A stretch of 64,000 nt of DNA, from positions 248,001 to 312,000 of the forward strand of contig JABTUS010000003.1 of the NCBI GenBank assembly GCA_015075305.1, given 5' to 3'. Both the position numbers and the translations under genes were made by a program. Shown here piece by piece: positions 1-64,000 of this stretch (position 1 is the first letter of the stretch; every line of letters starts with the position of its first letter). This DNA comes from Opitutaceae bacterium. Its GTDB lineage: Bacteria > Verrucomicrobiota > Verrucomicrobiia > Opitutales > Opitutaceae. The notes under the pieces are model-generated. The model did not search any database and was not told the DNA's origin. It saw nothing but the letters and a program-made list of their open reading frames with translations.

Positions 1-1846
1 TCTCCCGCTCCGCACGGAACTGGCTCGTATAGAGCTCGTGGTAGTGGCCCCGCTGCTTGAGGAGTTCGGCGTGCGTGCCGGACTCCTCGATGCGCCCGCT
101 GGCGATTACGAGGATGCGTGAGGCGCTGCGAATCGTGCTGAGACGGTGGGCGATGACGAAACTTATCCGGCCGGCGAAGACGGTCTGGAGGCCGCGCTGG
201 ATGAGCTGCTCGGTTTCGGTGTCGATCGAGGATGTCGCCTCATCCATCACAAAGATCCGCGGATCCGCCAGAAGCGCGCGGGCAAAGGAGAGCAGCTGGC
301 GCTGGCCGGTGGAGAGGCGGTTGCCACCTTCGCCGACCTGCGAATCGTAGCCGTTGTCCAGCGCCTGGATGAAGTCGTGCGCATTGACCCGCCGGGCCAC
401 CTCCTCGATCTCGGCGTCGGTCGCGTCGAGCCTGCCGTAGCGGATGTTCTCGCGGACCGTCCCCTTGAAGAGGTGCGGTGTCTGCAGGACGATGCCGAGT
501 TGCGACTGCAGCCAGGACAGGGAGCGCTCGCGATAGTCGGTGCCGTCGATGAGGATCTGTCCGGTGGTGGGTTCGTAGAAGCGGCTCACCAGCGAGACGA
601 TCGTGCTCTTGCCGCCGCCGGAAGGACCGACCAGCGCGATTGTTTCCCCCGCTTGAACGCGGAGGTTGAAGTCATGCAGGACCTGCGGGCCGGTGTCGTA
701 GCGGAATCCAACATTCCGAAACTCAACCTCGCCGATGCGGTCGGGGTGTCCGTCGTGGGCGAGGGTATCGCCCGCGGCCGCGCCGCTCCGGGGGGATGCC
801 GCATGGGCTGCCATGCGCGCCCTGACCTCGGGCGAGTCCCGGATTGCGGGCTCCGTGTCAAGCAGTCCGAGGACGCGCTCCCCGGCCGCCTGGGCACCCT
901 GCATCTCCGTCAGCTTGTTCGCGAGCTGGTTTATCGGGAAGAAGAACTGCCCCGAGAAATTGATGAAGGCGACGAGCGTTCCGAGCGTCATTTCGTCGTC
1001 GATGACAAGGATGCCGCCGCGCCAGAGTGCCACACCCGCGCCGATGCTGCCGATGGTCAGGATCAGCGGATAGTAGAACGCGCTCTGCCTCGCATTGGTC
1101 ACGGCCGCCAGAAACATCTGGGTCGAGATTCCCTGGAACTCGCGCAGGTTTTCCTTCTCGCGCACGAGGGTCCGGGTCGTGCGCACGCCCTGGATGGCCT
1201 CGTTGAAGGAGGCTGTGATCTGCGAGTTGTATTTCCGAATTTCCCGCGCGCTGAGCAGGATCCGCTTCTGGAACACCTTGCTGACGATCGCGAGGGGCGG
1301 GACGACGGCGACAACGATCAGGCCGAGCCGCCAGTTCATCACCAGCAGGCTGAGCGCGATCATGAAGACATAACTCACGCCCCAGACGATATCGAGAAAG
1401 CCCCAGGCAACGACGCGGGAGAGGCGGTCGCAGTCGCTCGTCAGCCGCGTGATCAGCCAGCCGACCGGCCGCGTGTCGTAGAAGGCGAACTCGAGTTGCT
1501 GGAGGCGGTCGAAGGCTGCGCCGCGGATGTCGTGGCCGAGGTGATTCGCGATCGCTCCGGCGCAGTCGATGAACACCCAGACCGCGACACAGAAGACCAG
1601 GACGACACCGGCGTAGGCGAGCATCCAGGGGGTCAGTCGCGCCGAGGCGCCACCCGCCATTGCGGCGTCGATTGTCCAGCGCGTGATCTGGGCGAAGGCG
1701 GCGTCGCAGACCGCTATGGCGACGGCGCAGAGGAAGAGCGGCACGAGAAACCGCTTGAGACCCAGGGCGCGCTGGAAGAGTTTCCACCACAACCGGGCGT
1801 CGAGCCTGGCCTTGAATTCATCTTCCTGATGAAATGCGGATGACAT
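1..1846 (-). CDS. ABC exporter half-transporter, catalytic-site subunit (3' end outside window)
   Basis: About 615 residues are visible and the frame is still open at the left edge. The N-terminal half is a six-helix exporter domain and the C-terminal half an ATPase domain. Walker A (GPSGGGKST) lies near residue 406, the signature motif near 512, Walker B (FVMDE, with the catalytic glutamate) near 530, and the H-loop (IAHRLST) follows. The signature reads LSTGQ instead of LSGGQ. Start is the ATG at 1846, 17 nt after the stop of the upstream half-transporter, so the two form an operon and presumably a heterodimer of the BmrCD/TM287-288/MsbA-like type in the inner membrane. Substrate cannot be told from sequence; lipid or drug export is usual for the family. 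Confidence 0.93.
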   Translation of the reverse strand, partial: MSSAFHQEDEFKARLDARLWWKLFQRALGLKRFLVPLFLCAVAIAVCDAAFAQITRWTIDAAMAGGASARLTPWMLAYAGVVLVFCVAVWVFIDCAGAIANHLGHDIRGAAFDRLQQLEFAFYDTRPVGWLITRLTSDCDRLSRVVAWGFLDIVWGVSYVFMIALSLLVMNWRLGLIVVAVVPPLAIVSKVFQKRILLSAREIRKYNSQITASFNEAIQGVRTTRTLVREKENLREFQGISTQMFLAAVTNARQSAFYYPLILTIGSIGAGVALWRGGILVIDDEMTLGTLVAFINFSGQFFFPINQLANKLTEMQGAQAAGERVLGLLDTEPAIRDSPEVRARMAAHAASPRSGAAAGDTLAHDGHPDRIGEVEFRNVGFRYDTGPQVLHDFNLRVQAGETIALVGPSGGGKSTIVSLVSRFYEPTTGQILIDGTDYRERSLSWLQSQLGIVLQTPHLFKGTVRENIRYGRLDATDAEIEEVARRVNAHDFIQALDNGYDSQVGEGGNRLSTGQRQLLSFARALLADPRIFVMDEATSSIDTETEQLIQRGLQTVFAGRISFVIAHRLSTIRSASRILVIASGRIEESGTHAELLKQRGHYHELYTSQFRAERE

Positions 1847-1863
1847 CGGTGGAATGCGGCTGG

Positions 1864-3720
1864 CTAGGTTTCGAGCAGCTCGCGCTGGAACTCGGCCTCC
1901 ACGGTCGACTGGATCCGCCAGAGACGGCGGTACAGGCCCTCCACGCTGGAGAGCTCCGCGTGGGCGCCCGTTTGAATGATCCGCCCCCTGTCCATCACGA
2001 TGATGCGGTCGGCGTGAACAAGCGTCGACAGCCGGTGCGCGATCACGAGGGTGGTGGAGCGTCCGCGGCGCCTGCGCAGCGCATCGAGGATGAGCGTCTC
2101 CGTCTCCCCGTCGACGGCGCTGAGGGCGTCGTCCAGGATCAGGATCGGCGGGTTGCGCAGGATGGCGCGCGCGATCGCGACACGCTGCCGCTGGCCGCCC
2201 GAAAGGGTGATGCCGCGCTCCCCGATGAGCGTCTCGTAGCCGAGTTCGAACGTGCGGATGGTCTCGTCGATGCAGGCGACGCGGGCGGCCTCCTCGATCT
2301 CGCGATCCTGCGCCTCGCCGCCGCCGAGCCGGATGTTGTCGCGCAGCGTCTTTGAGAAGAGGAAGGGCTCCTGCATGACCGTGCCGACCTGTCCGCGCAC
2401 CCATTTTCGCGGCAGGCCCGCAAGTTCCTCCCCGTCGAGGCGGATCGACCCCTGCTCGTAGTCGTAGATCCGCAGGAGCAGATGCATGAGCGTGCTCTTG
2501 CCCGCGCCGGACGGGCCGAGCACGGCGAGCGTTTCGCCGGGGGCGACGTCAAAGGAGACGCCGTTCAGCGCCCCGCCCGCGTCAGGCGCGCCGTCGCCGG
2601 CGACCGGCCGCGCCGCATGGCTGAAGGCGAGATTGCGCACGGAGATCGCGCCGCGCAGCGGCTGCAGGGTCCGGGTCACGGACGCGGGTGCCGCATCCTC
2701 CTCGCGCCGCAGTGTAAGGATTTCCTGGATACGCGTGATCGCCACAGAGGTCTTGCCGAGGTCGGTCAGGATGCGGCCCATCTGCCTGACAGGCCAGAGC
2801 ATGATGCCGAGATAGGCGAGGAAGGCGAAGAGGACGCCGACCGAGAGCGTTCCCTCGCCGACCCAGCGGGCGCCGATGAGAAGCACCAGGCCGATCTGGG
2901 CGAAGGCGACGAGGTCGCTGATCGACCAGTACCAGGACATCAGCCGCAGGAGGCGCATGTGCCGGTCGCGAAAGAGCGCGTTGGGGCCGGCGAACCTGGC
3001 CTTCTCGAATTCCTGCCTTGCAAAGGCCCGCACCACGCGGATGCCGGTGAGATTCTCCTGGATTACCGAGGTCAGCGCACCCTCGGCCTCATCGACTGAC
3101 TTGAAGACGTGGCGCACCTTTTTGAAATAGACGTAGCCATAGGCCACAAGTGGAGGGACCAGCGCGAACGCGATCGCCGTCATGGGGGGACTCAGCAGCA
3201 GAAGCAGGGGCAGGGCCGTGGCGGCGAGAATCAGGGACTGGCCGATCTCCATCACCTGCACCGCGAGAAACTGACGCAGGGTTTCGACATCGCTGCTGCA
3301 GCGTTGAACCAGATCACCCGTGTCCAGGCGATCGAGGTTCTTCGCGGGCAGGTGGTTGATGTGGTCGTAGAGATTGTCCTTGAGCTTCCGGGCGATGCCG
3401 TCGCTTGCGAGCGACGTGAAGCGGCCCTTGAGGTAGCTTCCCGCGCCGCTCATCCCCGTGAGGAGCACAATGAAGACCGGCGCGAGCCACAGGTGTGCGC
3501 GCAGCGACTCTGCTCCCCCCGCGCCTGCGAGCATCATGCGCACAAGCGCGCTCGCCTCCGCGGGATCCTTCGAGCCGATGGCGTGGTCAATGGTGGCGGC
3601 TCCCACAAGAGGCGCAAGGTAGCTGGCGGCCGTCGCAAAAAGCAGGCTCAGCAGGGCCACGCCATAGTGCAGGCGTTCGCCCCGCATGAGGCTCCAGATG
3701 ACCTTGAGCTGCGAAAACAT
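1864..3720 (-). CDS. ABC exporter half-transporter, degenerate-site subunit
   Basis: 618-residue fused membrane/ATPase exporter, full family length. Transmembrane domain covers about residues 1-320. Walker A (GPSGAGKST) is near 401, a canonical signature (LSGGQRQRVAIARA) near 505, and Walker B (LILDDALSAVD) near 523. The residue after the Walker B aspartate is Asp, not the catalytic Glu. Together with the LSTGQ signature of the downstream partner this gives one degenerate and one canonical ATP site, as in known heterodimeric exporters. First gene of a two-gene operon. Function: ATP-driven export across the inner membrane; substrate unknown. Confidence 0.93.
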   Translation of the reverse strand: MFSQLKVIWSLMRGERLHYGVALLSLLFATAASYLAPLVGAATIDHAIGSKDPAEASALVRMMLAGAGGAESLRAHLWLAPVFIVLLTGMSGAGSYLKGRFTSLASDGIARKLKDNLYDHINHLPAKNLDRLDTGDLVQRCSSDVETLRQFLAVQVMEIGQSLILAATALPLLLLLSPPMTAIAFALVPPLVAYGYVYFKKVRHVFKSVDEAEGALTSVIQENLTGIRVVRAFARQEFEKARFAGPNALFRDRHMRLLRLMSWYWSISDLVAFAQIGLVLLIGARWVGEGTLSVGVLFAFLAYLGIMLWPVRQMGRILTDLGKTSVAITRIQEILTLRREEDAAPASVTRTLQPLRGAISVRNLAFSHAARPVAGDGAPDAGGALNGVSFDVAPGETLAVLGPSGAGKSTLMHLLLRIYDYEQGSIRLDGEELAGLPRKWVRGQVGTVMQEPFLFSKTLRDNIRLGGGEAQDREIEEAARVACIDETIRTFELGYETLIGERGITLSGGQRQRVAIARAILRNPPILILDDALSAVDGETETLILDALRRRRGRSTTLVIAHRLSTLVHADRIIVMDRGRIIQTGAHAELSSVEGLYRRLWRIQSTVEAEFQRELLET

Positions 3721-3774
3721 CGGGTGGAGAAAGCGGAATAGGCATCCGCGGACAAGAACGTTCCGGTGAAACTC

Positions 3775-4401
3775 CTAAAGGAGCGGTTTCAGCCATCGCC
3801 ATGCCGTTTCAGCAACCAACTCATGTCCCTCGGCGGTCGGATGGATGCCGTCCGGAAGATTGAGATCGGGGCGGCCGCCGACACCCTCAAGCAGGAAGGG
3901 AATGAGGGTTGCGGTATTCGCTTTCGCCAGCGCCGGATAGATGGCCGCAAATTCGTGCGCGTATTCACCCATGCTGCGCGGCATCTGCATCCCGGCTATC
4001 ACGATCTTCGCCGAAGGGTATTTCGCGAGGACGGCGTCAATGATCGCCTGCAGGTTCTCGCGGGTCGAATCGACCGGAAGTCCTCTCAGGCCGTCGTTGG
4101 CCCCGAGCTCAAGGACAAAGACATCGATCTTCTGACGCAGGATCCACGGGATGCGGCGCCTGCCGCCGGCACTGGTGTCGCCGCTCAATCCGGCATTGAC
4201 GACCCGGTAGTTCAGTCCGGCCTCCTCGATTTTTTTCTGAATCAGGCCGGGGTAGGCGGCGGATAGGTGGTCATCGAGCCCGTACCCCGCGGTCAGGCTG
4301 TCGCCGAAAAACACAATGGTGCGCGTTTCGTGCTCAGACGCTTCCGTCCCGGCGCGAACGATTGCGACCGACAGCAGGGCGAGGAGGAAAAGGAGTTTCA
4401 T
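3775..4401 (-). CDS. tesA: GDSL arylesterase / lysophospholipase, TesA-like
   Basis: 208 residues from the ATG at 4401, chosen over an in-frame ATG at 4452 because it begins directly with a signal peptide (MKLLFLLALLSVAIVRAG). SGNH-hydrolase blocks are all visible: FFGDSLTAG (catalytic Ser), the oxyanion Gly in NAGLSGDTSAG, GANDGLRG with its Asn, and C-terminal DGIHPTAEGH with the Asp/His. Predicted periplasmic esterase/thioesterase acting on acyl esters or lysophospholipids. It is divergent from a YbbA/YbbP-type ABC pair, the same arrangement as tesA-ybbAP in E. coli, which supports the family call. Confidence 0.92.
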   Translation of the reverse strand: MKLLFLLALLSVAIVRAGTEASEHETRTIVFFGDSLTAGYGLDDHLSAAYPGLIQKKIEEAGLNYRVVNAGLSGDTSAGGRRRIPWILRQKIDVFVLELGANDGLRGLPVDSTRENLQAIIDAVLAKYPSAKIVIAGMQMPRSMGEYAHEFAAIYPALAKANTATLIPFLLEGVGGRPDLNLPDGIHPTAEGHELVAETAWRWLKPLL

Positions 4402-4450
4402 GTGTTGCGGAATTGCGGGTGGCGGATTTGGTCGCAGTTTCGTCCCAGAC

Positions 4451-5167
4451 ATGACTGTTCAATCCATGCTGAAAGTCGAGCGACTCACCAAGACCTACCT
4501 GTCCGCGGGCGCGCCGCTCACTGTTCTGAAGGACGTGGGATTCACGCTGGGAGCGGGCGAAAGCCTCGCGATCGTCGGACCCAGCGGCAGCGGAAAGACG
4601 ACCTTGCTGGGATTGTGCGCCGGGCTCGACCGACCGAGCTCCGGTGCCGTGACTTTGGCTGGCGAGGAGATCGGAAGGATGAGCGAGGATGAGCGGGCGC
4701 GCGTGAGAAACGAGCATGTGGGATTCGTCTTTCAGAACTTTCAACTGATACCGACGCTGACGGCACTCGAGAATGTCCTTGTGCCGCTCGAGCTGCGCGG
4801 ATCGGCGGGCGGAGAGTCCGAGGCGGTGGCGCTGCTGAACCGGGTCGGACTCGGCGAGCGCTGCGATCACTATCCCGTCCAGCTTTCCGGAGGAGAACAG
4901 CAGCGCGTGGCGCTCGCCCGCGCGTTCATCAATGCGCCGAAGATCCTGTTTTGCGACGAACCCACCGGCAACCTCGATGCCGACACGGCGCAGGCGATGA
5001 CCGGGCTCATCTTCGAAATGAACCGGGAGCGCGGCGCGACGCTTGTGCTGGTGACCCATGACATCGAGCTCGCGCGAAGGTGCGGGCGCATCCTGCGCCT
5101 GAGGGCCGGCTCCGTCGTGGAGGATTTCCAGACGCGCGCGTTCGAGACGGGGGCGGTGTGTACATGA
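4451..5167 (+). CDS. ybbA: ABC transporter ATP-binding protein, YbbA/LolD type
   Basis: 238 residues. Walker A (GPSGSGKTT), Q-loop (FVFQNFQLIPTLTALENV, typical of the LolD/MacB/YbbA subgroup), signature LSGGEQQRVALARAF, Walker B ILFCDEPTGNLD and the H-loop (LVTHD) are all present. Start is taken at 4451 (ATG, then a second ATG at 4466); a longer open frame upstream overlaps the divergent tesA and has no family similarity. Its TGA overlaps the ATG of the permease gene (ATGA at 5164-5167), implying translational coupling. Works with the following permease, probably in lipoprotein or envelope-component handling by mechanotransmission rather than transport. Confidence 0.93.
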   Translation: MTVQSMLKVERLTKTYLSAGAPLTVLKDVGFTLGAGESLAIVGPSGSGKTTLLGLCAGLDRPSSGAVTLAGEEIGRMSEDERARVRNEHVGFVFQNFQLIPTLTALENVLVPLELRGSAGGESEAVALLNRVGLGERCDHYPVQLSGGEQQRVALARAFINAPKILFCDEPTGNLDADTAQAMTGLIFEMNRERGATLVLVTHDIELARRCGRILRLRAGSVVEDFQTRAFETGAVCT

Positions 5168-7692
5168 GTTTCGTGCTGCGCATGGCCTGGCGCGATTCGC
5201 GGGCGGCCCGCCGGCGCCTCGCGCTGTATTCGCTTTCGATCGTGCTTGGCGTCGCCGCGCTGGTCGCGATCGGATCGTTCAGCGCCAATTTGAACTCCGC
5301 GATCGAAGGCCAGGCGAAGGGACTGCTCGGCGCGGACCTCGCGGTGCAGTCGCGTGTGGCCCTGACGCTGGATGCGGCGGCTTTTCTCCGCAGCCTGGGA
5401 GGCGAGCAGGCGAGGGAGGTTTCGTTTGCAACGATGGTTGTCTTTCCGCGGACGGGGAATCGAACGCGACTCGTTTCGCTCCGCGCCGTGGAAGGCGCGT
5501 ACCCGTTCTACGGCGAGTTCGTGACGGACCCCGCGGACGCGCCGCGACGGATTGCGGCGGGGGAGGCGGTCGCGGTGCTCGAGGAGTCGCTCATGTGCCA
5601 GTATCAGGTGAAGGTCGGCGATCCCATAAAGCTGGGCGCGTCGACATTTACGGTGGCGGGCGCGCTGAAAAAGATTCCTGGTGAATCGGCGGCGGTCGCC
5701 ATGCTTTCGCCGCGCATCTTCATTTCCCATTCGCGGCTGGCTGCAACGGGACTGCTGGGTCCGGGCAGCCTTGTGCGCTACAAGACCTACATCAAGTTCG
5801 CCGCGGGCACGGATGTCGAGCGGCTCGTGGACGATCTGCGGGCACGGTTTCGCGAACTGCGGCTCGGATTCGACACGGTGGAGGAGCGCAAGAACGAACT
5901 CGGGCAGAGCATCCGCAATGTCGACGCTTTCTTCAGCCTTGTTGGATTCGTGGCGCTGTTTCTGGGGGCGATCGGCGTGGCCAGTGCGATTCATGTCTAT
6001 GTGCGGCAGCGGATCGCGACGGTCGCGGTGCTGCGCTGTCTGGGCGCGAGCGCCTGGACGAGTTTTTCTGTCTATCTCGTGCAGGGTTTCCTGCTGGGCC
6101 TGCTGGGCGCGGTCATCGGTGCGGCGCTGGGTGTGGCGATCCAGTTGACGATCCCGGCGCTGGTGAGGGACCTGCTGCCCTTCGACGTGGACTTCTTCAT
6201 TGCCTGGAGCGCGGTGTTGCGCGGCGTGGGTGCGGGTCTGCTGATCTGCTTTCTGTTCACCCTGCTGCCCCTGCTGGCCATACGGCGGGTGTCACCGCTC
6301 GTCGCGATACGGGCATCGGCCGCGGAGGACGGACGTTCGCGCGATCCGCTGCGCTGGGCGGTGTATGCGCTGATCTTGGCGGCGGTCGTTCTGTTTGCGC
6401 TGTGGCAGGCGCCGCGCTGGCGGTTGGGACTGGGATTTGTCGCCGCGCTGGCCGTGAGCCTGGGAGTTCTCGCCGGGCTGGCGAGGGCAGTCTCCTGGTG
6501 TGCGCGCCGCTTCATGCCGCGCAGCGCGCCGTATGTCTGGAGACAGGGTGTCGCCAACCTGCACCGACCCAACAACCGCACCGTGCTCCTGCTGCTTGCG
6601 CTCGGGCTTGGAACATTTCTGGTGGTGACGCTTGCGCTGACGCGGACGACCCTGCTGGCGCAGATCAAGGGGGTGGGTGACAACCAGCGTCCCAACCTGC
6701 TGTTCTTCGACATTCAGGACGATCAAATGGCCCCGCTGGAAAAAATCCTGAAGCGGGAGGACGCGGAACTGAAGGCAAAGGCACCCATCGTGACCATGCG
6801 GCTGCGCGCGCTCAAGGGCCGTTCGGTCGACCAGATTCTGAAGGATGACTCGTCGCGGATTCCCTCGTGGACGCTGAGGCGCGAGTATCGTTCTACGTAT
6901 CGTGGGAAACTTTCGGGCACGGAGAAGGTCGTCGCCGGCCGGTTCGATGGGACGGTTGCGGCGGATGCGGCGACGATTCCCGTGTCGATTGAGCGGGGTC
7001 TCGCGAAGGACATGCAGCTCGGGCTGGGCGACACCATTGAGTTCGATGTGCAGGGCGTGCCGATGATGACGCGCATCACCAGCATCCGCGAGGTGGAGTG
7101 GAGGCGCATGGAGCCCAACTTCTTCATGGTGTTCCCCGAGGGTGCCCTGGAGGCGGCGCCGAAGTTCTTCGTCGTGGCGACGCGTGCGGAGACGCCGGGG
7201 GATTCGGCGCGCCTCCAGCAGGCGGTGGTCAGCGAACTCCCCAACGTGTCGGCGATCGATCTCGCGCTGATCCTGCAGACGCTGGATGGAATTTTTTCGA
7301 AGGTGCAGTTCGTGATCCAGTTCATGGCGCTTTTCACGGTGGTCACGGGTGTCATCGTGCTGGTCGGGACGATTCTCAGCGGACGCCACCAGCGCCTGCG
7401 CGAAACGGTCCTGCTTCGCACGCTCGGTGCGAGCCGCCGCCAGTTGATCCGGATCCAGGTGGTGGAGTACGTGATTCTGGGCGCGCTCGCCGCGGGGGTG
7501 GGATGCGCGCTTGCGGTGGGGGCGAATGCGCTGCTCGCCCATTTTGTTTTTGAAACGACGGGTGCGCTGGCTCCGGTCACGCTGCTGGGGGCGTGCGCGG
7601 CCGTGATGACGACAACCCTTGCAACCGGGCTGCTGTCGAGTCGCGGCGTCGTTGATCATCCGCCGCTTGAGGTGCTGAGGCAGGAGACCTGA
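5164..7692 (+). CDS. ybbP: ABC transporter permease, YbbP-like with FtsX domains
   Basis: 842 residues, close to the YbbP family length. One N-terminal helix (residues about 18-42), an extracytoplasmic domain, a three-helix FtsX-type block (about 260-420), further helices in the middle, a second periplasmic domain and a C-terminal FtsX block (about 710-830). Start is the ATG of the ATGA overlap with the ATPase gene at 5164. Membrane partner of the YbbA-like ATPase. In E. coli this family is genetically linked to TesA, as here; the exact substrate is not established. Confidence 0.9.
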   Translation: MSFVLRMAWRDSRAARRRLALYSLSIVLGVAALVAIGSFSANLNSAIEGQAKGLLGADLAVQSRVALTLDAAAFLRSLGGEQAREVSFATMVVFPRTGNRTRLVSLRAVEGAYPFYGEFVTDPADAPRRIAAGEAVAVLEESLMCQYQVKVGDPIKLGASTFTVAGALKKIPGESAAVAMLSPRIFISHSRLAATGLLGPGSLVRYKTYIKFAAGTDVERLVDDLRARFRELRLGFDTVEERKNELGQSIRNVDAFFSLVGFVALFLGAIGVASAIHVYVRQRIATVAVLRCLGASAWTSFSVYLVQGFLLGLLGAVIGAALGVAIQLTIPALVRDLLPFDVDFFIAWSAVLRGVGAGLLICFLFTLLPLLAIRRVSPLVAIRASAAEDGRSRDPLRWAVYALILAAVVLFALWQAPRWRLGLGFVAALAVSLGVLAGLARAVSWCARRFMPRSAPYVWRQGVANLHRPNNRTVLLLLALGLGTFLVVTLALTRTTLLAQIKGVGDNQRPNLLFFDIQDDQMAPLEKILKREDAELKAKAPIVTMRLRALKGRSVDQILKDDSSRIPSWTLRREYRSTYRGKLSGTEKVVAGRFDGTVAADAATIPVSIERGLAKDMQLGLGDTIEFDVQGVPMMTRITSIREVEWRRMEPNFFMVFPEGALEAAPKFFVVATRAETPGDSARLQQAVVSELPNVSAIDLALILQTLDGIFSKVQFVIQFMALFTVVTGVIVLVGTILSGRHQRLRETVLLRTLGASRRQLIRIQVVEYVILGALAAGVGCALAVGANALLAHFVFETTGALAPVTLLGACAAVMTTTLATGLLSSRGVVDHPPLEVLRQET

Positions 7693-7781
7693 GGTCGCTC
7701 TTCCCGCGGCATGCGGGCCTGTGACGAATCTGCCAGAATGTGGTGGCCATGCAGCGGATTTTTGGGGAGACCTGTTTTCTG

Positions 7782-8264
7782 ATGCGCCGCGTTGTCACTT
7801 TCCACTACACCCTGCGGGACCCCGGGGGACGGGTCATCGATTCCTCCGCCGGGGGCGAGCCTGTGACGTATCTGGAGGGTGCCGGCCAGATCATCGATGG
7901 GCTCGATGAGGAGCTTCGCTCTGTTGAGCCGGGCGTGCGGACCCGTGTGCAGGTGCCGGCGGGGTCAGCCTATGGGGAGCGCGATCCGTCGCAGGTGCAG
8001 TCGGTGCTTCGGGCCCTGCTTCCGGTGCAGGGCGAACTCAAGGCGGGGGATCAGTTCCAGGCCGGCGAGGACCAGTTTGCACCGGTTGTCACCGTTGTGG
8101 GCGTTGACGGGGATTCGGTCCTGCTGGATGCGAATCATCCGCTGGCCGGCGTGGATCTGACCTTCGACGTTGAAATCATCGCTGCGCGACCGGCGTCGCC
8201 GGAGGAGCTTTCGCACGGACACGTACACGGTGCGGATGGTGCGTGTCACGCGCACGCCTCCTGA
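7782..8264 (+). CDS. slyD: FKBP-type peptidyl-prolyl isomerase, SlyD-like
   Basis: 160 residues from the ATG at 7782; an in-frame ATG at 7740 would only add a poorly conserved leader. The FKBP half is split by an insert-in-flap chaperone domain: VTFHYTLRDPGGRVIDSS, then YLEGAGQIIDGLDEEL, then the insert (GSAYGERDPSQVQSV), then VLLDANHPLAGVDLTFDVE. The tail is rich in His and Cys (HGHVHGADGACHAHAS), as in nickel-binding SlyD. Predicted cytoplasmic proline isomerase/chaperone that may also bind metal. The next gene begins 8 nt downstream. Confidence 0.92.
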   Translation: MRRVVTFHYTLRDPGGRVIDSSAGGEPVTYLEGAGQIIDGLDEELRSVEPGVRTRVQVPAGSAYGERDPSQVQSVLRALLPVQGELKAGDQFQAGEDQFAPVVTVVGVDGDSVLLDANHPLAGVDLTFDVEIIAARPASPEELSHGHVHGADGACHAHAS

Positions 8265-8272
8265 GAATTGCC

Positions 8273-9019
8273 ATGAATGTCCTTGGAATCGACATCGGCG
8301 GATCCGCGCTGAAGGGAGCGCCGGTGGACACCGCAACCGGCAGACTGCTCGCGGAGCGCCTGCGTGTGCCGACGGACAAGCTGTTGACCCCGGCGCAGAT
8401 GGCGCGGACGATCAAGGGCATTGCGGAGCACTTCAACTGGAAGGGACCGGTTGGGGTGGGATTCCCCGGCGTGATTCGCAGAAGCACGATCTACACCTCG
8501 GCGAATCTGCATCGCGGTTTTGTCGGGTGCAACGGGGAGCGGCTCTTTGGCAGGGTCATCAAGCTGCCGGTCACGCTCATCAACGATGCCGATGCGGCGG
8601 GCCTTGCCGAGGTTAGATTCGGCGCCGGCAGTAGAGCGAGGGGCACCGTGCTGATGCTCACGTTCGGCACGGGAGTGGGAAGCGCGCTGTTTGTCGATGG
8701 GCGACTCTATGCCAACAGCGAGCTGGGGCATCTTCCGATGAAGGGCCGTGACGCAGAGAGGCGCGTTTCCGCGGCTGCGAAGGAACGGAAGAAGCTCTCC
8801 TTCCGCAAGTGGGCTCACCGCGTTGACGAATACCTTGGCATTGTTGAGACGATCCTGAATCCCGACCTCATCATTGTCGGTGGCGGCATCAGCAAGGACT
8901 ACAGGAAGTGGTTCAAGTACCTTGACCTGAATGTCCCGATCGTTCCGGCGAAGTTCTTCAACGAGGCAGGCATTGTCGGAGCCGCGCTGCACGCCGCCGA
9001 CTGCCGGGAGCGGCGCTGA
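8273..9019 (+). CDS. ppgK: Polyphosphate glucokinase-like ROK family kinase
   Basis: 248 residues, the size of PpgK. Phosphate-1 motif GIDIGGSALKG at the N terminus, catalytic Asp in LINDADAAGLAE, phosphate-2 motif LTFGTGVGSALF and a C-terminal adenosine-like segment IIVGGGISKDYRKW. It lacks the Cys zinc motif of repressor-type ROK proteins, which fits PpgK. Expected reaction: glucose + polyphosphate(n) to glucose 6-phosphate + polyphosphate(n-1), with ATP as a possible second donor. Start at the ATG 8273, shortly after slyD. Donor preference is inferred from the family only. Confidence 0.85.
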   Translation: MNVLGIDIGGSALKGAPVDTATGRLLAERLRVPTDKLLTPAQMARTIKGIAEHFNWKGPVGVGFPGVIRRSTIYTSANLHRGFVGCNGERLFGRVIKLPVTLINDADAAGLAEVRFGAGSRARGTVLMLTFGTGVGSALFVDGRLYANSELGHLPMKGRDAERRVSAAAKERKKLSFRKWAHRVDEYLGIVETILNPDLIIVGGGISKDYRKWFKYLDLNVPIVPAKFFNEAGIVGAALHAADCRERR

Positions 9020-9047
9020 GACGGGGCGCGCGGCCGCTGGAATCGTG

Positions 9048-10100
9048 ATGGTGGCGCCGATTCTCATCGTCGGACAGGGCATTGCGGGGACCGCCCTTGC
9101 GTGGGAATTCGAGCGTGCGGGATTTTCGTTTGAGATCGCTGATGCGGGCCTCGACGGATCGGCCACGCAGGTTGCGGCGGGAATCGTGAATCCGATAACC
9201 GGTCAGCGATTCGTGAAGAACTGGCGCATCGACAGCCTGCTCGGACCGTCGCGGGAGTTCTACCAGGGCATCGGCAGGGAGCTGGGCATCGAGCTTGTTC
9301 GCGATGTTCGCATCCGCCGGCTGTTTGCCGATGTCGGTGAATTTGCACGCGGGAAGGAAAAGGCGGATGCCGGAAAGTGGCGCCCGTACGTCGATTCCTC
9401 GGCGGTGGAGCCCGAGGGTTTCTGGATCGAAGGCGGCTGCCAGGTTGATTTGCCGGCGCTTCTGGAAGGATCGCGACGACGCTGGATCAAACGAGGGATG
9501 CTTCAGCAGCGAGTCGTCGACCCTCCGGCGGAAATTTCGAGGCGCGACTTGGTCATCCTCTGCACGGGCGGCGGCCTGTATCGGGAATTTGGTGACAGTT
9601 TGAAGTTTGAACGTGCCAAGGGTGAGGTCATTGAAGTGGCGGCTGCGGGCGGGGTGTTTGAACCGGGCGTGATCCGCAGCGGGGATGCCTGGGTGGTGCC
9701 GCGCAGCCACTCGACCGCGCAGGTGGGTTCGACCTACGACCGCGAGGCCGAGGACCTCGTTCCGACCGGCCCGGCCCGCGAAACGCTCTTCGCGCACCTG
9801 CGCGGGCTGCATCCGGGTATTGAAGCGCGCATTGAAAGGCAACGCTGCGGCTGGCGCATGTCAGTACCCGACCGCCGTCCCGTGGTCGGACGCGTGCCGG
9901 GACTCGAACGCATGGGCATCTTCGGCGGACTCAGTTCAAAAGGCGTGCTCACCGCCCCATGGATCGCGCGCCAGTGGGTGCACCACCTCGCGGAGGGCAT
10001 TGGGTTCGACGCGGACATCGCCATCGGGCGCTGCTGGCAGGGCTGCGTTCGGATGGGTTTAAACGCGGAGACGCCAAGGCGCGATGTTCGGAGAGAATGA
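9048..10100 (+). CDS. FAD-dependent oxidoreductase (DAO/MnmC C-domain type)
   Basis: 350 residues. An N-terminal Rossmann FAD-binding motif (ILIVGQGIAGTALAWEFE) is followed by the ATQVAAGIVNPITGQRF segment seen in glycine-oxidase and MnmC-type proteins, and by a C-terminal FAD contact region (GIFGGLSSKGVLTAPW). Start is the ATG at 9048, with a GTG one codon earlier. The product probably oxidises a free or tRNA-bound amine; the substrate is not predictable here. The last 15 or so codons (GGTTTAAACGCGGAGACGCC) resemble intergenic spacer, so the natural stop may have been lost and the tail extended. Confidence 0.82.
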   Translation: MVAPILIVGQGIAGTALAWEFERAGFSFEIADAGLDGSATQVAAGIVNPITGQRFVKNWRIDSLLGPSREFYQGIGRELGIELVRDVRIRRLFADVGEFARGKEKADAGKWRPYVDSSAVEPEGFWIEGGCQVDLPALLEGSRRRWIKRGMLQQRVVDPPAEISRRDLVILCTGGGLYREFGDSLKFERAKGEVIEVAAAGGVFEPGVIRSGDAWVVPRSHSTAQVGSTYDREAEDLVPTGPARETLFAHLRGLHPGIEARIERQRCGWRMSVPDRRPVVGRVPGLERMGIFGGLSSKGVLTAPWIARQWVHHLAEGIGFDADIAIGRCWQGCVRMGLNAETPRRDVRRE

Positions 10101-10384
10101 GGACGTTTCGGATTCGACGGAAAGTCGCACGCGGAGATGGATTTCCCTTCATTTGGAGGGGCACGCTCCGTCGTGACCTGGGCCCGTGCATCGTAAAACG
10201 CGGCCAGACCAATTCCATTTTCACATCGCGCACCTTTGACCCGGCTATTGATGAGCCTCCACCCTGCAAGGGCTCATCTCTCCCATTGTCATGCCGCTTC
10301 ACACTCACTTCCCCTGCCGACGTCGTGGCGCGACGAATTTGGCATGGGTCGCCAGTCGGCATTGGGGAGCTTGACGGTCAGGAA

Positions 10385-10410
10385 TGCGAAAGGTGAGGTT
10401 TGACCCCTTT
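10385..10410 (+). repeat. 26-nt dispersed direct repeat, copy 1
   Basis: Core GTGAGGTTTGACCCCTTT with a 5' TGCGAAAG. It matches 35222-35247 at 25 of 26 positions and has the same orientation. Both copies lie in non-coding DNA. The origin is unknown; a REP-like or mobile-element relic is possible. Confidence 0.7.
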
Positions 10411-10832
10411 TGAACTGGGAAACGAATTTTTGTTTTTGTTCGATGCCCGGGACATGCCGGGCGGGGACATTCCCGCCGACACCGCCGTGTTTTGGATCGA
10501 CGTTTGAGTATCCGATGAACGCCGATCCATTCGCTTCCAGCGATGTTCAGGAGCTCGCCGGGCCAACTGCTGGAGTTCCGTTAAAGGGTGAACCTCCAGA
10601 TACCTTTGTTATGTGAAATAATAGGAAATAATGGATGCTTAAATCGCAATCGACTGGGACAGATCGTGTCGAAGTCGCAATCTTTGCTATGAATTCCACC
10701 ACTGACCGTGAATGATATTTTTGGCTCTAAGCGTCATATAACATGATATTACATATCAGCTTAAGATTTTCTGCAGCACCATCCAATCTTCTGGATTCTG
10801 AGTGCGGGTTGCGCGGGTCTCAGAAAAGTCAT

Positions 10833-10863
10833 ATGAAATACATGCCAGTTGCCTTTGTTTCAC
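10833..10863. promoter_or_regulatory. Candidate LacI-family operator, site 1
   Basis: A 31-nt site with arms ATGAAATA and TGTTTCAC separated by 15 nt (imperfect inverted repeat, since TGTTTCAC reads GTGAAACA on the other strand). The same arms with the same spacing occur at 31490-31520. It ends 44 nt before the LacI start codon, a position that would suit autoregulation. No protein-DNA evidence is available. Confidence 0.35.
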
Positions 10864-10906
10864 AAATAGACTTGCCCTGGGAAAGCGAGAAACGTACGGC
10901 TGAATC

Positions 10907-12031
10907 GTGAAATCGAACCCTGCGAGCAAACCTGTCAAAGTCACCGTATTGGATGTGGCGGCTGCGGCGAAAGTGGCGGTGGGAACGGTTTCACGCGTGC
11001 TCAACACGCCTGATGCGGTGGGTCCGGAGATTCGGCAGCGGGTGCTGGATGCTGTCGGCAGGATCAACTACAAGCCGCTGCGACGGCATCGCAAGACGGG
11101 TGGGAATGTCCGCGGTGGAGTTCGCAGGCAGCAGGGCAACATTGGAGTGCTGCTGATGGGGATGGACGACTCGCTGACGCACCTGCCGGTGATCAGCGAG
11201 GTTCTGCACGGCGTCGAACTGGCGATGGCGGAAGAGGGATTGAACCTGATGCTCGCCAACGTCCCGCAGGCGGATCGGGTTCCCGCTTTTCTGGCCAACA
11301 ATCAGGTCGACGGCCTCATCCTGAAGTGTCCGCTTCTCGGCGATCTGCGGGCTTGCGCCAACCCCAAGCTGGTCGACGCCATCAACCGGATTCCCCACAT
11401 CTGGCTGCTTGGCAAGCCGGAGTCCGCGGAGGGCGACATGTGCGGCTCCGATGGTGAGGCGGGAACCGCCCAGGTGGCGAAACATTTGTATGCGCGGGGA
11501 CACCGGCGGATCGGCTACCTGCATCCCAGGCCCGGACAGACTCGATCGGAAGGGGTCAAGCACTCGCTGGCGCTTCACATGCGGCAACTGGGCATGGAGC
11601 TGCGGATTTTTGAAAGTGCGTCATCCAGGGAGGTGAGGTGGCCGCTGCCCGCGATCACCAGTCCGGATGAAATTCTGCCCCTGCTTGACGTGTGGGCCGC
11701 GCTTCCCGAGGCCGAAAGGCCGACCGCGCTGGTGGTGACTGCGGACAGCATTGCCGTGCAGGTTTATCATGCGCTTCACCAGCGTGGAAAGCAGGTTGGG
11801 CGGGATCTCAGCCTGATTTCCATCAATCATGAACGCCCGTTGGTTGTCGGATTGAATCCGTCGCTCACGACCATCGACATTCGCGCCCAGAGCATCGGGC
11901 GACGCGCCGTCGAGCAATTGCGCTGGCGCATGGCCGACCGGAGCGGCGCGGATACCGCACCCGCGCGCGTCTTGATTGAACCCCGCTTGGTGGAAGGCGG
12001 CTCGGTTGCACGATTGACGCCGCATTCCTGA
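10907..12031 (+). CDS. LacI-family transcriptional regulator
   Basis: 374 residues. The helix-turn-helix at about residues 13-35 reads VLDVAAAAKVAVGTVSRVLN, followed by a hinge helix region and a periplasmic-binding-protein-like sensor domain (from about residue 75, GNIGVLLMGMDD). First gene of the plus-strand catabolic set; the glycosidase-like gene starts 25 nt after its stop. Start codon is GTG at 10907. It probably represses the sugar-acid locus in the absence of an inducer; the ligand is unknown. Confidence 0.9.
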   Translation: MKSNPASKPVKVTVLDVAAAAKVAVGTVSRVLNTPDAVGPEIRQRVLDAVGRINYKPLRRHRKTGGNVRGGVRRQQGNIGVLLMGMDDSLTHLPVISEVLHGVELAMAEEGLNLMLANVPQADRVPAFLANNQVDGLILKCPLLGDLRACANPKLVDAINRIPHIWLLGKPESAEGDMCGSDGEAGTAQVAKHLYARGHRRIGYLHPRPGQTRSEGVKHSLALHMRQLGMELRIFESASSREVRWPLPAITSPDEILPLLDVWAALPEAERPTALVVTADSIAVQVYHALHQRGKQVGRDLSLISINHERPLVVGLNPSLTTIDIRAQSIGRRAVEQLRWRMADRSGADTAPARVLIEPRLVEGGSVARLTPHS

Positions 12032-12056
12032 CCGATTTCACGCGCGGCTCTCTCCC

Positions 12057-14507
12057 ATGGACAAGATGCGGTGCGGACTGTGGACGCTTGCGACCCTTGC
12101 GCTGCTTCAAGCGGGCGCGCACGGGAAGCCCGAGACCGTCGCGCTCTGGCTGTTTGATGAGCCTGCGGGCGTGTACCCCAGCACACCCCTTGACACAAGT
12201 GCCGGCTTGGACGCACCGCTTGTGCTGGGTCTGGGTGGAAGCGTGATTCCAGGGCGGTTTGGGAATGCAGTTTCGACAGTGCCATATCCACCGACGAAGA
12301 TTCCGAGCCAGGGTGAGGAAACGGCCGCTCTCGGCGATTTTCCCATTCCGAAGGGTAGCACCCAGGAGCCTCTGACCTGGCGCAACAACCAATTCACAGC
12401 GCTGATGACATCCGGAGAAAATCACCTCCGGAAACAGGTGAGCTTTGTGCGTCCGACGCACACCGACATGAATCTCGGGAATTTTGACTGGACGGTGGAA
12501 TTCTGGGGGCGCGCCCGCGGTGAGGCGGCGTGGGGAACATTGCTTGAAGTTGGCACCGGACCGAGGGGCGAAAACCAACTCTTCACCCGGATCGGTTGCA
12601 ATCTGCAGTTGGGCGCGATGAGCATTGAACAGATGAGCGGTGGACCGGCGGTCGAGACGGTCCTTGAAGCCTCCTCCGGAAACGCGCTGTCCCCGAGCTG
12701 GCATCATTTCGCATTGGTGCACCACTCAGCGTCGATGCGCCTTGTGCTGTTTCTCGACGGCAAGCAGCGTGCCGAGGCGGAAGGTGTGACACTGAACCGA
12801 TTGCCACAGGGGAGCGAGGACTACATGAGCATTGGACGAGACGGCGCGTGGCGGCATGCGCTTCCGGGTGCGATCGATGAGCTGCGCATTTCCCGTGGAG
12901 CGGTCTACACGCGTGCATTTGAACCGCCGGAGAGCTTCGCACCCGTTGAGCCCATGGTTGAGCTGGAGCGCGGACCTCCCCTGCTGTTCGCACCGGATTC
13001 TGCTGCGGAGACGGTTGTTCCGCTTGGACAGCGCAAGTGCCTGTTCATCGACGGTTCATTGATTGCGAGAAGTGAAAACGTTGAGTTTGCGGTGAAGCCG
13101 CCTCGACGAATTGATCGCGTGGATCTCAGGATTTCATCTCATTTTCGCAAGCATCTCACGGTCATCGAGGATCCGGATGGCCTGATCCGAATCTACAATG
13201 GAGGAATCGACGACTATCTCATCGTGCACACGTCGCACGACGGCCTGCATTTCACGGCTCCGGACACGGGTCTGCATCACAAGGATGCAAGGAATGTCGT
13301 CATTGCGGAACCCGCGCCCCTGGGCCGGCCGATCATCGACTTCAATGGTCCGGCGGAATATCGTTGGAAGTATGTCAGCGGGCTCGAGGGTCGCGGCGTC
13401 TACCTGTACACCTCGCCCGATGGCTGGACCTGGCGCCGGCACCGCACCGCGGTGCTGCCCTTTCGCTCGGGCTCGCAATCCAGCCTGTACTATGACGACC
13501 AGCGCGGGCTGTACGTCGGTTTTCACCGGACGGGATTTCCAATGAGCCTGGAGGGTGGGACGCAGCGCGAGTTTGTGCGGTCGGAAGCGCGCGATATTTT
13601 TCACCCGTGGCCCGTGACCTTCCTGTCCCAGGAGCAGGTTTGGGATATCGCGAAGAACCGTCCACTGCGTTCGCCACAGCCCTGGTGGCTGGACAACGGC
13701 CCGCTCACTCCCGGCGATTTTGGGGTGGAGCTGCCGACCTCGTTTGCACCCGATCCAGCGATCGATCCGGCAGGCAGCGGCATCTATGTGCCCAAGGCCG
13801 GCAAATACCCGTGGGCGACGGACACCTATCTGGCGTTTCCATCCCTTTACTTCGATTATGAGCAACCCAGACTGCCGGCGGCGCGGCGAGCGTTGATGGA
13901 TCCGGTACGGGGGCTGGGCTCAGGGCAGGTGGAAACTCAAATGTCGGTCAGTCGTGACGGCATTCACTGGCGGCGGCTGCCCAGCCCCGCCTACATTCCG
14001 GCGGGTCGCATCTGTGGACGCGATCTTCATCAGGTGTACATGGGCGAAGGCATGGTTCGCCGGGGCAATGAGATCTGGCAGTACTTTTTTGGCAGGGAGG
14101 ATTATCATTCGCCGGTGAAGCCGGCCCCGGGCGGCGACGCTGTCTATCGGGCGGTTCAGCGCCTCGATGGTTTCGTCGCGGCGGAGTCAGCGTATGACCG
14201 GCTCGCGACGCTCACGACGAAACCGTTTAGATTCCAGGGAAACCGGCTTGTGCTCAACATTGACACCGGCGCGATGGGTTATGCCCAGATTGGCATTGTT
14301 GGTGAGGACGGATCCCCCATCCCTGGCTTTGAATGGCAGAACTGCGTCTACATCAATGGTGACTTCATTGCCAAAACAGTGGAATGGCTGACCGGCAGCG
14401 GCCATCCCGCGCACACCGACGTATCGGCGCTGGCCGGTCGACCGGTGAGGCTGGTGATGAAAATGCGGGGAACATCGCTCTACGCGTTTCAATTCGAGGG
14501 CCGGTGA
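12057..14507 (+). CDS. Secreted LamG / five-bladed-propeller glycosidase-like protein
   Basis: 816 residues with a signal peptide (MRCGLWTLATLALLQAGAHG). Residues about 28-310 form a concanavalin-like LamG module (VALWLFDEP ... WTVEFWGRA ... LRISRGAVYTRAFEP). The remainder resembles the five-bladed propeller of GH32/GH43-like enzymes (YIYTSPDGWTW-type blades: GVYLYTSPDGWTWRRH, MSVSRDGIHWRRLPSP), ending in a beta-sandwich. This architecture is common in Verrucomicrobiota and Planctomycetota polysaccharide loci. A catalytic triad could not be assigned, so hydrolase activity is inferred. It follows the LacI gene closely and is intact. Confidence 0.72.
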   Translation: MDKMRCGLWTLATLALLQAGAHGKPETVALWLFDEPAGVYPSTPLDTSAGLDAPLVLGLGGSVIPGRFGNAVSTVPYPPTKIPSQGEETAALGDFPIPKGSTQEPLTWRNNQFTALMTSGENHLRKQVSFVRPTHTDMNLGNFDWTVEFWGRARGEAAWGTLLEVGTGPRGENQLFTRIGCNLQLGAMSIEQMSGGPAVETVLEASSGNALSPSWHHFALVHHSASMRLVLFLDGKQRAEAEGVTLNRLPQGSEDYMSIGRDGAWRHALPGAIDELRISRGAVYTRAFEPPESFAPVEPMVELERGPPLLFAPDSAAETVVPLGQRKCLFIDGSLIARSENVEFAVKPPRRIDRVDLRISSHFRKHLTVIEDPDGLIRIYNGGIDDYLIVHTSHDGLHFTAPDTGLHHKDARNVVIAEPAPLGRPIIDFNGPAEYRWKYVSGLEGRGVYLYTSPDGWTWRRHRTAVLPFRSGSQSSLYYDDQRGLYVGFHRTGFPMSLEGGTQREFVRSEARDIFHPWPVTFLSQEQVWDIAKNRPLRSPQPWWLDNGPLTPGDFGVELPTSFAPDPAIDPAGSGIYVPKAGKYPWATDTYLAFPSLYFDYEQPRLPAARRALMDPVRGLGSGQVETQMSVSRDGIHWRRLPSPAYIPAGRICGRDLHQVYMGEGMVRRGNEIWQYFFGREDYHSPVKPAPGGDAVYRAVQRLDGFVAAESAYDRLATLTTKPFRFQGNRLVLNIDTGAMGYAQIGIVGEDGSPIPGFEWQNCVYINGDFIAKTVEWLTGSGHPAHTDVSALAGRPVRLVMKMRGTSLYAFQFEGR

Positions 14508-14929
14508 AAAGCACGCCGCGCCAGCGGCGGGCTGCGCGGGTTGTTTTCGAGAAGTGTATTTTGTTTTGGATACGAGCATTCCTGCGGCAATGCACCGCGC
14601 GCGTGGGCGCGTGAAGGAGGAGGGATGGCATTGCCGGCATACTGATGAAATATTATTATTTCATAGAAGTGCCGGCATCGTGAATTCGTGCCCAACCGTG
14701 CGCTGTTTTTTCGGCGTAGCGCAATTTCATGAGAGCAACATTTCTCCGTCGCATTCCCTTCCGCGCTGGCACGGGAAAAATCGTCTATTTCAATGCTTGA
14801 CACGAAGTAGTTTCATCCACGTTTTCACGTCTGATTCAAACCGGTTGGATCGCCAACCACGCCACACCTCCGATCCTGTAGTACCCCGAAAATTTCCAGC
14901 CGCACCGCCTGGCGGAATTTTCCGCCACA
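14508..14929. other. Intergenic region with nested dyad symmetry
   Basis: About 420 bases with no gene. It contains a 46-bp nested inverted repeat at 14632-14677, described separately, and is the upstream region of the broken TonB receptor gene. Confidence 0.6.
14632..14677. promoter_or_regulatory. Nested 46-bp dyad, possible operator
   Basis: The inner element is a perfect palindrome, ATGAAATA-ttat-TATTTCAT (14645-14664). It is flanked at exactly 5 nt on each side by the self-complementary octamer TGCCGGCA (14632-14639 and 14670-14677). The inner half-site ATGAAATA is the same word found in the 31-nt sites at 10833 and 31490. It has no T-run, so a terminator is unlikely; a regulator binding site is the simplest reading. 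Confidence 0.4.
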
Positions 14930-16050
14930 GTGAGCCTGGTCCAACAACAGCTTATGACGACGCCAGGCATTCCTTCACTGATTCCAGTCCGTGGCTCGCT
15001 GGCCATGATTGTTCTTGTTCTGACGGCGGCAAACCTGCGTGCCGGTGACATCACCGGTCGAGTTTCCGATCCGAAGACCGGTAATTACGTCGTCGGCGCA
15101 TCGATTCTTGATGTCGGGACCAATCGGGAGACGATTTCCGATCGTGAAGGCCGCTATTCGCTTCGCGGATTGCCGGCGGGTCCCACCACGCTGCTGATCG
15201 ACTCGATCGGCTATGACACCAAGTCAGAGAAAGTGCTGGTGCCGGAGAGCGGCTCAATAGAGCTGAATGTTCTCCTGGGCAGTGAAGTCGTGCAGCTTGG
15301 CACATTCACCGTCGAGGGCGCGCGAATGGGGCGTGCGAAGGCGCTGCAGCAGAAGCGCACCGCACTGAAATTCAAGGACATCATTTCCGCGGACGCGGTC
15401 GGCAATCTGCCGGACAGAAATGTTGCCGAAGCGCTCTCGCGGGTGGCGGCATCGGTTTGACGATGAATGCGGGTGAAGGCACCTTTGTTTCGATTCGTGG
15501 TGTGGAGCCCAACCTGAACAATGTGACGTTCAACGGCACGACTGTCGCTCCTCCGGGCGTGGATGGACGAACCGGCCGTGCCACGGAGCTGGAGGCGCAG
15601 ATCCCCTTCAGTGCTTTCCTGGGCAAGGGCGTGCTGGCCGGTTTCTCCGTGAATGCCAATGCCACATTCATCAAATCGAAAGTCACCGTGCCGGGACGGG
15701 AAAGCGAGGACCTGCCGTTCTTCCAGCAGCCCGACCGCATCTTCAACCTGGCCCTTTCCTACCAGAAGGGTCGGATCACGGCGCGAATCGCATACAACTA
15801 CCAGACGGAAAGCCTCACCCTCCTCGGCGGGGAAAGCAGTGAAACGGGCAGCGAGGATGAATACCAGGCGGATCGGTATTTCATTGATCTCCAGGCGGGC
15901 GTGAAGCTGTCGGAAAGATTCTCAATTTTTGCCAACTGGAAGAACGTGACGAACGAGTATGACGACACCTACATCGGAGAGAGATACCGGCTGCGCCAGT
16001 CCTACGATTTCGGCAGCGATTTTCGCGCGGGCATGCGGTATACCTTCTAG
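14930..16050 (+). pseudogene. TonB-dependent receptor remnant: frameshift plus large internal deletion
   Basis: The first part encodes a signal peptide, a carboxypeptidase-regulatory-like domain (ITGRVSDPKTGNYVVGASI) and the start of the plug (FKDIISADAVGNLPDRNVAE). At about 15447 one G is missing from a G-run, which throws RVAGIGLTMNAGEG out of frame. The second frame continues FVSIRGVEPNLNNVTFNGTT and GVDGRTGRA, then jumps straight to late barrel strands (PFFQQPDRIFNLALSY) and a normal end (FRAGMRYTF). Roughly 500 or more residues of plug and barrel are absent compared with a usual receptor of 900-1000 residues. It would have been the glycan importer of this locus. Start is GTG 14930 or ATG 14954. 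Confidence 0.88.
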
Positions 16051-16062
16051 TGTTCCCGTCCA

Positions 16063-16938
16063 ATGAAATCGGAGCTGCTGATCGCCGCCGCGCTTGTTGT
16101 TGCTCCACTCCTGCATCTTGAGGCAGCCATGTACGCCCGCTTCGAAGATGACGGTGGCGTGAGTCATTTCGCATCCCTCACAGGAGGCACCCTGGATGTC
16201 CTCGATGCGGCGCCATGGGCCGGCGGCAAACCCACGGGGGAGAGAGTTGCGATCGAAAAGGTGCGGCTCCTGCCGCCTTCGGCGCCGCGCAATATCATCG
16301 GTCTGGCAGGGGCGTATGTCCGCAACGGGATGCGGCCTGCGCGCGATACGATTCGATGGTTCGCGAAATCTCCTTCAGCGGCCGCCGCATCCGGAGAGGA
16401 CGTGCCGGTTCCCCAGGGACTAGACACGCTCAAGGCCGAGGTGGAATTGGTGGCGATCATCGGACGCCGCTGCCGCAATCTCACGCCTGAGCAGGCGCGC
16501 GCCGCGATCTTCGGCTTTTGCACGGGCACGGAGATTTTTGGCTTCGCTCAAGATTTTTATCAGACTCATCGCGAAACTCCCCCGTCCAGCGACACGATGC
16601 TCGAAGCCGGCCTCAAGCTGGGTGACAAGATGGCCCCCTTCGGACCCTTAGTACACACCAGTGTTGATTGGCGCGAACTGTCCACAACCTTGCGCGTGAT
16701 TGCTGCGGACGGAAAGGTCTCGGCGGAATATCACGATTCAACCAAGGGCATGCTCCACACACCAGCGGAAGCTGTCAGCCAGCTCTCGCAGATCATGACA
16801 CTGGAGCCGGGCGATGTCATTTTCACCGGCTCGACGAAATCGTTCATTGTGCACGCTGGAGATACAGTGGAGACGGAAGTCGCCGGACTTGGGCGTCTGC
16901 GCAACCGCATCGTGCCTCCTCCCTCAGGCACGCCATGA
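16063..16938 (+). CDS. Fumarylacetoacetate-hydrolase family protein with signal peptide
   Basis: 291 residues. The FAH fold is clear: NIIGLAGAYVRNG, then a metal-binding KAEVELVAIIGRRCRNLT, FGFCTGTEIFGFAQDF, and C-terminal EPGDVIFTGSTKSF. Family members are usually cytoplasmic and cleave or hydrate 2-oxo acids. Here the protein starts MKSELLIAAALVVAPLLHLEAAM, which looks like a cleavable signal peptide. It starts 12 nt after the broken receptor and is intact. Likely role: hydrolysis of an acylpyruvate-type intermediate or dehydration of a sugar-acid product made by the neighbouring enolase-superfamily enzyme. Confidence 0.85.
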   Translation: MKSELLIAAALVVAPLLHLEAAMYARFEDDGGVSHFASLTGGTLDVLDAAPWAGGKPTGERVAIEKVRLLPPSAPRNIIGLAGAYVRNGMRPARDTIRWFAKSPSAAAASGEDVPVPQGLDTLKAEVELVAIIGRRCRNLTPEQARAAIFGFCTGTEIFGFAQDFYQTHRETPPSSDTMLEAGLKLGDKMAPFGPLVHTSVDWRELSTTLRVIAADGKVSAEYHDSTKGMLHTPAEAVSQLSQIMTLEPGDVIFTGSTKSFIVHAGDTVETEVAGLGRLRNRIVPPPSGTP

Positions 16939-17007
16939 CGACGGGATTGCGAGACGATGCGAGCTGAGGCATGAGTTTTCTGCCGATGCCGTTGAATTTG
17001 ATCTGCC

Positions 17008-18300
17008 ATGAAACGACGTGATTTCCTCAAGGCTGCAGTGACGGCGGGTTCCGGTGCCGCCCTTTGCGGCGCGCCCGGTTTTGCCCGCGCCCAGGAGACG
17101 CACGATGTCCGCAATCTGCGCATCACGGATCTGAAGACATTCCTGGTTGATGGCGGTGGGGATGAGAACTTTGTTTTCGTCAAGGTCTACACCAATCAGG
17201 GCATCACTGGCCTGGGCGAAGGCACGCTCGCGGGCAAGGGGTTGACGGTCGCCACGGCAATCGGCGAACTCAAGCGGCACCTCAAGGGCAGGGATCCCAC
17301 GGAGATTGAGCGCATCTGGCAGGACGTTTTTCGTGGTCCGCGCTACCGCGGCGGCCCCGTGCTGATGTCGGCGCTCAGCGCTGTGGAGATCGCGTTGTGG
17401 GACATCCTGGGCCAGGCCGCGGGACTTCCGATCTGGCGGCTGCTGGGCGGTCGCGCTCGCGACAAAGTGCGCCTGTACTGTCACGAAGGCCACCTGCAGC
17501 GCATCAGCCACCGGGAGAAACGCCGTGTCAGCTCTCCCGAAGAAGCCCTTGATCTCTGGGTGAAGCGGAAGAGCGAGGGATGGACCTGCGTCAAGGGCGG
17601 TTTCTTTCCGGTGGAGAGCCGCGGCGTTGATTTTCGAAAGGCGATCGAGGAGGGGGTCGCGCAGCTCGCCCAGGTGCGCGCTGCTGTCGGACCGGAGTTT
17701 GACATCATCGTGGAGATGCACGCCAAGGCCAGCCCGGTGGCGGCGATCGAGTTCTGCAACCAGGTCGAGCCCTACCGGCCGCTGTGGGTGGAGGAAGCCT
17801 CGCAGCTTGAGAGTGAAGTGATCTCCGAGGTGCGGCAGATCCGCTCGCAAACCCGGGTGCCGCTGGGCACGGGCGAACGGCTGTGCACACGGTACGAGTT
17901 CGCGCCCTTGTGCACGGAACGCCTGGTGGATGTCATCATGCCCGATGTGGTTCATGTCGGCGGCATATCTGAAATGCGCAAGATCGCGGCGCTCGCCGAC
18001 ACCTTCCGGATCGAAGTGTCCCCCCACAATCCGCAGAGCGAGGTCAGCACGCTTGCGTCGCTTCACGTCTGCGCCTGCACGCCAAACTGCGGGCTTCTGG
18101 AAATCGGGAGCGGGCAGGATCCCTTCTGGCGCGACCTCTTTTTTGGCGGGCTTTTCAATTACGAACGCGGCTATGCCGCGCTTCCCGAGAAACCGGGCCT
18201 GGGCATCGACCTGGACGAAAAAGTGGCCTCGAAGTACCCGTATCAGGAGAAGGATTTCAAGTCGCTGCGGTTTCCCGATGGCGCGATAACGGACCGTTGA
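17008..18300 (+). CDS. Enolase-superfamily sugar-acid dehydratase with Tat signal
   Basis: 430 residues, mandelate-racemase/galactonate-dehydratase type. The N terminus (MKRRDFLKAAVTAGSGAALC) has the twin-arginine pattern. Catalytic region: metal-ligand segment IIVEMHAKA (Glu where Asp is usual, His kept), WVEEAS (second ligand), GTGERL (third ligand) and SPHNPQSEV with the general-acid His. These fit a 2-keto-3-deoxy-sugar-acid-forming dehydratase of the galactonate/mannonate branch. Intact, 69 nt after the FAH gene. Substrate cannot be fixed; an aldonate or uronate from the imported glycan is inferred. Confidence 0.88.
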   Translation: MKRRDFLKAAVTAGSGAALCGAPGFARAQETHDVRNLRITDLKTFLVDGGGDENFVFVKVYTNQGITGLGEGTLAGKGLTVATAIGELKRHLKGRDPTEIERIWQDVFRGPRYRGGPVLMSALSAVEIALWDILGQAAGLPIWRLLGGRARDKVRLYCHEGHLQRISHREKRRVSSPEEALDLWVKRKSEGWTCVKGGFFPVESRGVDFRKAIEEGVAQLAQVRAAVGPEFDIIVEMHAKASPVAAIEFCNQVEPYRPLWVEEASQLESEVISEVRQIRSQTRVPLGTGERLCTRYEFAPLCTERLVDVIMPDVVHVGGISEMRKIAALADTFRIEVSPHNPQSEVSTLASLHVCACTPNCGLLEIGSGQDPFWRDLFFGGLFNYERGYAALPEKPGLGIDLDEKVASKYPYQEKDFKSLRFPDGAITDR

Positions 18301-18412
18301 ACCCAGTGCGCGATTCCATCGTCAGCCCAACGCTTCACCGAAACCCGGATTCGCCCGCGCGACGCCTGTTGCGCAGGCGGTCCGGGAGCCAGTGACTCCG
18401 GACCGCAACTAA

Positions 18413-19229
18413 ATGCGCCCAGTTCTTGATGGACCTCTCCGCCGCGATCGTTGCTTTTCCGCCGGCCTCGCATCCGCCGGCAACATGTCCGTTCCTCTGT
18501 TGATCGATGAGGTGGAGGCTCGGACGCAGGTGCGATTGGCCAGGTCCGAGGAGTGGCCGGAATCGCATCCGGTGATCTGGGTGGGCACGGAGAATGAGCT
18601 TGCGACGCTGCCTGCAAGCTTCGCCGATTCCGTGCGCGGACTTGCCGTCTCGGGTCGCCCCGAGGGATATCGAGTGAAGGCGTTCAGCGGGGTGCCATCG
18701 CCGGCCCTCCTGGTGATTGGGCATGATGGCCGCGGCGCACAGTTCGGCGCCGGGCAGTTGCTGCGCCGATTGCACATGCGGCCCGGATGCATTGCCGTGG
18801 CGGATGACTTGGACATCACGGCGGCGCCTCAACTCAAGTTGCGTGGTCACCAACTGGGGTATCGATTCACACCCAATTCCTACGACGCGTGGGATCTGGA
18901 TCGCTGGGAACAGTATTATCGGGACCTGATCGTGTTTGGCGCCAATGCGGTGGAGCTGATTCCGCCTTTTCTTTCGGGAAATCCCGGACTCCGCCACCGG
19001 CCAGTGCCTTTGTTTTCCGCGACCGGAGATGGAGATGAATGCGGCGATGTCGGCGCTTGCCGACAAATATGATCTCGACGTGTGGCTGTGGTACCCTGCG
19101 TTGGCGGGCGACTACAGCGACGAAAACATCGTGCGGAAGGACCTTGCCCAGGCGGAGGAAGTGTTTCGCAAGTTTCACCGGATAGACGAGGTCTTCGTGC
19201 CAGGCGGAGAACCGACGATTCACATCTGA
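18413..19229 (+). pseudogene. Glycosidase fragment (N-terminal part, frameshifted and truncated)
   Basis: The first frame gives a domain of the GH20b/alpha-glucuronidase N-domain type (VIWVGTENELATLP, LLVIGHDGRGAQFGAGQLLRRL). The start of a barrel follows (LRGHQLGYRFTPNSYDAWDL, FGANAVELIPPF). At about 19025 the frame shifts and continues in MNAAMSALADKYDLDVWLWYP and VFVPGGEPTIH, then stops at 19229. The rest of a catalytic domain is missing. The intact enzyme was probably a secreted glycosidase of this locus; the exact GH family is uncertain. Confidence 0.7.
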
Positions 19230-19347
19230 TCAGATTCGGCGAGTGGCCTGCCTGACGCCGGACCGCTTTCTGTAATCAAGGACCATGCACGGTTCGAGCG
19301 AAGCGTGTGGTCGGACTTGCCTGGGCTGAACACCCGGAACCGGCTCA

Positions 19348-20108
19348 TCAACGCTTGATGATCGAGCCGAACGAAACCAGTTGAAGTCCCGCCGGGCCTG
19401 CGACGAATCCGGCCGCCTGGCCTGCCGGCACAAACAACGTGTTCCACTTTCGAACCTGGGCGGTTTCGTCCTTGATGCTGACCGTGCCATTACCGCCGAC
19501 GATGAACAGGACTTGTTCTTTGTTCGAATCAATGCCGAGGTTGACTGAAGCGTTTGGAGCGAGCCGCCACGCCAGGGCTTCACACCGCTCGCTTTCGTCA
19601 CGATTGATCAGAATGGTTGCGGAGGCATTCTCCCGTTTGGGAAAGGCGGCGTGTTTGCACGGTTTCACCGAGGCGGTCGCCAGAGTATTGCCAGCGCTCT
19701 GCTGCGCAGCCTGCGCGCGGCGCGTTTCGCGCACCTTGTCGATGTGCTCGGCAAACGACGCGTGGCCTTCCTTGTCGGCGTCGAGAAAGGCGTTGAAGAG
19801 AAAATACCGAGTCCCATCACGGGATCGCGACTGATGGTCTGGTGGACCATGCCCGCGGGCACGTAAAAGAAATCGCCCGCTGCCGCCTGGAATGTCCGAC
19901 CGCCAATGTGCACTTCACCATGGCCGTCGAGGACCAGGAAGTTCTGCTCCTTGCGCTCATGCACGTGGGGCGGGCCATCCAATCCGGGAGTCCAGGCGTT
20001 TATCGCAACCTCCGTGAGTGCGGTTTCAGAACGGTCGATCAACACGGTGATTTCATTGAGACCGGCAACATCCAGCTTCTGGCCTTCCTGCGGGTGGCGG
20101 ATGATCAT
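19348..20108 (-). pseudogene. Bicupin protein, frameshifted
   Basis: Two cupin domains lie in two frames. The first (from 20108) has PPHVHERKEQNFLVLDG and GDFFYVPAGMVHQ, the two cupin motifs with metal-binding His and Glu. At about 19820 the frame moves so that TRYFLFNAFLDADKEGHAS follows, leading into a second, weaker cupin (VLFIVGGNGTVSIKDE, WNTLFVPAGQAAGF) that ends at 19348. It lies opposite to the surrounding genes. Cupins of this type include sugar isomerases and dioxygenases; the function here is not known. Confidence 0.8.
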
Positions 20109-20297
20109 GAGGCCGAAGAGTCAGGTGAAGGGATATTGTGAAATCAATAATGAAATAACGTGAAAATAAGAATCACCCTCGCCGTCCGCGCTTTGGGATG
20201 GAATTGTGCATCGAAGTTTATTTCCAAAGGAAAATTCAGTTCAGCGAAGCGCCTTGCGCCTCATGGGTCTCGAGGCTGAACTTGAGTTAATTTTCAC

Positions 20298-21087
20298 ATG
20301 AATCAACACCATCATTCACCAAAGCAGGCGTGGTCGCTGCTGCTCGTGAGTTTGCTTTTTGCGGTCTGCGCCCTGCCGGCTAAAGCGACACGGCTCGTGA
20401 TTCTGCACACCAATGACGTGCACGATCATGTCCGTCCCGGATACGATGGCGCTGGCGGTTTGCCGTATGTGTCAGGCTACATCAGACAGGTGCGTGCGGT
20501 GGAACCGGCCGTGCGCTGGAGCGGGAGGCGTACCGGCTGCGGACGCGCTGCGGCGCGCCGCCGGTTCGGATCTTGGATTCTGCCATGTTGGCAACATCAT
20601 CCGCAGCCCCTGCCTTCGGGACCCGTGGACGTGATGCGTTGTTCGTCGCCGGGGGCCAGCGCGGCGACAAGACCGTGCTCGTTGCCCTGACCGGCGCGCA
20701 GATCAAGGCCTATGTGACCCTGCTTGGCGGCGGAGAGAAGTACAACCAGACGACTGGTCCGGCATGCGCGTGATGCACGGCGCTGATGGAACGAAGGACC
20801 CGCTGACCACATCCCCTGGACGACAACCGCAAGTACAGCGTGATCATGCCTGAACTCGAATGGAGCTCCCGCTTCGTCAAGATGTCGGACCTCGCCCGCA
20901 AAAACGCGCCAGGCAGCCCGCTCGCCGGACCGCTGCCGGAGCCGCGGCCGTCGTCCGTGGAAATGACGCTTGCTCTGCGCACTCGCGCGCTGGAGCTGAC
21001 GCAATCCGCGCGCAGTCTGGGCGCGAGGCGCGCGCCTTCGCGGACGCGGGCACGGATGTTCCTGACGACCCGCTGTGGTGGCGTTAA
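20298..21087 (+). pseudogene. 5'-nucleotidase / UshA-type phosphoesterase remnant
   Basis: The start encodes a signal peptide and the first metal-binding block of a metallophosphatase (RLVILHTNDVHDHVRPG). After YVSGYIRQVRAVEP the sequence jumps to the C-terminal 5'-nucleotidase domain (ADALRRAAGSDLGFCHVGN, then TVLVALTGAQIKAYVTLLG, then DNRKYSVIMPE). These pieces lie in at least three frames. Most of the catalytic domain, about 300 residues, is missing. The last coding stretch appears to end at 21087 (DVPDDPLWWR). Once a periplasmic nucleotide or phosphate-ester hydrolase. Confidence 0.75.
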
Positions 21088-21107
21088 CCCCATGCAGGTG
21101 GATGGAA

Positions 21108-22340
21108 TCAGACTGCTTCCGCAGCCGGAAAGCTGTCACGCGACGGGTATGAAAGGCTGTTGCTCCGCATGAGCGACACGATGCGATGCAGCAGGTCCGG
21201 ATCTCCGTATCCGCCGGGTTTCGTTACCAGCGTTGCATCGGCGCCTGTGCCGCGGAGGACGGAAAGGACACAGGCATTTTCAAGCGCGCCGAGGATCTCC
21301 AGTCTATCACCGCCGAACGCCTGACAGGCTGTCCATGCGGTTTCGCCTCCCGTGAGAAAACAGGTGATCCCGGGTTGCGGGCCGAGCGCACGCAGGGTTT
21401 CTCCGACGGCGCGGAGAATCTCTGATGGCGGGGCGGTGTCCGTCGCAAATCGCATCACTGCGGCGCGGGTGACCTTCAGGCTTTCGGCGAGGGCGTGCAC
21501 TGTGGCGGATGCTGAAAATGTGTCCGTTGAAACTGTGACAATCGGAATGCTTCGACGGGCGGCCAGTTGGTCGATCTGCCGATGACTCGCCGGATGGCGG
21601 CTGCCGCAGACGACGAGGAGTGAATTTCCCTTCGGCAGCGAAACCGACGGGGCGGCTGGAAGGGCGTCCAGGCGTGCCAGCGCAGCACCCAGGCCGTTGG
21701 CCCCGATGGGAACCGCGGCGGGGCAGTGGCTTCGAATGGCGGCGGCCAGGCGGTCCAGTCTTGATCCGTTTCCGCATCCGCAATCACCAGGTGCGGACCA
21801 CGAGCCGCATGGTGCGTCAGGAATCGGCCGACCGCCTTCTCATCGCGAAGCAGCGCATGCGGCAGGTGCGCCTGCGGCAGGGGACGCTCTTGAGCAGCGT
21901 TGCCACGCTGCTGGTCGTGGCCGGCCAGGCGGGATCATTGCGAAACTCGGTTTCATTGAGTCGCACGCCATGCACCAGGAGTTCGCCGTCGCGAACAATG
22001 CGACGCGCCGCGGGATTGGCTGGCAGAAAACAATCAATGGCGGCGACAGGCTCTCGCACACGGCGATCACCTCCGCCGACAGCGGTCCGCGCAGAGTCGA
22101 ATCGATCTTCTTGAAAAGCAGCGTGCTTCCCGCCGCTTTCCGGCTCAGCAGGTGGCGGCTGACGATCGATGCGGCATCACGCGGCGACGCGTTGCGGGTT
22201 TCAGTGGAAATGACCTCAAGGTCTTGGGAGGACACGGAGCGACCGAGCGGAACGCTGACACTTCTTCCGGCCTGTCGAAACGATGCGCCGACTTCCAGCG
22301 CTCCGCTCAAATCGTCGGCGAGTATATATCCCTTGGTCAC
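21108..22340 (-). pseudogene. DUF1537 four-carbon acid sugar kinase, frameshifted
   Basis: Last gene of the minus-strand operon. N-terminal DUF1537 domain: GYILADDLSGALEVGASFRQ, FKKIDSTLRGPLSAEV, then after a shift near 22030 ANPAARRIVRDGELLVHGV. Further shifts occur near 21895 and 21765. The C-terminal domain reads LLVVCGSRHPASHRQIDQLA and ends with the nucleotide-binding ITCFLTGGETAWTACQAF. Start probably GTG at 22340, with a TTG at 22385 possible. Family members phosphorylate D-threonate, D-erythronate or 3-oxo-tetronates; pairing with pdxA points to the threonate/erythronate type. At least three frameshifts. Confidence 0.87.
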
Positions 22341-22397
22341 TCGTGAAAGATCACTCTCCGGCTTGTTCGGAGGACAGTGTGCCAACTCGATGTGAAG

Positions 22398-23464
22398 TCA
22401 CGTAGTGGCGAAGGTTCCGGTAGATCCGGTTCCGACGTCGCGAAGCGCCGAACCGGTTGAGGCGAGGCGGTTGCGCGCGATTGTGGCTGCGAGCAGCAGC
22501 GCCTGCACGAGGGAGCGCGGGTCTCCGCGTCCCGTGCCGGCATTCTCGAAATCGGTTCCATGTTCGACCGATGTGCGGATAAGGGGGAGACCGAGCGTGA
22601 CGTTCACCCCCTGCCAGATTCCAAGCATCTTGGCTGCGACATGCCCCTGGTCGTGATACATCGCGATGGCGCAGTCGAACTGACCCTGCAGCGTGCGGAA
22701 AAAGAGGGTGTCGCCGGCATACGGTCCGCTTACCCGGAAGCCGAGGGCGCTCGCCTGCTCGATGGCGGGCGTGATGAATTTAATTTCCTCATCGCCAAAG
22801 ATGCCGCCTTCGCCGGCATGCGGATTGAGTCCGGCGACCGCGATGCGGGGCTCCGCAATCCCAAGCTCCCTTACTCCCGCGTGCGCAATGCTGATCACCG
22901 AAACGATGCGTTCGGGGCGGACGCGTTCAATCGCTTCTCGCAGGGAGACATGCGTGCTGACATGGCAGACGCGCAGATTCCCAGCCACCAGCATCATCGT
23001 CACCTGAGGCTTTCCGCAAAGGTCCGCCAGCAGTTCCGTGTGTCCGTCAAAATGATGCCCCGCCGCATGAAGCGCCGCCTTGTTTATGGCTGAGGTGACG
23101 ACGGCATGCGCCTTCCAGCGAGCGTGAACTCCACGGCGCGCTCGATGCATTCGTACGCGGCCTGGCCGCACGTGGGGTCGATCCGGCCGCGCACGAGCGT
23201 TTTCTCATCGATGTTGGCGAGGTCGACAACATCGATGAAACTCGGATCATCGCCGGCGAATTCAGGTGATGACACGCGGCGCACCGTTGCGGAGCTCCCC
23301 GTGATTTCTGCAGCCGCGCGCAGCGTGCCGGCGTCTCCGATCACAACCGGCCGGCAGACGGCGCGCACCTCCGGGAGTGGAAGGGCTCTTGTCAGAAGCT
23401 CCGGTCCTGTGCCAGCGGCGTCACCCAGGGTGACTGCGAGGATCGGCTTGGCGACTCTGCTCAT
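22398..23464 (-). pseudogene. pdxA: PdxA-family 4-phospho-tetronate dehydrogenase, frameshifted
   Basis: The N-terminal part (ILAVTLGDAAGTGPELLTRA) is in one frame and the remainder in another; the break is near 23108 (TLAGR / WKAHAVVTSAINKAALHAAG). Metal and substrate residues survive: GHTELLADLCG and AMYHDQGHVAAKML, plus NPHAGEGGIFGDEE. Length after repair, about 350 residues, is normal. Next to a DUF1537 kinase this is the PdxA2 type, which oxidises 4-phospho-D-threonate or erythronate and decarboxylates it to dihydroxyacetone phosphate, rather than a vitamin B6 enzyme. Its ATG overlaps the stop of the DapA-like gene (ATGA). Confidence 0.88.
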
Positions 23465-24374
23465 GCCAGGTTCGCGATCTGCTGGAGTTGTCGCCGCAGT
23501 TCATCGACCTCCGCATCGCCGGCCGCGAGCAGCGGGGAAGCATGGCACGTGTGCACAACCCGTGTATTTCCATGATCGCCTTGAGCGCTGCAAGGAGCTG
23601 GGAGATGGTTCGGCCCTTCTGGTACGTGGCGTTGATGGTGTCCACGCGATGCTGCGCGGCGTCCGCTGCCGCGGAGTCGCCCGAACTCAATGCGTCCATC
23701 AGCAGACGCAATGCGCGCGGCGCAAAGTTTCCGGCGCCGGGGACGCAGCCATCCGCGCCCGCGCGCATGCTGCGGCTGGTGAAGGCGATCGACCCGCAGA
23801 ACACGGCGAAATCGGGATGTCCGGCGAATTGCCGGCTCAACTGTTCGAGACGCGCGCCGTCGGGTTCCGAATCCTTGATCCCGGCGATCAGAGGATGCTG
23901 GGAGAGCCGTTCGACGACGTCGAGCGGCAGGCTCTGTTTGGTGGTCTGTGGAATGTTGTACAGGTACAACGGGCCGCCGACCGCGTCCGCGAGGTTCTTG
24001 AAATACCGCTCCATCATTTCCGGAGTCAGCGGATAGTAGGAGGAAGGTTGCCGACCACCGCATGGACGCCGAATCGGAGGAATTCGCGCCCGAGTTCGAC
24101 CGAATGGGAGAAGCTCGTGTCACCAATTCCGCCAAAGAGGAGCAGGCGCCCCCTGGCGGCGTCGCTCGCGAGGGCCATGAGCCGGCAGCGCATGCGCACC
24201 GACATGGAGGCAAACTCACCCGTTGTGCCGGCCACCATGACGCCCTGGCAGCCTCCGGCCACGATGTGGTCCGGGATGCGGCGGAGCGCCGGCTCGTCGA
24301 TTTCGCCCGCGCTCGTGAACGGAGTCAGGAGCGGCACGATGGCGAGCCCTCTCAGCTGCGTCCTTTGAGACCAT
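23461..24374 (-). pseudogene. DapA/NanA-family aldolase, frameshifted
   Basis: Pieces in at least two frames: GLAIVPLLTPFTSAGEIDE and VAGTTGEFASMS (the conserved TTGE), a shift near 24030, then GGPLYLYNIPQTTKQSL (catalytic Tyr) and LAGIKDSEPDG (Schiff-base Lys). A shift near 23540 leads into LLAAGDAEVDELRRQL. A further shift probably lies near the start (ATG at 24374 out of frame with GLAIVP). All catalytic residues are intact. Class I aldolase fold; in this context a 2-keto-3-deoxy sugar acid aldolase or dehydratase is likely. Confidence 0.87.
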
Positions 24375-24400
24375 GAGTCGTGAGTCTTTTCATGAAGCGT

Positions 24401-25544
24401 TCAGTAGGCTGCGCGATAGATGCTTTCGGCGTCGGCAATGGAAAGTTCCCGGGGGTTGTTTTTCAAGAGCCGGTGACTTTCATCGCCTCGGAGGCGAGGC
24501 GCGGCAGATCGTGCTCCGGTATGCCCACATCGCGGAGCCTGAGCGGTATGCCGCAGGCGGCGGCGAGCGCCACCAGGCGTCGCAGACCGGATTCTGCGGT
24601 GGCCATTGGCGTTGATTCAGGCGCACACCCGAGCGCCAGTGCAATCTGTGCGTAGCGCTCCGGCATGGCGGGAAGGTTGAAGCGGAAGACGTGCGGCATC
24701 AGAAGCGAATTGGCGACGCCGTGTGCGATGCGATACTCGCCGCCTAGCGGATACGAAAGGGCGTGAACCGCTGCGGTGTTGACCGGAGCCAGGCACAGGC
24801 CGCCATAAAGCGCACCGAGCATCACCTGCGTGCGCACCGCGGGATTCAAACCATCACTGACGGCGGCCTCAATGTTTGCGCCGATGTTGCGGATGCCTTC
24901 CAGCGCGTACACATCGACAGCAGGGTGGGAGAAATTGTTCGCATAGGCCTCCATGCAATGAACCAGGGCGTCGATGCCGGTCGCAGCCGTGACAGCGGGC
25001 GGCATCGAAAGCGTCAATTCCGGATCGCAGATCGCCACATCGGGCACGAGGTGCGGACTGACGACACCCTTCTTCAGGCGCTCCGATTCATCGAGCAGAA
25101 TGGCCGCGGCCGAAACTTCCGCGCCGGTGCCCGCCGTGGTGGGAATGCAGGCGAGGCCTCGCGAACGTCGCTTGAGCAACCCGACGCCGAAGACCTCTTG
25201 CACAGCCTGGGCCCCATCGTAGAGCGCGGCAACCAGTTTGGAAACGTCCAGCGCGCTGCCGCCGCCGATGCCGACAATTGCGTCGGCCCTGAAATCACGC
25301 GCCAGCGCGATCACCCGCTCGAAGAGTGCGATCTCGGCTCCCGGTCGACTCCAGTGAAGCATTCGACTGTCGCTCCGCGCGCCCTCCGGGATGAAAACAG
25401 CGACTGCCGGGTGGCTGCGATCGTTGGGCTGGTGACGACAAACAGGCGGTTCCAGCCGGCGAGACCGAACTCGTCCGGGCCTTGCCCGACGCATCCGGGG
25501 CCAAAAAGAACCCGTCTGGGCTGCTGAAGTGTGACGCTTCTCAT
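24401..25544 (-). pseudogene. Iron-containing alcohol dehydrogenase, frameshifted twice
   Basis: The start MRSVTLQQPRRVLFGPGC is in one frame. A shift near 25395 leads into IALARDFRADAIVGIGGGSALDVSK (NAD(P)-binding), IPTTAGTGAEVS, and the metal ligands TGIDALVHCMEAY and HALSYPLGGEYRIAHG. A second shift near 24470 is needed for the natural C terminus (RLLKNNPRELSIADAESIYR). Repaired length is about 380 residues. Probably reduces or oxidises the small aldehyde released by the aldolases. The ATG overlaps the upstream sulfatase stop (ATGA at 25541-25544). Confidence 0.9.
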
Positions 25545-26899
25545 TTCGAATAAGGATTGCCGGGATCCCCGGGAGGCGGGAGTGCCTCCGATGCACCGAG
25601 CGATGGATCGTAGTCGGGATTCAGGCACATCTCCTGTGCGCCGACATCGTGCCGCCAGCCGCGAAGGCGTTCGGCGAGTTTCGCGCACACCTCCGGCTTA
25701 TTCGCCGCCAGGTTTGTCTGCTCCGACGGATCGTGCCTCAAGTCGTACAGCTCATAGGGCGGGCGACCAGGAACCCCGCCGATTGTCTGCTCGAACCATT
25801 CGATGATCTTGAAATCCCCGATCCTCGCGGCGCCGCATGGAGCGAGGCCAAGGTGGTGGTAGTGGGAAAATGCCATGCAAGAATGGGATGGGCGGGCACT
25901 GGCGCGGCATTGCGAACCAGCGCTGATTGCAGGCTCCGGCCATCCAGGTCTTTGGGGATCTTCTCGAAGGCAAAATCCAGCAGCGTGGGAAACAGATCGG
26001 TTCCCAAGACTGGTTCGGCGTGGGTCGAGGCGGGCACAATGCCGGGCATTGAAATTATGAACGGCACCCGGATGCCCGCCTCGTAGAGGTCCGCCTTGCC
26101 CCCCTGAGCGGCTTGCAGTCATCGCTGCGGCCGAACGCGCCGTGGTCCGCGGTGAATACGACGAGGGTGTTCCGCTCCAAGTCATGTGCACGCATGCCAT
26201 CCATCAGCCTCCCGATGCTTTGATCGAGCTCCTCGACCATGGCGCCGAGCACCGGACGCTGATGGTCCAGATTCGAACCGGGTTTGATCATGTACTTTCC
26301 TGTCAGAGACGCCGGGCCCAGTTCGGGACGATGCAGGCTGTTGTGGGCGAGCACGCAAAAAAAGGGCTTGGAGCGCTCGCGCGTCACGAAGTCGATCGCT
26401 GCATCCGTGAGCCGTCGCACATGATGCGGATCCGCCTCCGGGTCGGCGCCGGGCTCGGGCTTGCGGGTGACAAGCACTTCGTCGAAGCCCTGCGATTCGG
26501 GATCCGTGGGACGATTCGGCTGGTAGTTGTAATCCCGCGCGAGGTGCCACTTTCCAAAATGCCCGGTCGCGTATCCAGCGGCGCGCAGGGCGTCTCCCAG
26601 GGTGACAGCCTCAACGGGGAGAAATCGCTGCCAGTCCGGTGTCTGGAGCCGGGGATTCTTCGGAACAGTCCCGGGAATGTAGTTCGTCAGATGCAGCCGT
26701 GCCGGGTGGAGCCCGGTGTACAGCGCGGCGCGTGCGGGTGAGCAGACCGGACTCGCACTGTAGGCTGGGTGAAGCGCGCGCCTCCGGCGGCGAGTCTGTC
26801 GAGATGCGGAGTTTCGTAGTAGCGACTGCCATAGCATCCGAGTTGGTGCACGCCCATGTCATCGGCGATGACGAGGAGGATGTTGGGCCGCCGGGTCAT
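25541..26899 (-). pseudogene. Sulfatase (arylsulfatase A-like), frameshifted
   Basis: [20 protein letters not shown] starts at 26899. After a shift near 26765 comes the active-site block [12 protein letters not shown] (Cys type, C-S-P-A-R), then GYATGHFGKWHL. LVVFTADHGAFG precedes a shift near 26100, and VPFIISMPGIVP precedes another near 25870. The final piece runs GDFKIIEWFEQTIGG to PPYELYDLRHDPSEQTNLA. Cys-type sulfatases need formylglycine maturation. No clear signal peptide is present at the start. Would remove sulfate esters from the glycan. Its start overlaps the stop of the symporter gene (ATGA). Confidence 0.9.
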
Positions 26900-28457
26900 G
26901 TGGACGCAGCGCCCTGCCCGCGCCACGGAACGCTCCGGTACGTCAGGCGATCGACGTCGTCGGGAATGTAGCCGCCCAGAAACCTGCTCGCCATCAAGCC
27001 CGTTCCGAAAAGCACGAGGTGGCCAAGCACGCCGATGAGCAGCGGATTGAGCGGAAAATTGAAGCGCCCGAGATCGATGATCCGCGTCCTGGCTCGGTGA
27101 GAATCGCCCAGGTCGTGTATGCCAGGCAGACTCCGATGCCGACATAACACCCGCGACGCGTTGCGGTGCGACTGAAGAATCCAAGGCAGAACAGTCCCAG
27201 CGTGCCGCCGGCGAGAATGGAACCGACAGTGACGACCCGCTCCATCAATGGCGCGGAATCCTTCGTCGGAAGCAGCAGCCACGCCACCAGCATGGTGAGC
27301 GCGCCTCCAAGAGTCACCATCGCACGACCACAAAGAACCTGCGTCCTGTCCGATGCGCCTGGGCGAAAGAAACAGAAGTAGTCGCGGGTCAGAACCGTGG
27401 CGACACTTGAGAGATCAGCGCTCACGCTGGACATGGCTGCGGCGAGAATCGCCGCGACCACGAGTCCGAGCAGTCCGACCGGCATGAAGTTGGCCAGAAA
27501 GTAGGGCATCACGCTGTCGCCCAGCGCCGGCGGCGGAATCTTCCCGAGGGTGAAAAAACCGTTGAGACAGGCTCCGGCAAACATGAAGAGGGCGAAAATC
27601 GGAAGACACAGGAGGGCGCTGACAAACGCCGCGCGGCTGGCTGAACGATCGTCCCTGGCCACGAGGTAGCGCTGGACGATGTGCTGGTCGGTCGAGTAGC
27701 GGCGCGTCCACTGAACGGCGTAGGCCAGCATGAAGAGCCACATCGTGGTGTTGTGCGTGCTGAACAGCATGTCCCAGGTGAAGCCTTCCACGCCAAGGCT
27801 GAGTTTGCCCTGTCGCCAGGTCTCACCCACAACTGCAAAGGGCGCTCCCGCTTCCGGTGCAAAAGCAGGCGGAGCAGGATGAAGATGCCGCCGACGATCA
27901 GGACGACGCCTTGAACAACATCCGTCCAGACGACTGCGGTGACGCCGCCGAGCATGGTGTAGACTATCGTGAAGATTCCCACGCCGAAAATGACCGGTCG
28001 GAGGTTCCATCCGGTCAGAACGTTCAGCGCGATCGCCGTCGTGATGAGCGTGACGCCGAGATCAAAGATGCGGTCGGCGAGAAATCCGAAGGACGTGTAG
28101 AATTTTCCACCGAGTCCGAAGCGCTGTCCGATGTACTCGTACGCGCTCATACGCACAACGCGGCGGTAGAAGGGAACGACAATCCGCGACACCACCAGCA
28201 GCACGATGGGCACGGTCATGTGGGGGATGAGAAGGATGAGTCCCTTCTGGTAGGACGTGCCCGGATGGCCGACGATTGTGCCCCGTGCTGATGATCGTGG
28301 CCATGATGGTGAAGGCCACCGCCCACATCGGTATGCTTCTGCCGGCGACGAAGTATTTTTCCGCGGTTTTCTGTCCGCGCGATACATGAATCCCGATCGC
28401 GGCGATCAGGACAAAGTAGAGCGCAATGACGACAAGGTCGAGAGGGGCGAGGTTCAT
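26896..28457 (-). pseudogene. SSS-family sodium/solute symporter, frameshifted
   Basis: Starts MNLAPLDLVVIALYFVLIAA and continues through AEKYFVAGRSIPMWAVAF. After a shift near 28275 it resumes in SYQKGLILLIPHMTVPIVLL and YEYIGQRFGLGGKFYTSFGF. Another shift near 27850 precedes MLAYAVQWTRRYSTDQHIVQ, and one near 27030 precedes [15 protein letters not shown]. The repaired protein has about 520 residues and 13 hydrophobic segments, normal for the family. Predicted inner-membrane sodium-coupled importer for the sugar acid. Confidence 0.88.
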
Positions 28458-28481
28458 GAGTCGGCGGGATTGGCTGCGGCG

Positions 28482-29454
28482 CTACCAGGGCATGACGCGA
28501 TTTGTGTGCTTCCGACCAATCTCGGCGACCTCCTTTTCGCCGCCAGCGATGATCGTAATTCCCGCGGCAAGCTGCGCCAGGACGTCCTCCGTGCGCGCGT
28601 TGTCGAGGATGTGAAGCCCGCTGGACTTGCCGGCGGCGATGACCCGCTCCGCCGCAGCCTTCAGCTCCGGCGGCTGAATGACTCCGGGTTTGCGCCCGTA
28701 GTCGAAGGCCACGTCCAGATGCCCGCTGGCATAGCTCGTGTCGCGCGGCCCCCATTCCGCGAAGCTGATTCCCGGCACGCGTGCAATTTTTTCCGTCAGG
28801 GCGAGACCCTGCCTGTCCTCGATTTTCACCCCGAGCATGATCTCGCCCTTGGGATTGAGCGGCCAGACGTCAGCCACCGCATAATAGTCGCGGGGCGAAA
28901 CACCCCAGATTCGCGATGCGTATTCGTGGGTGCCGAACATGCGCAGCCCCGCCTCCAACTTCCCCCGCCCGACCCCTTCGCGATGGATCTCATAGCGCCG
29001 CACGCACAAACATGGCGACCGCCTCGGGATTTCGCGCGTGACAAAGATGCAGACCATGGACGCCGGCCGCGAGCGCCTGCTGGAACATCCAGTGGTTGCT
29101 CTTCACTGTCTCGACATCGAGTCCATAGACGGGAAGCGTGACAAATACAGCCGGTGTGCGGTGGCCGCTCGGGGTGGGGCCGCCATCGACGAGGCCGCGC
29201 ATGAACTCGCGCAACTGCGTGAAATCCATGGCGGCGCCCTCCATGTCATACATGAGCAGATCCGCCCAGGTTCCTGCCGCGGCCTTGCCCTCCGTGTAGC
29301 CGCCCCGCCCGTAGCTGTAGTAGACCGGCTGTCCTGCTTCGAGGAGCTCGATGACTTTGTTGATTCGTTTTGGACCGGCGTAGGTGGCGGCGGCGGCCGC
29401 GGACAGGCTGAACACCGCGCAAACCGCCAGCAGGCAAGCAAGAGGCAGCTTCAT
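28482..29454 (-). pseudogene. HpcH/HpaI aldolase family protein with signal peptide, one frameshift
   Basis: Starts MKLPLACLLAVCAVFSLSAAAA, a clear signal peptide, then INKVIELLEAGQPVYYSY and YDMEGAAMDFTQLREFM. The N-terminal frame ends FVRAAL at 28990, where one indel moves the reading to RYEIHREGVGRG and the metal-binding IMLGVKIEDRQGLAL. The C terminus carries GITIIAGGEKEVAEIG. Family reaction: retro-aldol cleavage of a 2-keto-3-deoxy acid to pyruvate plus an aldehyde. The export signal is unusual for this enzyme class. Confidence 0.86.
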
Positions 29455-29475
29455 GATGAAGGTCGGGATGGAGGG

Positions 29476-31147
29476 CTATTGAAAGCGTGCACCGAGGCCG
29501 GCGGGACTGCCGGGCTTCGGTGTGAATGTGCGCAGAATTTCGAAGAATTTCGGCGCCTTGGTGACGGCGTCGAGCCGTCCCCAGACGACGATCCTGGTGC
29601 CGGATGCACTGGCAATCACGCGCCACTGGCCGCCCGTGGCGGAATCGCTCATGCGCACCGCGCGGCCGGCGTAGTCGGAAGCTTCCAGCGGCTCTTCCGT
29701 CCGCACGGTGGTGGTGCAGGTGTTGGGATCGAAATGCAGGTCGAGCAGACGGCCCCGCACGCCATCGTCGAGGAAGACATCCCGGACCGGCTGGCGCTTT
29801 TCTCCCGGAGTGCCCTCGGGCGCCATGTTGCCGGAGATGGTGACGCGCTTGGATTCGACGGCCGCAGGAGCCTCCTTGAAGATGTTTCCCTCGATGCGGC
29901 TCGGGCCGAGCGTGGGCTTGTCCTCCAGGAACCGCCAGTCCTGCCAGATCGTGTTGTGTTCAGCCACGATCTCGGAACGTTGCAGGTAGAAACCGCCTGC
30001 GTTTTCGGCGACGAGATTGTTGGTGAACCGGGCGCGCGTTTCCATGGTCACCCGCATGGCTCCGGAATTCCGACTCGAGTTGGTGTTCCCGACAATAGTG
30101 TTTCCGTCGACGATGATATCAAAGGCCTGCGCGGGCGGGTAGGCATCGAGCGGGGCGTCGTAACGGTGTTCCTGTCCCCCCAGAAAAAGCCCGCCGGCAT
30201 CATCGCCCGCCTCGTTCGCCACGAAGACATTGCCGGCAAGCCGCGGTGAGGACCAAAGGGCGACAAAGACGCCGCCCGCATCGTTTCGCGTGAGCGCTTG
30301 GTTCGCGACAATCACGCTGTCGCGCAGTTCGCCGCGGCTCCAGTCGAAGAAGGACACTGCGCCGCCGTCGGAGCTCCGCATGGGATCATGCAGTCCCGAA
30401 TGATTGTTGGCGAAGACGCAGCCGATGATCCGCGGGGCCGCGGCGCGATCCGCGGCCACTGCGCCGCCGCGGCCGCATTCGGTCGTGTTGTCGTAGAAGA
30501 GGCAGCGTTCGATCCGGGCGTGGGAGCCGTTGAGAAGCATGATGGCGCCGCCGTCGTTGGCGGTTTCATGAAGCAGCGGCGGATCCCAGGGCACCGGTGC
30601 GAGAGTGCGGTTGTTGATGAAAATGCAGTTGGCAATGTCCGGGGATGTTCCGTCGCACAGCAGAGCCGCGCCCTTGCCGCGCACGCGGGCATTGACGAAA
30701 TAGAATCCGTCGACACGGGCGTCGTCAGCTCCGAAAGCGATGCGACCGCGCTCCTGTCCGTCCAGGATTGTCCGATGGCGCATGACGTCGCGTTCGCCGC
30801 CCTGTCCGACTGAAGCCGCCAAAAAGATCGACCCGCGCCTTCAGGACAAACGTCGGCTGGCTGTAGCTGCCGGCTGACACAAGCAGCGCGACGCGTTTGC
30901 CGGCGGCCGGGACACCTGCGGCTTCGAGCGCCGTGATGATGGACGCGAAGGGCTTCGCGACGGAACCGTCTCCCTTGACGTCGTCACCGGTCGCCTGATC
31001 GACGTAGCAGACCGTTGAATACTTTTCGATGTGCGCCGATTCGGAGGAGTCGATTCCCGCGCGCACGCGTGCGTGCACCGCCGGCAGGCACGCCAGGAGA
31101 ATGCCTGATGCCGCGAAAGAATGGAGGGTCAAGGTTGGGCTGTGCAT
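29476..31147 (-). pseudogene. Secreted parallel beta-helix protein, one frameshift
   Basis: The first gene of the operon. N-terminal piece: signal peptide-like start (MHSPTLTLHSFAASGILLAC), then the typical beta-helix entry VCYVDQATGDDVKGDGSVAK and PFASIITALEA. A shift near 30815 separates it from the repeat part (RTILDGQERGRIAFGADDAR, CIFINNRTL, CVFANNHSG, NVFVANEAG, NTIVGNTNSS, NLVAENAGGF). This series of N-x-x-x-N ladders marks a right-handed beta-helix of the pectate lyase/DUF1565 type. About 550 residues after repair. Probably acts on or binds an extracellular polysaccharide; lyase activity is not provable here. Confidence 0.85.
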
Positions 31148-31824
31148 GGACAGTGGGAACGCTCAAGGCGCCAGTGGCCTGGAGGGTGAAGTGACTTGAG
31201 GGGCATGTTGCATCGCCTGACGCCTGATGGCTCTGCGAAAGGCATTGTGGTCAAGGATCGACGGAGTCCGTGAAGCGACGCGGCATCCGATGGCCTCTCC
31301 CAGCAGATCGATCGTTCTCTGCGAACTCCGCCGCCGGTTCTGCGGCGCCTGTTGATTTGAGCGCAATGTCCACAATCCAATCAGTACCCGCCCCAACAGC
31401 GAACACGGTAGTCTTGCCTGTACCTGTCGTATGGGGAAGCATCACTTTCGACGAGTGATGAAATTGAGCTGTTAGATCAAGTATAAAACATGAAATAGTA
31501 ATCGAATTCGAATGTTTCACAAGGCTGGATCAATCCACGGGGTCGACTTCGAGTGCTTCGATGATCGATTGGGGCTGTTCTCTCGATAATCCAGCTTCAG
31601 CGAGGCATTCATGTCTCGATGGTGATCGCATGGCTCGCCTCGCTTAATTTCCGTTATTTCAACAAAAAATGTAATGTATCGATTTAAGTTCGTGGGAAAG
31701 CTTCGATATTCATTTCATTGACTGCATATGGGCTGCGTTCGAGACATGCACCATCGGCTGCCATTGGGTGAGAATTCCCATGTCGCAGGCGGCCCCCGGG
31801 CGCTTGCAGGATGTTGTCAAACTC
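31148..31824. other. Intergenic region between divergent operons
   Basis: About 680 bases separating the minus-strand catabolic operon from arsC. It contains a candidate operator at 31490-31520 and an AT-rich stretch (31640-31700) unlike the flanks. An 89-codon open frame on the minus strand (31520-31251) with a P-loop-like TGTGKTT is not supported by any family. Confidence 0.55.
31490..31520. promoter_or_regulatory. Candidate LacI-family operator, site 2
   Basis: Same arms and spacing as 10833-10863: ATGAAATA, 15 nt, TGTTTCAC. The spacer contains the palindrome TCGAATTCGA. It lies 343 nt upstream of the first gene of the minus-strand operon, which would place that operon under the same regulator as the plus-strand genes. 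Confidence 0.35.
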
Positions 31825-32283
31825 ATGTGCGATTCCAAACCAACCGTTCTCATACTTTGCACCGGGAATTCCTGCCGCAGCCAGATGGCCGAGGGTGTTC
31901 TGCGGACCGCTGCCGGAGACTTCCTCAATGTTGTCAGCGCCGGATCCAAACCTGCGGGCTTTGTGCATCCCCTTGCCTTCAAAGTGATGCAGGAAATTCA
32001 AATCGATATTTCCCATCATGTTTCGAAGGACATGCGCCTGTTTGTGTCGAAAGGGGTGGAAACCGTCATCACCGTATGCGATTCCGCCGGACAATCGTGT
32101 CCGCATTTTTCAGGGAAGGTGAACCGCCACCATTGGCCGTTCGAGGACCCGGCTCTTGCGAAGGGCGGTGACGAGGAGGTTCTGGCTCAATTCCGGCGCA
32201 TACGTGATGAAATCCGACGCGCGTTTCTGGCGTATGCTGATGGCCGGCGCGATCAGATGAGGCTTAGGGACTCGCGATCCTGA
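31825..32283 (+). CDS. arsC: Arsenate reductase, thioredoxin-coupled type
   Basis: 152 residues from the ATG at 31825; an earlier in-frame ATG at 31768 would add a leader with no match. The low-molecular-weight phosphatase P-loop CTGNSCRS carries the nucleophilic Cys and Arg. Two more cysteines lie in VCDSAGQSCPHF, as in the three-Cys ArsC of Gram-positive type. WPFEDPA is the conserved general-acid Asp region. Reduces As(V) to As(III) in the cytoplasm. The methyltransferase gene follows 78 nt downstream. The frame is intact although its neighbours are not. Confidence 0.92.
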   Translation: MCDSKPTVLILCTGNSCRSQMAEGVLRTAAGDFLNVVSAGSKPAGFVHPLAFKVMQEIQIDISHHVSKDMRLFVSKGVETVITVCDSAGQSCPHFSGKVNRHHWPFEDPALAKGGDEEVLAQFRRIRDEIRRAFLAYADGRRDQMRLRDSRS

Positions 32284-32361
32284 CTCCGTCGTGTTGCGGC
32301 GGAGTCATTGGACGGCCAGATTCTTTGCATCCTTTCACGCGTCGGTTCGTCCAGAGGGTGT

Positions 32362-33235
32362 ATGAATCAAACAACATTGAATCCAAAAGAGATCAGGCGC
32401 GGAGGTCCGGCGTCGCTACGGCGAAATTGCCAGGGGTGCCACGATCCAAGGGGCCTCTAAGGAAACAGGCGGCGTCTGCTGCCAGCCGGCGGACACCGGT
32501 GGCGGCGCCAGCATCTGCTGCGGCACCGGAACGGGAACGCAGGCGCGCACGCGTGACCGCTCTGAAGCGGATGCCGGCGGCATTCCCGAAGGGGCGGATC
32601 TCGGGCTCGGCTGCGGAAATCCTGTCGCGCTTGCCTCTCCGAAGCCCGGCGAAACCGTGCTGGACCTCGGAGCTGGCGCCGGATTCGACGCGTTTGTCGC
32701 GGCGCGCGCAGTCGGCCCGACCGGGCGTGTCATCGGAGTCGATATGACACCGGAGATGGTTTCCAAGGCGCGGATGAACGCGAGCAAGGGAGGCTACGAA
32801 CAAGTCGAGTTTCGCATCGGCGAAATTGAATCGCTGCCGGTTGCGGATCGATCGGTGGATGTGATCATTTCCAACTGCGTAATCAACCTGTGCCCGGACA
32901 AGCGCTCTGTTTACAGGGAGGCGTTTCGCGCACTCCGTCCCGGCGGGCGGCTTGCGGTGTCGGATGTGGTCGCGCGCGAGGAACTGCCTGAGGAAGTGAA
33001 GCGCGACCTTGCCTTGCACAGTGGATGCCTTGCCGGTGCAACGCTGCAGGCGGAACTGGCCCGAATCCTTGAAGAGGCGGGGTTTGTCGACATTCGCATC
33101 CGGCCGAGTGGCAGCGGTGATGCAGGGGGCGCAGGCTGGCTTGGGGCGCGGGGCCGGGAATCCGCGGTTTTTGCGGCCGAGGTGACTGCGACCAAGCCTG
33201 ACTCCGCGTGTTGTGGACCGAAGTGCTGCTCCTGA
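32362..33235 (+). pseudogene. arsM: Arsenite methyltransferase, one inserted base
   Basis: Starts [12 protein letters not shown]. One extra C near 32399 (AGG-C-GCG) displaces the continuation [13 protein letters not shown]. The rest is one open frame: [25 protein letters not shown]-binding [19 protein letters not shown], then [12 protein letters not shown] and [12 protein letters not shown]. The three cysteines expected of ArsM (GCGNP, SNCVI, SGCLAG) are all present, and the tail is CCGPKCCS. Methylates As(III) using SAM. If the inserted base is an assembly error the gene is functional. The sigma gene starts 1 nt after its stop. Confidence 0.88.
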
Positions 33236-33665
33236 CATGGCCCGTCGCAACAATGCTGATTCGCCGGAAGGCCGTCCGGCTGGCAGGGACCCCTCGCGGG
33301 ACGCTGTGGAATCGCTCTGGCGAACGTTTTCCGCTCCATTGAAGGGATTCCTGCAGGCGCGCACGCGTTCAAGAGCCGATGCCGACGATCTCCTTCAGGA
33401 GGTGTTTGTGCGTGTGCACAAACGCCTGCCGTGTCTTCGGGATCCGATGAAACCTGTGGCTGGATCTATTCGATCGCCCGCAATGCGGTGATCGATCACT
33501 ATCGAATGAGGCGGGAGCAGGTTCCGTTGGACTTCGAACTGGAGTCGGACGATCGGACGGAAAGTGACCGCTTGGATTTCACGCCGGTCGTCCGAAAATT
33601 TGCCGCGACACTGCCCCCGCAGTATCGCAGGCCGCTGATTCGGCATGACCTGCACGGGGAGACAA

Positions 33666-33673
33666 TGGAGGAG
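33666..33673 (+). repeat. Target site duplication, left copy
   Basis: TGGAGGAG immediately before the left terminal inverted repeat. It is identical to 34980-34987. Eight base pairs is the usual duplication length for ISL3 elements. Confidence 0.92.
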
Positions 33674-34979
33674 GGTTCTTCACGGAATCGTGTGGGTAGC
33701 GCCTGAGGGAAGAAGGGGCGCGAGGTCGAGCTTGCCGCAGAAAAAGAGGATGCGGGCGCGGTAGTTTTCGAAGCGGCGGAAGCCGCGGGCATCGGCCTTG
33801 ATGGCTTGGATCTTGGAGTTGAAGCCTCGGTGAGGGCATTGCGATCGGGTGCTGGAAGTACGTCAGAAGATTCACCAGATGGCTTTGAGGGTGCGGGCCA
33901 CGGCCATCACCTTCGGCAAACGGCTGCGCATGACGGTGCGGTACCACTGGAGAAGAAGGCGTTCGCCGCTGGCCGCGTCCGACTGGCTCCAGAACCCACC
34001 ATCTGCTCCTCAGGCCAACCAAAGCCGGAGGTCTCTCAGGTTCATTTCCAGCAGCTCGGCGAAGCTGGCCTGATGCTTCTCCGGCACGGTGCCATGCAGC
34101 CAAAGATACCGAGTCTGCTTGAGAGTCCTGCGGTCGCCGTTTTCGGCCAGCTTGGCCGCCTCCTGCCGGCGGGTCTGGTCGACCGCCTCGTTGAGGTGCT
34201 TGGAGACATGGAAACGGTCATGGACGATCGCAGCCTGCGGAGCGGCGAGATCCGCGTGGCAGCAAAGTTAGCCCTCATGTCCATGGCGGCGGCCTCCACT
34301 TTCAACCGCTGCGCTTCCGGCAGGCATCTCCACAGGGCAATCGCCTGCTCGGTGTCCCGTCCAAGCACCACGTCCAGCACCCGCGACTGGCCGAGGTCGG
34401 TCATCAGCGAAACGTAACTTTGGCCTCGCAGAAAACTCTTTCATCGAGGCCGACTCGACGGAGTCCTCCGTGCTCCGTCGAGCCAGGCCCCGCTCCACGG
34501 CCCGCTCGATCAGCCGTTGGACGCTGTCCCAATGCAGTCGCAGCAAATCTGCGGCCTGCGTCAGCGACCGACAGGCCGCGATCACTGCCACCGCAAAGGC
34601 TTCAAAGTGGAACGTGAAGCGCGAGCCCGGCTCTGCCCACGGCACCGTCACCGTCTTCACCCGTGCTCTGGCAGGCGCACCGCGGTACCCCGCACCGCAG
34701 TTCCAGAAGGTATTGCATCACACTCAGGTGCCGCCACGTCCTCTCCGGCAACCGGTCGTACACCGGGCACGGCTTCCCGCACTCGGGGCATGCCACCGGT
34801 GTCCGCTCCGGCCAAGCCACGCAGATCGTGACCCGCTCCCGTTCCAGATCCTTCTCCACGTTCGTCACCCTCCAAGGCTTCTCGAGTTTCAGCAGCTGGC
34901 GGTAATGCTCGTTGACGGTTTCTTCCATCCTCACACATTAACCGCCCAGACCCTTTCCCACAACCAAACGTGAAGAACC
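33674..34979 (-). mobile_element. ISL3-family insertion sequence, 1306 bp
   Basis: Ends are 23-bp inverted repeats: GGTTCTTCACG, 6 unmatched nt, TGTGGG at 33674-33696, and the same on the opposite strand at 34957-34979. The first bases resemble the GGCTCTTC start usual for ISL3. The 8-bp direct repeat TGGAGGAG flanks it on both sides. One transposase gene on the minus strand fills the element but has several frameshifts, so the copy is probably not autonomous as read. It interrupts the sigma factor gene. Confidence 0.93.
33680..34928 (-). pseudogene. ISL3 transposase, multiple frameshifts
   Basis: N-terminal zinc-binding domain: CPECGKPCPVYDRLPERTWR and RCGVPRCAC. A shift near 34665 leads to VKTVTVPWAEPGSRFTFHFE and LLRLHWDSVQRLIERAV. 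Another near 34450 gives the catalytic region (DE-KSFLRGQSYVSLMTDL, with the first Asp), then RVLDVVLGRDTEQA. Further shifts occur near 34265 and beyond. The C terminus is GFNSKIQAIKADARGFRRFE and LFFCGKLDL, and the stop codon lies in the left inverted repeat. About 415 residues when repaired, normal for the family. Confidence 0.9.
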
Positions 34980-34987
34980 TGGAGGAG
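34980..34987 (+). repeat. Target site duplication, right copy
   Basis: TGGAGGAG directly after the right terminal inverted repeat; matches 33666-33673. Coding of the sigma factor resumes immediately after it. Confidence 0.92.
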
Positions 34988-35146
34988 GTTGCGCTGGCAT
35001 TGAACCTTTCGCTGCCCGCGACAAAGAGCCGCATCCGGCGGGCGCGGCTTCTGCTGCGCCGGATGCTGGATGCGTGCTGCCGATTTGAGTTCGACAGGCG
35101 CGGCAGGATGATTGAAGCGGTGCCGCGCGGCGCGTGTGACTGCTGA

Positions 35147-35514
35147 AGCGGAGCGCGGGCGCGCCGATGTTGCACATTTCCGCCTGTCATTCCGCATGAC
35201 GCTGGCGGCACCGGCCGGCAGTGCGAAAAGTGAGGTTTGACCCCTTTGGCTTGGGAGGACCCCTTTGGGGGTTTGATTCGGACATGGGTGGGGTGCGAAC
35301 CGGTGTTTTTTTGACTGGCTTGGGGGCGGCCTGGCCGAAAAGGACGCGGATTGTCGGGCCTTGTTTAATCCAGACGCCGGTTTTTTACACGATGGGGGAT
35401 GGCAAATGCAAAAATGTTCCCAACGACCGGGCTGGAGGGATTCCGCTCGACTGACCGAGGATTGGAAACAGGCTTCGAAGCGCCCTGATGCCCCCTTGAA
35501 ACCCTGAACCCTGC
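35147..35514. other. Intergenic region with second copy of the 26-nt repeat
   Basis: About 370 bases without a gene. It contains the repeat at 35222-35247, then a small GGACCCCTTTGGGGG inverted motif (35256-35270) that echoes the repeat core. It marks the right edge of the accessory region and precedes an intact sigma/anti-sigma cassette. Confidence 0.6.
35222..35247 (+). repeat. 26-nt dispersed direct repeat, copy 2
   Basis: Matches 10385-10410 at 25 of 26 positions in the same orientation (A instead of G at one position). The distance between copies is about 24.8 kb. Confidence 0.7.
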
Positions 35515-36069
35515 ATGCCCCCGGTTGATCAAGCCCGCTGGTTTGGCGAGGAAGTCAAACCCCACGAACCCGCCCTGCGCGCCTACCTGCAGGCACGCTT
35601 CTCATCGCTTGGCGACCACGATGACCTGGTTCAGGAGACCTATATTCGAATTCTTCGCGCAAAGACCGCGGGCAAGGTTCGCTACGTGCGGGCGCTGCTC
35701 TTCACCATCGCCCACAATACGGCGCTTGATTGCTTCCGTCGCAAGCGGGTTGTGCCTATGGAAACGCTCGCCGAACCTGCGGAAACCATGGCGTTGGAGG
35801 AAGATTTGCCGGTGCCGGAAACGGTGGGTCGGAAGGAGGAACTCGGTATTCTTGCCGACGCCGTCGGCAGGCTGCCGGAACGATGCCGGCAGGTGGTCCT
35901 CCTGCGCCACCTGGAGGGGCTTTCGTACAAGGAAATCGCCGTCAGGCTGGATGTCTCCACCGAGACCGTGAAAACTCAACTGGCGGCAGGGATGCGCCGG
36001 TGCGCGGACTATTTCTCAGCGCAGGGTCTTTTGAGGCCATCGGTATCAAAGGAGACGGTTTCAACATGA
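35515..36069 (+). CDS. ECF sigma factor, FecI-like
   Basis: 184 residues. Region 2: LRAYLQARFSSLGDHDDLVQ, then ETYIRILRA and ALLFTIAHNTALDCFRR. Region 4: LPERCRQVVLLRHLEGLSYK and EIAVRLDVSTETVKTQLAAG. It is followed, with ATGA overlap, by a FecR-type anti-sigma gene and then a TonB receptor with STN domain, the standard cell-surface signalling arrangement. Predicted to direct transcription of the receptor when the ligand binds outside. Frame intact. Confidence 0.93.
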   Translation: MPPVDQARWFGEEVKPHEPALRAYLQARFSSLGDHDDLVQETYIRILRAKTAGKVRYVRALLFTIAHNTALDCFRRKRVVPMETLAEPAETMALEEDLPVPETVGRKEELGILADAVGRLPERCRQVVLLRHLEGLSYKEIAVRLDVSTETVKTQLAAGMRRCADYFSAQGLLRPSVSKETVST

Positions 36070-37121
36070 ACACGCCGGACACGGAAGGAGACCGATTCAG
36101 CGCCGAAGATTCCATTGAGGTTCTCGCTTCGCTCTGGCTGGTGGAACGTGCGGACGGACTGAATGCGCGCCAGCTGCGCGAACTCGAGCTGTGGCTCGCC
36201 GCTGATCCGCGTCACGCGGCGGCGTTTGACCGGATGGAGCGGGCCCGGCTGCTGCTGGACCGGCTGCCCTTTGCAGCCGGTCAACTGCCGGGCTTGTCCG
36301 ACGTCGGCCCCGAGACTGCTGCCTCTGATCTGAGGTCCGCCTTGCGTTGGCGCACATTTGGGGGGCTGGCGGCAGCCATCGCGATCTCAGCGATTGCCTG
36401 GTGGCATTGGCCCGTTCCACCTCCGGCACCGGCCGCATCCTCACTGCGATATGTGACGGCATCGGGCGGGTACGAGCGGTTTGCGCTGAACGACAACTCA
36501 ATCGTCGAACTGAATGCAAACACGGAGTTGCGAGTGACCATCACGCCATCGCAGCGCCAGGTGACGCTGCTTTCAGGAGAGGCTCATTTCACGGTTGCAC
36601 ACGATGCGACACGACCCTTCGTGGTGACGGCCGGGGCCTGCTCCGTGCGCGCCGTGGGCACGGCATTCAATGTGCGATATGCGCCGGTTGAAATTGAAGT
36701 GGTGGTGACCGAGGGCAGGGTGCTCGTGGTACCGAAAGATTCGCCGGTGGGGCAGATGCTTGAGCATCAAAGGGCCGGCCCGCTAGTTGCTGCCGGGGAG
36801 CGTGTCATCATACCGGTCGGTCGCAGCCCATTGGCGCAAGAGGTCGAGACGATGGCTCCGCCAGCGATGCGCGCTGCTCTTGCCTGGCAGGAACGCAAGC
36901 TGGTCTTTGCAGAAACGCCCCTGCGCGATGTCATCCTTCAGTTCAACCGTCGCAACCGCACCCAGTTGGTGCTTGGAGATTCAACGCTGGGCGAAAAGCT
37001 GGTGGGAGGCACCTTCGATTCCGACAATGTGGATGCGTTTGTCCGTTTGCTGGAGGCCAGCGGCGACATTGTTTTAGAACGCCGTGCCGAAGATGAGGTG
37101 CTCGTACGCCGGGCGGATTGA
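36066..37121 (+). CDS. fecR: FecR-type anti-sigma / signal transducer
   Basis: 351 residues from the ATG at 36066, which overlaps the sigma stop. An N-terminal cytoplasmic DUF4880-like segment (LASLWLVERADGLNARQLRE, ADPRHAAAFDRME) is followed by one membrane helix (about residues 96-117, FGGLAAAIAISAIAWW). The periplasmic FecR domain has SGEAHFTVAHDATRPFVV and VRAVGTAFNVRY, and a C-terminal STN-like DUF4974 segment follows (ETPLRDVILQFNRRN). Relays the receptor state to the sigma factor across the inner membrane. Confidence 0.92.
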   Translation: MNTPDTEGDRFSAEDSIEVLASLWLVERADGLNARQLRELELWLAADPRHAAAFDRMERARLLLDRLPFAAGQLPGLSDVGPETAASDLRSALRWRTFGGLAAAIAISAIAWWHWPVPPPAPAASSLRYVTASGGYERFALNDNSIVELNANTELRVTITPSQRQVTLLSGEAHFTVAHDATRPFVVTAGACSVRAVGTAFNVRYAPVEIEVVVTEGRVLVVPKDSPVGQMLEHQRAGPLVAAGERVIIPVGRSPLAQEVETMAPPAMRAALAWQERKLVFAETPLRDVILQFNRRNRTQLVLGDSTLGEKLVGGTFDSDNVDAFVRLLEASGDIVLERRAEDEVLVRRAD

Positions 37122-37212
37122 TCCCTTTGGCGCGCTGGAAACAGTATTCCTCCCTGTGTTGATCCCCCATTTTGCCCGATGCTGCGTCTCAGGGGTGTCA
37201 CTGCTCTTTCGC

Positions 37213-40200
37213 ATGGCATCTCCTCTCGCACCCTCCTGTCCCTCTGTCGTTGCCGCGCTCACCTGCGCGGCGGGCGTTGGCGCGGATGCGCGTGCGGAGC
37301 CGGTGCAACAGAAAAACTATAACCTCCCGGGAGGGGACGCAGCGACCACCTTGAAGCGATTTGCCGCCGAATCCGGCGAGCAGATCGTTTATTTGGTGGC
37401 GAACGTCAGGGGACACAGAACCAAGGCGGTGGTGGGCAGGTTTTCGGCGCGCGAAGCGCTTGAACGCATGCTTGACGGAGCCTCCCTGGCTGCCTGCCAG
37501 GATCCGGCCACCGGCGCGATCGTCGTCGGACGGAAACGTTCCCCGCAGTTGCCGTCCGAATCCCGCGGGAGGGAAATCCCTGAACATCGAACCGAACAAC
37601 CTCCCGTGAAGAAAACGAACCTCATCACCCGAACCGCGGCCTGGCTGGCTGCTCTTTCCTCGTTGGCCAACGCGCAGCAGGTCTCATCCCCTGAAGCGCA
37701 GAATGACGTCATCGAACTCTCACCCTTTGTGGTCCAGGAAGAGGAGGGTGGCTGGGTCGCCACAGAAACCATCGGAGGCACCCGTCTGCGCACGAATTTC
37801 AAGGATGTGCCCAACCAGTTGGAGACGCTCACAAGGGAATTCATGCAGGACCTTGGAGTAACCAACTTCGATGACGCGCTCATCTATACGGCCAACTCAG
37901 AAAGCCGGAGCGAGTTCGCAGGCGGTGCTAACGACGCCCAGTTTCCCGGCTCGCCGGGCCGCATGAGAAGCCTGGGCGAGGGGACACTGTCGCGCAATTT
38001 CTTTCCGACACGGAGTCCCACGGACAACTACAACATCGATCGCGCCACGATCGCAAGCGGACCCAATGCGATTCTTTTTGGCCTTGGCAGCCCCGCAGGC
38101 ATTCTCGACGCGACACCGGCTCGGGCGCTCATGCGCAATCGCTATGGTTTTTCGCTCCAGTTTGATTCCGAGGATTCTAGGCGCGCCACGTTTGATGCCA
38201 ACTTTGTCGTGCTTCCGCAAAAGTTGTCGTTCCGTCTTATCGGGCTTACGAAGGACGGCTACACGGAAAAACAGCCCAACTACGATCACGACGATCGAAT
38301 CTACGGAGCCGTGACGTTCAAGCCCTTCAAACGCACCACGCTGAGCGTGCAGGCTGAACGCGTTGATCGCGCCTGGAATCGGGCCTCGCGGGTGGCTCCC
38401 TTCGACTTTATCACACCTTGGCTCCGCGCCGACCAGATTGCCGGCAGCGGGTACACGACAGCCAAGCCCATCTACAACAACAGCAGCTTCACCGGCATCG
38501 GCAGCAACCGCATTTTCACACAATCGGGCGAAAATCCGATCATGATCCAAGGGCAGGACCCGTCTCTCATGCGGAGCTGGCGAAACTCGGTCACTGTCCG
38601 AAGCCCCGGCACGCTGCCTGGAGTCGATCCCACGTTCGATGCCGGCGCCAATTATGGGCTGGTGGACCCCTCCCTGTTTCCCTTCGACGTGAACGTGATC
38701 GGCAATTCGCGCGTGAACGGGCTCGATGCCAGGAACGCAACCGTGATCCTCGAACAAACGATCGCGGACAATCTCTTCCTTGAGCTGGCCTACAACTACG
38801 ACAAGTCCGACAACGAGATTCTGACCTCCGGAGGCAATCCCAGTGGCACCAATATCCGTGTCATGGCTGACGCCAATCAGTACATCCCTGGCACCACGAC
38901 CCCCAATCCCCATGCGGGCGAGTACTACTATCAGGGCACCAGCGCGAATCGTCTCCAGTATTTCGATCGTGAGGACTGGCGCGCAACGCTTTCCTATGAA
39001 TTCGATGCGGGAAGGAACCTCGAAAAACGGCACACCTGGATGAAGTGGCTCGGGCGGCATCGCCTGTTGGGACTTTACTCGTTTTCAGAAGACCAGAGGT
39101 TGGATCAGAATGCCTTCCAGCGCCGCATTCTCGATGATCCCGTGATTCCAGGAGCGACCCTTAGGCCAAGAACGTTTCAGAACTGGGCCAATCATGCGTC
39201 GCGCATTCCCCAATTCCGCCACTATCTTGGCAATCCCTATGAGCCGACCGAGGCCTTCGGGCCGTTCTGGGGACAATGGATGCTCAAGGATGCCAATGGA
39301 AATCCCTACGAGCTTTATTACATTGCTCCCTTCCTTGCCGCAGACGGGAAGCGCCTGGGTGCGCAGCAGCCCGCGTCTGGCATCCGGAACAGGGTCGATT
39401 CCAGAATTCTCGTCTGGCAGGGGTATTTCCTGCCCGACCGCCAGCAGCGAGAGCGTCTCGTTCTGACTTACGGCTATCGCAAGGATGGAGCGCGCACGGC
39501 CACCCTCAACAGTGCTTCAATAGCACAGGACTTCTCTGGTCTGTATCCGGTGATGTGGGATGTGGACTATAATCCCTTCGGAGACAGGCAAACGGGCATC
39601 ACGCGCAATCTTGGTGTGGTTGCCCGTCCGCTGTCCTGGCTCTCGCTTTCCTACAACAAGTCAACCACGTTCAATCTCAGCATCGGCCGCTTCGGGCCCT
39701 TTGGCGAAACGCTGCCTGGTGCGGAGGGGGAGGGGCGGGACTATGGCGTTCGCATCGATCTCTGGCAGGACAAGCTCTCGCTTAAGGTAAACAGTTACGA
39801 AACCACCCTCGGACCCGCCAGTGCGATCCAGTTGATCAACAATTTCACGAATCAATTCAGGGGCGTTGAAAACCGTGTCATGGAATTGGATCCAACCCTG
39901 CCTCAGATCAATGTGAAGGATGGCAACCTGCGCGGCTTCCCCGTACTGGCCACTCTCAACTACAACATCTCCTCCTACAATTCCGCCAAGGGTTACGAAG
40001 CCGAACTGAACTTCAGTCCCACACGGAACTGGAATATTCGAGTCAATGGCTCGAAGGGAGAATCCACGGAAACCGACATCGGTGCGACCTGGAAAGACTG
40101 GATTGCGCAGCGACTTCCCGTCTGGCAGAGCGTCGTTGCGAAGAATGGCGAGGTGGACTCGACCGGCAAGCCCGTGAAGTGGACCACCGCGCCGTACGAC

Positions 40201-40689
40201 GACGCCAATCCCACCGGGCAGACACTCGCACAGTACTACCAGAGTCAGGTGGTTGGAAACGCAATTGCCTACATGGAGGCGGTTGACGGGCGTTCCAATC
40301 CCAACGTCCGCAACCTGCGGGTCAATGCGATCGTAAATTATCGGTTCACCGAAGGCAGGATGAAGGGTTTCAACATTGGCGCGGCCTACCGCCACCGTGG
40401 CGCACCGGTCATCGGATATGGCATCAAGGTGAGCGAAACTGGAACGACCGTTCTCGATCTCGATACCAAGTACAAGGGCAACGCGGAGCACTTCGTTGAT
40501 CTCTTGGCGGGATATAGGGGCAAAATGAAGGCCTTCGGCGGGTTCGACTATCGCGTCCAGCTCAACATTCGGAATCTGCTTAACGAAACCGACCTCGTAC
40601 CCAACCAGGCGCTGACAACGGGCGTTGTCTCCCAGGTTCTCACCGTCGATCGACGACTGATTACGGCCACATTCGGGGTTGATTTCTAA
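37213..40689 (+). CDS. TonB-dependent receptor with N-terminal STN signalling domain
   Basis: 1158 residues from the ATG at 37213. Order: signal peptide (about 1-29), STN domain (about 35-105, NYNLPGGDAATTLKRFAAES), and a linker. At residue 132 a second export-signal-like stretch begins (VKKTNLITRTAAWLAALSSL, then ANAQQ). The TonB-box-like IELSPFVVQEEE and plug follow, then a long barrel ending in TATFGVDF with the terminal Phe typical of outer-membrane proteins. A GTG at 37606 could start a shorter receptor with its own signal. Outer-membrane importer and sensor for the preceding FecI/FecR pair. Substrate unknown. Confidence 0.92.
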   Translation: MASPLAPSCPSVVAALTCAAGVGADARAEPVQQKNYNLPGGDAATTLKRFAAESGEQIVYLVANVRGHRTKAVVGRFSAREALERMLDGASLAACQDPATGAIVVGRKRSPQLPSESRGREIPEHRTEQPPVKKTNLITRTAAWLAALSSLANAQQVSSPEAQNDVIELSPFVVQEEEGGWVATETIGGTRLRTNFKDVPNQLETLTREFMQDLGVTNFDDALIYTANSESRSEFAGGANDAQFPGSPGRMRSLGEGTLSRNFFPTRSPTDNYNIDRATIASGPNAILFGLGSPAGILDATPARALMRNRYGFSLQFDSEDSRRATFDANFVVLPQKLSFRLIGLTKDGYTEKQPNYDHDDRIYGAVTFKPFKRTTLSVQAERVDRAWNRASRVAPFDFITPWLRADQIAGSGYTTAKPIYNNSSFTGIGSNRIFTQSGENPIMIQGQDPSLMRSWRNSVTVRSPGTLPGVDPTFDAGANYGLVDPSLFPFDVNVIGNSRVNGLDARNATVILEQTIADNLFLELAYNYDKSDNEILTSGGNPSGTNIRVMADANQYIPGTTTPNPHAGEYYYQGTSANRLQYFDREDWRATLSYEFDAGRNLEKRHTWMKWLGRHRLLGLYSFSEDQRLDQNAFQRRILDDPVIPGATLRPRTFQNWANHASRIPQFRHYLGNPYEPTEAFGPFWGQWMLKDANGNPYELYYIAPFLAADGKRLGAQQPASGIRNRVDSRILVWQGYFLPDRQQRERLVLTYGYRKDGARTATLNSASIAQDFSGLYPVMWDVDYNPFGDRQTGITRNLGVVARPLSWLSLSYNKSTTFNLSIGRFGPFGETLPGAEGEGRDYGVRIDLWQDKLSLKVNSYETTLGPASAIQLINNFTNQFRGVENRVMELDPTLPQINVKDGNLRGFPVLATLNYNISSYNSAKGYEAELNFSPTRNWNIRVNGSKGESTETDIGATWKDWIAQRLPVWQSVVAKNGEVDSTGKPVKWTTAPYDDANPTGQTLAQYYQSQVVGNAIAYMEAVDGRSNPNVRNLRVNAIVNYRFTEGRMKGFNIGAAYRHRGAPVIGYGIKVSETGTTVLDLDTKYKGNAEHFVDLLAGYRGKMKAFGGFDYRVQLNIRNLLNETDLVPNQALTTGVVSQVLTVDRRLITATFGVDF

Positions 40690-40735
40690 GCTATCAGTGG
40701 CGGCGCATTGGCAGTCCGTCATCAAGTACCGAACG

Positions 40736-40763
40736 GATTGCGTGCGGTGACACGCTCGCAATC
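40736..40763. terminator. Possible bidirectional terminator hairpin
   Basis: Arms GATTGCG and CGCAATC, with an additional inner GCGTG/CACGC pairing, lie in the 114-nt gap between two convergent genes. There is no strong T-run, so the call rests on position and stem only. Confidence 0.35.
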
Positions 40764-40803
40764 CTGCTCGTCCGAGGTGCCTTTGGGCAGGAGCTCCAGC
40801 CAA

Positions 40804-42210
40804 TCAGTTCGGATAGATCCAGAAGCGTTTGCTTTGCTGCTGGTAGGCTCTGGCCTGCTGCTGCCAGCGGTTGATCCAGGAGGGGATGTCGATGCGGGCG
40901 CCTTTTTTCACGAGGTCCTCGAAAAAGGCAGTCGAGCCGACGTGGCGGAGGAAGCCTTGCTGCATTCCCTTTGACGCGGCGCTGAAGGGATTGGGCGACT
41001 CCAGCCGGCAGGCGAGCTGCATGAGGTAGAAATTGAGCTCGGTCGGGCGCCAGTCATCCCAGTCGATCACCTCGACGTAAATCCCCGTGGCGGGTTCTCC
41101 ATTGCGCTTCTGCACGCTGACGCGGCGGAAGGCGAGTCCGGGGATGTGGAGCTTGAGGAGTTCCTTCTCAATCACCTCGCTCTTGATCTTGAGGTGCAGG
41201 ATGCCGCGGAAGGGATAGCGCTCGGCGACTCCATGGCGAAAGCCACCGAGGTAGGTGCCGAGTCCCGTCATCGGATAACCAACGCAGGCCGAGAAATCCG
41301 GAATGCGCGGCGAGGTGGGAACCCAGCGGAGGCCGGTCTCGGGCCAGCGCATGCTGCGTTTCCATCCGCGCATCGGAACGATCGTGAGGCGGCCCTTCGC
41401 GCGCGCCTCGGGCTTGATAGCCAGCACTCCCGGCGTGGCTGCGGCCAGGCGCGCGAGTTCGCCGATGGTCAGGCCGTGAACGTAAGGCACCGGGAACGCG
41501 CCGACGTAACTCATCCACTGGGGATCGAGCGGCGGGCCGTCGACCTTGAGTCCGCCGAGGGGATTGGGGCGGTCGAGCACAACCACCTCCACGCCTTCCT
41601 CGAAGCAGGCCTCCATCGTGTAACGCATGCAGCTCACGTAGGTGTAGCTGCGTGTGCCGACATCCTGCAGGTCGATCACCAGCGCATCGAGTCCCTTCAG
41701 CATCGCCTTGGTCGGCTTGCGGAATTGTCCGTAGAGCGAATACACGGGCAGGCCCGTGCGCGGGTCCCTGCGGTCGGGAATCTTGATCTCCGCAGCCTCG
41801 TTTCCGTAGATGCCGTGCTCGGGTCCGAAGAGGGCGACGAGTCTGACGTTCGGCGCTCGGCGCAGCACGTCGATCGTGCTCACGCCCTGGCGGTTCACTC
41901 CCGCGGGGTGGGTGAGCAGGCCGATGCGTTTTCCGGCGACGGCGGCGAAGTTCTGCGACTCGAGCACGTCGATGCCGAGCATCACCGGAAACGGCTCCTT
42001 CGGAGGGATCACCACCGGCTGACTGGCGAGCGGCAGCGGCAGGTGCGGTGCGGCTGCCGGCTCCGTGGGCGCCTCGCGTTTCGCGCCGCCGGGTCGCGTC
42101 GGAGCCTGACCCGTTGTCGCGCTGGACGCGCAGCCTTGCGTGAGCAGGAGCGCGGTCAGGAAACAGGCGAGGAACGAGGCGGAGATCAGGAGGCGCGCGC
42201 GTGAAAACAT
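40804..42210 (-). CDS. namZ: DUF1343 / NamZ-like exo-N-acetylmuramidase lipoprotein
   Basis: 468 residues from the ATG at 42210. Signal with lipobox (LLLTQGC) indicates a lipoprotein. The N-terminal DUF1343 domain is clear: GKRIGLLTHPAGVNRQGVST, LVALFGPEHGIYG, LVIDLQDVGTRSYTYVSCM and VVVLDRPNPLGG. The C-terminal domain starts near GRLTIVPMRGWKRSM. The family (GH171) removes N-acetylmuramic acid from the non-reducing end of peptidoglycan fragments. An in-frame ATG at 42318 exists but would place the signal internally. Start of the minus-strand downstream set with DUF1653 and FucI-like genes upstream. Confidence 0.87.
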   Translation of the reverse strand: MFSRARLLISASFLACFLTALLLTQGCASSATTGQAPTRPGGAKREAPTEPAAAPHLPLPLASQPVVIPPKEPFPVMLGIDVLESQNFAAVAGKRIGLLTHPAGVNRQGVSTIDVLRRAPNVRLVALFGPEHGIYGNEAAEIKIPDRRDPRTGLPVYSLYGQFRKPTKAMLKGLDALVIDLQDVGTRSYTYVSCMRYTMEACFEEGVEVVVLDRPNPLGGLKVDGPPLDPQWMSYVGAFPVPYVHGLTIGELARLAAATPGVLAIKPEARAKGRLTIVPMRGWKRSMRWPETGLRWVPTSPRIPDFSACVGYPMTGLGTYLGGFRHGVAERYPFRGILHLKIKSEVIEKELLKLHIPGLAFRRVSVQKRNGEPATGIYVEVIDWDDWRPTELNFYLMQLACRLESPNPFSAASKGMQQGFLRHVGSTAFFEDLVKKGARIDIPSWINRWQQQARAYQQQSKRFWIYPN

Positions 42211-42274
42211 TCGGCAGTGGGTGATGAGCGGTGATGAAGGAAGCGTGTGAATCGGAAAAACGCGAGGCGCGCGG

Positions 42275-42517
42275 TCATTGACCGGCGATGCGTGCGAAGC
42301 GGGGCTGTATCCGTCCATCCACTACAACGGATTCCAGGAACATGTCCCGCGGCCGGACCCAGAGCGCGGTGGTGTCGCCGTAGAGCGCGCGATAGAGCAC
42401 AAGCACCTCGAGCGTCTCGCTGTGGCGCACAAGACCCTCCACGCGGTACTCGTTTCCCTTGTAGTGGCGGTAACGGCCCGGGCGGGGTTCGGCTGGCAGC
42501 GGTGGAAGGTCGGACAT
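42275..42517 (-). CDS. DUF1653 family small protein
   Basis: 80 residues. The whole protein is the DUF1653 domain: GRYRHYKGNEYRVEGLVRHS, ETLEVLVLYRALYGD, LWVRPRDMFLESV. Function unknown; the domain resembles a small beta-barrel. It starts 6 nt after the FucI-like gene stops and ends 64 nt before the NamZ-like gene, so all three may be co-transcribed. Confidence 0.85.
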   Translation of the reverse strand: MSDLPPLPAEPRPGRYRHYKGNEYRVEGLVRHSETLEVLVLYRALYGDTTALWVRPRDMFLESVVVDGRIQPRFARIAGQ

Positions 42518-42523
42518 GAAAAC

Positions 42524-44152
42524 TCAGAACGGTTTGCCGTCGGCCCTGGTTCCGCAGAGGCTGACCTCGAGGCCGAGTTCCGCCGCGAGCGCGGCCTTGG
42601 TGTAGAGGGCGAGGTCGGCCTCCTTCGCGCTGTTGGCATAGGCGACCTGGATGTGATTCGCCTTGTGGCGCGCCATCATCTGGTCGCGCGACACGCCGTA
42701 GGTGACCGCGTGCATGATCGGCCACTGCACGGTCGTTTCGTTCCAGCGGCGCTGCGTCTCGGCCTCGGGGAGCGCGATGGCCTTGGCGCGGCCGAGGTCC
42801 ATCTTGAGTTTGCCGTTCTCGATGAAAATGCGGCTCCAGACGATCTCGCCGGGTTTGGCGACGCCGCGCAGCGAGCCGCCGCCGAGACGGAAATACATCG
42901 GGGGCTGGCGCATCGAGTCGGAACCAGCCCAGCCGCCGACGTGATGATCGGCCGGCGCGCTGCCGGAGATCAGGAAAACCCAGACGTAGTCCTTCGTCGT
43001 GCCGCTGGCATCGTAGTCGCCCCAGCGCAGGTCGTGCAGCGTGTTCGCCCGCGGCTGACCGAGCGCCTTGTGCACGCGATCGGTGAAGAGCCCGTCAAGG
43101 CCCGCGCATTCGTCGACCTCGTTGAAGTGGGGAATGGGTTCGCCGTCGCGGATGACGGTGCCGTCCGCGCGCCTGACGGGGGGGCGCTCGGTCGAGTTGA
43201 GCGTGCCTTCGACCAGGTCGCTCGCGGGCAGCAGGTCCTTGAGCCCCTGCTGGTACTGGATGCCGATGGTTTCGGCACCAAACTCGTCGGCGATGCGCAC
43301 GGCGGCGACGTAGGTTTTGCACTGCCAGAGCACCTGCCGCTCGGTGAGCTCGGTTTCCTCGTCCGTCCCGAAGTGGAAGGTGAAGCCCTTGGCGCGGTAC
43401 CAGTCGAACACCTCGCGCGCCTCGGCGTCGGTAACCTGTGTCGCGCCGTAGTAGAGCGCGGACTGGGAGAGGCGTTCCTTGTAGACGCCGGTGGAGAAGA
43501 GCAGTTCGTCCGGGATGATGGCGTTGAACATGCCCATGCATCCCTCGTCGAAGACGCCCATGATCGCCTTGTGGCGCCGAAGGTTGTCGGCGATCTTCCG
43601 CGCGACGCTGCGGGCCTTCGGCGGAACAGTGGCGCGGGCGATGGGGCGCACGTGCGTGGTGCGGTGCTTTACGACGCCGGTTTTCAGCCATTGGGAGAGC
43701 CCGCCGAGAAACACGACGTCCTCGAAGGTTTCACTCCAGAGCGTCGAGTAGGGCACGCGCGCCTTTGTGAGGGAGCCGTTGAGATTCAGCATGCCGACCA
43801 GGCCGGGCCAGGTGCCGGACCAGTTGGCGACGGTCAGGATCGGGCCGCGGTGCGAGATGAGTCCGGGGAGGACGTGATGCGAGTACTGCCAGACCGACTC
43901 CGCGACGATCAGCGGCGCGGTGGGGTCGATTTCCGAAAAAATCTCCATGCCCTCCTTCTGAGATCCGATGAACCCGTGCTTCAGCGCATGCTTGTAGGGG
44001 TGAGCCCGGCGCAGCGTCCAACCGAGCGATTTCACGACGGCCGTGAGCCGCTTTTCCATGGCCGCCTGGGTGGACCAGCATTTTTCGTTGGCTGACTGGC
44101 GGAGGTCTCCGCTGGCAATCAGAAGAACTGTCTTGCGGGAAGTTTTTTTCAT
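42524..44152 (-). CDS. L-fucose/L-arabinose isomerase-like protein
   Basis: 542 residues from the ATG at 44152 (an earlier in-frame ATG at 44194 adds only spacer). FucI/AraA fold features: [58 protein letters not shown] with acidic metal-ligand candidates, and [10 protein letters not shown] in the C-terminal domain. The segment [17 protein letters not shown] near the end matches the FucI C-terminal domain. Probably interconverts an aldose and ketose, but it diverges from true FucI and the substrate is open. Upstream gap of 168 nt to the BON protein holds nothing recognisable. Confidence 0.75.
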
Positions 44153-44320
44153 AAAGAGAGAGGAGCGGCCGGCCCCCGGGTTGAGGGCAGGCACGCTCCA
44201 ATGAACCTCAAATCATGCCGCCGCGCATAGTCGAAAACGTGCGACAGGGAAAAAATTCGCTCCACCGCTGAACCCAATTCGACGGGCGGAATTACCCCTG
44301 GCTGAAATTGCGCCGCGAAG

Positions 44321-44863
44321 CTACGGTGCCTTGACCTTGAGTCGCGAGGTGACGTCCGTGACGCCGTCGGTGTCGAGCGCGACGGCAATGGCGTGGCCGA
44401 TCAGCGAGGCGTTGGCGACGGTGCCGGCGAGGGAGACGTGCCCGCTGTCGACGTCGATGTTGATGTCGATCGCGGACAACTGGCTGTCCAGGACGTACTT
44501 TGCCTTCAGGACGGTCAGGATGCGCGCGTCGCTGAGTTCCACTCCCGCCTGCTTGGCGCGCGTGCGGACGATTTCCTTGCCGCGACTCAGGTCCTCGCGG
44601 ATGTCGTCGGGCGTGAGTTTCCAGTCCTGCAGCTTTTGATTGATTGCGTTGCCGGCGTCGCGCGTGAGGTCGCGCGCCTGCTCCCGCAGGCTGCGCGAAC
44701 TCTTCTCCGCGGGAGGAGCGGTGGGAGCCGGGGTCGGGGTGGGCATGGCGGCCGCGGCTGCGGCGGAGGAGGCGGCCGCTTCGCGGGCCTCCTTTTCGCG
44801 ATAGAGGTGGTAGGCGAAGGCGCCGATGACGCCGCCGAGGAGGAACACGAGGAGCGTTTTCAT
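44321..44863 (-). CDS. BON-domain envelope protein
   Basis: 180 residues. One N-terminal membrane helix ([18 protein letters not shown]), a low-complexity Ala/Pro linker (residues about 30-55), a helical stretch, and a C-terminal BON domain from about residue 115 ([36 protein letters not shown]). BON proteins such as OsmY bind the envelope or phospholipids. Monocistronic, divergent from the SDR gene. Specific role unknown. Confidence 0.82.
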
Positions 44864-45015
44864 GGGAAGGGATGCAGCGTTTGTGCGGCAGACCGCGGTT
44901 TGGCAACAGTGTTCGCGTTTGGATTGAAGAATGCTTGCAAATGCCCGCCCTTTCGTCGGCGGGCGGAGGCTTTTGCTTTGAATGCATTTGCGGGTTGGGG
45001 CACGGTCATCCGCCT

Positions 45016-45798
45016 ATGTCGAAGAAGTTTGCCCTCGTCACCGGAGCGTCCCGTGGAATCGGCCGCGGCATCGCCATTGAACTCGCCAAGGCCGGCTGCA
45101 GCGTGGCCATCAATTATGCCGGCAATGCTGAGGCTGCGAACGAGGCGCTCGGCCTGGTGCGCGCTGCGGGCGGGGACGGCTTCATTGTGCAGGGCGACGT
45201 CGCGGTGGCCGCGGACCGCAGCCGGCTGGTCGCCGAGACGGTGAAGCGGTTTGGCAGGCTCGACCTGCTCGTGAACAATGCGGGGGTTGCACCGAAGGTG
45301 CGCGCCGATCTGCTTGATGCGGGCGAGGAGAGTTTCGACCGCCTGTTCTCGATCAATCTGAAGGGGCCGTATTTTCTCACGCAGCTCGTTGCGAAACAGT
45401 TTCTCTCGCAGGCTCCGGATGAAAACGGTTTCCGCGGGCGCATCGTGAACATCACCTCGATCTCCGTCTACACGGCGTCGATCAACCGCGGGGACTACTG
45501 CATGGTCAAGGCGGGGCTCGCGATGATGACAAAACTCTTTGCCGACCGCCTCGCAAACGACGGCATCAATGTCTATGAAATCCGCCCCGGTGTGATCGCC
45601 ACGGACATGACCGGCGGCGTGAAGGAGAAGTACGACAAGTTGATCCTGCAGGATGAGCGCGGCATCACGCCGATCCGCCGCTGGGGGCGTCCGGAGGACG
45701 TGGGGCTGGCGGTGCGCGCGATCGCCGAGGACCGGTTTCCGTTCTCGACCGGAGCGGTTTTCGATGTCGACGGCGGATTCGGCCTGCAGCGGCTCTAG
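45016..45798 (+). CDS. Short-chain dehydrogenase/reductase, 3-ketoacyl-ACP reductase-like
   Basis: 260 residues. Cofactor motif [24 protein letters not shown] in [11 protein letters not shown], and the catalytic set Ser (NITSISVY), Tyr-x-x-x-Lys (DYCMVK). Start at 45016; a longer open frame upstream overlaps the divergent BON promoter. The Arg in the cofactor loop suggests NADPH. FabG-like, but the PRxxATDMTGG loop and a lone position are also seen in sugar-alcohol reductases, so the substrate is uncertain. Confidence 0.88.
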
Positions 45799-45830
45799 GC
45801 GGCGTTCGCCGCTCAAGCCCGCGCAAGGAA

Positions 45831-46874
45831 ATGATCGCACGCTGTCAGGCTGGATTCGAGGATCTGCTCGCCGCGGAACTGCGCGACGCGGGAAGTCGCG
45901 TGCTGCAGGAAGGGCCGGGCTGGGTGCAGGCGGAGGCAGCGGGGTCGACTTCGGGTGCTGTGGATGCCTCGACGGGTGTGCGCCGACTCGCGGACGATCT
46001 GGTGTTTTCGCATCAGGTTCTGATCGATCCCGTGGAGGTGCGCGAGGAGACGGTCAATGCGCTGGCGCAGCGGCTGGCCGGGTTGTTTTTTGAAAGGCTC
46101 GGCGGGGAGCGCGTCGAGCAGCCATGGCCGTGCGTCTTTGATTTTCCCGGGGAGATCGTCGGGCTGGGGCGCCGCGTGGGGGGCGTCGAAAAGGCGTTTC
46201 ACGAGATCATTCGGAAACGCATTTCGCGCGTCGCGAAACTCGCGCAGCCCGACTGGCCGCGGGCGCCGGGACTGCATCGCGGCTGGGTGGTGGTGTTCAC
46301 GGATTTTGGACGGGCGTTCGCCGCGCGCGAGATCTGGCTGAACGGACAGCGCCGCATGGCGGATGACGAGCGTGCCCCTTCGCGCAGTTATCTCAAGGTC
46401 GAGGAGGCGTATGTCGTTTTCGGCCGCGAGCCGCGCGAGGGCGAGACTGTCGTCGATCTCGGCGCCGCGCCGGGCGGGTGGAGCTACAGCGCGGCGAAAC
46501 ACGGCGCGCGCGTGCTCGCGCTCGACAACGGGCCGCTGAAGGGCGGGGCGCTGGATCATCCGAACATCGAGCACCGCCGCGTCGATGCCTTCGGCTTCAC
46601 GCCGGAACCAGGCGCGGTGTTTGACTGGATGTTCTGCGATCTCGTGGAGGATCCGAATCACGTGCTCGAGCACATTATCCGGCCCTGGCTTTCGCAGGGG
46701 TGGTGCCGGCGGTTCGTGGTGAATCTCAAGTTTGGACGCGTGGCGCCCTTGCCATTTCTGAAGCAGATCCGCGCGGCCGATGGCGTGTTTGCACGGCATG
46801 CCCCGGGCTTTCGCGTTCGCCACCTGTATCACGATCGCGAAGAATTCACGGTCGTGGGAGAGGTGATGCACTGA
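45831..46874 (+). CDS. rlmM: 23S rRNA 2'-O-ribose methyltransferase, RlmM-like
   Basis: 347 residues. N-terminal THUMP-like portion (RCQAGFEDLLAAELRDAGSR), then the FtsJ/RrmJ-type methyltransferase with SAM motif VVDLGAAPGGWSYSAAKHG and the K-D-K-E tetrad region (SRSYLKVEEAY, DWMFCDLVEDP, FVVNLKFGR, EEFTVVGEV). RlmM modifies C2498 of E. coli 23S rRNA. The following SpoU gene starts 1 nt after the stop, so the two form an RNA-modification operon. Confidence 0.9.
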   Translation: MIARCQAGFEDLLAAELRDAGSRVLQEGPGWVQAEAAGSTSGAVDASTGVRRLADDLVFSHQVLIDPVEVREETVNALAQRLAGLFFERLGGERVEQPWPCVFDFPGEIVGLGRRVGGVEKAFHEIIRKRISRVAKLAQPDWPRAPGLHRGWVVVFTDFGRAFAAREIWLNGQRRMADDERAPSRSYLKVEEAYVVFGREPREGETVVDLGAAPGGWSYSAAKHGARVLALDNGPLKGGALDHPNIEHRRVDAFGFTPEPGAVFDWMFCDLVEDPNHVLEHIIRPWLSQGWCRRFVVNLKFGRVAPLPFLKQIRAADGVFARHAPGFRVRHLYHDREEFTVVGEVMH

Positions 46875-46875
46875 C

Positions 46876-47631
46876 ATGAACAAACGCGAACTCGTCATCT
46901 GCGGCATGACGGCGGTCCAGGCGCGGTTTCGGCGCGATCCGGCGTCGATGCTTCGCCTGTTTTTCGACGAGCCGACGTCCCGCCGGATCGGACCGCTCTG
47001 CAAGGCGCTCGCCGCGGCGCGCAAGGTGTACCGCTGCGTGGATGCCGGGGAACTCCAGATCATTTCGGGCACGGTGCATCATGGCGGCATTGTGGCTGTG
47101 GTGACTGCGCCGGTGCTCCGTGCACCGCTTCCCGCGGATGTGGCCCGCTGGGCGGAAACGCGGGCGCCGCTGCTGCTGCTCGACCGGATCGGCAACGCGC
47201 ACAACCTCGGCGCACTGGCGCGCACCGCGGCGTTCTTTGGCGTGGAGCACCTCATCCTGCCATTCTCACCGCAGGCGGCGCTGCCGGGCGAGGCCGCCTA
47301 CCGGGTGGCCGAAGGCGGGCTGGAGCATGTCACGGTCTGGCGGGTCGGGCTGCTGGCCCGATTCATCAAGGATCTGATCGCCGCGGGCTACGACGTGGTC
47401 GGCGCGGCGACGCGCGGCGGCCGCGCGGATGCGGCCCCGACACCGGACCGACCCGTTGCGGTGGTTCTCGGAAACGAGGAGCAGGGACTCGCGGCGGATG
47501 TGGCCGATGCCTGCACGCGGTTGGTGACTCTTGCCGGTTCGGGACGCGTCGAGTCGCTCAACGTGTCGGTGGCTGGATCGATCGTGATGTGGGAGTCATT
47601 CGGAAAACGCATCCAGAGTAGTTTGAAGTAG
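46876..47631 (+). CDS. SpoU-family RNA 2'-O-methyltransferase
   Basis: 251 residues. N-terminal substrate-binding portion (ICGMTAVQARFRRDPASMLR), then the SPOUT domain: motif 1 LLLLDRIGNAHNLGALARTA (catalytic Asn/Arg), motif 2 VAVVLGNEEQGLAADV, motif 3 GRVESLNVSVAGSIVMWESF. These form the knotted SAM site. Resembles TrmH/YfiF. Methylates a ribose of tRNA or rRNA; the position is not determinable. Translationally close to the RlmM-like gene. Confidence 0.92.
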   Translation: MNKRELVICGMTAVQARFRRDPASMLRLFFDEPTSRRIGPLCKALAAARKVYRCVDAGELQIISGTVHHGGIVAVVTAPVLRAPLPADVARWAETRAPLLLLDRIGNAHNLGALARTAAFFGVEHLILPFSPQAALPGEAAYRVAEGGLEHVTVWRVGLLARFIKDLIAAGYDVVGAATRGGRADAAPTPDRPVAVVLGNEEQGLAADVADACTRLVTLAGSGRVESLNVSVAGSIVMWESFGKRIQSSLK

Positions 47632-48136
47632 CGCAGGCCGGAAGGCCGTTTGGGTAAAAGGCCGCGGCATGTCGCGGCGCGACAATTCAAGAATTGGCAC
47701 TGAAGCCGCCAAAGATTTCGCCGTACGCCGTTTCACGCTGGCTGTTCTCGTCGTCCTGCCCCCTCACCTTGCTCCTCCTATGTGGCACGGGCGAGGGTTC
47801 TGCGGCCCCATCTGGTGTGTGACGAGATTCTAGTGTGAAACTGCCGCGCGATACTTATGGCCGCGCCACAGCCGGGGCGCCGTCATCGTAACAGTGACGG
47901 GGAGTTTCACTCTGATGAATGGGCGACTGCAGGGTGCACGGAATGCACAAAGCCGTGCTGCGTGATTTTGGTGACGGCGTAACTGGCCCGCTTCCGCAGG
48001 TGATCCGGTTGCAATTTGTGCCAGGCGAGGTCTTTGCGATGTGAAGATCCCGCGAGACCTCAGCGGCTCCGACCTGATGAAGTGGGAACGGAGAACGGGT
48101 CAAAAAGTAGCTCCGCTCAACGCTGCGATGCAGAAA
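47632..48136. other. Intergenic region
   Basis: About 500 bases. Two small GC hairpins follow the SpoU gene (GGCC-ggaa-GGCC near 47638, CCGCG/CGCGG near 47663) without T-runs. Further on, a GTG-started stretch at about 48041 reads VKIPRDLSGSDL, like the first residues of HicA toxins, then loses similarity. No gene is claimed. Confidence 0.45.
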
Positions 48137-48451
48137 CTACAGGCCGAAATAGTGGGCCAAGGTCTGACGGACCTTCGCCAATTCCGCGTCGGCAAGTACG
48201 CCAAGCCTCCGTTCCAAGCGCGCGATTGATACTGATTGTATCTGCTGAAAGTGGAATACTCCTGGCTTGAGGAACGGCTTCGCAAGCGCCAACTCCCATC
48301 GGTTGCCACGCCGCGCTGTCGTATGCGGTAGGACAGCAACGAGTGCCAATTCGTCGTCGGCCGGGTAGTTTGTAAGCAAAAGGCACGGACGCACTTTCGC
48401 GACCATGCCGAGATCGATCAGCCAGACTTCACCCGCCCTCACGCTTTGCAT
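48137..48451 (-). CDS. MazF/PemK-type toxin
   Basis: 104 residues. The MazF/PemK signature is clear: GEVWLIDLG at the N terminus, VRPCLLLTNYP, LVAVLPHTT, then KPGVFHFQQIQSV and LERRLGVLADAEL. These proteins are RNA endonucleases that cleave mRNA. The start overlaps the end of the antitoxin gene by 23 nt, typical of a toxin-antitoxin operon. Intact. Confidence 0.85.
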   Translation of the reverse strand: MQSVRAGEVWLIDLGMVAKVRPCLLLTNYPADDELALVAVLPHTTARRGNRWELALAKPFLKPGVFHFQQIQSVSIARLERRLGVLADAELAKVRQTLAHYFGL

Positions 48452-48614
48452 CCTCCGCTTCCATGCGATCGAGAAGCGCGAAGCCTTCCGCTGCAGTGTG
48501 CTCCGCGGCAGTCAATTCCTCAACTTCATCGATCGCGAGCGCCCGGCGGCATAGCAGCCTCCGTTCCTCGTGCGTGAGGTGTGGCAATTGGTCGAGGATC
48601 TCGGACAGGCTCAT
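48429..48614 (-). CDS. Antitoxin of the MazF/PemK pair
   Basis: 61 residues, acidic and helical (LSEILDQLPHLTHEERRLLC, then EVEELTAAEHTAAEGFALLD). It has the size and shape of small addiction-module antitoxins and lies immediately upstream of, and overlapping, the toxin gene. No DNA-binding domain is obvious, so repression may be weak or by another fold. Confidence 0.75.
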   Translation of the reverse strand: MSLSEILDQLPHLTHEERRLLCRRALAIDEVEELTAAEHTAAEGFALLDRMEAEDAKREGG

Positions 48615-48732
48615 GGCGAGAGCATGGTTGGAGACTCAAACCTTTCAAGCCAAACCCTCCAGGTTCGATCCTGTGGTCACTGGACTCCCGGTCTGCGCAC
48701 CATCTGAACGGCAGCCTGAAATGTAGGCTGGG

Positions 48733-49428
48733 TCAGCGGAACCAGGCGGAAAGCTCGGCGGGAGTGAAGGTGAGACCGGTGCGCGTTGTGCCGACGTGGA
48801 TTTCGATGCGCTGCCGGTCGCTGCGGCGGAGTTCGATGAGGAGCACCGCGTCCTCCTGGCCGTGCACTATGATGCGTCCGAGCGAGATGTCGCGCGCAGC
48901 GGCCTCGGGTTTGGGTTCGAACACGACGCGCCAGGCTATGCCGTCGCGCGCGCCGTAAATGATGAAATCGCGCTCGAGCACGGTCGTGTCGAAGCGCAGC
49001 ACTTGGAGCAGCGTGCCGGTCGCACCGCGGGCGCGGGGATCCGAGCCGATGTCGTGCACGCGGCCCTTGGAGTCGCGCACGGCGATGCCGCCGGCGTCGA
49101 TCATGACGCAGGATTCCTCCGGCGTCAGGTAGTGCAGGCTGAGCCCGTGGTCGGGCGAGAGGCGCATCTCGCCGGTGAGCACAATGGGTCGTTTGCGGAT
49201 CGGCATGAAACGCAGTTCCTCGAACTGTGAGTGGATGCCGCCCTGCGACGCCAGGGTCTGGAATAGCGCGCGCCAGGAGGAGTCGCCCGCGAGCGTGAGC
49301 CGGTGCTCGGGTGACACGATGTCGTCCGGCAGCGCGGCGCGCAACGCATGGGAGACCGCCATGGCCGCCACGAGCAGCGCAGCGATGCCGAGGATGCGCG
49401 ATTTCAAGTCCAGGTGAGTGTGAGCCAT
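48733..49428 (-). CDS. LolA-like outer-membrane lipoprotein carrier homologue
   Basis: 231 residues from the ATG at 49428. Signal/anchor helix (ILGIAALLVAAMAVSHALRA), then a LolA-type half-barrel (FEELRFMPIRKRPIVLTGEM, LSPDHGLSLHYLTPEESCVM, and a C-terminal IELRRSDRQRIEIHVG). LolA-like proteins of this kind accompany ketoacyl synthases in aryl-polyene clusters, where they are thought to ferry lipids to the outer membrane. It overlaps the upstream synthase-like gene by 25 nt, so co-translation is likely. Confidence 0.83.
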   Translation of the reverse strand: MAHTHLDLKSRILGIAALLVAAMAVSHALRAALPDDIVSPEHRLTLAGDSSWRALFQTLASQGGIHSQFEELRFMPIRKRPIVLTGEMRLSPDHGLSLHYLTPEESCVMIDAGGIAVRDSKGRVHDIGSDPRARGATGTLLQVLRFDTTVLERDFIIYGARDGIAWRVVFEPKPEAAARDISLGRIIVHGQEDAVLLIELRRSDRQRIEIHVGTTRTGLTFTPAELSAWFR

Positions 49429-50075
49429 TGTCCGGAGGCAATGAGACCCGAGAACGGCGTCCGGGTGCGCAGGAGATCGAAAAAATGTGGGAGCGTGAGT
49501 GCCGGAGCCTTGGAGCCGGGAGTGCTTGTTGCGGGCCGTTGGTCGAGGCGGATGCGACCCAGGGCGGACTCCTGATTTCGAGCCAGGGTCATTGCAAATG
49601 CGAAGGTGCGGTCGCTTGCGGCGCCGTGTTCGAGCATCCAAGTGCCGCGCTCCTCTCCGCCGCAGAGAATCACGCGGGGTGAATCGCACAGTAGTGCGAC
49701 CTCGAGCGCACGGGCGGCGAGGCGATGGCTTCCTGTCATGGGAAAGAACTGGTGCACTGGCCGCTGGGTCGCTACCAGGGCCTGCTGCACGCCGCTGGGG
49801 TGGATAGATGTCTGGAAAAGCGTGGGGCTCGGACTTGGGAAACTGTCGAGAAAGGCTTCGAGCGCGCGGGCTTCACCGTTGGCCGATGCATACACGATGG
49901 GTTCGCCCCCGGTGGCGCCGATGTTTTGGATCGTCGCGCCGACGAGATGGCCGAGCTGGGTCATGCGGCGGCCCGCGCCGCGCGGGAAACGATCCTTGAG
50001 TCGCTCGCGGGTCTCGGCGGGCGACTCCATTCCCGGGTCCTCGATGGAGAGCAGTGAGATGCAGGCCTCAGGCAT
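49404..50075 (-). CDS. Ketoacyl-synthase-like protein lacking the catalytic triad
   Basis: 223 residues from the ATG at 50075. Matches the short beta-ketoacyl synthase-like domain (Ketoacyl-synt_2): GGEPIVYASANGEARALEAF, TSIHPSGVQQALVATQRPVH, and EVALLCDSPRVILCGGEERG. At the position of the active-site Cys the sequence is FFPMTGSH, so it cannot act as a condensing enzyme. Probable chain-length-factor or structural partner of the adjacent synthase. Start overlaps the synthase stop by 8 nt. Confidence 0.8.
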   Translation of the reverse strand: MPEACISLLSIEDPGMESPAETRERLKDRFPRGAGRRMTQLGHLVGATIQNIGATGGEPIVYASANGEARALEAFLDSFPSPSPTLFQTSIHPSGVQQALVATQRPVHQFFPMTGSHRLAARALEVALLCDSPRVILCGGEERGTWMLEHGAASDRTFAFAMTLARNQESALGRIRLDQRPATSTPGSKAPALTLPHFFDLLRTRTPFSGLIASGQWLTLTWT

Positions 50076-51183
50076 GGCTGACAAGCATGGCGGCGTGCGC
50101 GCCGCCAAAGGCGTTGCTGGTGCAGAGCACGGAATCGTAGGGTGCGGCGTCAAACGCCTCGAACTGCACGGCTGGCGAAAATGCGGGCGGGGCGCTGGCG
50201 ACGGTGCCGGGGATTCTGCCGCCGGTGGTGGCGGCGAGGGCGATGGCGAGTTCGACGAGTCCGCAGCTGCCGAGCGTGTGGCCGATGGCGCCCTTCCAGG
50301 CGACAAGGGGCGACTCCGAAAAACGCGAGCCCAGGCGCGTCGCTTCCAAGCGTCCCGCCTCGAGTGTGCCGGTGCCGTGGCCCTTCACCCAGAATTTTCT
50401 GCCTTCCGTCGCGGGAAGGATGTCGGCGAGGCAGGTTTCGAATCCAGCGCCGTCGGGCTGGTTGGCGGTGAAGTGGAACATCTCGTTGTGCAGGCTCTGC
50501 GCAGCGAGGGTGAAATCGCCGCGATCCCGGGTGAGAATGGCGAAGGCCGCACCGTCTCCGAGCGCGATGGAGCCGGTGGCACGATCCTGGTAGGGTGCGG
50601 GCATTTCCGAGTTGAGGATCTTCAGCGCGTGAAAGCCGCCGGTCACAAAGGGGCTGAGGAAATCGAAGGAGAAGACGAGAACCTCGTCGGCGAGTCCCGC
50701 TTTAAGCAGCCGGGATCCGTGCAGCAGTCCGAGGTGGGCCGAGACGCAGGCGTGGGAAAACGTCGTGATGTTGTCGCCCCAGCCTAGTTGCGCGGTCAGC
50801 CAGTCGACGCAGGCGAACGGCGTGCCGTGGGCGAGGAAGGCGGTGTTTCCGCTGCGCCGGAAGGCGTGCAGCGCGCCGACGCCGAAATTGGAACTCGTGA
50901 TGATCACCGGGCGGCGCACGGAGCCCCAGTCGCCCTGCGGCAGCCGCTCGAGCATCCTGCGCACGCACGCGAGCCAGTTGGGCGGGCATGTCTCGTCGAG
51001 GCCGCGCCTGCCCGCCAGGCCCAGCGGCACCGGATCGCCTCCGTCCTGGCCGAGCACGGGCAGGAGCGAAAGCGCGCGCCGGCCGTCCAGCAGGCCCGCG
51101 AGGGTGGCGCGGGTGTCGCCGAGAGCCGTGAGGCATTCGCAGGCCGCGATCCGCGGGCCCGTGTGTTTGGAAACTGGATACAT
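50068..51183 (-). CDS. Beta-ketoacyl synthase
   Basis: 371 residues from the ATG at 51183. Cys-His-His catalytic residues are visible: TFSHACVSAHLGLLHG (Cys nucleophile), VKGHGTGTLEA and KGAIGHTLGSCG. FabF/KAS-type fold with the thiolase-like C terminus (LCTSNAFGGAHAAM). Lies 34 nt after sufS and before the triad-less partner and LolA-like gene. No acyl carrier protein, ketoreductase or dehydratase is in the immediate cluster, so the rest of the pathway must be elsewhere. Confidence 0.88.
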   Translation of the reverse strand: MYPVSKHTGPRIAACECLTALGDTRATLAGLLDGRRALSLLPVLGQDGGDPVPLGLAGRRGLDETCPPNWLACVRRMLERLPQGDWGSVRRPVIITSSNFGVGALHAFRRSGNTAFLAHGTPFACVDWLTAQLGWGDNITTFSHACVSAHLGLLHGSRLLKAGLADEVLVFSFDFLSPFVTGGFHALKILNSEMPAPYQDRATGSIALGDGAAFAILTRDRGDFTLAAQSLHNEMFHFTANQPDGAGFETCLADILPATEGRKFWVKGHGTGTLEAGRLEATRLGSRFSESPLVAWKGAIGHTLGSCGLVELAIALAATTGGRIPGTVASAPPAFSPAVQFEAFDAAPYDSVLCTSNAFGGAHAAMLVSHA

Positions 51184-51217
51184 GCGGACGGAAGGCGCGG
51201 CGAAACGGCCGTGCCGC

Positions 51218-52450
51218 TCAGGAGGTGCCAAAGAACCGGCTGATGCGCCGCAGGCTTGCGACCAGGGCATCAATGTCGGCGGGTGTGTTGTACACGTAGA
51301 AACTCGCGCGCACGCTGCTCGGCAGGCCGAGCTTCTTCATCAGCGGCTGGTTGCAGTGGTGTCCGCCGCGCAGGGCGATGCCGTCCTGATCCGCGAAGGT
51401 GACGACATCGTGCGCATGCACATCGCGCAGGGCGAAGCTCACGAGTCCCGCGCGTTTCCCGGTTGGGCCGAGGATGCGGATGCCGGGGATTTCCGATAGC
51501 GCGGCGTAGGCGGCCTCGGCGAGGGCGTGGTCGTGCAGGCTGATTTCCGGACGACCGATCTCGTCGATGTAGTCCATCGCCGTGCGCAGGGCGATGGCGT
51601 CGGCGACGTTCGGCGTCCCTGCCTCGAAGCGCTCGGGTGCGGGCTTCCAGCGGCTGCCGCTGTATTCGACCAGGCTGATCATGCCGCCGCCGGTCTGCCA
51701 GGGGGGCATGGCGTCAAGCAGCGAGCGGCGGCCGTAGAGCGCTCCGATGCCGGTGGGGCCGGCCATCTTGTGACCCGAGAAGGCGAGGAAGTCGCAGCCG
51801 ATCGCCTGGACGTCGACGGGCTCGTGGCCGATGGACTGGGCTGCGTCGACGACGGTGACCGCACCGACGGCGCGCGCGCGGCGGCAGAGCTCCGCGGCAT
51901 GGTTGATGATGCCGAGCGTATTGGAGATGTGGGTGAATGCGAAGACCTTCACCTGCGGGGTGAGGAGGCTGTCGAGCGCCGCGAGGTCGAGGCCGCCCTC
52001 GGCGTTTGCGCCGAGAATCGGAAGGTACTTCACGCGCGCGCCGGTCCGCTCCGCGATCATCTGCCAGGGCACCAGGTTTGAGTGATGCTCCATTTCCGTC
52101 AGCAGGATGACATCGTCCTTTTTCAGGTTGGCCGCCCCCCAGCTTTGCGCGACCAGGTTGATGGATTCGGTCGTGCCGCGCGTGAAGATGATCTCGGCGG
52201 GATCCGCGGCGTTGACGAACCGGGCGGCCCGCGTGCGCGCCGCCTCATAGCCGTCGGTTGCGCGCATGGAGAGCGCGTGCAGGCCGCGGTGGACGTTGGA
52301 GTTGTCCTTCTCGTAGTAGGCCGTGAGTGCGTCGATCACGGCGCGCGGCTTGTGGGTGGTCGCCGCGTTGTCCAGGTAGACAAGCGCGCGCCCGCCAACG
52401 GACTGGTGCAGTGTGGGAAACTCGGAACGAAGATCGCGACCGCCTAGCAT
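51218..52450 (-). CDS. sufS: Cysteine desulfurase, SufS type
   Basis: 410 residues, normal length. PLP-binding lysine in FLAFSGHKMAGPTGIGALYG; catalytic Cys in LRGGHHCNQPLMKKLG; VVDAAQSIGHEPVDV and TEMEHHSNLVPWQ are standard. Transfers sulfur from cysteine for Fe-S assembly. No SufBCDE or SufU partner is seen in the window. It heads a run that continues into the ketoacyl synthase genes. Confidence 0.95.
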   Translation of the reverse strand: MLGGRDLRSEFPTLHQSVGGRALVYLDNAATTHKPRAVIDALTAYYEKDNSNVHRGLHALSMRATDGYEAARTRAARFVNAADPAEIIFTRGTTESINLVAQSWGAANLKKDDVILLTEMEHHSNLVPWQMIAERTGARVKYLPILGANAEGGLDLAALDSLLTPQVKVFAFTHISNTLGIINHAAELCRRARAVGAVTVVDAAQSIGHEPVDVQAIGCDFLAFSGHKMAGPTGIGALYGRRSLLDAMPPWQTGGGMISLVEYSGSRWKPAPERFEAGTPNVADAIALRTAMDYIDEIGRPEISLHDHALAEAAYAALSEIPGIRILGPTGKRAGLVSFALRDVHAHDVVTFADQDGIALRGGHHCNQPLMKKLGLPSSVRASFYVYNTPADIDALVASLRRISRFFGTS

Positions 52451-52533
52451 GGTCGTCCAATTAACTACACTCCCCGAGTTCTGTCACGCCGGAGTTTGAT
52501 TTTCTCCCCTGCTAGCATCTGGCCGTCCGGCGC

Positions 52534-53508
52534 CTACGTGTAGAAATAGCGAACGAGGTGGAAGAACAGCGGGGCGGCGAAGCAGAGTGAGTCGATGCGG
52601 TCGAGCATGCCGCCGTGGCCCTCGATCATCGCGCCGAAGTCTTTTACTCCGCGGTCGCGCTTGATCGCCGACATCACGAGGCCGCCGCTGAAGCCCATGA
52701 GGCAGATGGCCAGCGCCATGAGCGCGGCCTCCCAGGGCCTGAAGGGCGTGATCCACCAGAGGGCGGTGCCCAGCAGAACCGCCGAGGCGATGCCGCCGGC
52801 GAAACCCTCGACGGTCTTGCTCGGGCTGACGAGGGGGGCGATCTTGTGTTTTCCAAGGGTCTTGCCCCAGGCGTACTGGAGGACATCGCTCATCTGCACG
52901 ACGCAGACGAGGAAACAGAGCAGCTTGGCGTTCTGTCCCTCGAATCCGGGGATGCGCAGGGTGAGCAGCGCCGGTGCGTAGCTGACAAAATAAACGCACA
53001 CGATCAGCCCCCACTGCATTCGCGCGCTGCGGGCGAGGAAGTCCGTGGTTTCGCCCGCGATCGCGCAGCGGATCGGAATCCACAGCGAGGCGTAGACCGG
53101 GATCAGGATGCTGAAGAGTCCGTACCAGTCGGTCCAGATGAAGTAGTAGTGGACCGGCAGTATGATGAAGAACAGCCAGAGGAGCACGCGGTGGTCGCCG
53201 CGCCGCGTGGGGGCGAGTGTGACGAACTCGCGGAGGGCGAGAAAGGACATTGCCGCGAAGAGCAGCGTCGATCCGAGGCGGCCGGAGGCCACGGCGGCGG
53301 CGAAGAAGGCGACCATCACCCACCAGGCGCGGATGCGGGCGTTGAGGTTTCGAACGACGGCGCGCGCATTGTCGGACGAGACCCTGCGCGAGAGGATCCA
53401 GCCGATGAGCGACGCGATGAGCAGGAAGCCGATCAGTCCCTCGAAAAACCAGCGCGCGTGCGCGTCGTGGATCAGGTTCATGGTGGAAGGCGCGTCACGG
53501 ATGCTCAC
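52534..53508 (-). CDS. cdsA: Phosphatidate cytidylyltransferase
   Basis: 324 residues (or 315 from the ATG at 53481). Eight or so hydrophobic segments and the C-terminal CdsA signature (SAIKRDRGVKDFGAMIEGHG, then GMLDRIDS), plus KIAPLVSPSKTVEGFAGG. Makes CDP-diacylglycerol from phosphatidate and CTP in the inner membrane. Overlaps the PlsC gene, and sits in an operon of three phospholipid genes reminiscent of E. coli ynbABC. Confidence 0.92.
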   Translation of the reverse strand: MSIRDAPSTMNLIHDAHARWFFEGLIGFLLIASLIGWILSRRVSSDNARAVVRNLNARIRAWWVMVAFFAAAVASGRLGSTLLFAAMSFLALREFVTLAPTRRGDHRVLLWLFFIILPVHYYFIWTDWYGLFSILIPVYASLWIPIRCAIAGETTDFLARSARMQWGLIVCVYFVSYAPALLTLRIPGFEGQNAKLLCFLVCVVQMSDVLQYAWGKTLGKHKIAPLVSPSKTVEGFAGGIASAVLLGTALWWITPFRPWEAALMALAICLMGFSGGLVMSAIKRDRGVKDFGAMIEGHGGMLDRIDSLCFAAPLFFHLVRYFYT

Positions 53509-54106
53509 GCAGCGCCATCACGGCGAGCCGTGCGCGTTCGGAAAAGGCGTCCTTGGTTTCCGCCCTGATCCGAGGCAGGGCGGGGCCGAAGGTGACGGAG
53601 CAGATCAGCGGGATGGGGAGCAGTTCACCCTTGGGGAGGACGCGGTTGAGGTTGTCGATCAGGACCGGAACCAGCTCCGCCTCCGGGTGCTGTTCGGCGA
53701 GATGAAAGAGACCGCCCTTGAAGGGCTCGGGGTCGGGACCGCTGGAGCGGGTTCCCTCGGGAAAGATGATCAGGGAGTCGCCCGCGGCGAGGACCTCGCC
53801 CAGGTCGCGCACGGGGTTGTTGGTGCGCGTGACATGTTTGCGCTCGATGAGCACCACGTTGAACACCGCGTTCGACGCGAGCCAGCGCCGCAGGGGGCCG
53901 CCGGACCAGTAGTCGCGGGCGGCGGCGGCGCGCGTCCGTGCCTGCACGCTCCGGGGAAGCACTGACCACAGCACGACGAAGTCGAGATGGCTGGAGTGGT
54001 TGGCAAAAAAAATGCGCGGTCCTGCGGCGTCGAACGCGCCCGGGATCCAGCGGCCGCGTGCGCCGGTGAAGAGACGGACCAGCGAACTGAGAAACGATGC
54101 GATCAT
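53495..54106 (-). CDS. plsC: 1-acyl-glycerol-3-phosphate acyltransferase, PlsC-like
   Basis: 203 residues from the ATG at 54106, which overlaps the preceding stop (ATGA). Acyltransferase motifs: FFANHSSHLDFVVLW (H-x4-D), FNVVLIERK, SLIIFPEGTRSS and VLIDNLNRV with the terminal proline loop. Transfers an acyl group to lysophosphatidate in the inner membrane. An open frame extends further upstream out of the family's reach and is not used. Confidence 0.9.
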   Translation of the reverse strand: MIASFLSSLVRLFTGARGRWIPGAFDAAGPRIFFANHSSHLDFVVLWSVLPRSVQARTRAAAARDYWSGGPLRRWLASNAVFNVVLIERKHVTRTNNPVRDLGEVLAAGDSLIIFPEGTRSSGPDPEPFKGGLFHLAEQHPEAELVPVLIDNLNRVLPKGELLPIPLICSVTFGPALPRIRAETKDAFSERARLAVMALREHP

Positions 54107-54750
54107 CGGGCGTGCAGCGCGCGGGCGATGCGCCTCAGCCGGCGGATGAAGGTCACGGCAGCGCCAGCGATGATGAAGGCGAGCCCATAGACGAGGATCA
54201 GGCGGCGCTCGCCCAGGAGCGACTCTCCGGCGGCGGCCAGCGAAAACACGGTGAGGAAGAACATGCGGTGCTGCTTGGCCATGGGTCCGCGGAAGTCCTG
54301 GGGAAAACCCAGGCTGCCGCCGAGCAGGCGAACATAGGCGGTGGAGACCGCGAGGACCGCGGCCAGCCATCCCAGAGTTGCGCCGTAGGCCGCCATGGAT
54401 GCGTACCCGGCGCCGATCAGGAAGGCGGAGTCCTCGAGCCGGTCCGGCACCTCGTTGAAAAGGTCGCCGGTCTTTGATTTCAGGCCGCATTCGACGGCGA
54501 TCAGGCCGTCGATCATGTTGCACAGGAGGCGGAGCTGGATGCTGATTGCGGCGGCGACCAGGAGGATCGCGCGTGTGGAGCCCGTGTGGGTGCCGGCGAA
54601 GAAAAACGCGACGCCTCCGGCGACGGCGATGAATATGCCCGCGACCGACACCCCGTTTGGAGTAACGCCGATTCCGGCGAGTGATCGGGCGAGGGCACCG
54701 GCCCAAGGCGCGGAGCGTGTCTTGAGGGGGCGTCGATTCATCGCTTCCAT
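54103..54750 (-). CDS. CDP-alcohol phosphatidyltransferase family protein (variant motif)
   Basis: 215 residues, six helices. The CDP-alcohol motif DG-x2-AR-x8-G-x3-D-x3-D appears as DGLIAVECGLKSKTG then DLFNEVPD, that is Arg to Val and the third Asp to Asn. This deviation is also seen in YnbA/YnjF-like relatives. Makes a phospholipid from CDP-diacylglycerol and an alcohol; which alcohol is unknown. First gene of the three-gene operon with PlsC and CdsA. Confidence 0.85.
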   Translation of the reverse strand: MEAMNRRPLKTRSAPWAGALARSLAGIGVTPNGVSVAGIFIAVAGGVAFFFAGTHTGSTRAILLVAAAISIQLRLLCNMIDGLIAVECGLKSKTGDLFNEVPDRLEDSAFLIGAGYASMAAYGATLGWLAAVLAVSTAYVRLLGGSLGFPQDFRGPMAKQHRMFFLTVFSLAAAGESLLGERRLILVYGLAFIIAGAAVTFIRRLRRIARALHAR

Positions 54751-54828
54751 GACTGATGCAGTGGAGCGGCAATCAGACGGTGATTCAAGATGTTCGGCGC
54801 GGCTTCGAAACGGCAGCCGGCTTGCCTG

Positions 54829-56685
<1,857 letters not shown>

Positions 56686-56788
56686 AAGCGGAAAGATTTA
56701 CGTTCAGGACCTGAAAGAAAATCGTACCACGGCGGGTGATGTCAATCAGGCGGTGCTGGCGAAAGGTTTTCCCAACTGGTATTAGGCC

Positions 56789-58141
56789 TTGGCAATGGCG
56801 CGAACTCGGTCACCCTCCGGGCCGCGCATGTCGGATGGCTTCGAAGCTCCCCTCAACGCCGTACAATCATCGTCGTTTCCTTCCTGGGCCACCGCGGCCC
56901 GGCTGCTTGTGCGCTGGATGGAGCATCATGAACGTGCCGACGGTTTGCTCGAAAGCCTGCCGCGCGCGGCGTCGAAGGCGGATCGCCGCCGCGTGCAGCA
57001 TCTGCTTTTCGGCGCATTGAGGCATCTCGGCCGGCTGGACGCCCAGATCGCGCGGTGGGTGCATCGCAGGCCGCGCGCGCGACTCCGGGCTGTGCTGCTG
57101 CTTGCGGGATTCGAGCTGATCGAAGGAGGCGGCCCGGGTCATGCGGCGCTTGTGGTGCATCATGCGGTGGAGCAGGCGAAGCGGCTGGCGAGTCCGGCCG
57201 AGGCGCGCCTTGTCAACGCGGTGGTGCGCAGGCTGGCGGGCTCGCTTCCCGCTCAATCGTCGCCGCCACCCGGTGCGCCGGCCGAGGAACTGGCCGAATA
57301 TTTTTCGCATCCGATCTGGATGGTGAGGCGCTGGCTTGGTGCGTTCGACGCGGGCGCAACCCATGCGCTGCTTCGGCACAACCAGACACCCGCGTCGCTG
57401 CATGCGCGCTGGCGGGCCGCCGGCGAGGCTGTTCCTTCCTGGCTCACGCCGCTGGAGGTGGCTGATTTCCATGAGGTGGCGCCGGGTCACTGGAATGAGA
57501 TCGAGCATGAACTTTCCGCGGGGCGCCTCTACATCCAGGATCCTTCCACCCGCTTCCCGGTGGACCTGCTTGCCCCGCAGCCGGGCGAAACGCTGCTCGA
57601 CCTCTGCGCCGCGCCGGGAGGAAAATCCCTGCAGATTGCGGATCGCCTGTCCGCCGGCCGCATTGTCGCGTGGGATCTCCCGGGCGCGCGCATTGACCGG
57701 CTGAAGGAGAATCTGGGGCGCATTCGCGGTGTGGATGCCTCGTTGATCGAGGGAAACCTGCTGGAGTCGCCGGAGCACGTGCTCGCCGCGAGCCACCTGC
57801 CCTTGCAGTTTCCCGGCGTGCTGATCGACGTGCCGTGCTCGAACACGGGTGTGATGCGCCATCGCGTGGATGTGCGCTGGAGACTGCGCGAGGGCGACTT
57901 CGCCCAGCACGCCCGGCAGCAGTCATCCCTCCTTGCCGCAGCGGCGGCGCGCGTTGCTCCAGGCGGACGGCTGGTCTATTCAACCTGCAGCATCGACAGC
58001 GAAGAGAATGAGCGGGTCGTGCAGGCCTTCATCGATGAACGAAGGGGCGCGTGGTCGCTCGAGGCGCACAGCATTTCGAGGCCATGGGAGAGCGGTCACG
58101 ACGGTGCGGCGGCGTTTCGACTGCGCCGCAGTGCGGGCTGA
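56789..58141 (+). CDS. rsmB: 16S rRNA cytosine-C5 methyltransferase, RsmB
   Basis: 450 residues as read from 56789; the ATG at 56828 is also possible and no clear ribosome-binding site decides. N-terminal NusB-like domain (ADRRRVQHLLFGALRHLGRL), then the methyltransferase with SAM motif LLDLCAAPGGKSLQIADRLS, catalytic Cys in LIDVPCSNTGVMRHRVDV and the second Cys in LVYSTCSIDSEENE. Methylates C967 of 16S rRNA. Confidence 0.92.
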   Translation: MAMARTRSPSGPRMSDGFEAPLNAVQSSSFPSWATAARLLVRWMEHHERADGLLESLPRAASKADRRRVQHLLFGALRHLGRLDAQIARWVHRRPRARLRAVLLLAGFELIEGGGPGHAALVVHHAVEQAKRLASPAEARLVNAVVRRLAGSLPAQSSPPPGAPAEELAEYFSHPIWMVRRWLGAFDAGATHALLRHNQTPASLHARWRAAGEAVPSWLTPLEVADFHEVAPGHWNEIEHELSAGRLYIQDPSTRFPVDLLAPQPGETLLDLCAAPGGKSLQIADRLSAGRIVAWDLPGARIDRLKENLGRIRGVDASLIEGNLLESPEHVLAASHLPLQFPGVLIDVPCSNTGVMRHRVDVRWRLREGDFAQHARQQSSLLAAAAARVAPGGRLVYSTCSIDSEENERVVQAFIDERRGAWSLEAHSISRPWESGHDGAAAFRLRRSAG

Positions 58142-58163
58142 TCCACGGGCGGCCGCGGCGCGA

Positions 58164-59456
58164 CTACGGAACCAGCGGATAGACCCGGACGGCGAGGGTG
58201 GTTTCCACAACGCCGTTGAGAAATGTGAAATCCATTGACCCGGCGTCGGCGACGCAGGTTTCGAAACGTTGTAGTGACCACTCGGAAACAGGGACGCCGT
58301 CGATGCGGATCACCAGGTCGCCGGCTGTGACGCCCGCGCTCTCCGCGGGCGATCCCGGAATCACGGCCGCCACCTTCCAGTAGGCGGGAGTGCGGTTGAA
58401 GCTCATGCCTGTGCTCCGCTGGGGCGGCGGGGTGAAGGGGGCCGATGATTCCCGAAAGAATGAAACGTCTCCGCGAACCTGATCGAAGGACACGACGAAA
58501 TTCCTGAGAATTGCACCGCCGATCGAGGAGAGCTCATCGGTGAGGTCGATGATGGGGCGCTTCAGCTCATAGACTCCAAGCCGCAGCGTGCCGGCCAGGC
58601 GCCCGATGCTCTGGGGACGCTCGCCGGTCAAGGTCGTGATGATGCCGCCCGGCACGGGACCGTAGGTGAAGGTTGTCTTGAGACCGACCGTGTTGAGGTG
58701 CAGCCCGCCGTCGCTGCCGGAATCGATCAGCGCCACGAGGGTCTGGCCGTCGAGGGTGATCGGAATCAGCGGTGTCTTCGTGACCGTGTCGAAATCGATC
58801 CGGGATCCCGGGCGCAGTGTTGCCGCGCCGCCGGTTGGTGAAAGCAGGATTCTGTTGTGCGGATAGTCGAGCGTGAGAATCGTCTGCCGGAAGATTGGAA
58901 ATCCGAGTACGCCGTCGATCTTCTCACCGAAGTGGGCGGAAAGCCCGCTGAAGTCGTACACGAGTGCGGGCACGCGGTCGAACTGGGCGTCGCCCAGGAT
59001 GATGCGTTTCACACTGACGGCCCTGAGCGTGGCGTTCTCACCGGAGGCGGAGCGCACGTTCACCTGCGGCAGGGTGGCGGCGGGTGCGGCGATTCCGAAG
59101 CGTTCGGCGAACTCGGGCGAAACGACGGTGACGGATGATCCGGTGTCGACGAGGAAACGCCAGGTTTCGTTCCTGCCGGGGTTGACCTCGACGATGAGGA
59201 CATTGGTCACGATGCGCGCCGGAATGGAGACCAGCGGGGAAGCGAGCTTCGTTCGACCGGGAGTCGGATCCTGACGGAGGAGCGTGCAGCCTGAAAGCAG
59301 GGCGCACAGGCAAAGGATTGCCGCTGGGAAAGCCGGGAAGTGCAGAGGCCTGCGGCCTTCTTTGGGCGAGCGCGGGGCTGCGTGGTGCGGCGGGATGCAG
59401 CAACGGAAGGGCCGTGGCCGGGAGACCGCGGCGGTGACTGCGGCGTTGCCTTCCAT
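58164..59456 (-). CDS. Lipoprotein with duplicated retropepsin-like domain and PDZ
   Basis: 430 residues. A lipobox (LCALLSGC) lies near residue 57, giving a long leader. Two aspartyl-protease-type motifs, FLVDTGSSVTVVS and ALIDSGSDGGLHL, mark two halves of a single-chain retropepsin fold. The C terminus is a PDZ domain (AAVIPGSPAESAGVTAGDLV). Predicted periplasmic/outer-membrane-anchored peptidase. Starts 1 nt after the MFS transporter stop with AGG just upstream of the ATG; cotranscription is likely. Substrate unknown. Confidence 0.82.
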   Translation of the reverse strand: MEGNAAVTAAVSRPRPFRCCIPPHHAAPRSPKEGRRPLHFPAFPAAILCLCALLSGCTLLRQDPTPGRTKLASPLVSIPARIVTNVLIVEVNPGRNETWRFLVDTGSSVTVVSPEFAERFGIAAPAATLPQVNVRSASGENATLRAVSVKRIILGDAQFDRVPALVYDFSGLSAHFGEKIDGVLGFPIFRQTILTLDYPHNRILLSPTGGAATLRPGSRIDFDTVTKTPLIPITLDGQTLVALIDSGSDGGLHLNTVGLKTTFTYGPVPGGIITTLTGERPQSIGRLAGTLRLGVYELKRPIIDLTDELSSIGGAILRNFVVSFDQVRGDVSFFRESSAPFTPPPQRSTGMSFNRTPAYWKVAAVIPGSPAESAGVTAGDLVIRIDGVPVSEWSLQRFETCVADAGSMDFTFLNGVVETTLAVRVYPLVP

Positions 59457-59457
59457 C

Positions 59458-60825
59458 CTATCTCACGGGTGGACGCAGCGCGCGGCTCGCGCCCCAGCCG
59501 GTCAGGGCCAGCAGCGCGCCGGCGATGTAGAGCATGCGCGCTCCCGCGGTCCAGAAAACGATGCCGGCGGCGACCGGAGTGATTGCGCGAGAGAGAGAGC
59601 CCAGCGATCTGAAAAGGCCGAGCACCTTGCCCTGCTCATCCTCAGCGGCGTAGAGCGAGATCAGCCCGGTGGACGACGGGTTGACGAGTCCGCTGCCGAA
59701 GGCGAGCAGCGCCACGCCCGCATACAGCCATGCGGCCGTCGGCGCGAATGCCATGACCAGGAGTCCGATGAGCGACGCGACGAGTCCCAGTTTCAGCACA
59801 TGGGTTTCGGATGTGCGCGCGAGGAGCCTGCGCACAATCATGCCCTGGGTGATGATCGAGCAGAAGCCGAGGAAGACCATCAGTATTCCGTTTTCGCGCG
59901 CCGTATAGCCGAAGCGTTCGGCGGCCAGGAAGGTCAGCGACGATTCCATGGCGACGAAGGCCACGGAAAAGATGAAGGCCACGAGGTTGATCCGCCGCAC
60001 CTGTGGATTGGGCAGCCCCAGGAGGGATCGCAGCGGGTTGCGCAGACGCGTCTGCTTCTGTTTCCCGCGCGATTCGGGTGGCAGCGATTCGTGAAAGGCG
60101 CGGCCGATCCAAACGAGATTGATGAAGCCGAGTGCGGTGGCGATCAGGGCGGGGAAGGAGAAAGGATTTATGCCCCAGGCGGACAGGGACGGGTGCAGTT
60201 TCTCCAGATTGACCGCGACCGAAAACGCGCCGATGAGCGGTCCGGTTATCAGGCCAAGACCGAAGGCGGCGCCGACCAGGCCCATGGCCTTGGAGCGTTC
60301 CTGGCGGGTTGTGACATCGGCGACGGCGGCGGTCGCGACGGAAAGATTTCCCCCGAACGCTCCGGCGACGATCCGCGAGAGGACAAACAACCAGAACGAT
60401 CCGCTCACCACCCAGAGTGCGTAGCTCAGCGTGGTCCCTGCGACGGTGAAAAGCAGCACCGGCCTGCGGCCGTGCCGGTCCGACAGGGCTCCCCAGAAGG
60501 GCGCAAAGAGGAACTGAAGCAGGGAGAACAACGAGCTGATGATGCCGCCGAAGAGCACATCGGGCAGGTGAGTCTCGTTGCCGAGAGCACGCGCGACCGT
60601 GTTCAGTCCTTCGAGCAGCGCCGCGAGAAGGCCGCTCTGCCCGTCGACCGTGAGGTAGTAGCGCAGCAGGTCCGGCGCGAGCGGGAACGCGATCGAGAAT
60701 CCGATCAGGTCGATGTACAGCGTGAGGAAGATCACCCCCAGGGAGACCGGGCGGCGAGGAGAGAGGACGGCTGTTGACACGGAAGGGCGAGCAGAACGAT
60801 TTTGCCGCGGGTCGCCAAGCGACAA
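59458..60825 (-). CDS. MFS transporter, TetA/TCR-like
   Basis: 455 residues, about 12 helices. Motif A is FWGALSDRHGRRPVLLFT between helices 2 and 3, with RIVAGAFGGNLSVATAAVAD and VTTRQERSKAMGLVGAAFG following. The TCR-type pattern fits a proton-coupled efflux pump. Downstream of it, 1 nt away, is the retropepsin-like lipoprotein. Substrate unknown. Confidence 0.92.
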   Translation of the reverse strand: MSLGDPRQNRSARPSVSTAVLSPRRPVSLGVIFLTLYIDLIGFSIAFPLAPDLLRYYLTVDGQSGLLAALLEGLNTVARALGNETHLPDVLFGGIISSLFSLLQFLFAPFWGALSDRHGRRPVLLFTVAGTTLSYALWVVSGSFWLFVLSRIVAGAFGGNLSVATAAVADVTTRQERSKAMGLVGAAFGLGLITGPLIGAFSVAVNLEKLHPSLSAWGINPFSFPALIATALGFINLVWIGRAFHESLPPESRGKQKQTRLRNPLRSLLGLPNPQVRRINLVAFIFSVAFVAMESSLTFLAAERFGYTARENGILMVFLGFCSIITQGMIVRRLLARTSETHVLKLGLVASLIGLLVMAFAPTAAWLYAGVALLAFGSGLVNPSSTGLISLYAAEDEQGKVLGLFRSLGSLSRAITPVAAGIVFWTAGARMLYIAGALLALTGWGASRALRPPVR

Positions 60826-61216
60826 TCCCGCGGTTGCTCACAAATCGCGATCCATCATCCATTCATCCCAAGGGATGCGCACGCGTTGCGATAGCTGTCT
60901 ACACACGCTGAATGGCGCATTCGGTTGTGAAGAGGTTGCGTTCGCGGAAGGCGGCTGGGGAGTCCCGGAGCAGCCAGCCGCGCGCCCAGGGAAAGGGGAG
61001 GGGCGAACCATGGCCGGTCGAGGCGGCGTTTCCTGGGTGGCATCGCATGGCGAATGCGGGCGGGTTGTGGGAATACAAGCGTGCCTGAAAAACGACCGGG
61101 TTCTTTGCCGCCGCTTCTAAAAACTACGACCATGACACCATATCTGCGGTTAATTTCTTTCGAACGATTTCGTGGATGCGTGACGAACAACAATCAAGGT
61201 TTGGCATCATCCCTGG
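60826..61216. other. Intergenic region
   Basis: About 390 bases between the start of the MFS gene and the end of the second LacI gene. No gene, repeat or clear hairpin with a T-run was found. Confidence 0.5.
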
Positions 61217-62248
61217 TCAGTGCGACTTCCTCGCGCGTGCGGTTGAGCCCCGCACGATGAGCCGTCCGGGGACCGTCACATTCAGGAGGCGTCGCGGAAG
61301 CGACTCACCAGGCTTCGCGGCAATCATCCTAAACAGCAGATTGACACTTTCCCTGGCCATCACGCTTCTGTCGTTTTCGATGGTCGTAAGTGGCGGGGTC
61401 AGCATGCGTCCCTGGGCACTGTCCCCCATGCCGATGATGGAGATGTCTCTTGGCACCTGAAGGCCGCTGGCGCGAATCTCTTCGATCGCACCTATGGCGA
61501 TCTGGTCCGTCGCCGCAAAGACCGCCGTGGGGCGCGGACGCAGCTTCAAAAGCTCCCTCATTGCGCCGGCACCGGACTGCATGCTCCAGTCCGTCACGCG
61601 GACCAGCGTCGAATCGACGTTCAGGCCCGATTGCGCGAGGCCGCGGCAGTATCCAGCGTACCTGCCTCCCCGGCCAAGTGTTGGCGCGGGCCCGGCGAGG
61701 TGGGCTATGCGCCTGTGGCCGAGGTGCGCAAGGTGGAGCACCGCTTCCGCGGCCACCTTCTCGTCGTCTCCGTAGAGGTGGGGCACTGCAACACCGGGAG
61801 AGAACTCCGAGGCGATCACGAATGGTATCTTGTCCCGACGAAGCGCCAGGTAGTGCATTTCGTTCGCCGTGTAGTCCACGGGTGAAACAATTACACCGGC
61901 CACGCGCATGGCGACGGCCATCTGGAGGCACTCCTCCTCGACGGCGGGATTGTCGTGGGTGTTGAAAACCAGGGTAGCATAACCGCGCGCGCGGAGCAGA
62001 TCCGCGGTGATTGCAACCCGGTGTGACACCGGATCGATCGTCAGGTCGCTGACCACGACAGCCATCATGCGGGCGCGACCGGTGAACACCGCCTCCACAA
62101 GACGGTTTGGGCGGTAGCTGTGCGCCGATGCAAGAGCCTTGATCTGCGCGCGAGTTTCAGAGTGCACCCTGGGATCGTCGCGCAATCCGCGGGAGACGGT
62201 TGTCGCGGAGACTCCGCAGAGCTTTGCGAGTTGACGGAGCGAAATCAT
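61217..62248 (-). CDS. LacI-family transcriptional regulator
   Basis: 343 residues from the ATG at 62248, chosen because the helix-turn-helix (ISLRQLAKLCGVSATTVSRG) starts right after it. Sensor domain from about residue 55 (MMAVVVSDLTIDPVSHR) with IIGMGDSAQGRMLTPPLTTI near the end. It is divergent from the oxidoreductase/sulfatase pair and probably controls it. The two LacI proteins of this window are not close copies. Confidence 0.92.
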   Translation of the reverse strand: MISLRQLAKLCGVSATTVSRGLRDDPRVHSETRAQIKALASAHSYRPNRLVEAVFTGRARMMAVVVSDLTIDPVSHRVAITADLLRARGYATLVFNTHDNPAVEEECLQMAVAMRVAGVIVSPVDYTANEMHYLALRRDKIPFVIASEFSPGVAVPHLYGDDEKVAAEAVLHLAHLGHRRIAHLAGPAPTLGRGGRYAGYCRGLAQSGLNVDSTLVRVTDWSMQSGAGAMRELLKLRPRPTAVFAATDQIAIGAIEEIRASGLQVPRDISIIGMGDSAQGRMLTPPLTTIENDRSVMARESVNLLFRMIAAKPGESLPRRLLNVTVPGRLIVRGSTARARKSH

Positions 62249-62569
62249 GCAATGGCTGGCTGGACTCGTTTCATCCAAGAATCCTCAGACAGGAGCGTGA
62301 GTTGAGCAGGTTTCGGAACGCAATCCATCCCTAACACAGGATCGCGCCGAAAATTTGGTTTTGACAGAAAAAATGCGACGTGTTGCATTCCAGTAAATCC
62401 AAACCCTGTGGAATTCCCCGAAGGACATGAAAATTGGGTTGTTATCTCCTGGTCCCGAACGCTGCTGGAGGGCTCGAGGAACGCAACACCCGCAGGCAGG
62501 GGCCGGAAATGTCTCTGCGCCGATCGGATCCCAGCTTGACCGAGGCGGGTTGCAAACACACGTGAACGC
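62249..62569. other. Intergenic region between divergent genes
   Basis: About 320 bases with the promoters of the LacI gene and of the oxidoreductase gene. A TTGACA at 62361-62366 could be a -35 box; the candidate operator follows it. Nothing else recognisable. Confidence 0.55.
62372..62389. promoter_or_regulatory. Candidate operator of the second LacI
   Basis: Inverted repeat AATGC, 8 nt, GCATT, placed between a TTGACA -35-like box and the start of the oxidoreductase gene. Size and position suit a LacI-type repressor; the centre is CGTG rather than a perfect CG. Confidence 0.3.
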
Positions 62570-63691
62570 ATGACTGCTGATCCCATACGATGTGCCATAG
62601 TGGGCCTTGGGCAGGGCCTGGAGAACGCCTACGTGGCGATGAACCACCCGCGCTTCGACCTTCGCGTCGTCTGCGATCTGAATCGCGAACCCTACCGGTG
62701 GATGATCGGTGAGACCCGCATGGAGGACTCCGGGCATGAATATGCGACCCATTCGCGCGTGGTCGATTTTGTGAAGCTGCTGAGGGAGCATCCGAGGGTT
62801 CGGCAGGTGGATTACACCGCGGATTTCCCAGGACTGCTCCGGCGGAAGGACGTCGAGGCTGTTCTCCTCGTGGTTCCTGGAAATCTCCATGAATCGTTCA
62901 CGCGCGAGGCGCTTGCGGCGGGAAAATTCGTCCTCTGCACGAAGCCGATGGCGGACACGCTCGCATCGGCCCGTCGAATGCTTGAAATGGCTGAGTTGCA
63001 TCCGGGACGCTACATGTGCGGTTTTCCCTTTCCATTCAGCGCCTGGGCGCGCAGCGCGCTCGAGGTCATTTCCAGTGGTGAGATTGGAGCGCCGCGTTTG
63101 ATTCGTTTCGACTACCATCGCAAACCCTTCCGGCCGCATTTTCGCTTCAAGCCGCCCGCTGGCGGAACCGTGGTTGAGGAAGGCTGCCACTGGCTGGACC
63201 TGTTCTACCAGTTTGCCGGCCAGCCGGGATGGCGCCGCGTCACCGGCCTGAGTGGTTTGAATGTGAATGGAGCCATCCAAAACATCGAGGACAACGGAGC
63301 CTTGGTCATTGACTACGAGAATGGCGTGCGAGCGACCCATGCGTTTTCATACTTTGAGCCGCAGGGTCATCGCCATCGCTTGGAGATTTCAGGCGATCGA
63401 GGCTCGATTGAATGGAGAGACGGGGACATGCACGTCACCTCCGATCTCGGCCATCGCGCCATTCCCATGGCCTTGACGCCGACACTTCCGAAGCTCAATC
63501 ACCCGGGTTACTATGAGATGCACGATGCCTTCGCCGCCATGGTGCGTGAAGGGCGCCGGCCCTTGAGTCATGCGCGCGCCGCCTACGAGAACATGCTCAC
63601 AGCCTGTGCGGCGCAGCAGGCCATCGAAACCGGGGAGACCGTTCATCGAGCGGCGTTTGAGGCGGCGCACGTCGGGCAGATGGGAGACTGA
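62570..63691 (+). CDS. Gfo/Idh/MocA-family oxidoreductase
   Basis: 373 residues. NAD(P)-binding motif CAIVGLGQGLENAYVAMNHP, then LCTKPMADTLASAR, where Thr-Lys-Pro replaces the usual Glu-Lys-Pro, and the C-terminal domain with EEGCHWLDLFYQFAGQPGWR carrying the conserved His. Oxidises or reduces a sugar or cyclitol. Intact; followed 16 nt later by a sulfatase gene, and divergent from a LacI regulator. Confidence 0.88.
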   Translation: MTADPIRCAIVGLGQGLENAYVAMNHPRFDLRVVCDLNREPYRWMIGETRMEDSGHEYATHSRVVDFVKLLREHPRVRQVDYTADFPGLLRRKDVEAVLLVVPGNLHESFTREALAAGKFVLCTKPMADTLASARRMLEMAELHPGRYMCGFPFPFSAWARSALEVISSGEIGAPRLIRFDYHRKPFRPHFRFKPPAGGTVVEEGCHWLDLFYQFAGQPGWRRVTGLSGLNVNGAIQNIEDNGALVIDYENGVRATHAFSYFEPQGHRHRLEISGDRGSIEWRDGDMHVTSDLGHRAIPMALTPTLPKLNHPGYYEMHDAFAAMVREGRRPLSHARAAYENMLTACAAQQAIETGETVHRAAFEAAHVGQMGD

Positions 63692-63707
63692 CCACCATTG
63701 GAGCGAA

Positions 63708-64000
63708 ATGCCGGCTCAACCGCTCAATGTACTGCACCTGATTGCCGACCAGCATCACGCCGGTCTCATGGGATGCGCCGGGCATCGGCAGGCCAACACC
63801 CCGCACTTGGATCGGCTGGCTCGTGAAGGGGTTCGATTTACTGCGGCCTATTGCCAGAATCCAATCTGCTCGCCAAGCCGCCTCTCCATTCTCAGCGGGC
63901 AATATTGCAGCAATCACGGATACTATGGCCTTTGCGGGCCGGCGCCGACTCAGCTTCCGAGCGTATTCGGCCATTTCCGCGCCCATGGCTACCGGACTGC
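63708..64000 (+). CDS. Sulfatase, N-terminal part (runs off the window)
   Basis: Frame open to the right edge, 97 residues visible. VLHLIADQHHAGLMGCAGHR and [15 protein letters not shown] are the usual entry; the active-site block is NPICSPSRLSILSG (Cys type, C-S-P-S-R), which needs formylglycine maturation. No signal peptide is seen at the start. It follows the Gfo/Idh/MocA gene and belongs to a second sulfated-substrate locus. Confidence 0.9.
   Translation, partial: MPAQPLNVLHLIADQHHAGLMGCAGHRQANTPHLDRLAREGVRFTAAYCQNPICSPSRLSILSGQYCSNHGYYGLCGPAPTQLPSVFGHFRAHGYRT

Follow-up and report, generated by a model that had tools for sequence, protein, structure and literature searches.

What is lost when an insertion element lands in a sigma factor gene lying among arsenic genes, and what would that sigma factor have controlled? 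The question arises from the window, by which we mean the whole 64-kb stretch of DNA analyzed here, as it contains an arsC-arsM-sigZ arsenic cluster in which the sigma gene has been hit by an ISL3 element (Table 1). The element interrupts a SigZ-type ECF sigma gene, leaving the cysteine tail and the greater part of region 4 cut off from its first part. Arsenic control has mostly been described through repressors and, to our knowledge, SigZ has been without an assigned role. We propose that SigZ is probably a sigma factor that responds to arsenic by itself and serves its own detoxification operon, and that the window carries a broken copy of it. Within the cluster, the arsM part at 32657-33235 scores 252 bits against NF008823 by itself, and an Rfam search of the 64-kb window gave no match. 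A selenocysteine reading of the in-frame TGA in arsM matches was rejected, as TAA and TAG share the same alignment column and the matches most likely run over a normal stop.

Table 1. Features of the interrupted arsenic cluster, in window coordinates.
Feature	Position	Strand	Basis
arsC, thioredoxin-type arsenate reductase	31768..32283	+	TIGR02691 E 2.6e-36, 124.7 bits (below the cut-off of 174.3); LMWPc
Predicted SigZ-type promoter before arsM	32326..32351	+	one mismatch to TGCGTCC-N15-CGTC
arsM, arsenite methyltransferase; frame change near 32400 between likely start and body	32362..33235	+	NF008823, 311 bits
sigZ 5' part, region 2 to start of region 4; frame change near 33447	33237..33673	+	TIGR02959 and PRK09637 are the two best profiles
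Target duplication TGGAGGAG, left copy, 8 bp	33666..33673	+	exact position at element end
ISL3-family insertion element, 1306 bp, imperfect terminal repeats (17/23)	33674..34979	-	flanking duplication, sister copies, transposase profile
Broken ISL3 transposase (fragments 34602-34934, 34268-34660, 34042-34404)	34042..34934	-	
Target duplication TGGAGGAG, right copy, 8 bp	34980..34987	+	exact position at element end
sigZ 3' part, rest of region 4 and cysteine tail	34988..35146	+	TIGR02959 E 2e-12, profile 121-166 (piece 34970-35146)
Cysteine tail Cys-Cys ... Cys-Asp-Cys	35075..35143	+	translation

The identity of the interrupted gene rests on profile ranking. TIGR02959 and PRK09637, the two profiles of the SigZ family, are first and second among sigma profiles for both 5' pieces, for the 3' piece and for the relative in the same-genus genome G009. 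The equivalog cut-off of TIGR02959 (168.65) is not reached by the G009 relative (162.2 bits), and the window fragments fall far below it, so "SigZ-type" is used here in place of a certified SigZ. In this taxon members are found both above and below that cut-off, which 26 of 150 family genomes exceed; the same profile defines the relatives used below, and its name gives no function. Together with the transposase profiles, this ranking bears out the first-pass annotation, which had described an ISL3 insertion into a SigZ-type sigma gene.

There is nothing out of the ordinary in the insertion itself. The 8-bp duplication claimed for the 1306-bp element is there at both of its ends, and since TGGAGGAG alone occurs four times in the window against 2.16 expected, it is this exact placement that constitutes the evidence. 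The 23-bp inverted repeats that had been described are present, with their outer 11 positions identical; however, they are imperfect and match at 17 of 23 positions. Successive transposase fragments match Zn_ribbon_ISL3, HTH_Tnp_ISL3 and DDE_Tnp_ISL3, as well as NF033550, in profile searches. Further copies of this element family lie elsewhere in the genome, and perfect 8-bp duplications flank all three copies that retain both ends, namely the one in the window, one on contig 6 (AAGGACAA) and one on contig 7 (ATCGGTTT). The contig 6 sister has an intact transposase frame of 423 aa that reaches 325 bits against NF033550 (cut-off 180), the sole match above the ISL3 cut-off in the genome, and relatives of the element were found in 8 of 56 other genomes. 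Transposase domains, terminal repeats and the 8-bp duplication are all common to the ISL3 family and the window element, the only unusual point of which is its decayed transposase: no intact transposase was found in the window copy, where the frame is broken. The copies on contig 1 (L010) and contig 7 (L011) contain many indels and look scrambled, the latter with scrambled short duplications.

Whether the insertion is recent is another matter. An unaltered duplication had been taken to mean that it happened not long ago, however, this does not follow, because by our own simple arithmetic 16 bases would stay unchanged about two times in three at 2-3% divergence. Over about 1310 bp, 32 substitutions and 12 gap runs separate the element from the contig 6 sister, in which the transposase is intact. 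The recency argument is further weakened by the broken transposase, a separate frame change in sigZ and frame-broken neighboring genes. An old insertion shared with relatives was also considered and rejected, the SigZ loci of the 150 family genomes being uninterrupted.

A related claim was that deleting the element and one duplicate restores the sigma frame, in a gene that worked until it was hit. With the flanks joined through one duplicate, the second reading frame indeed runs without a stop across region 4 and ends at 35146; however, this does not give a single open gene, as roughly the first 70 codons of sigZ lie in another frame than the remainder. This frame change is one of the reasons to ask whether sigZ was already a pseudogene, or whether the frame changes are assembly errors, in which case the insertion would say little about a working gene. 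At 22428-28276, each of four neighboring genes (PdxA, dihydrodipicolinate synthase, sulfatase and sodium:solute symporter families) is divided over two frames, and this block is either in decay or poorly assembled; the scrambled look of the element copies on contigs 1 and 7 points the same way. Set against this, rpoC is intact in a single frame, and in a tiling by codon usage the broken stretch is flanked mostly by long open genes, up to about 19 kb on one side and from about 35.5 kb on the other. The sigma pieces themselves retain all 18 residues that are invariant in intact relatives (alignment A1) and 11 of the 14 that are nearly so, from which it follows that selection on sigZ, if lost, was lost late; 123 of 193 positions match the G009 protein. 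We hold prior decay or misassembly to be a serious possibility, somewhat short of an even chance. A gene functional until the insertion is plausible on account of the retained residues, while the second frame change and the adjacent split genes speak against taking it as given. The suggested search of relatives for the uninterrupted gene succeeded: the G009 sigZ is whole, 537 bp downstream of arsM, and all 36 SigZ loci above 150 bits in the family genomes match as one continuous stretch (G082 contains a TAG).

The function of the intact gene is best approached through its neighbors. Our set comprises 37 SigZ loci in 150 family genomes, that is 36 above 150 bits against TIGR02959 and one of 102 bits (G110) included since it is beside arsM. 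Within 3 kb of arsM lie 29 of the 37 (28/36 if G110 is left out), and 28 of these 29 follow arsM in the same orientation at a distance of 45-619 bp, a gap often occupied by arsN2; arsM and sigZ are probably co-transcribed. Counted from the other side, 29 of 35 strong arsM loci have SigZ, with the window locus and its broken sigZ among the remaining six; the weaker arsM matches of G090 (179 bits) and G016 (167 bits) were excluded from this count. Seven of the eight SigZ loci that lack arsM adjoin arsI, arsN2 or arsD. The gene arsI is beside SigZ in G105, G076, G020, G084 and G090, G024 has arsN2 and an arsM remnant, and G169 has arsD together with an arsA-like ORF identified by eye. In G016 (L202, minus strand, from about 3541 downwards) a promoter-like site is followed by an extremely cysteine-rich ORF of <50 aa and then by sigZ; by eye this tiny ORF looks metallothionein-like. 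Among the >100 weaker TIGR02959 matches listed, only that of G110 was seen by eye near arsM. The association extends to the protein itself, as SigZ is fused in frame to the arsenic N-acetyltransferase ArsN2 in two genera (G021, L079; G022, L082).

Beyond the family the link becomes looser. In a phylum-wide sample SigZ was detected in 14 of 387 genomes at E 1e-40, six of them outside the family. Of the five inspected there (all but G360), three carry it at a distance of 36-100 bp from arsM, G405 has a weaker arsM match some 1.1 kb off, and G458 has none of the queried genes at its SigZ locus. A wider scan of contigs across phyla was confined to the best 80 loci, with arsenic genes sought in all 80 and tails read in 25, of which 12 have a Cys-Cys tail. 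Among these 12, arsM is on the same strand in L084, L086, L087 and L089, and arsI is present in L085 and L094. L084 and L087 apparently duplicate the G071 and G416 loci; with these two set aside, the independent Cys-Cys loci with arsM or arsI belong to Nitrospirae, Thiotrichaceae, Sandaracinaceae and Plesiocystis, the last being the arsI-sigZ locus L094 of Plesiocystis pacifica. At the other six, five from Bacteroidota and one from Chloroflexia, arsM, arsI, arsN2, arsD and acr3 were not matched, and no arsenic gene is annotated beside sigZ of Priestia. The arsenic link is not universal in the SigZ family. Two further candidates were discarded: L096 is not another arsM-sigma pair, as its sigma factor resembles SigW more closely and is encoded on the opposite strand, and a viral origin of SigZ was dropped after one scan with the G009 protein in which no relative was found.

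A dedicated sigma factor should have a promoter, and the arsM-SigZ loci share a candidate. A dyad count made without a preset motif in 32 upstream regions returned CGTC-N16-CGTC in 28, and in none on the reverse strand. The fuller element, TGCGTC-N16-CGTC, is exact in 27 of 30 arsM-led SigZ loci and present with at most one mismatch in all 30, whereas all other spacings from 8 to 25 together gave a two-box element in only one sequence; the family loci G057 and G110 are outside these 30, although the strict site was found in G057 in genome-wide searches. A hexamer, 16 bases and CGTC have what we take to be the geometry of known ECF promoters. Five arsI-led SigZ loci have CGCGTC at the same spacing, and in the window arsM is preceded by the element at 32326, its one mismatch falling in the -35-like box. 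Among the 12 Cys-Cys loci of the wider scan, seven have a site with at most one mismatch, six of them exact, and no such site was found at the five from Bacteroidota (L091, L092, L093, L095 and L097), which thus carry the Cys-Cys tail with neither the arsenic genes sought nor the promoter-like site. As a yardstick, 64 generic ECF loci (592 kb) contain two exact sites and 27 with at most one mismatch. Plasmid SigZ-like loci vary: those of Priestia and Vibrio have no site within one mismatch, that of Nonomuraea has one exact site, and a Rhodococcus sigma locus has three exact ones. These three do not all share the orientation of the sigma gene, and they look like the product of chance or of something else.

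Genome-wide, a first strict pattern gave 16 sites in the 150 genomes, 12 just before arsM in SigZ genomes and four elsewhere, against 15 for the reversed pattern. A second strict pattern, applied to the 36 SigZ genomes (about 178 Mb), gave 21 sites in 19 genomes against three for its reversed control, and by coordinate comparison all 21 are at the SigZ locus; it is absent from 17 of the 36, and as it was shaped on part of the same loci, the informative part is the absence of sites elsewhere. It seems reasonable, then, that SigZ reads the TGCGTC-N16-CGTC element. An alternative reading would make the two boxes the operator of a different activator or repressor, with SigZ carried along in the operon but active elsewhere. 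As a direct repeat of 20-bp period, CGTC-N16-CGTC could be bound by a dimeric regulator, and it is possibly an activator site. However, the element keeps a strict orientation and spacing near the start codon, and it also stands before arsI-led SigZ operons and before the cysteine-rich ORF and sigZ of G016. Furthermore, none of the four arsM loci without SigZ, which are all the controls of this kind, has the element upstream, one having a one-mismatch site inside arsM. We consider an operator of this kind improbable, and regard the element as a candidate SigZ promoter.

If SigZ activates this promoter, a signal is needed, and the C-terminal tail is where one may be received. Cys148 and Cys149 are invariant in 22 of 22 SigZ proteins (alignment A1), and both, along with Cys171, are found in 11 of 11 loci across phyla (alignment A2). 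At least two cysteines follow the pair in 20 of the 22, and none does in G076 (L057) and G133 (L074); the G133 system also has a changed CGTC box and only an arsN2 fragment (L171), and perhaps it is a second SigZ system in decay. A structure prediction (mean pLDDT 82, pTM 0.48, tail about 70) has a predicted beta hairpin that follows directly on the last helix and begins with the Cys pair. Matches among solved structures included ECF sigma factors such as SigH, SigE and SigW, none of them named SigZ. Clustered thiols suit As(III), and the tail cysteines would be the sensor.

A precedent for such a sensor exists. In CorE-like metal-dependent ECF sigma factors (former ECF44, now partly ECF238), according to the accessible portion of a review, a cysteine-rich C-terminal extension after region 4 is the sensor, a CXC motif in the region 2-4 linker is essential in CorE and CorE2, and CorE is tied to copper (PMC8999054). 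The short SigZ tail after region 4, with its invariant Cys pair and, in 20 of 22 proteins, at least two further cysteines, may be comparable to the extension described for CorE. Unlike the CXC of CorE and CorE2 as described there, no conserved linker cysteine is seen in SigZ alignments A1 and A2. Neither "arsen" nor "SigZ" occurs in that portion of the text, which also mentions ECF287 and ECF288, with many C-terminal cysteines, as suggested to work like CorE (PMC8999054). SigZ may well belong to a group such as these.

Taken together, we consider it likely that intact SigZ is a one-component arsenic switch, with the cysteine tail as sensor and one dedicated promoter before the arsenic operon. 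In intact relatives, arsenic, probably as As(III), would bind or modify the thiols of the tail after region 4 and thereby activate SigZ, and SigZ-RNA polymerase would start transcription at TGCGTC, 16 bases and CGTC just before an arsenic operon that in most cases appears to include sigZ itself. Arsenic would thus be the signal, and presumably no anti-sigma factor would be needed. The broader claim is that Cys-tail SigZ proteins are one-component sigma factors in multiple phyla, binding As(III) directly through the Cys pair and tail cysteines and having essentially one target, their own operon with its dedicated TGCGTC-N16-CGTC promoter; we rate it no higher than evenly balanced because cysteines after the pair are absent in 2 of 22 proteins. 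ArsR-type repression of ars operons acts on the same kind of output genes as those at SigZ loci. By comparison, the regulator proposed here would be an activating sigma factor encoded with the operon.

The signal may nonetheless be wider than arsenic. SigZ could sense a broader thiol, metal or oxidative signal (cadmium, copper, zinc, mercury or disulfide stress), with arsenic genes as one output. The ArsI/CadI family name also points to cadmium, a MerT-like gene and a permease lie near the Marinifilum SigZ locus (L091), and the same tail occurs at loci without the arsenic genes sought. However, arsM, arsN2 and arsD are arsenic genes by annotation and the strict promoter sites in SigZ genomes are at the SigZ locus only, so we regard a broader signal as unlikely, if less so than the operator reading, and favor arsenic.

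In the open-access literature we found no paper bringing together SigZ, ECF sigma factors and arsenite, or an ECF sigma factor and arsenite methyltransferase, and those retrieved for SigZ and arsenic were off topic by their titles. The link may stand in print elsewhere, and SigZ does not appear in the accessible portion of a paper retrieved in a search for arsenic gene clusters (PMC12607644). From the genomic evidence SigZ gains a proposed signal, target operon and promoter sequence, all of which are directly testable. If true, an activating sigma factor would be added to arsenic control, with potential use in biosensors. The window would then be a natural knockout of an apparently dedicated arsenic sigma factor, in which arsC- and arsM-type genes are kept and the switch is broken.

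Finally, some upstream regions are more elaborate. Two tandem promoter-like sites lie upstream of arsM in three loci (G165, L168; G087, L172; G112, L174), and a small cysteine-rich ORF is located between the first of these sites and arsM.
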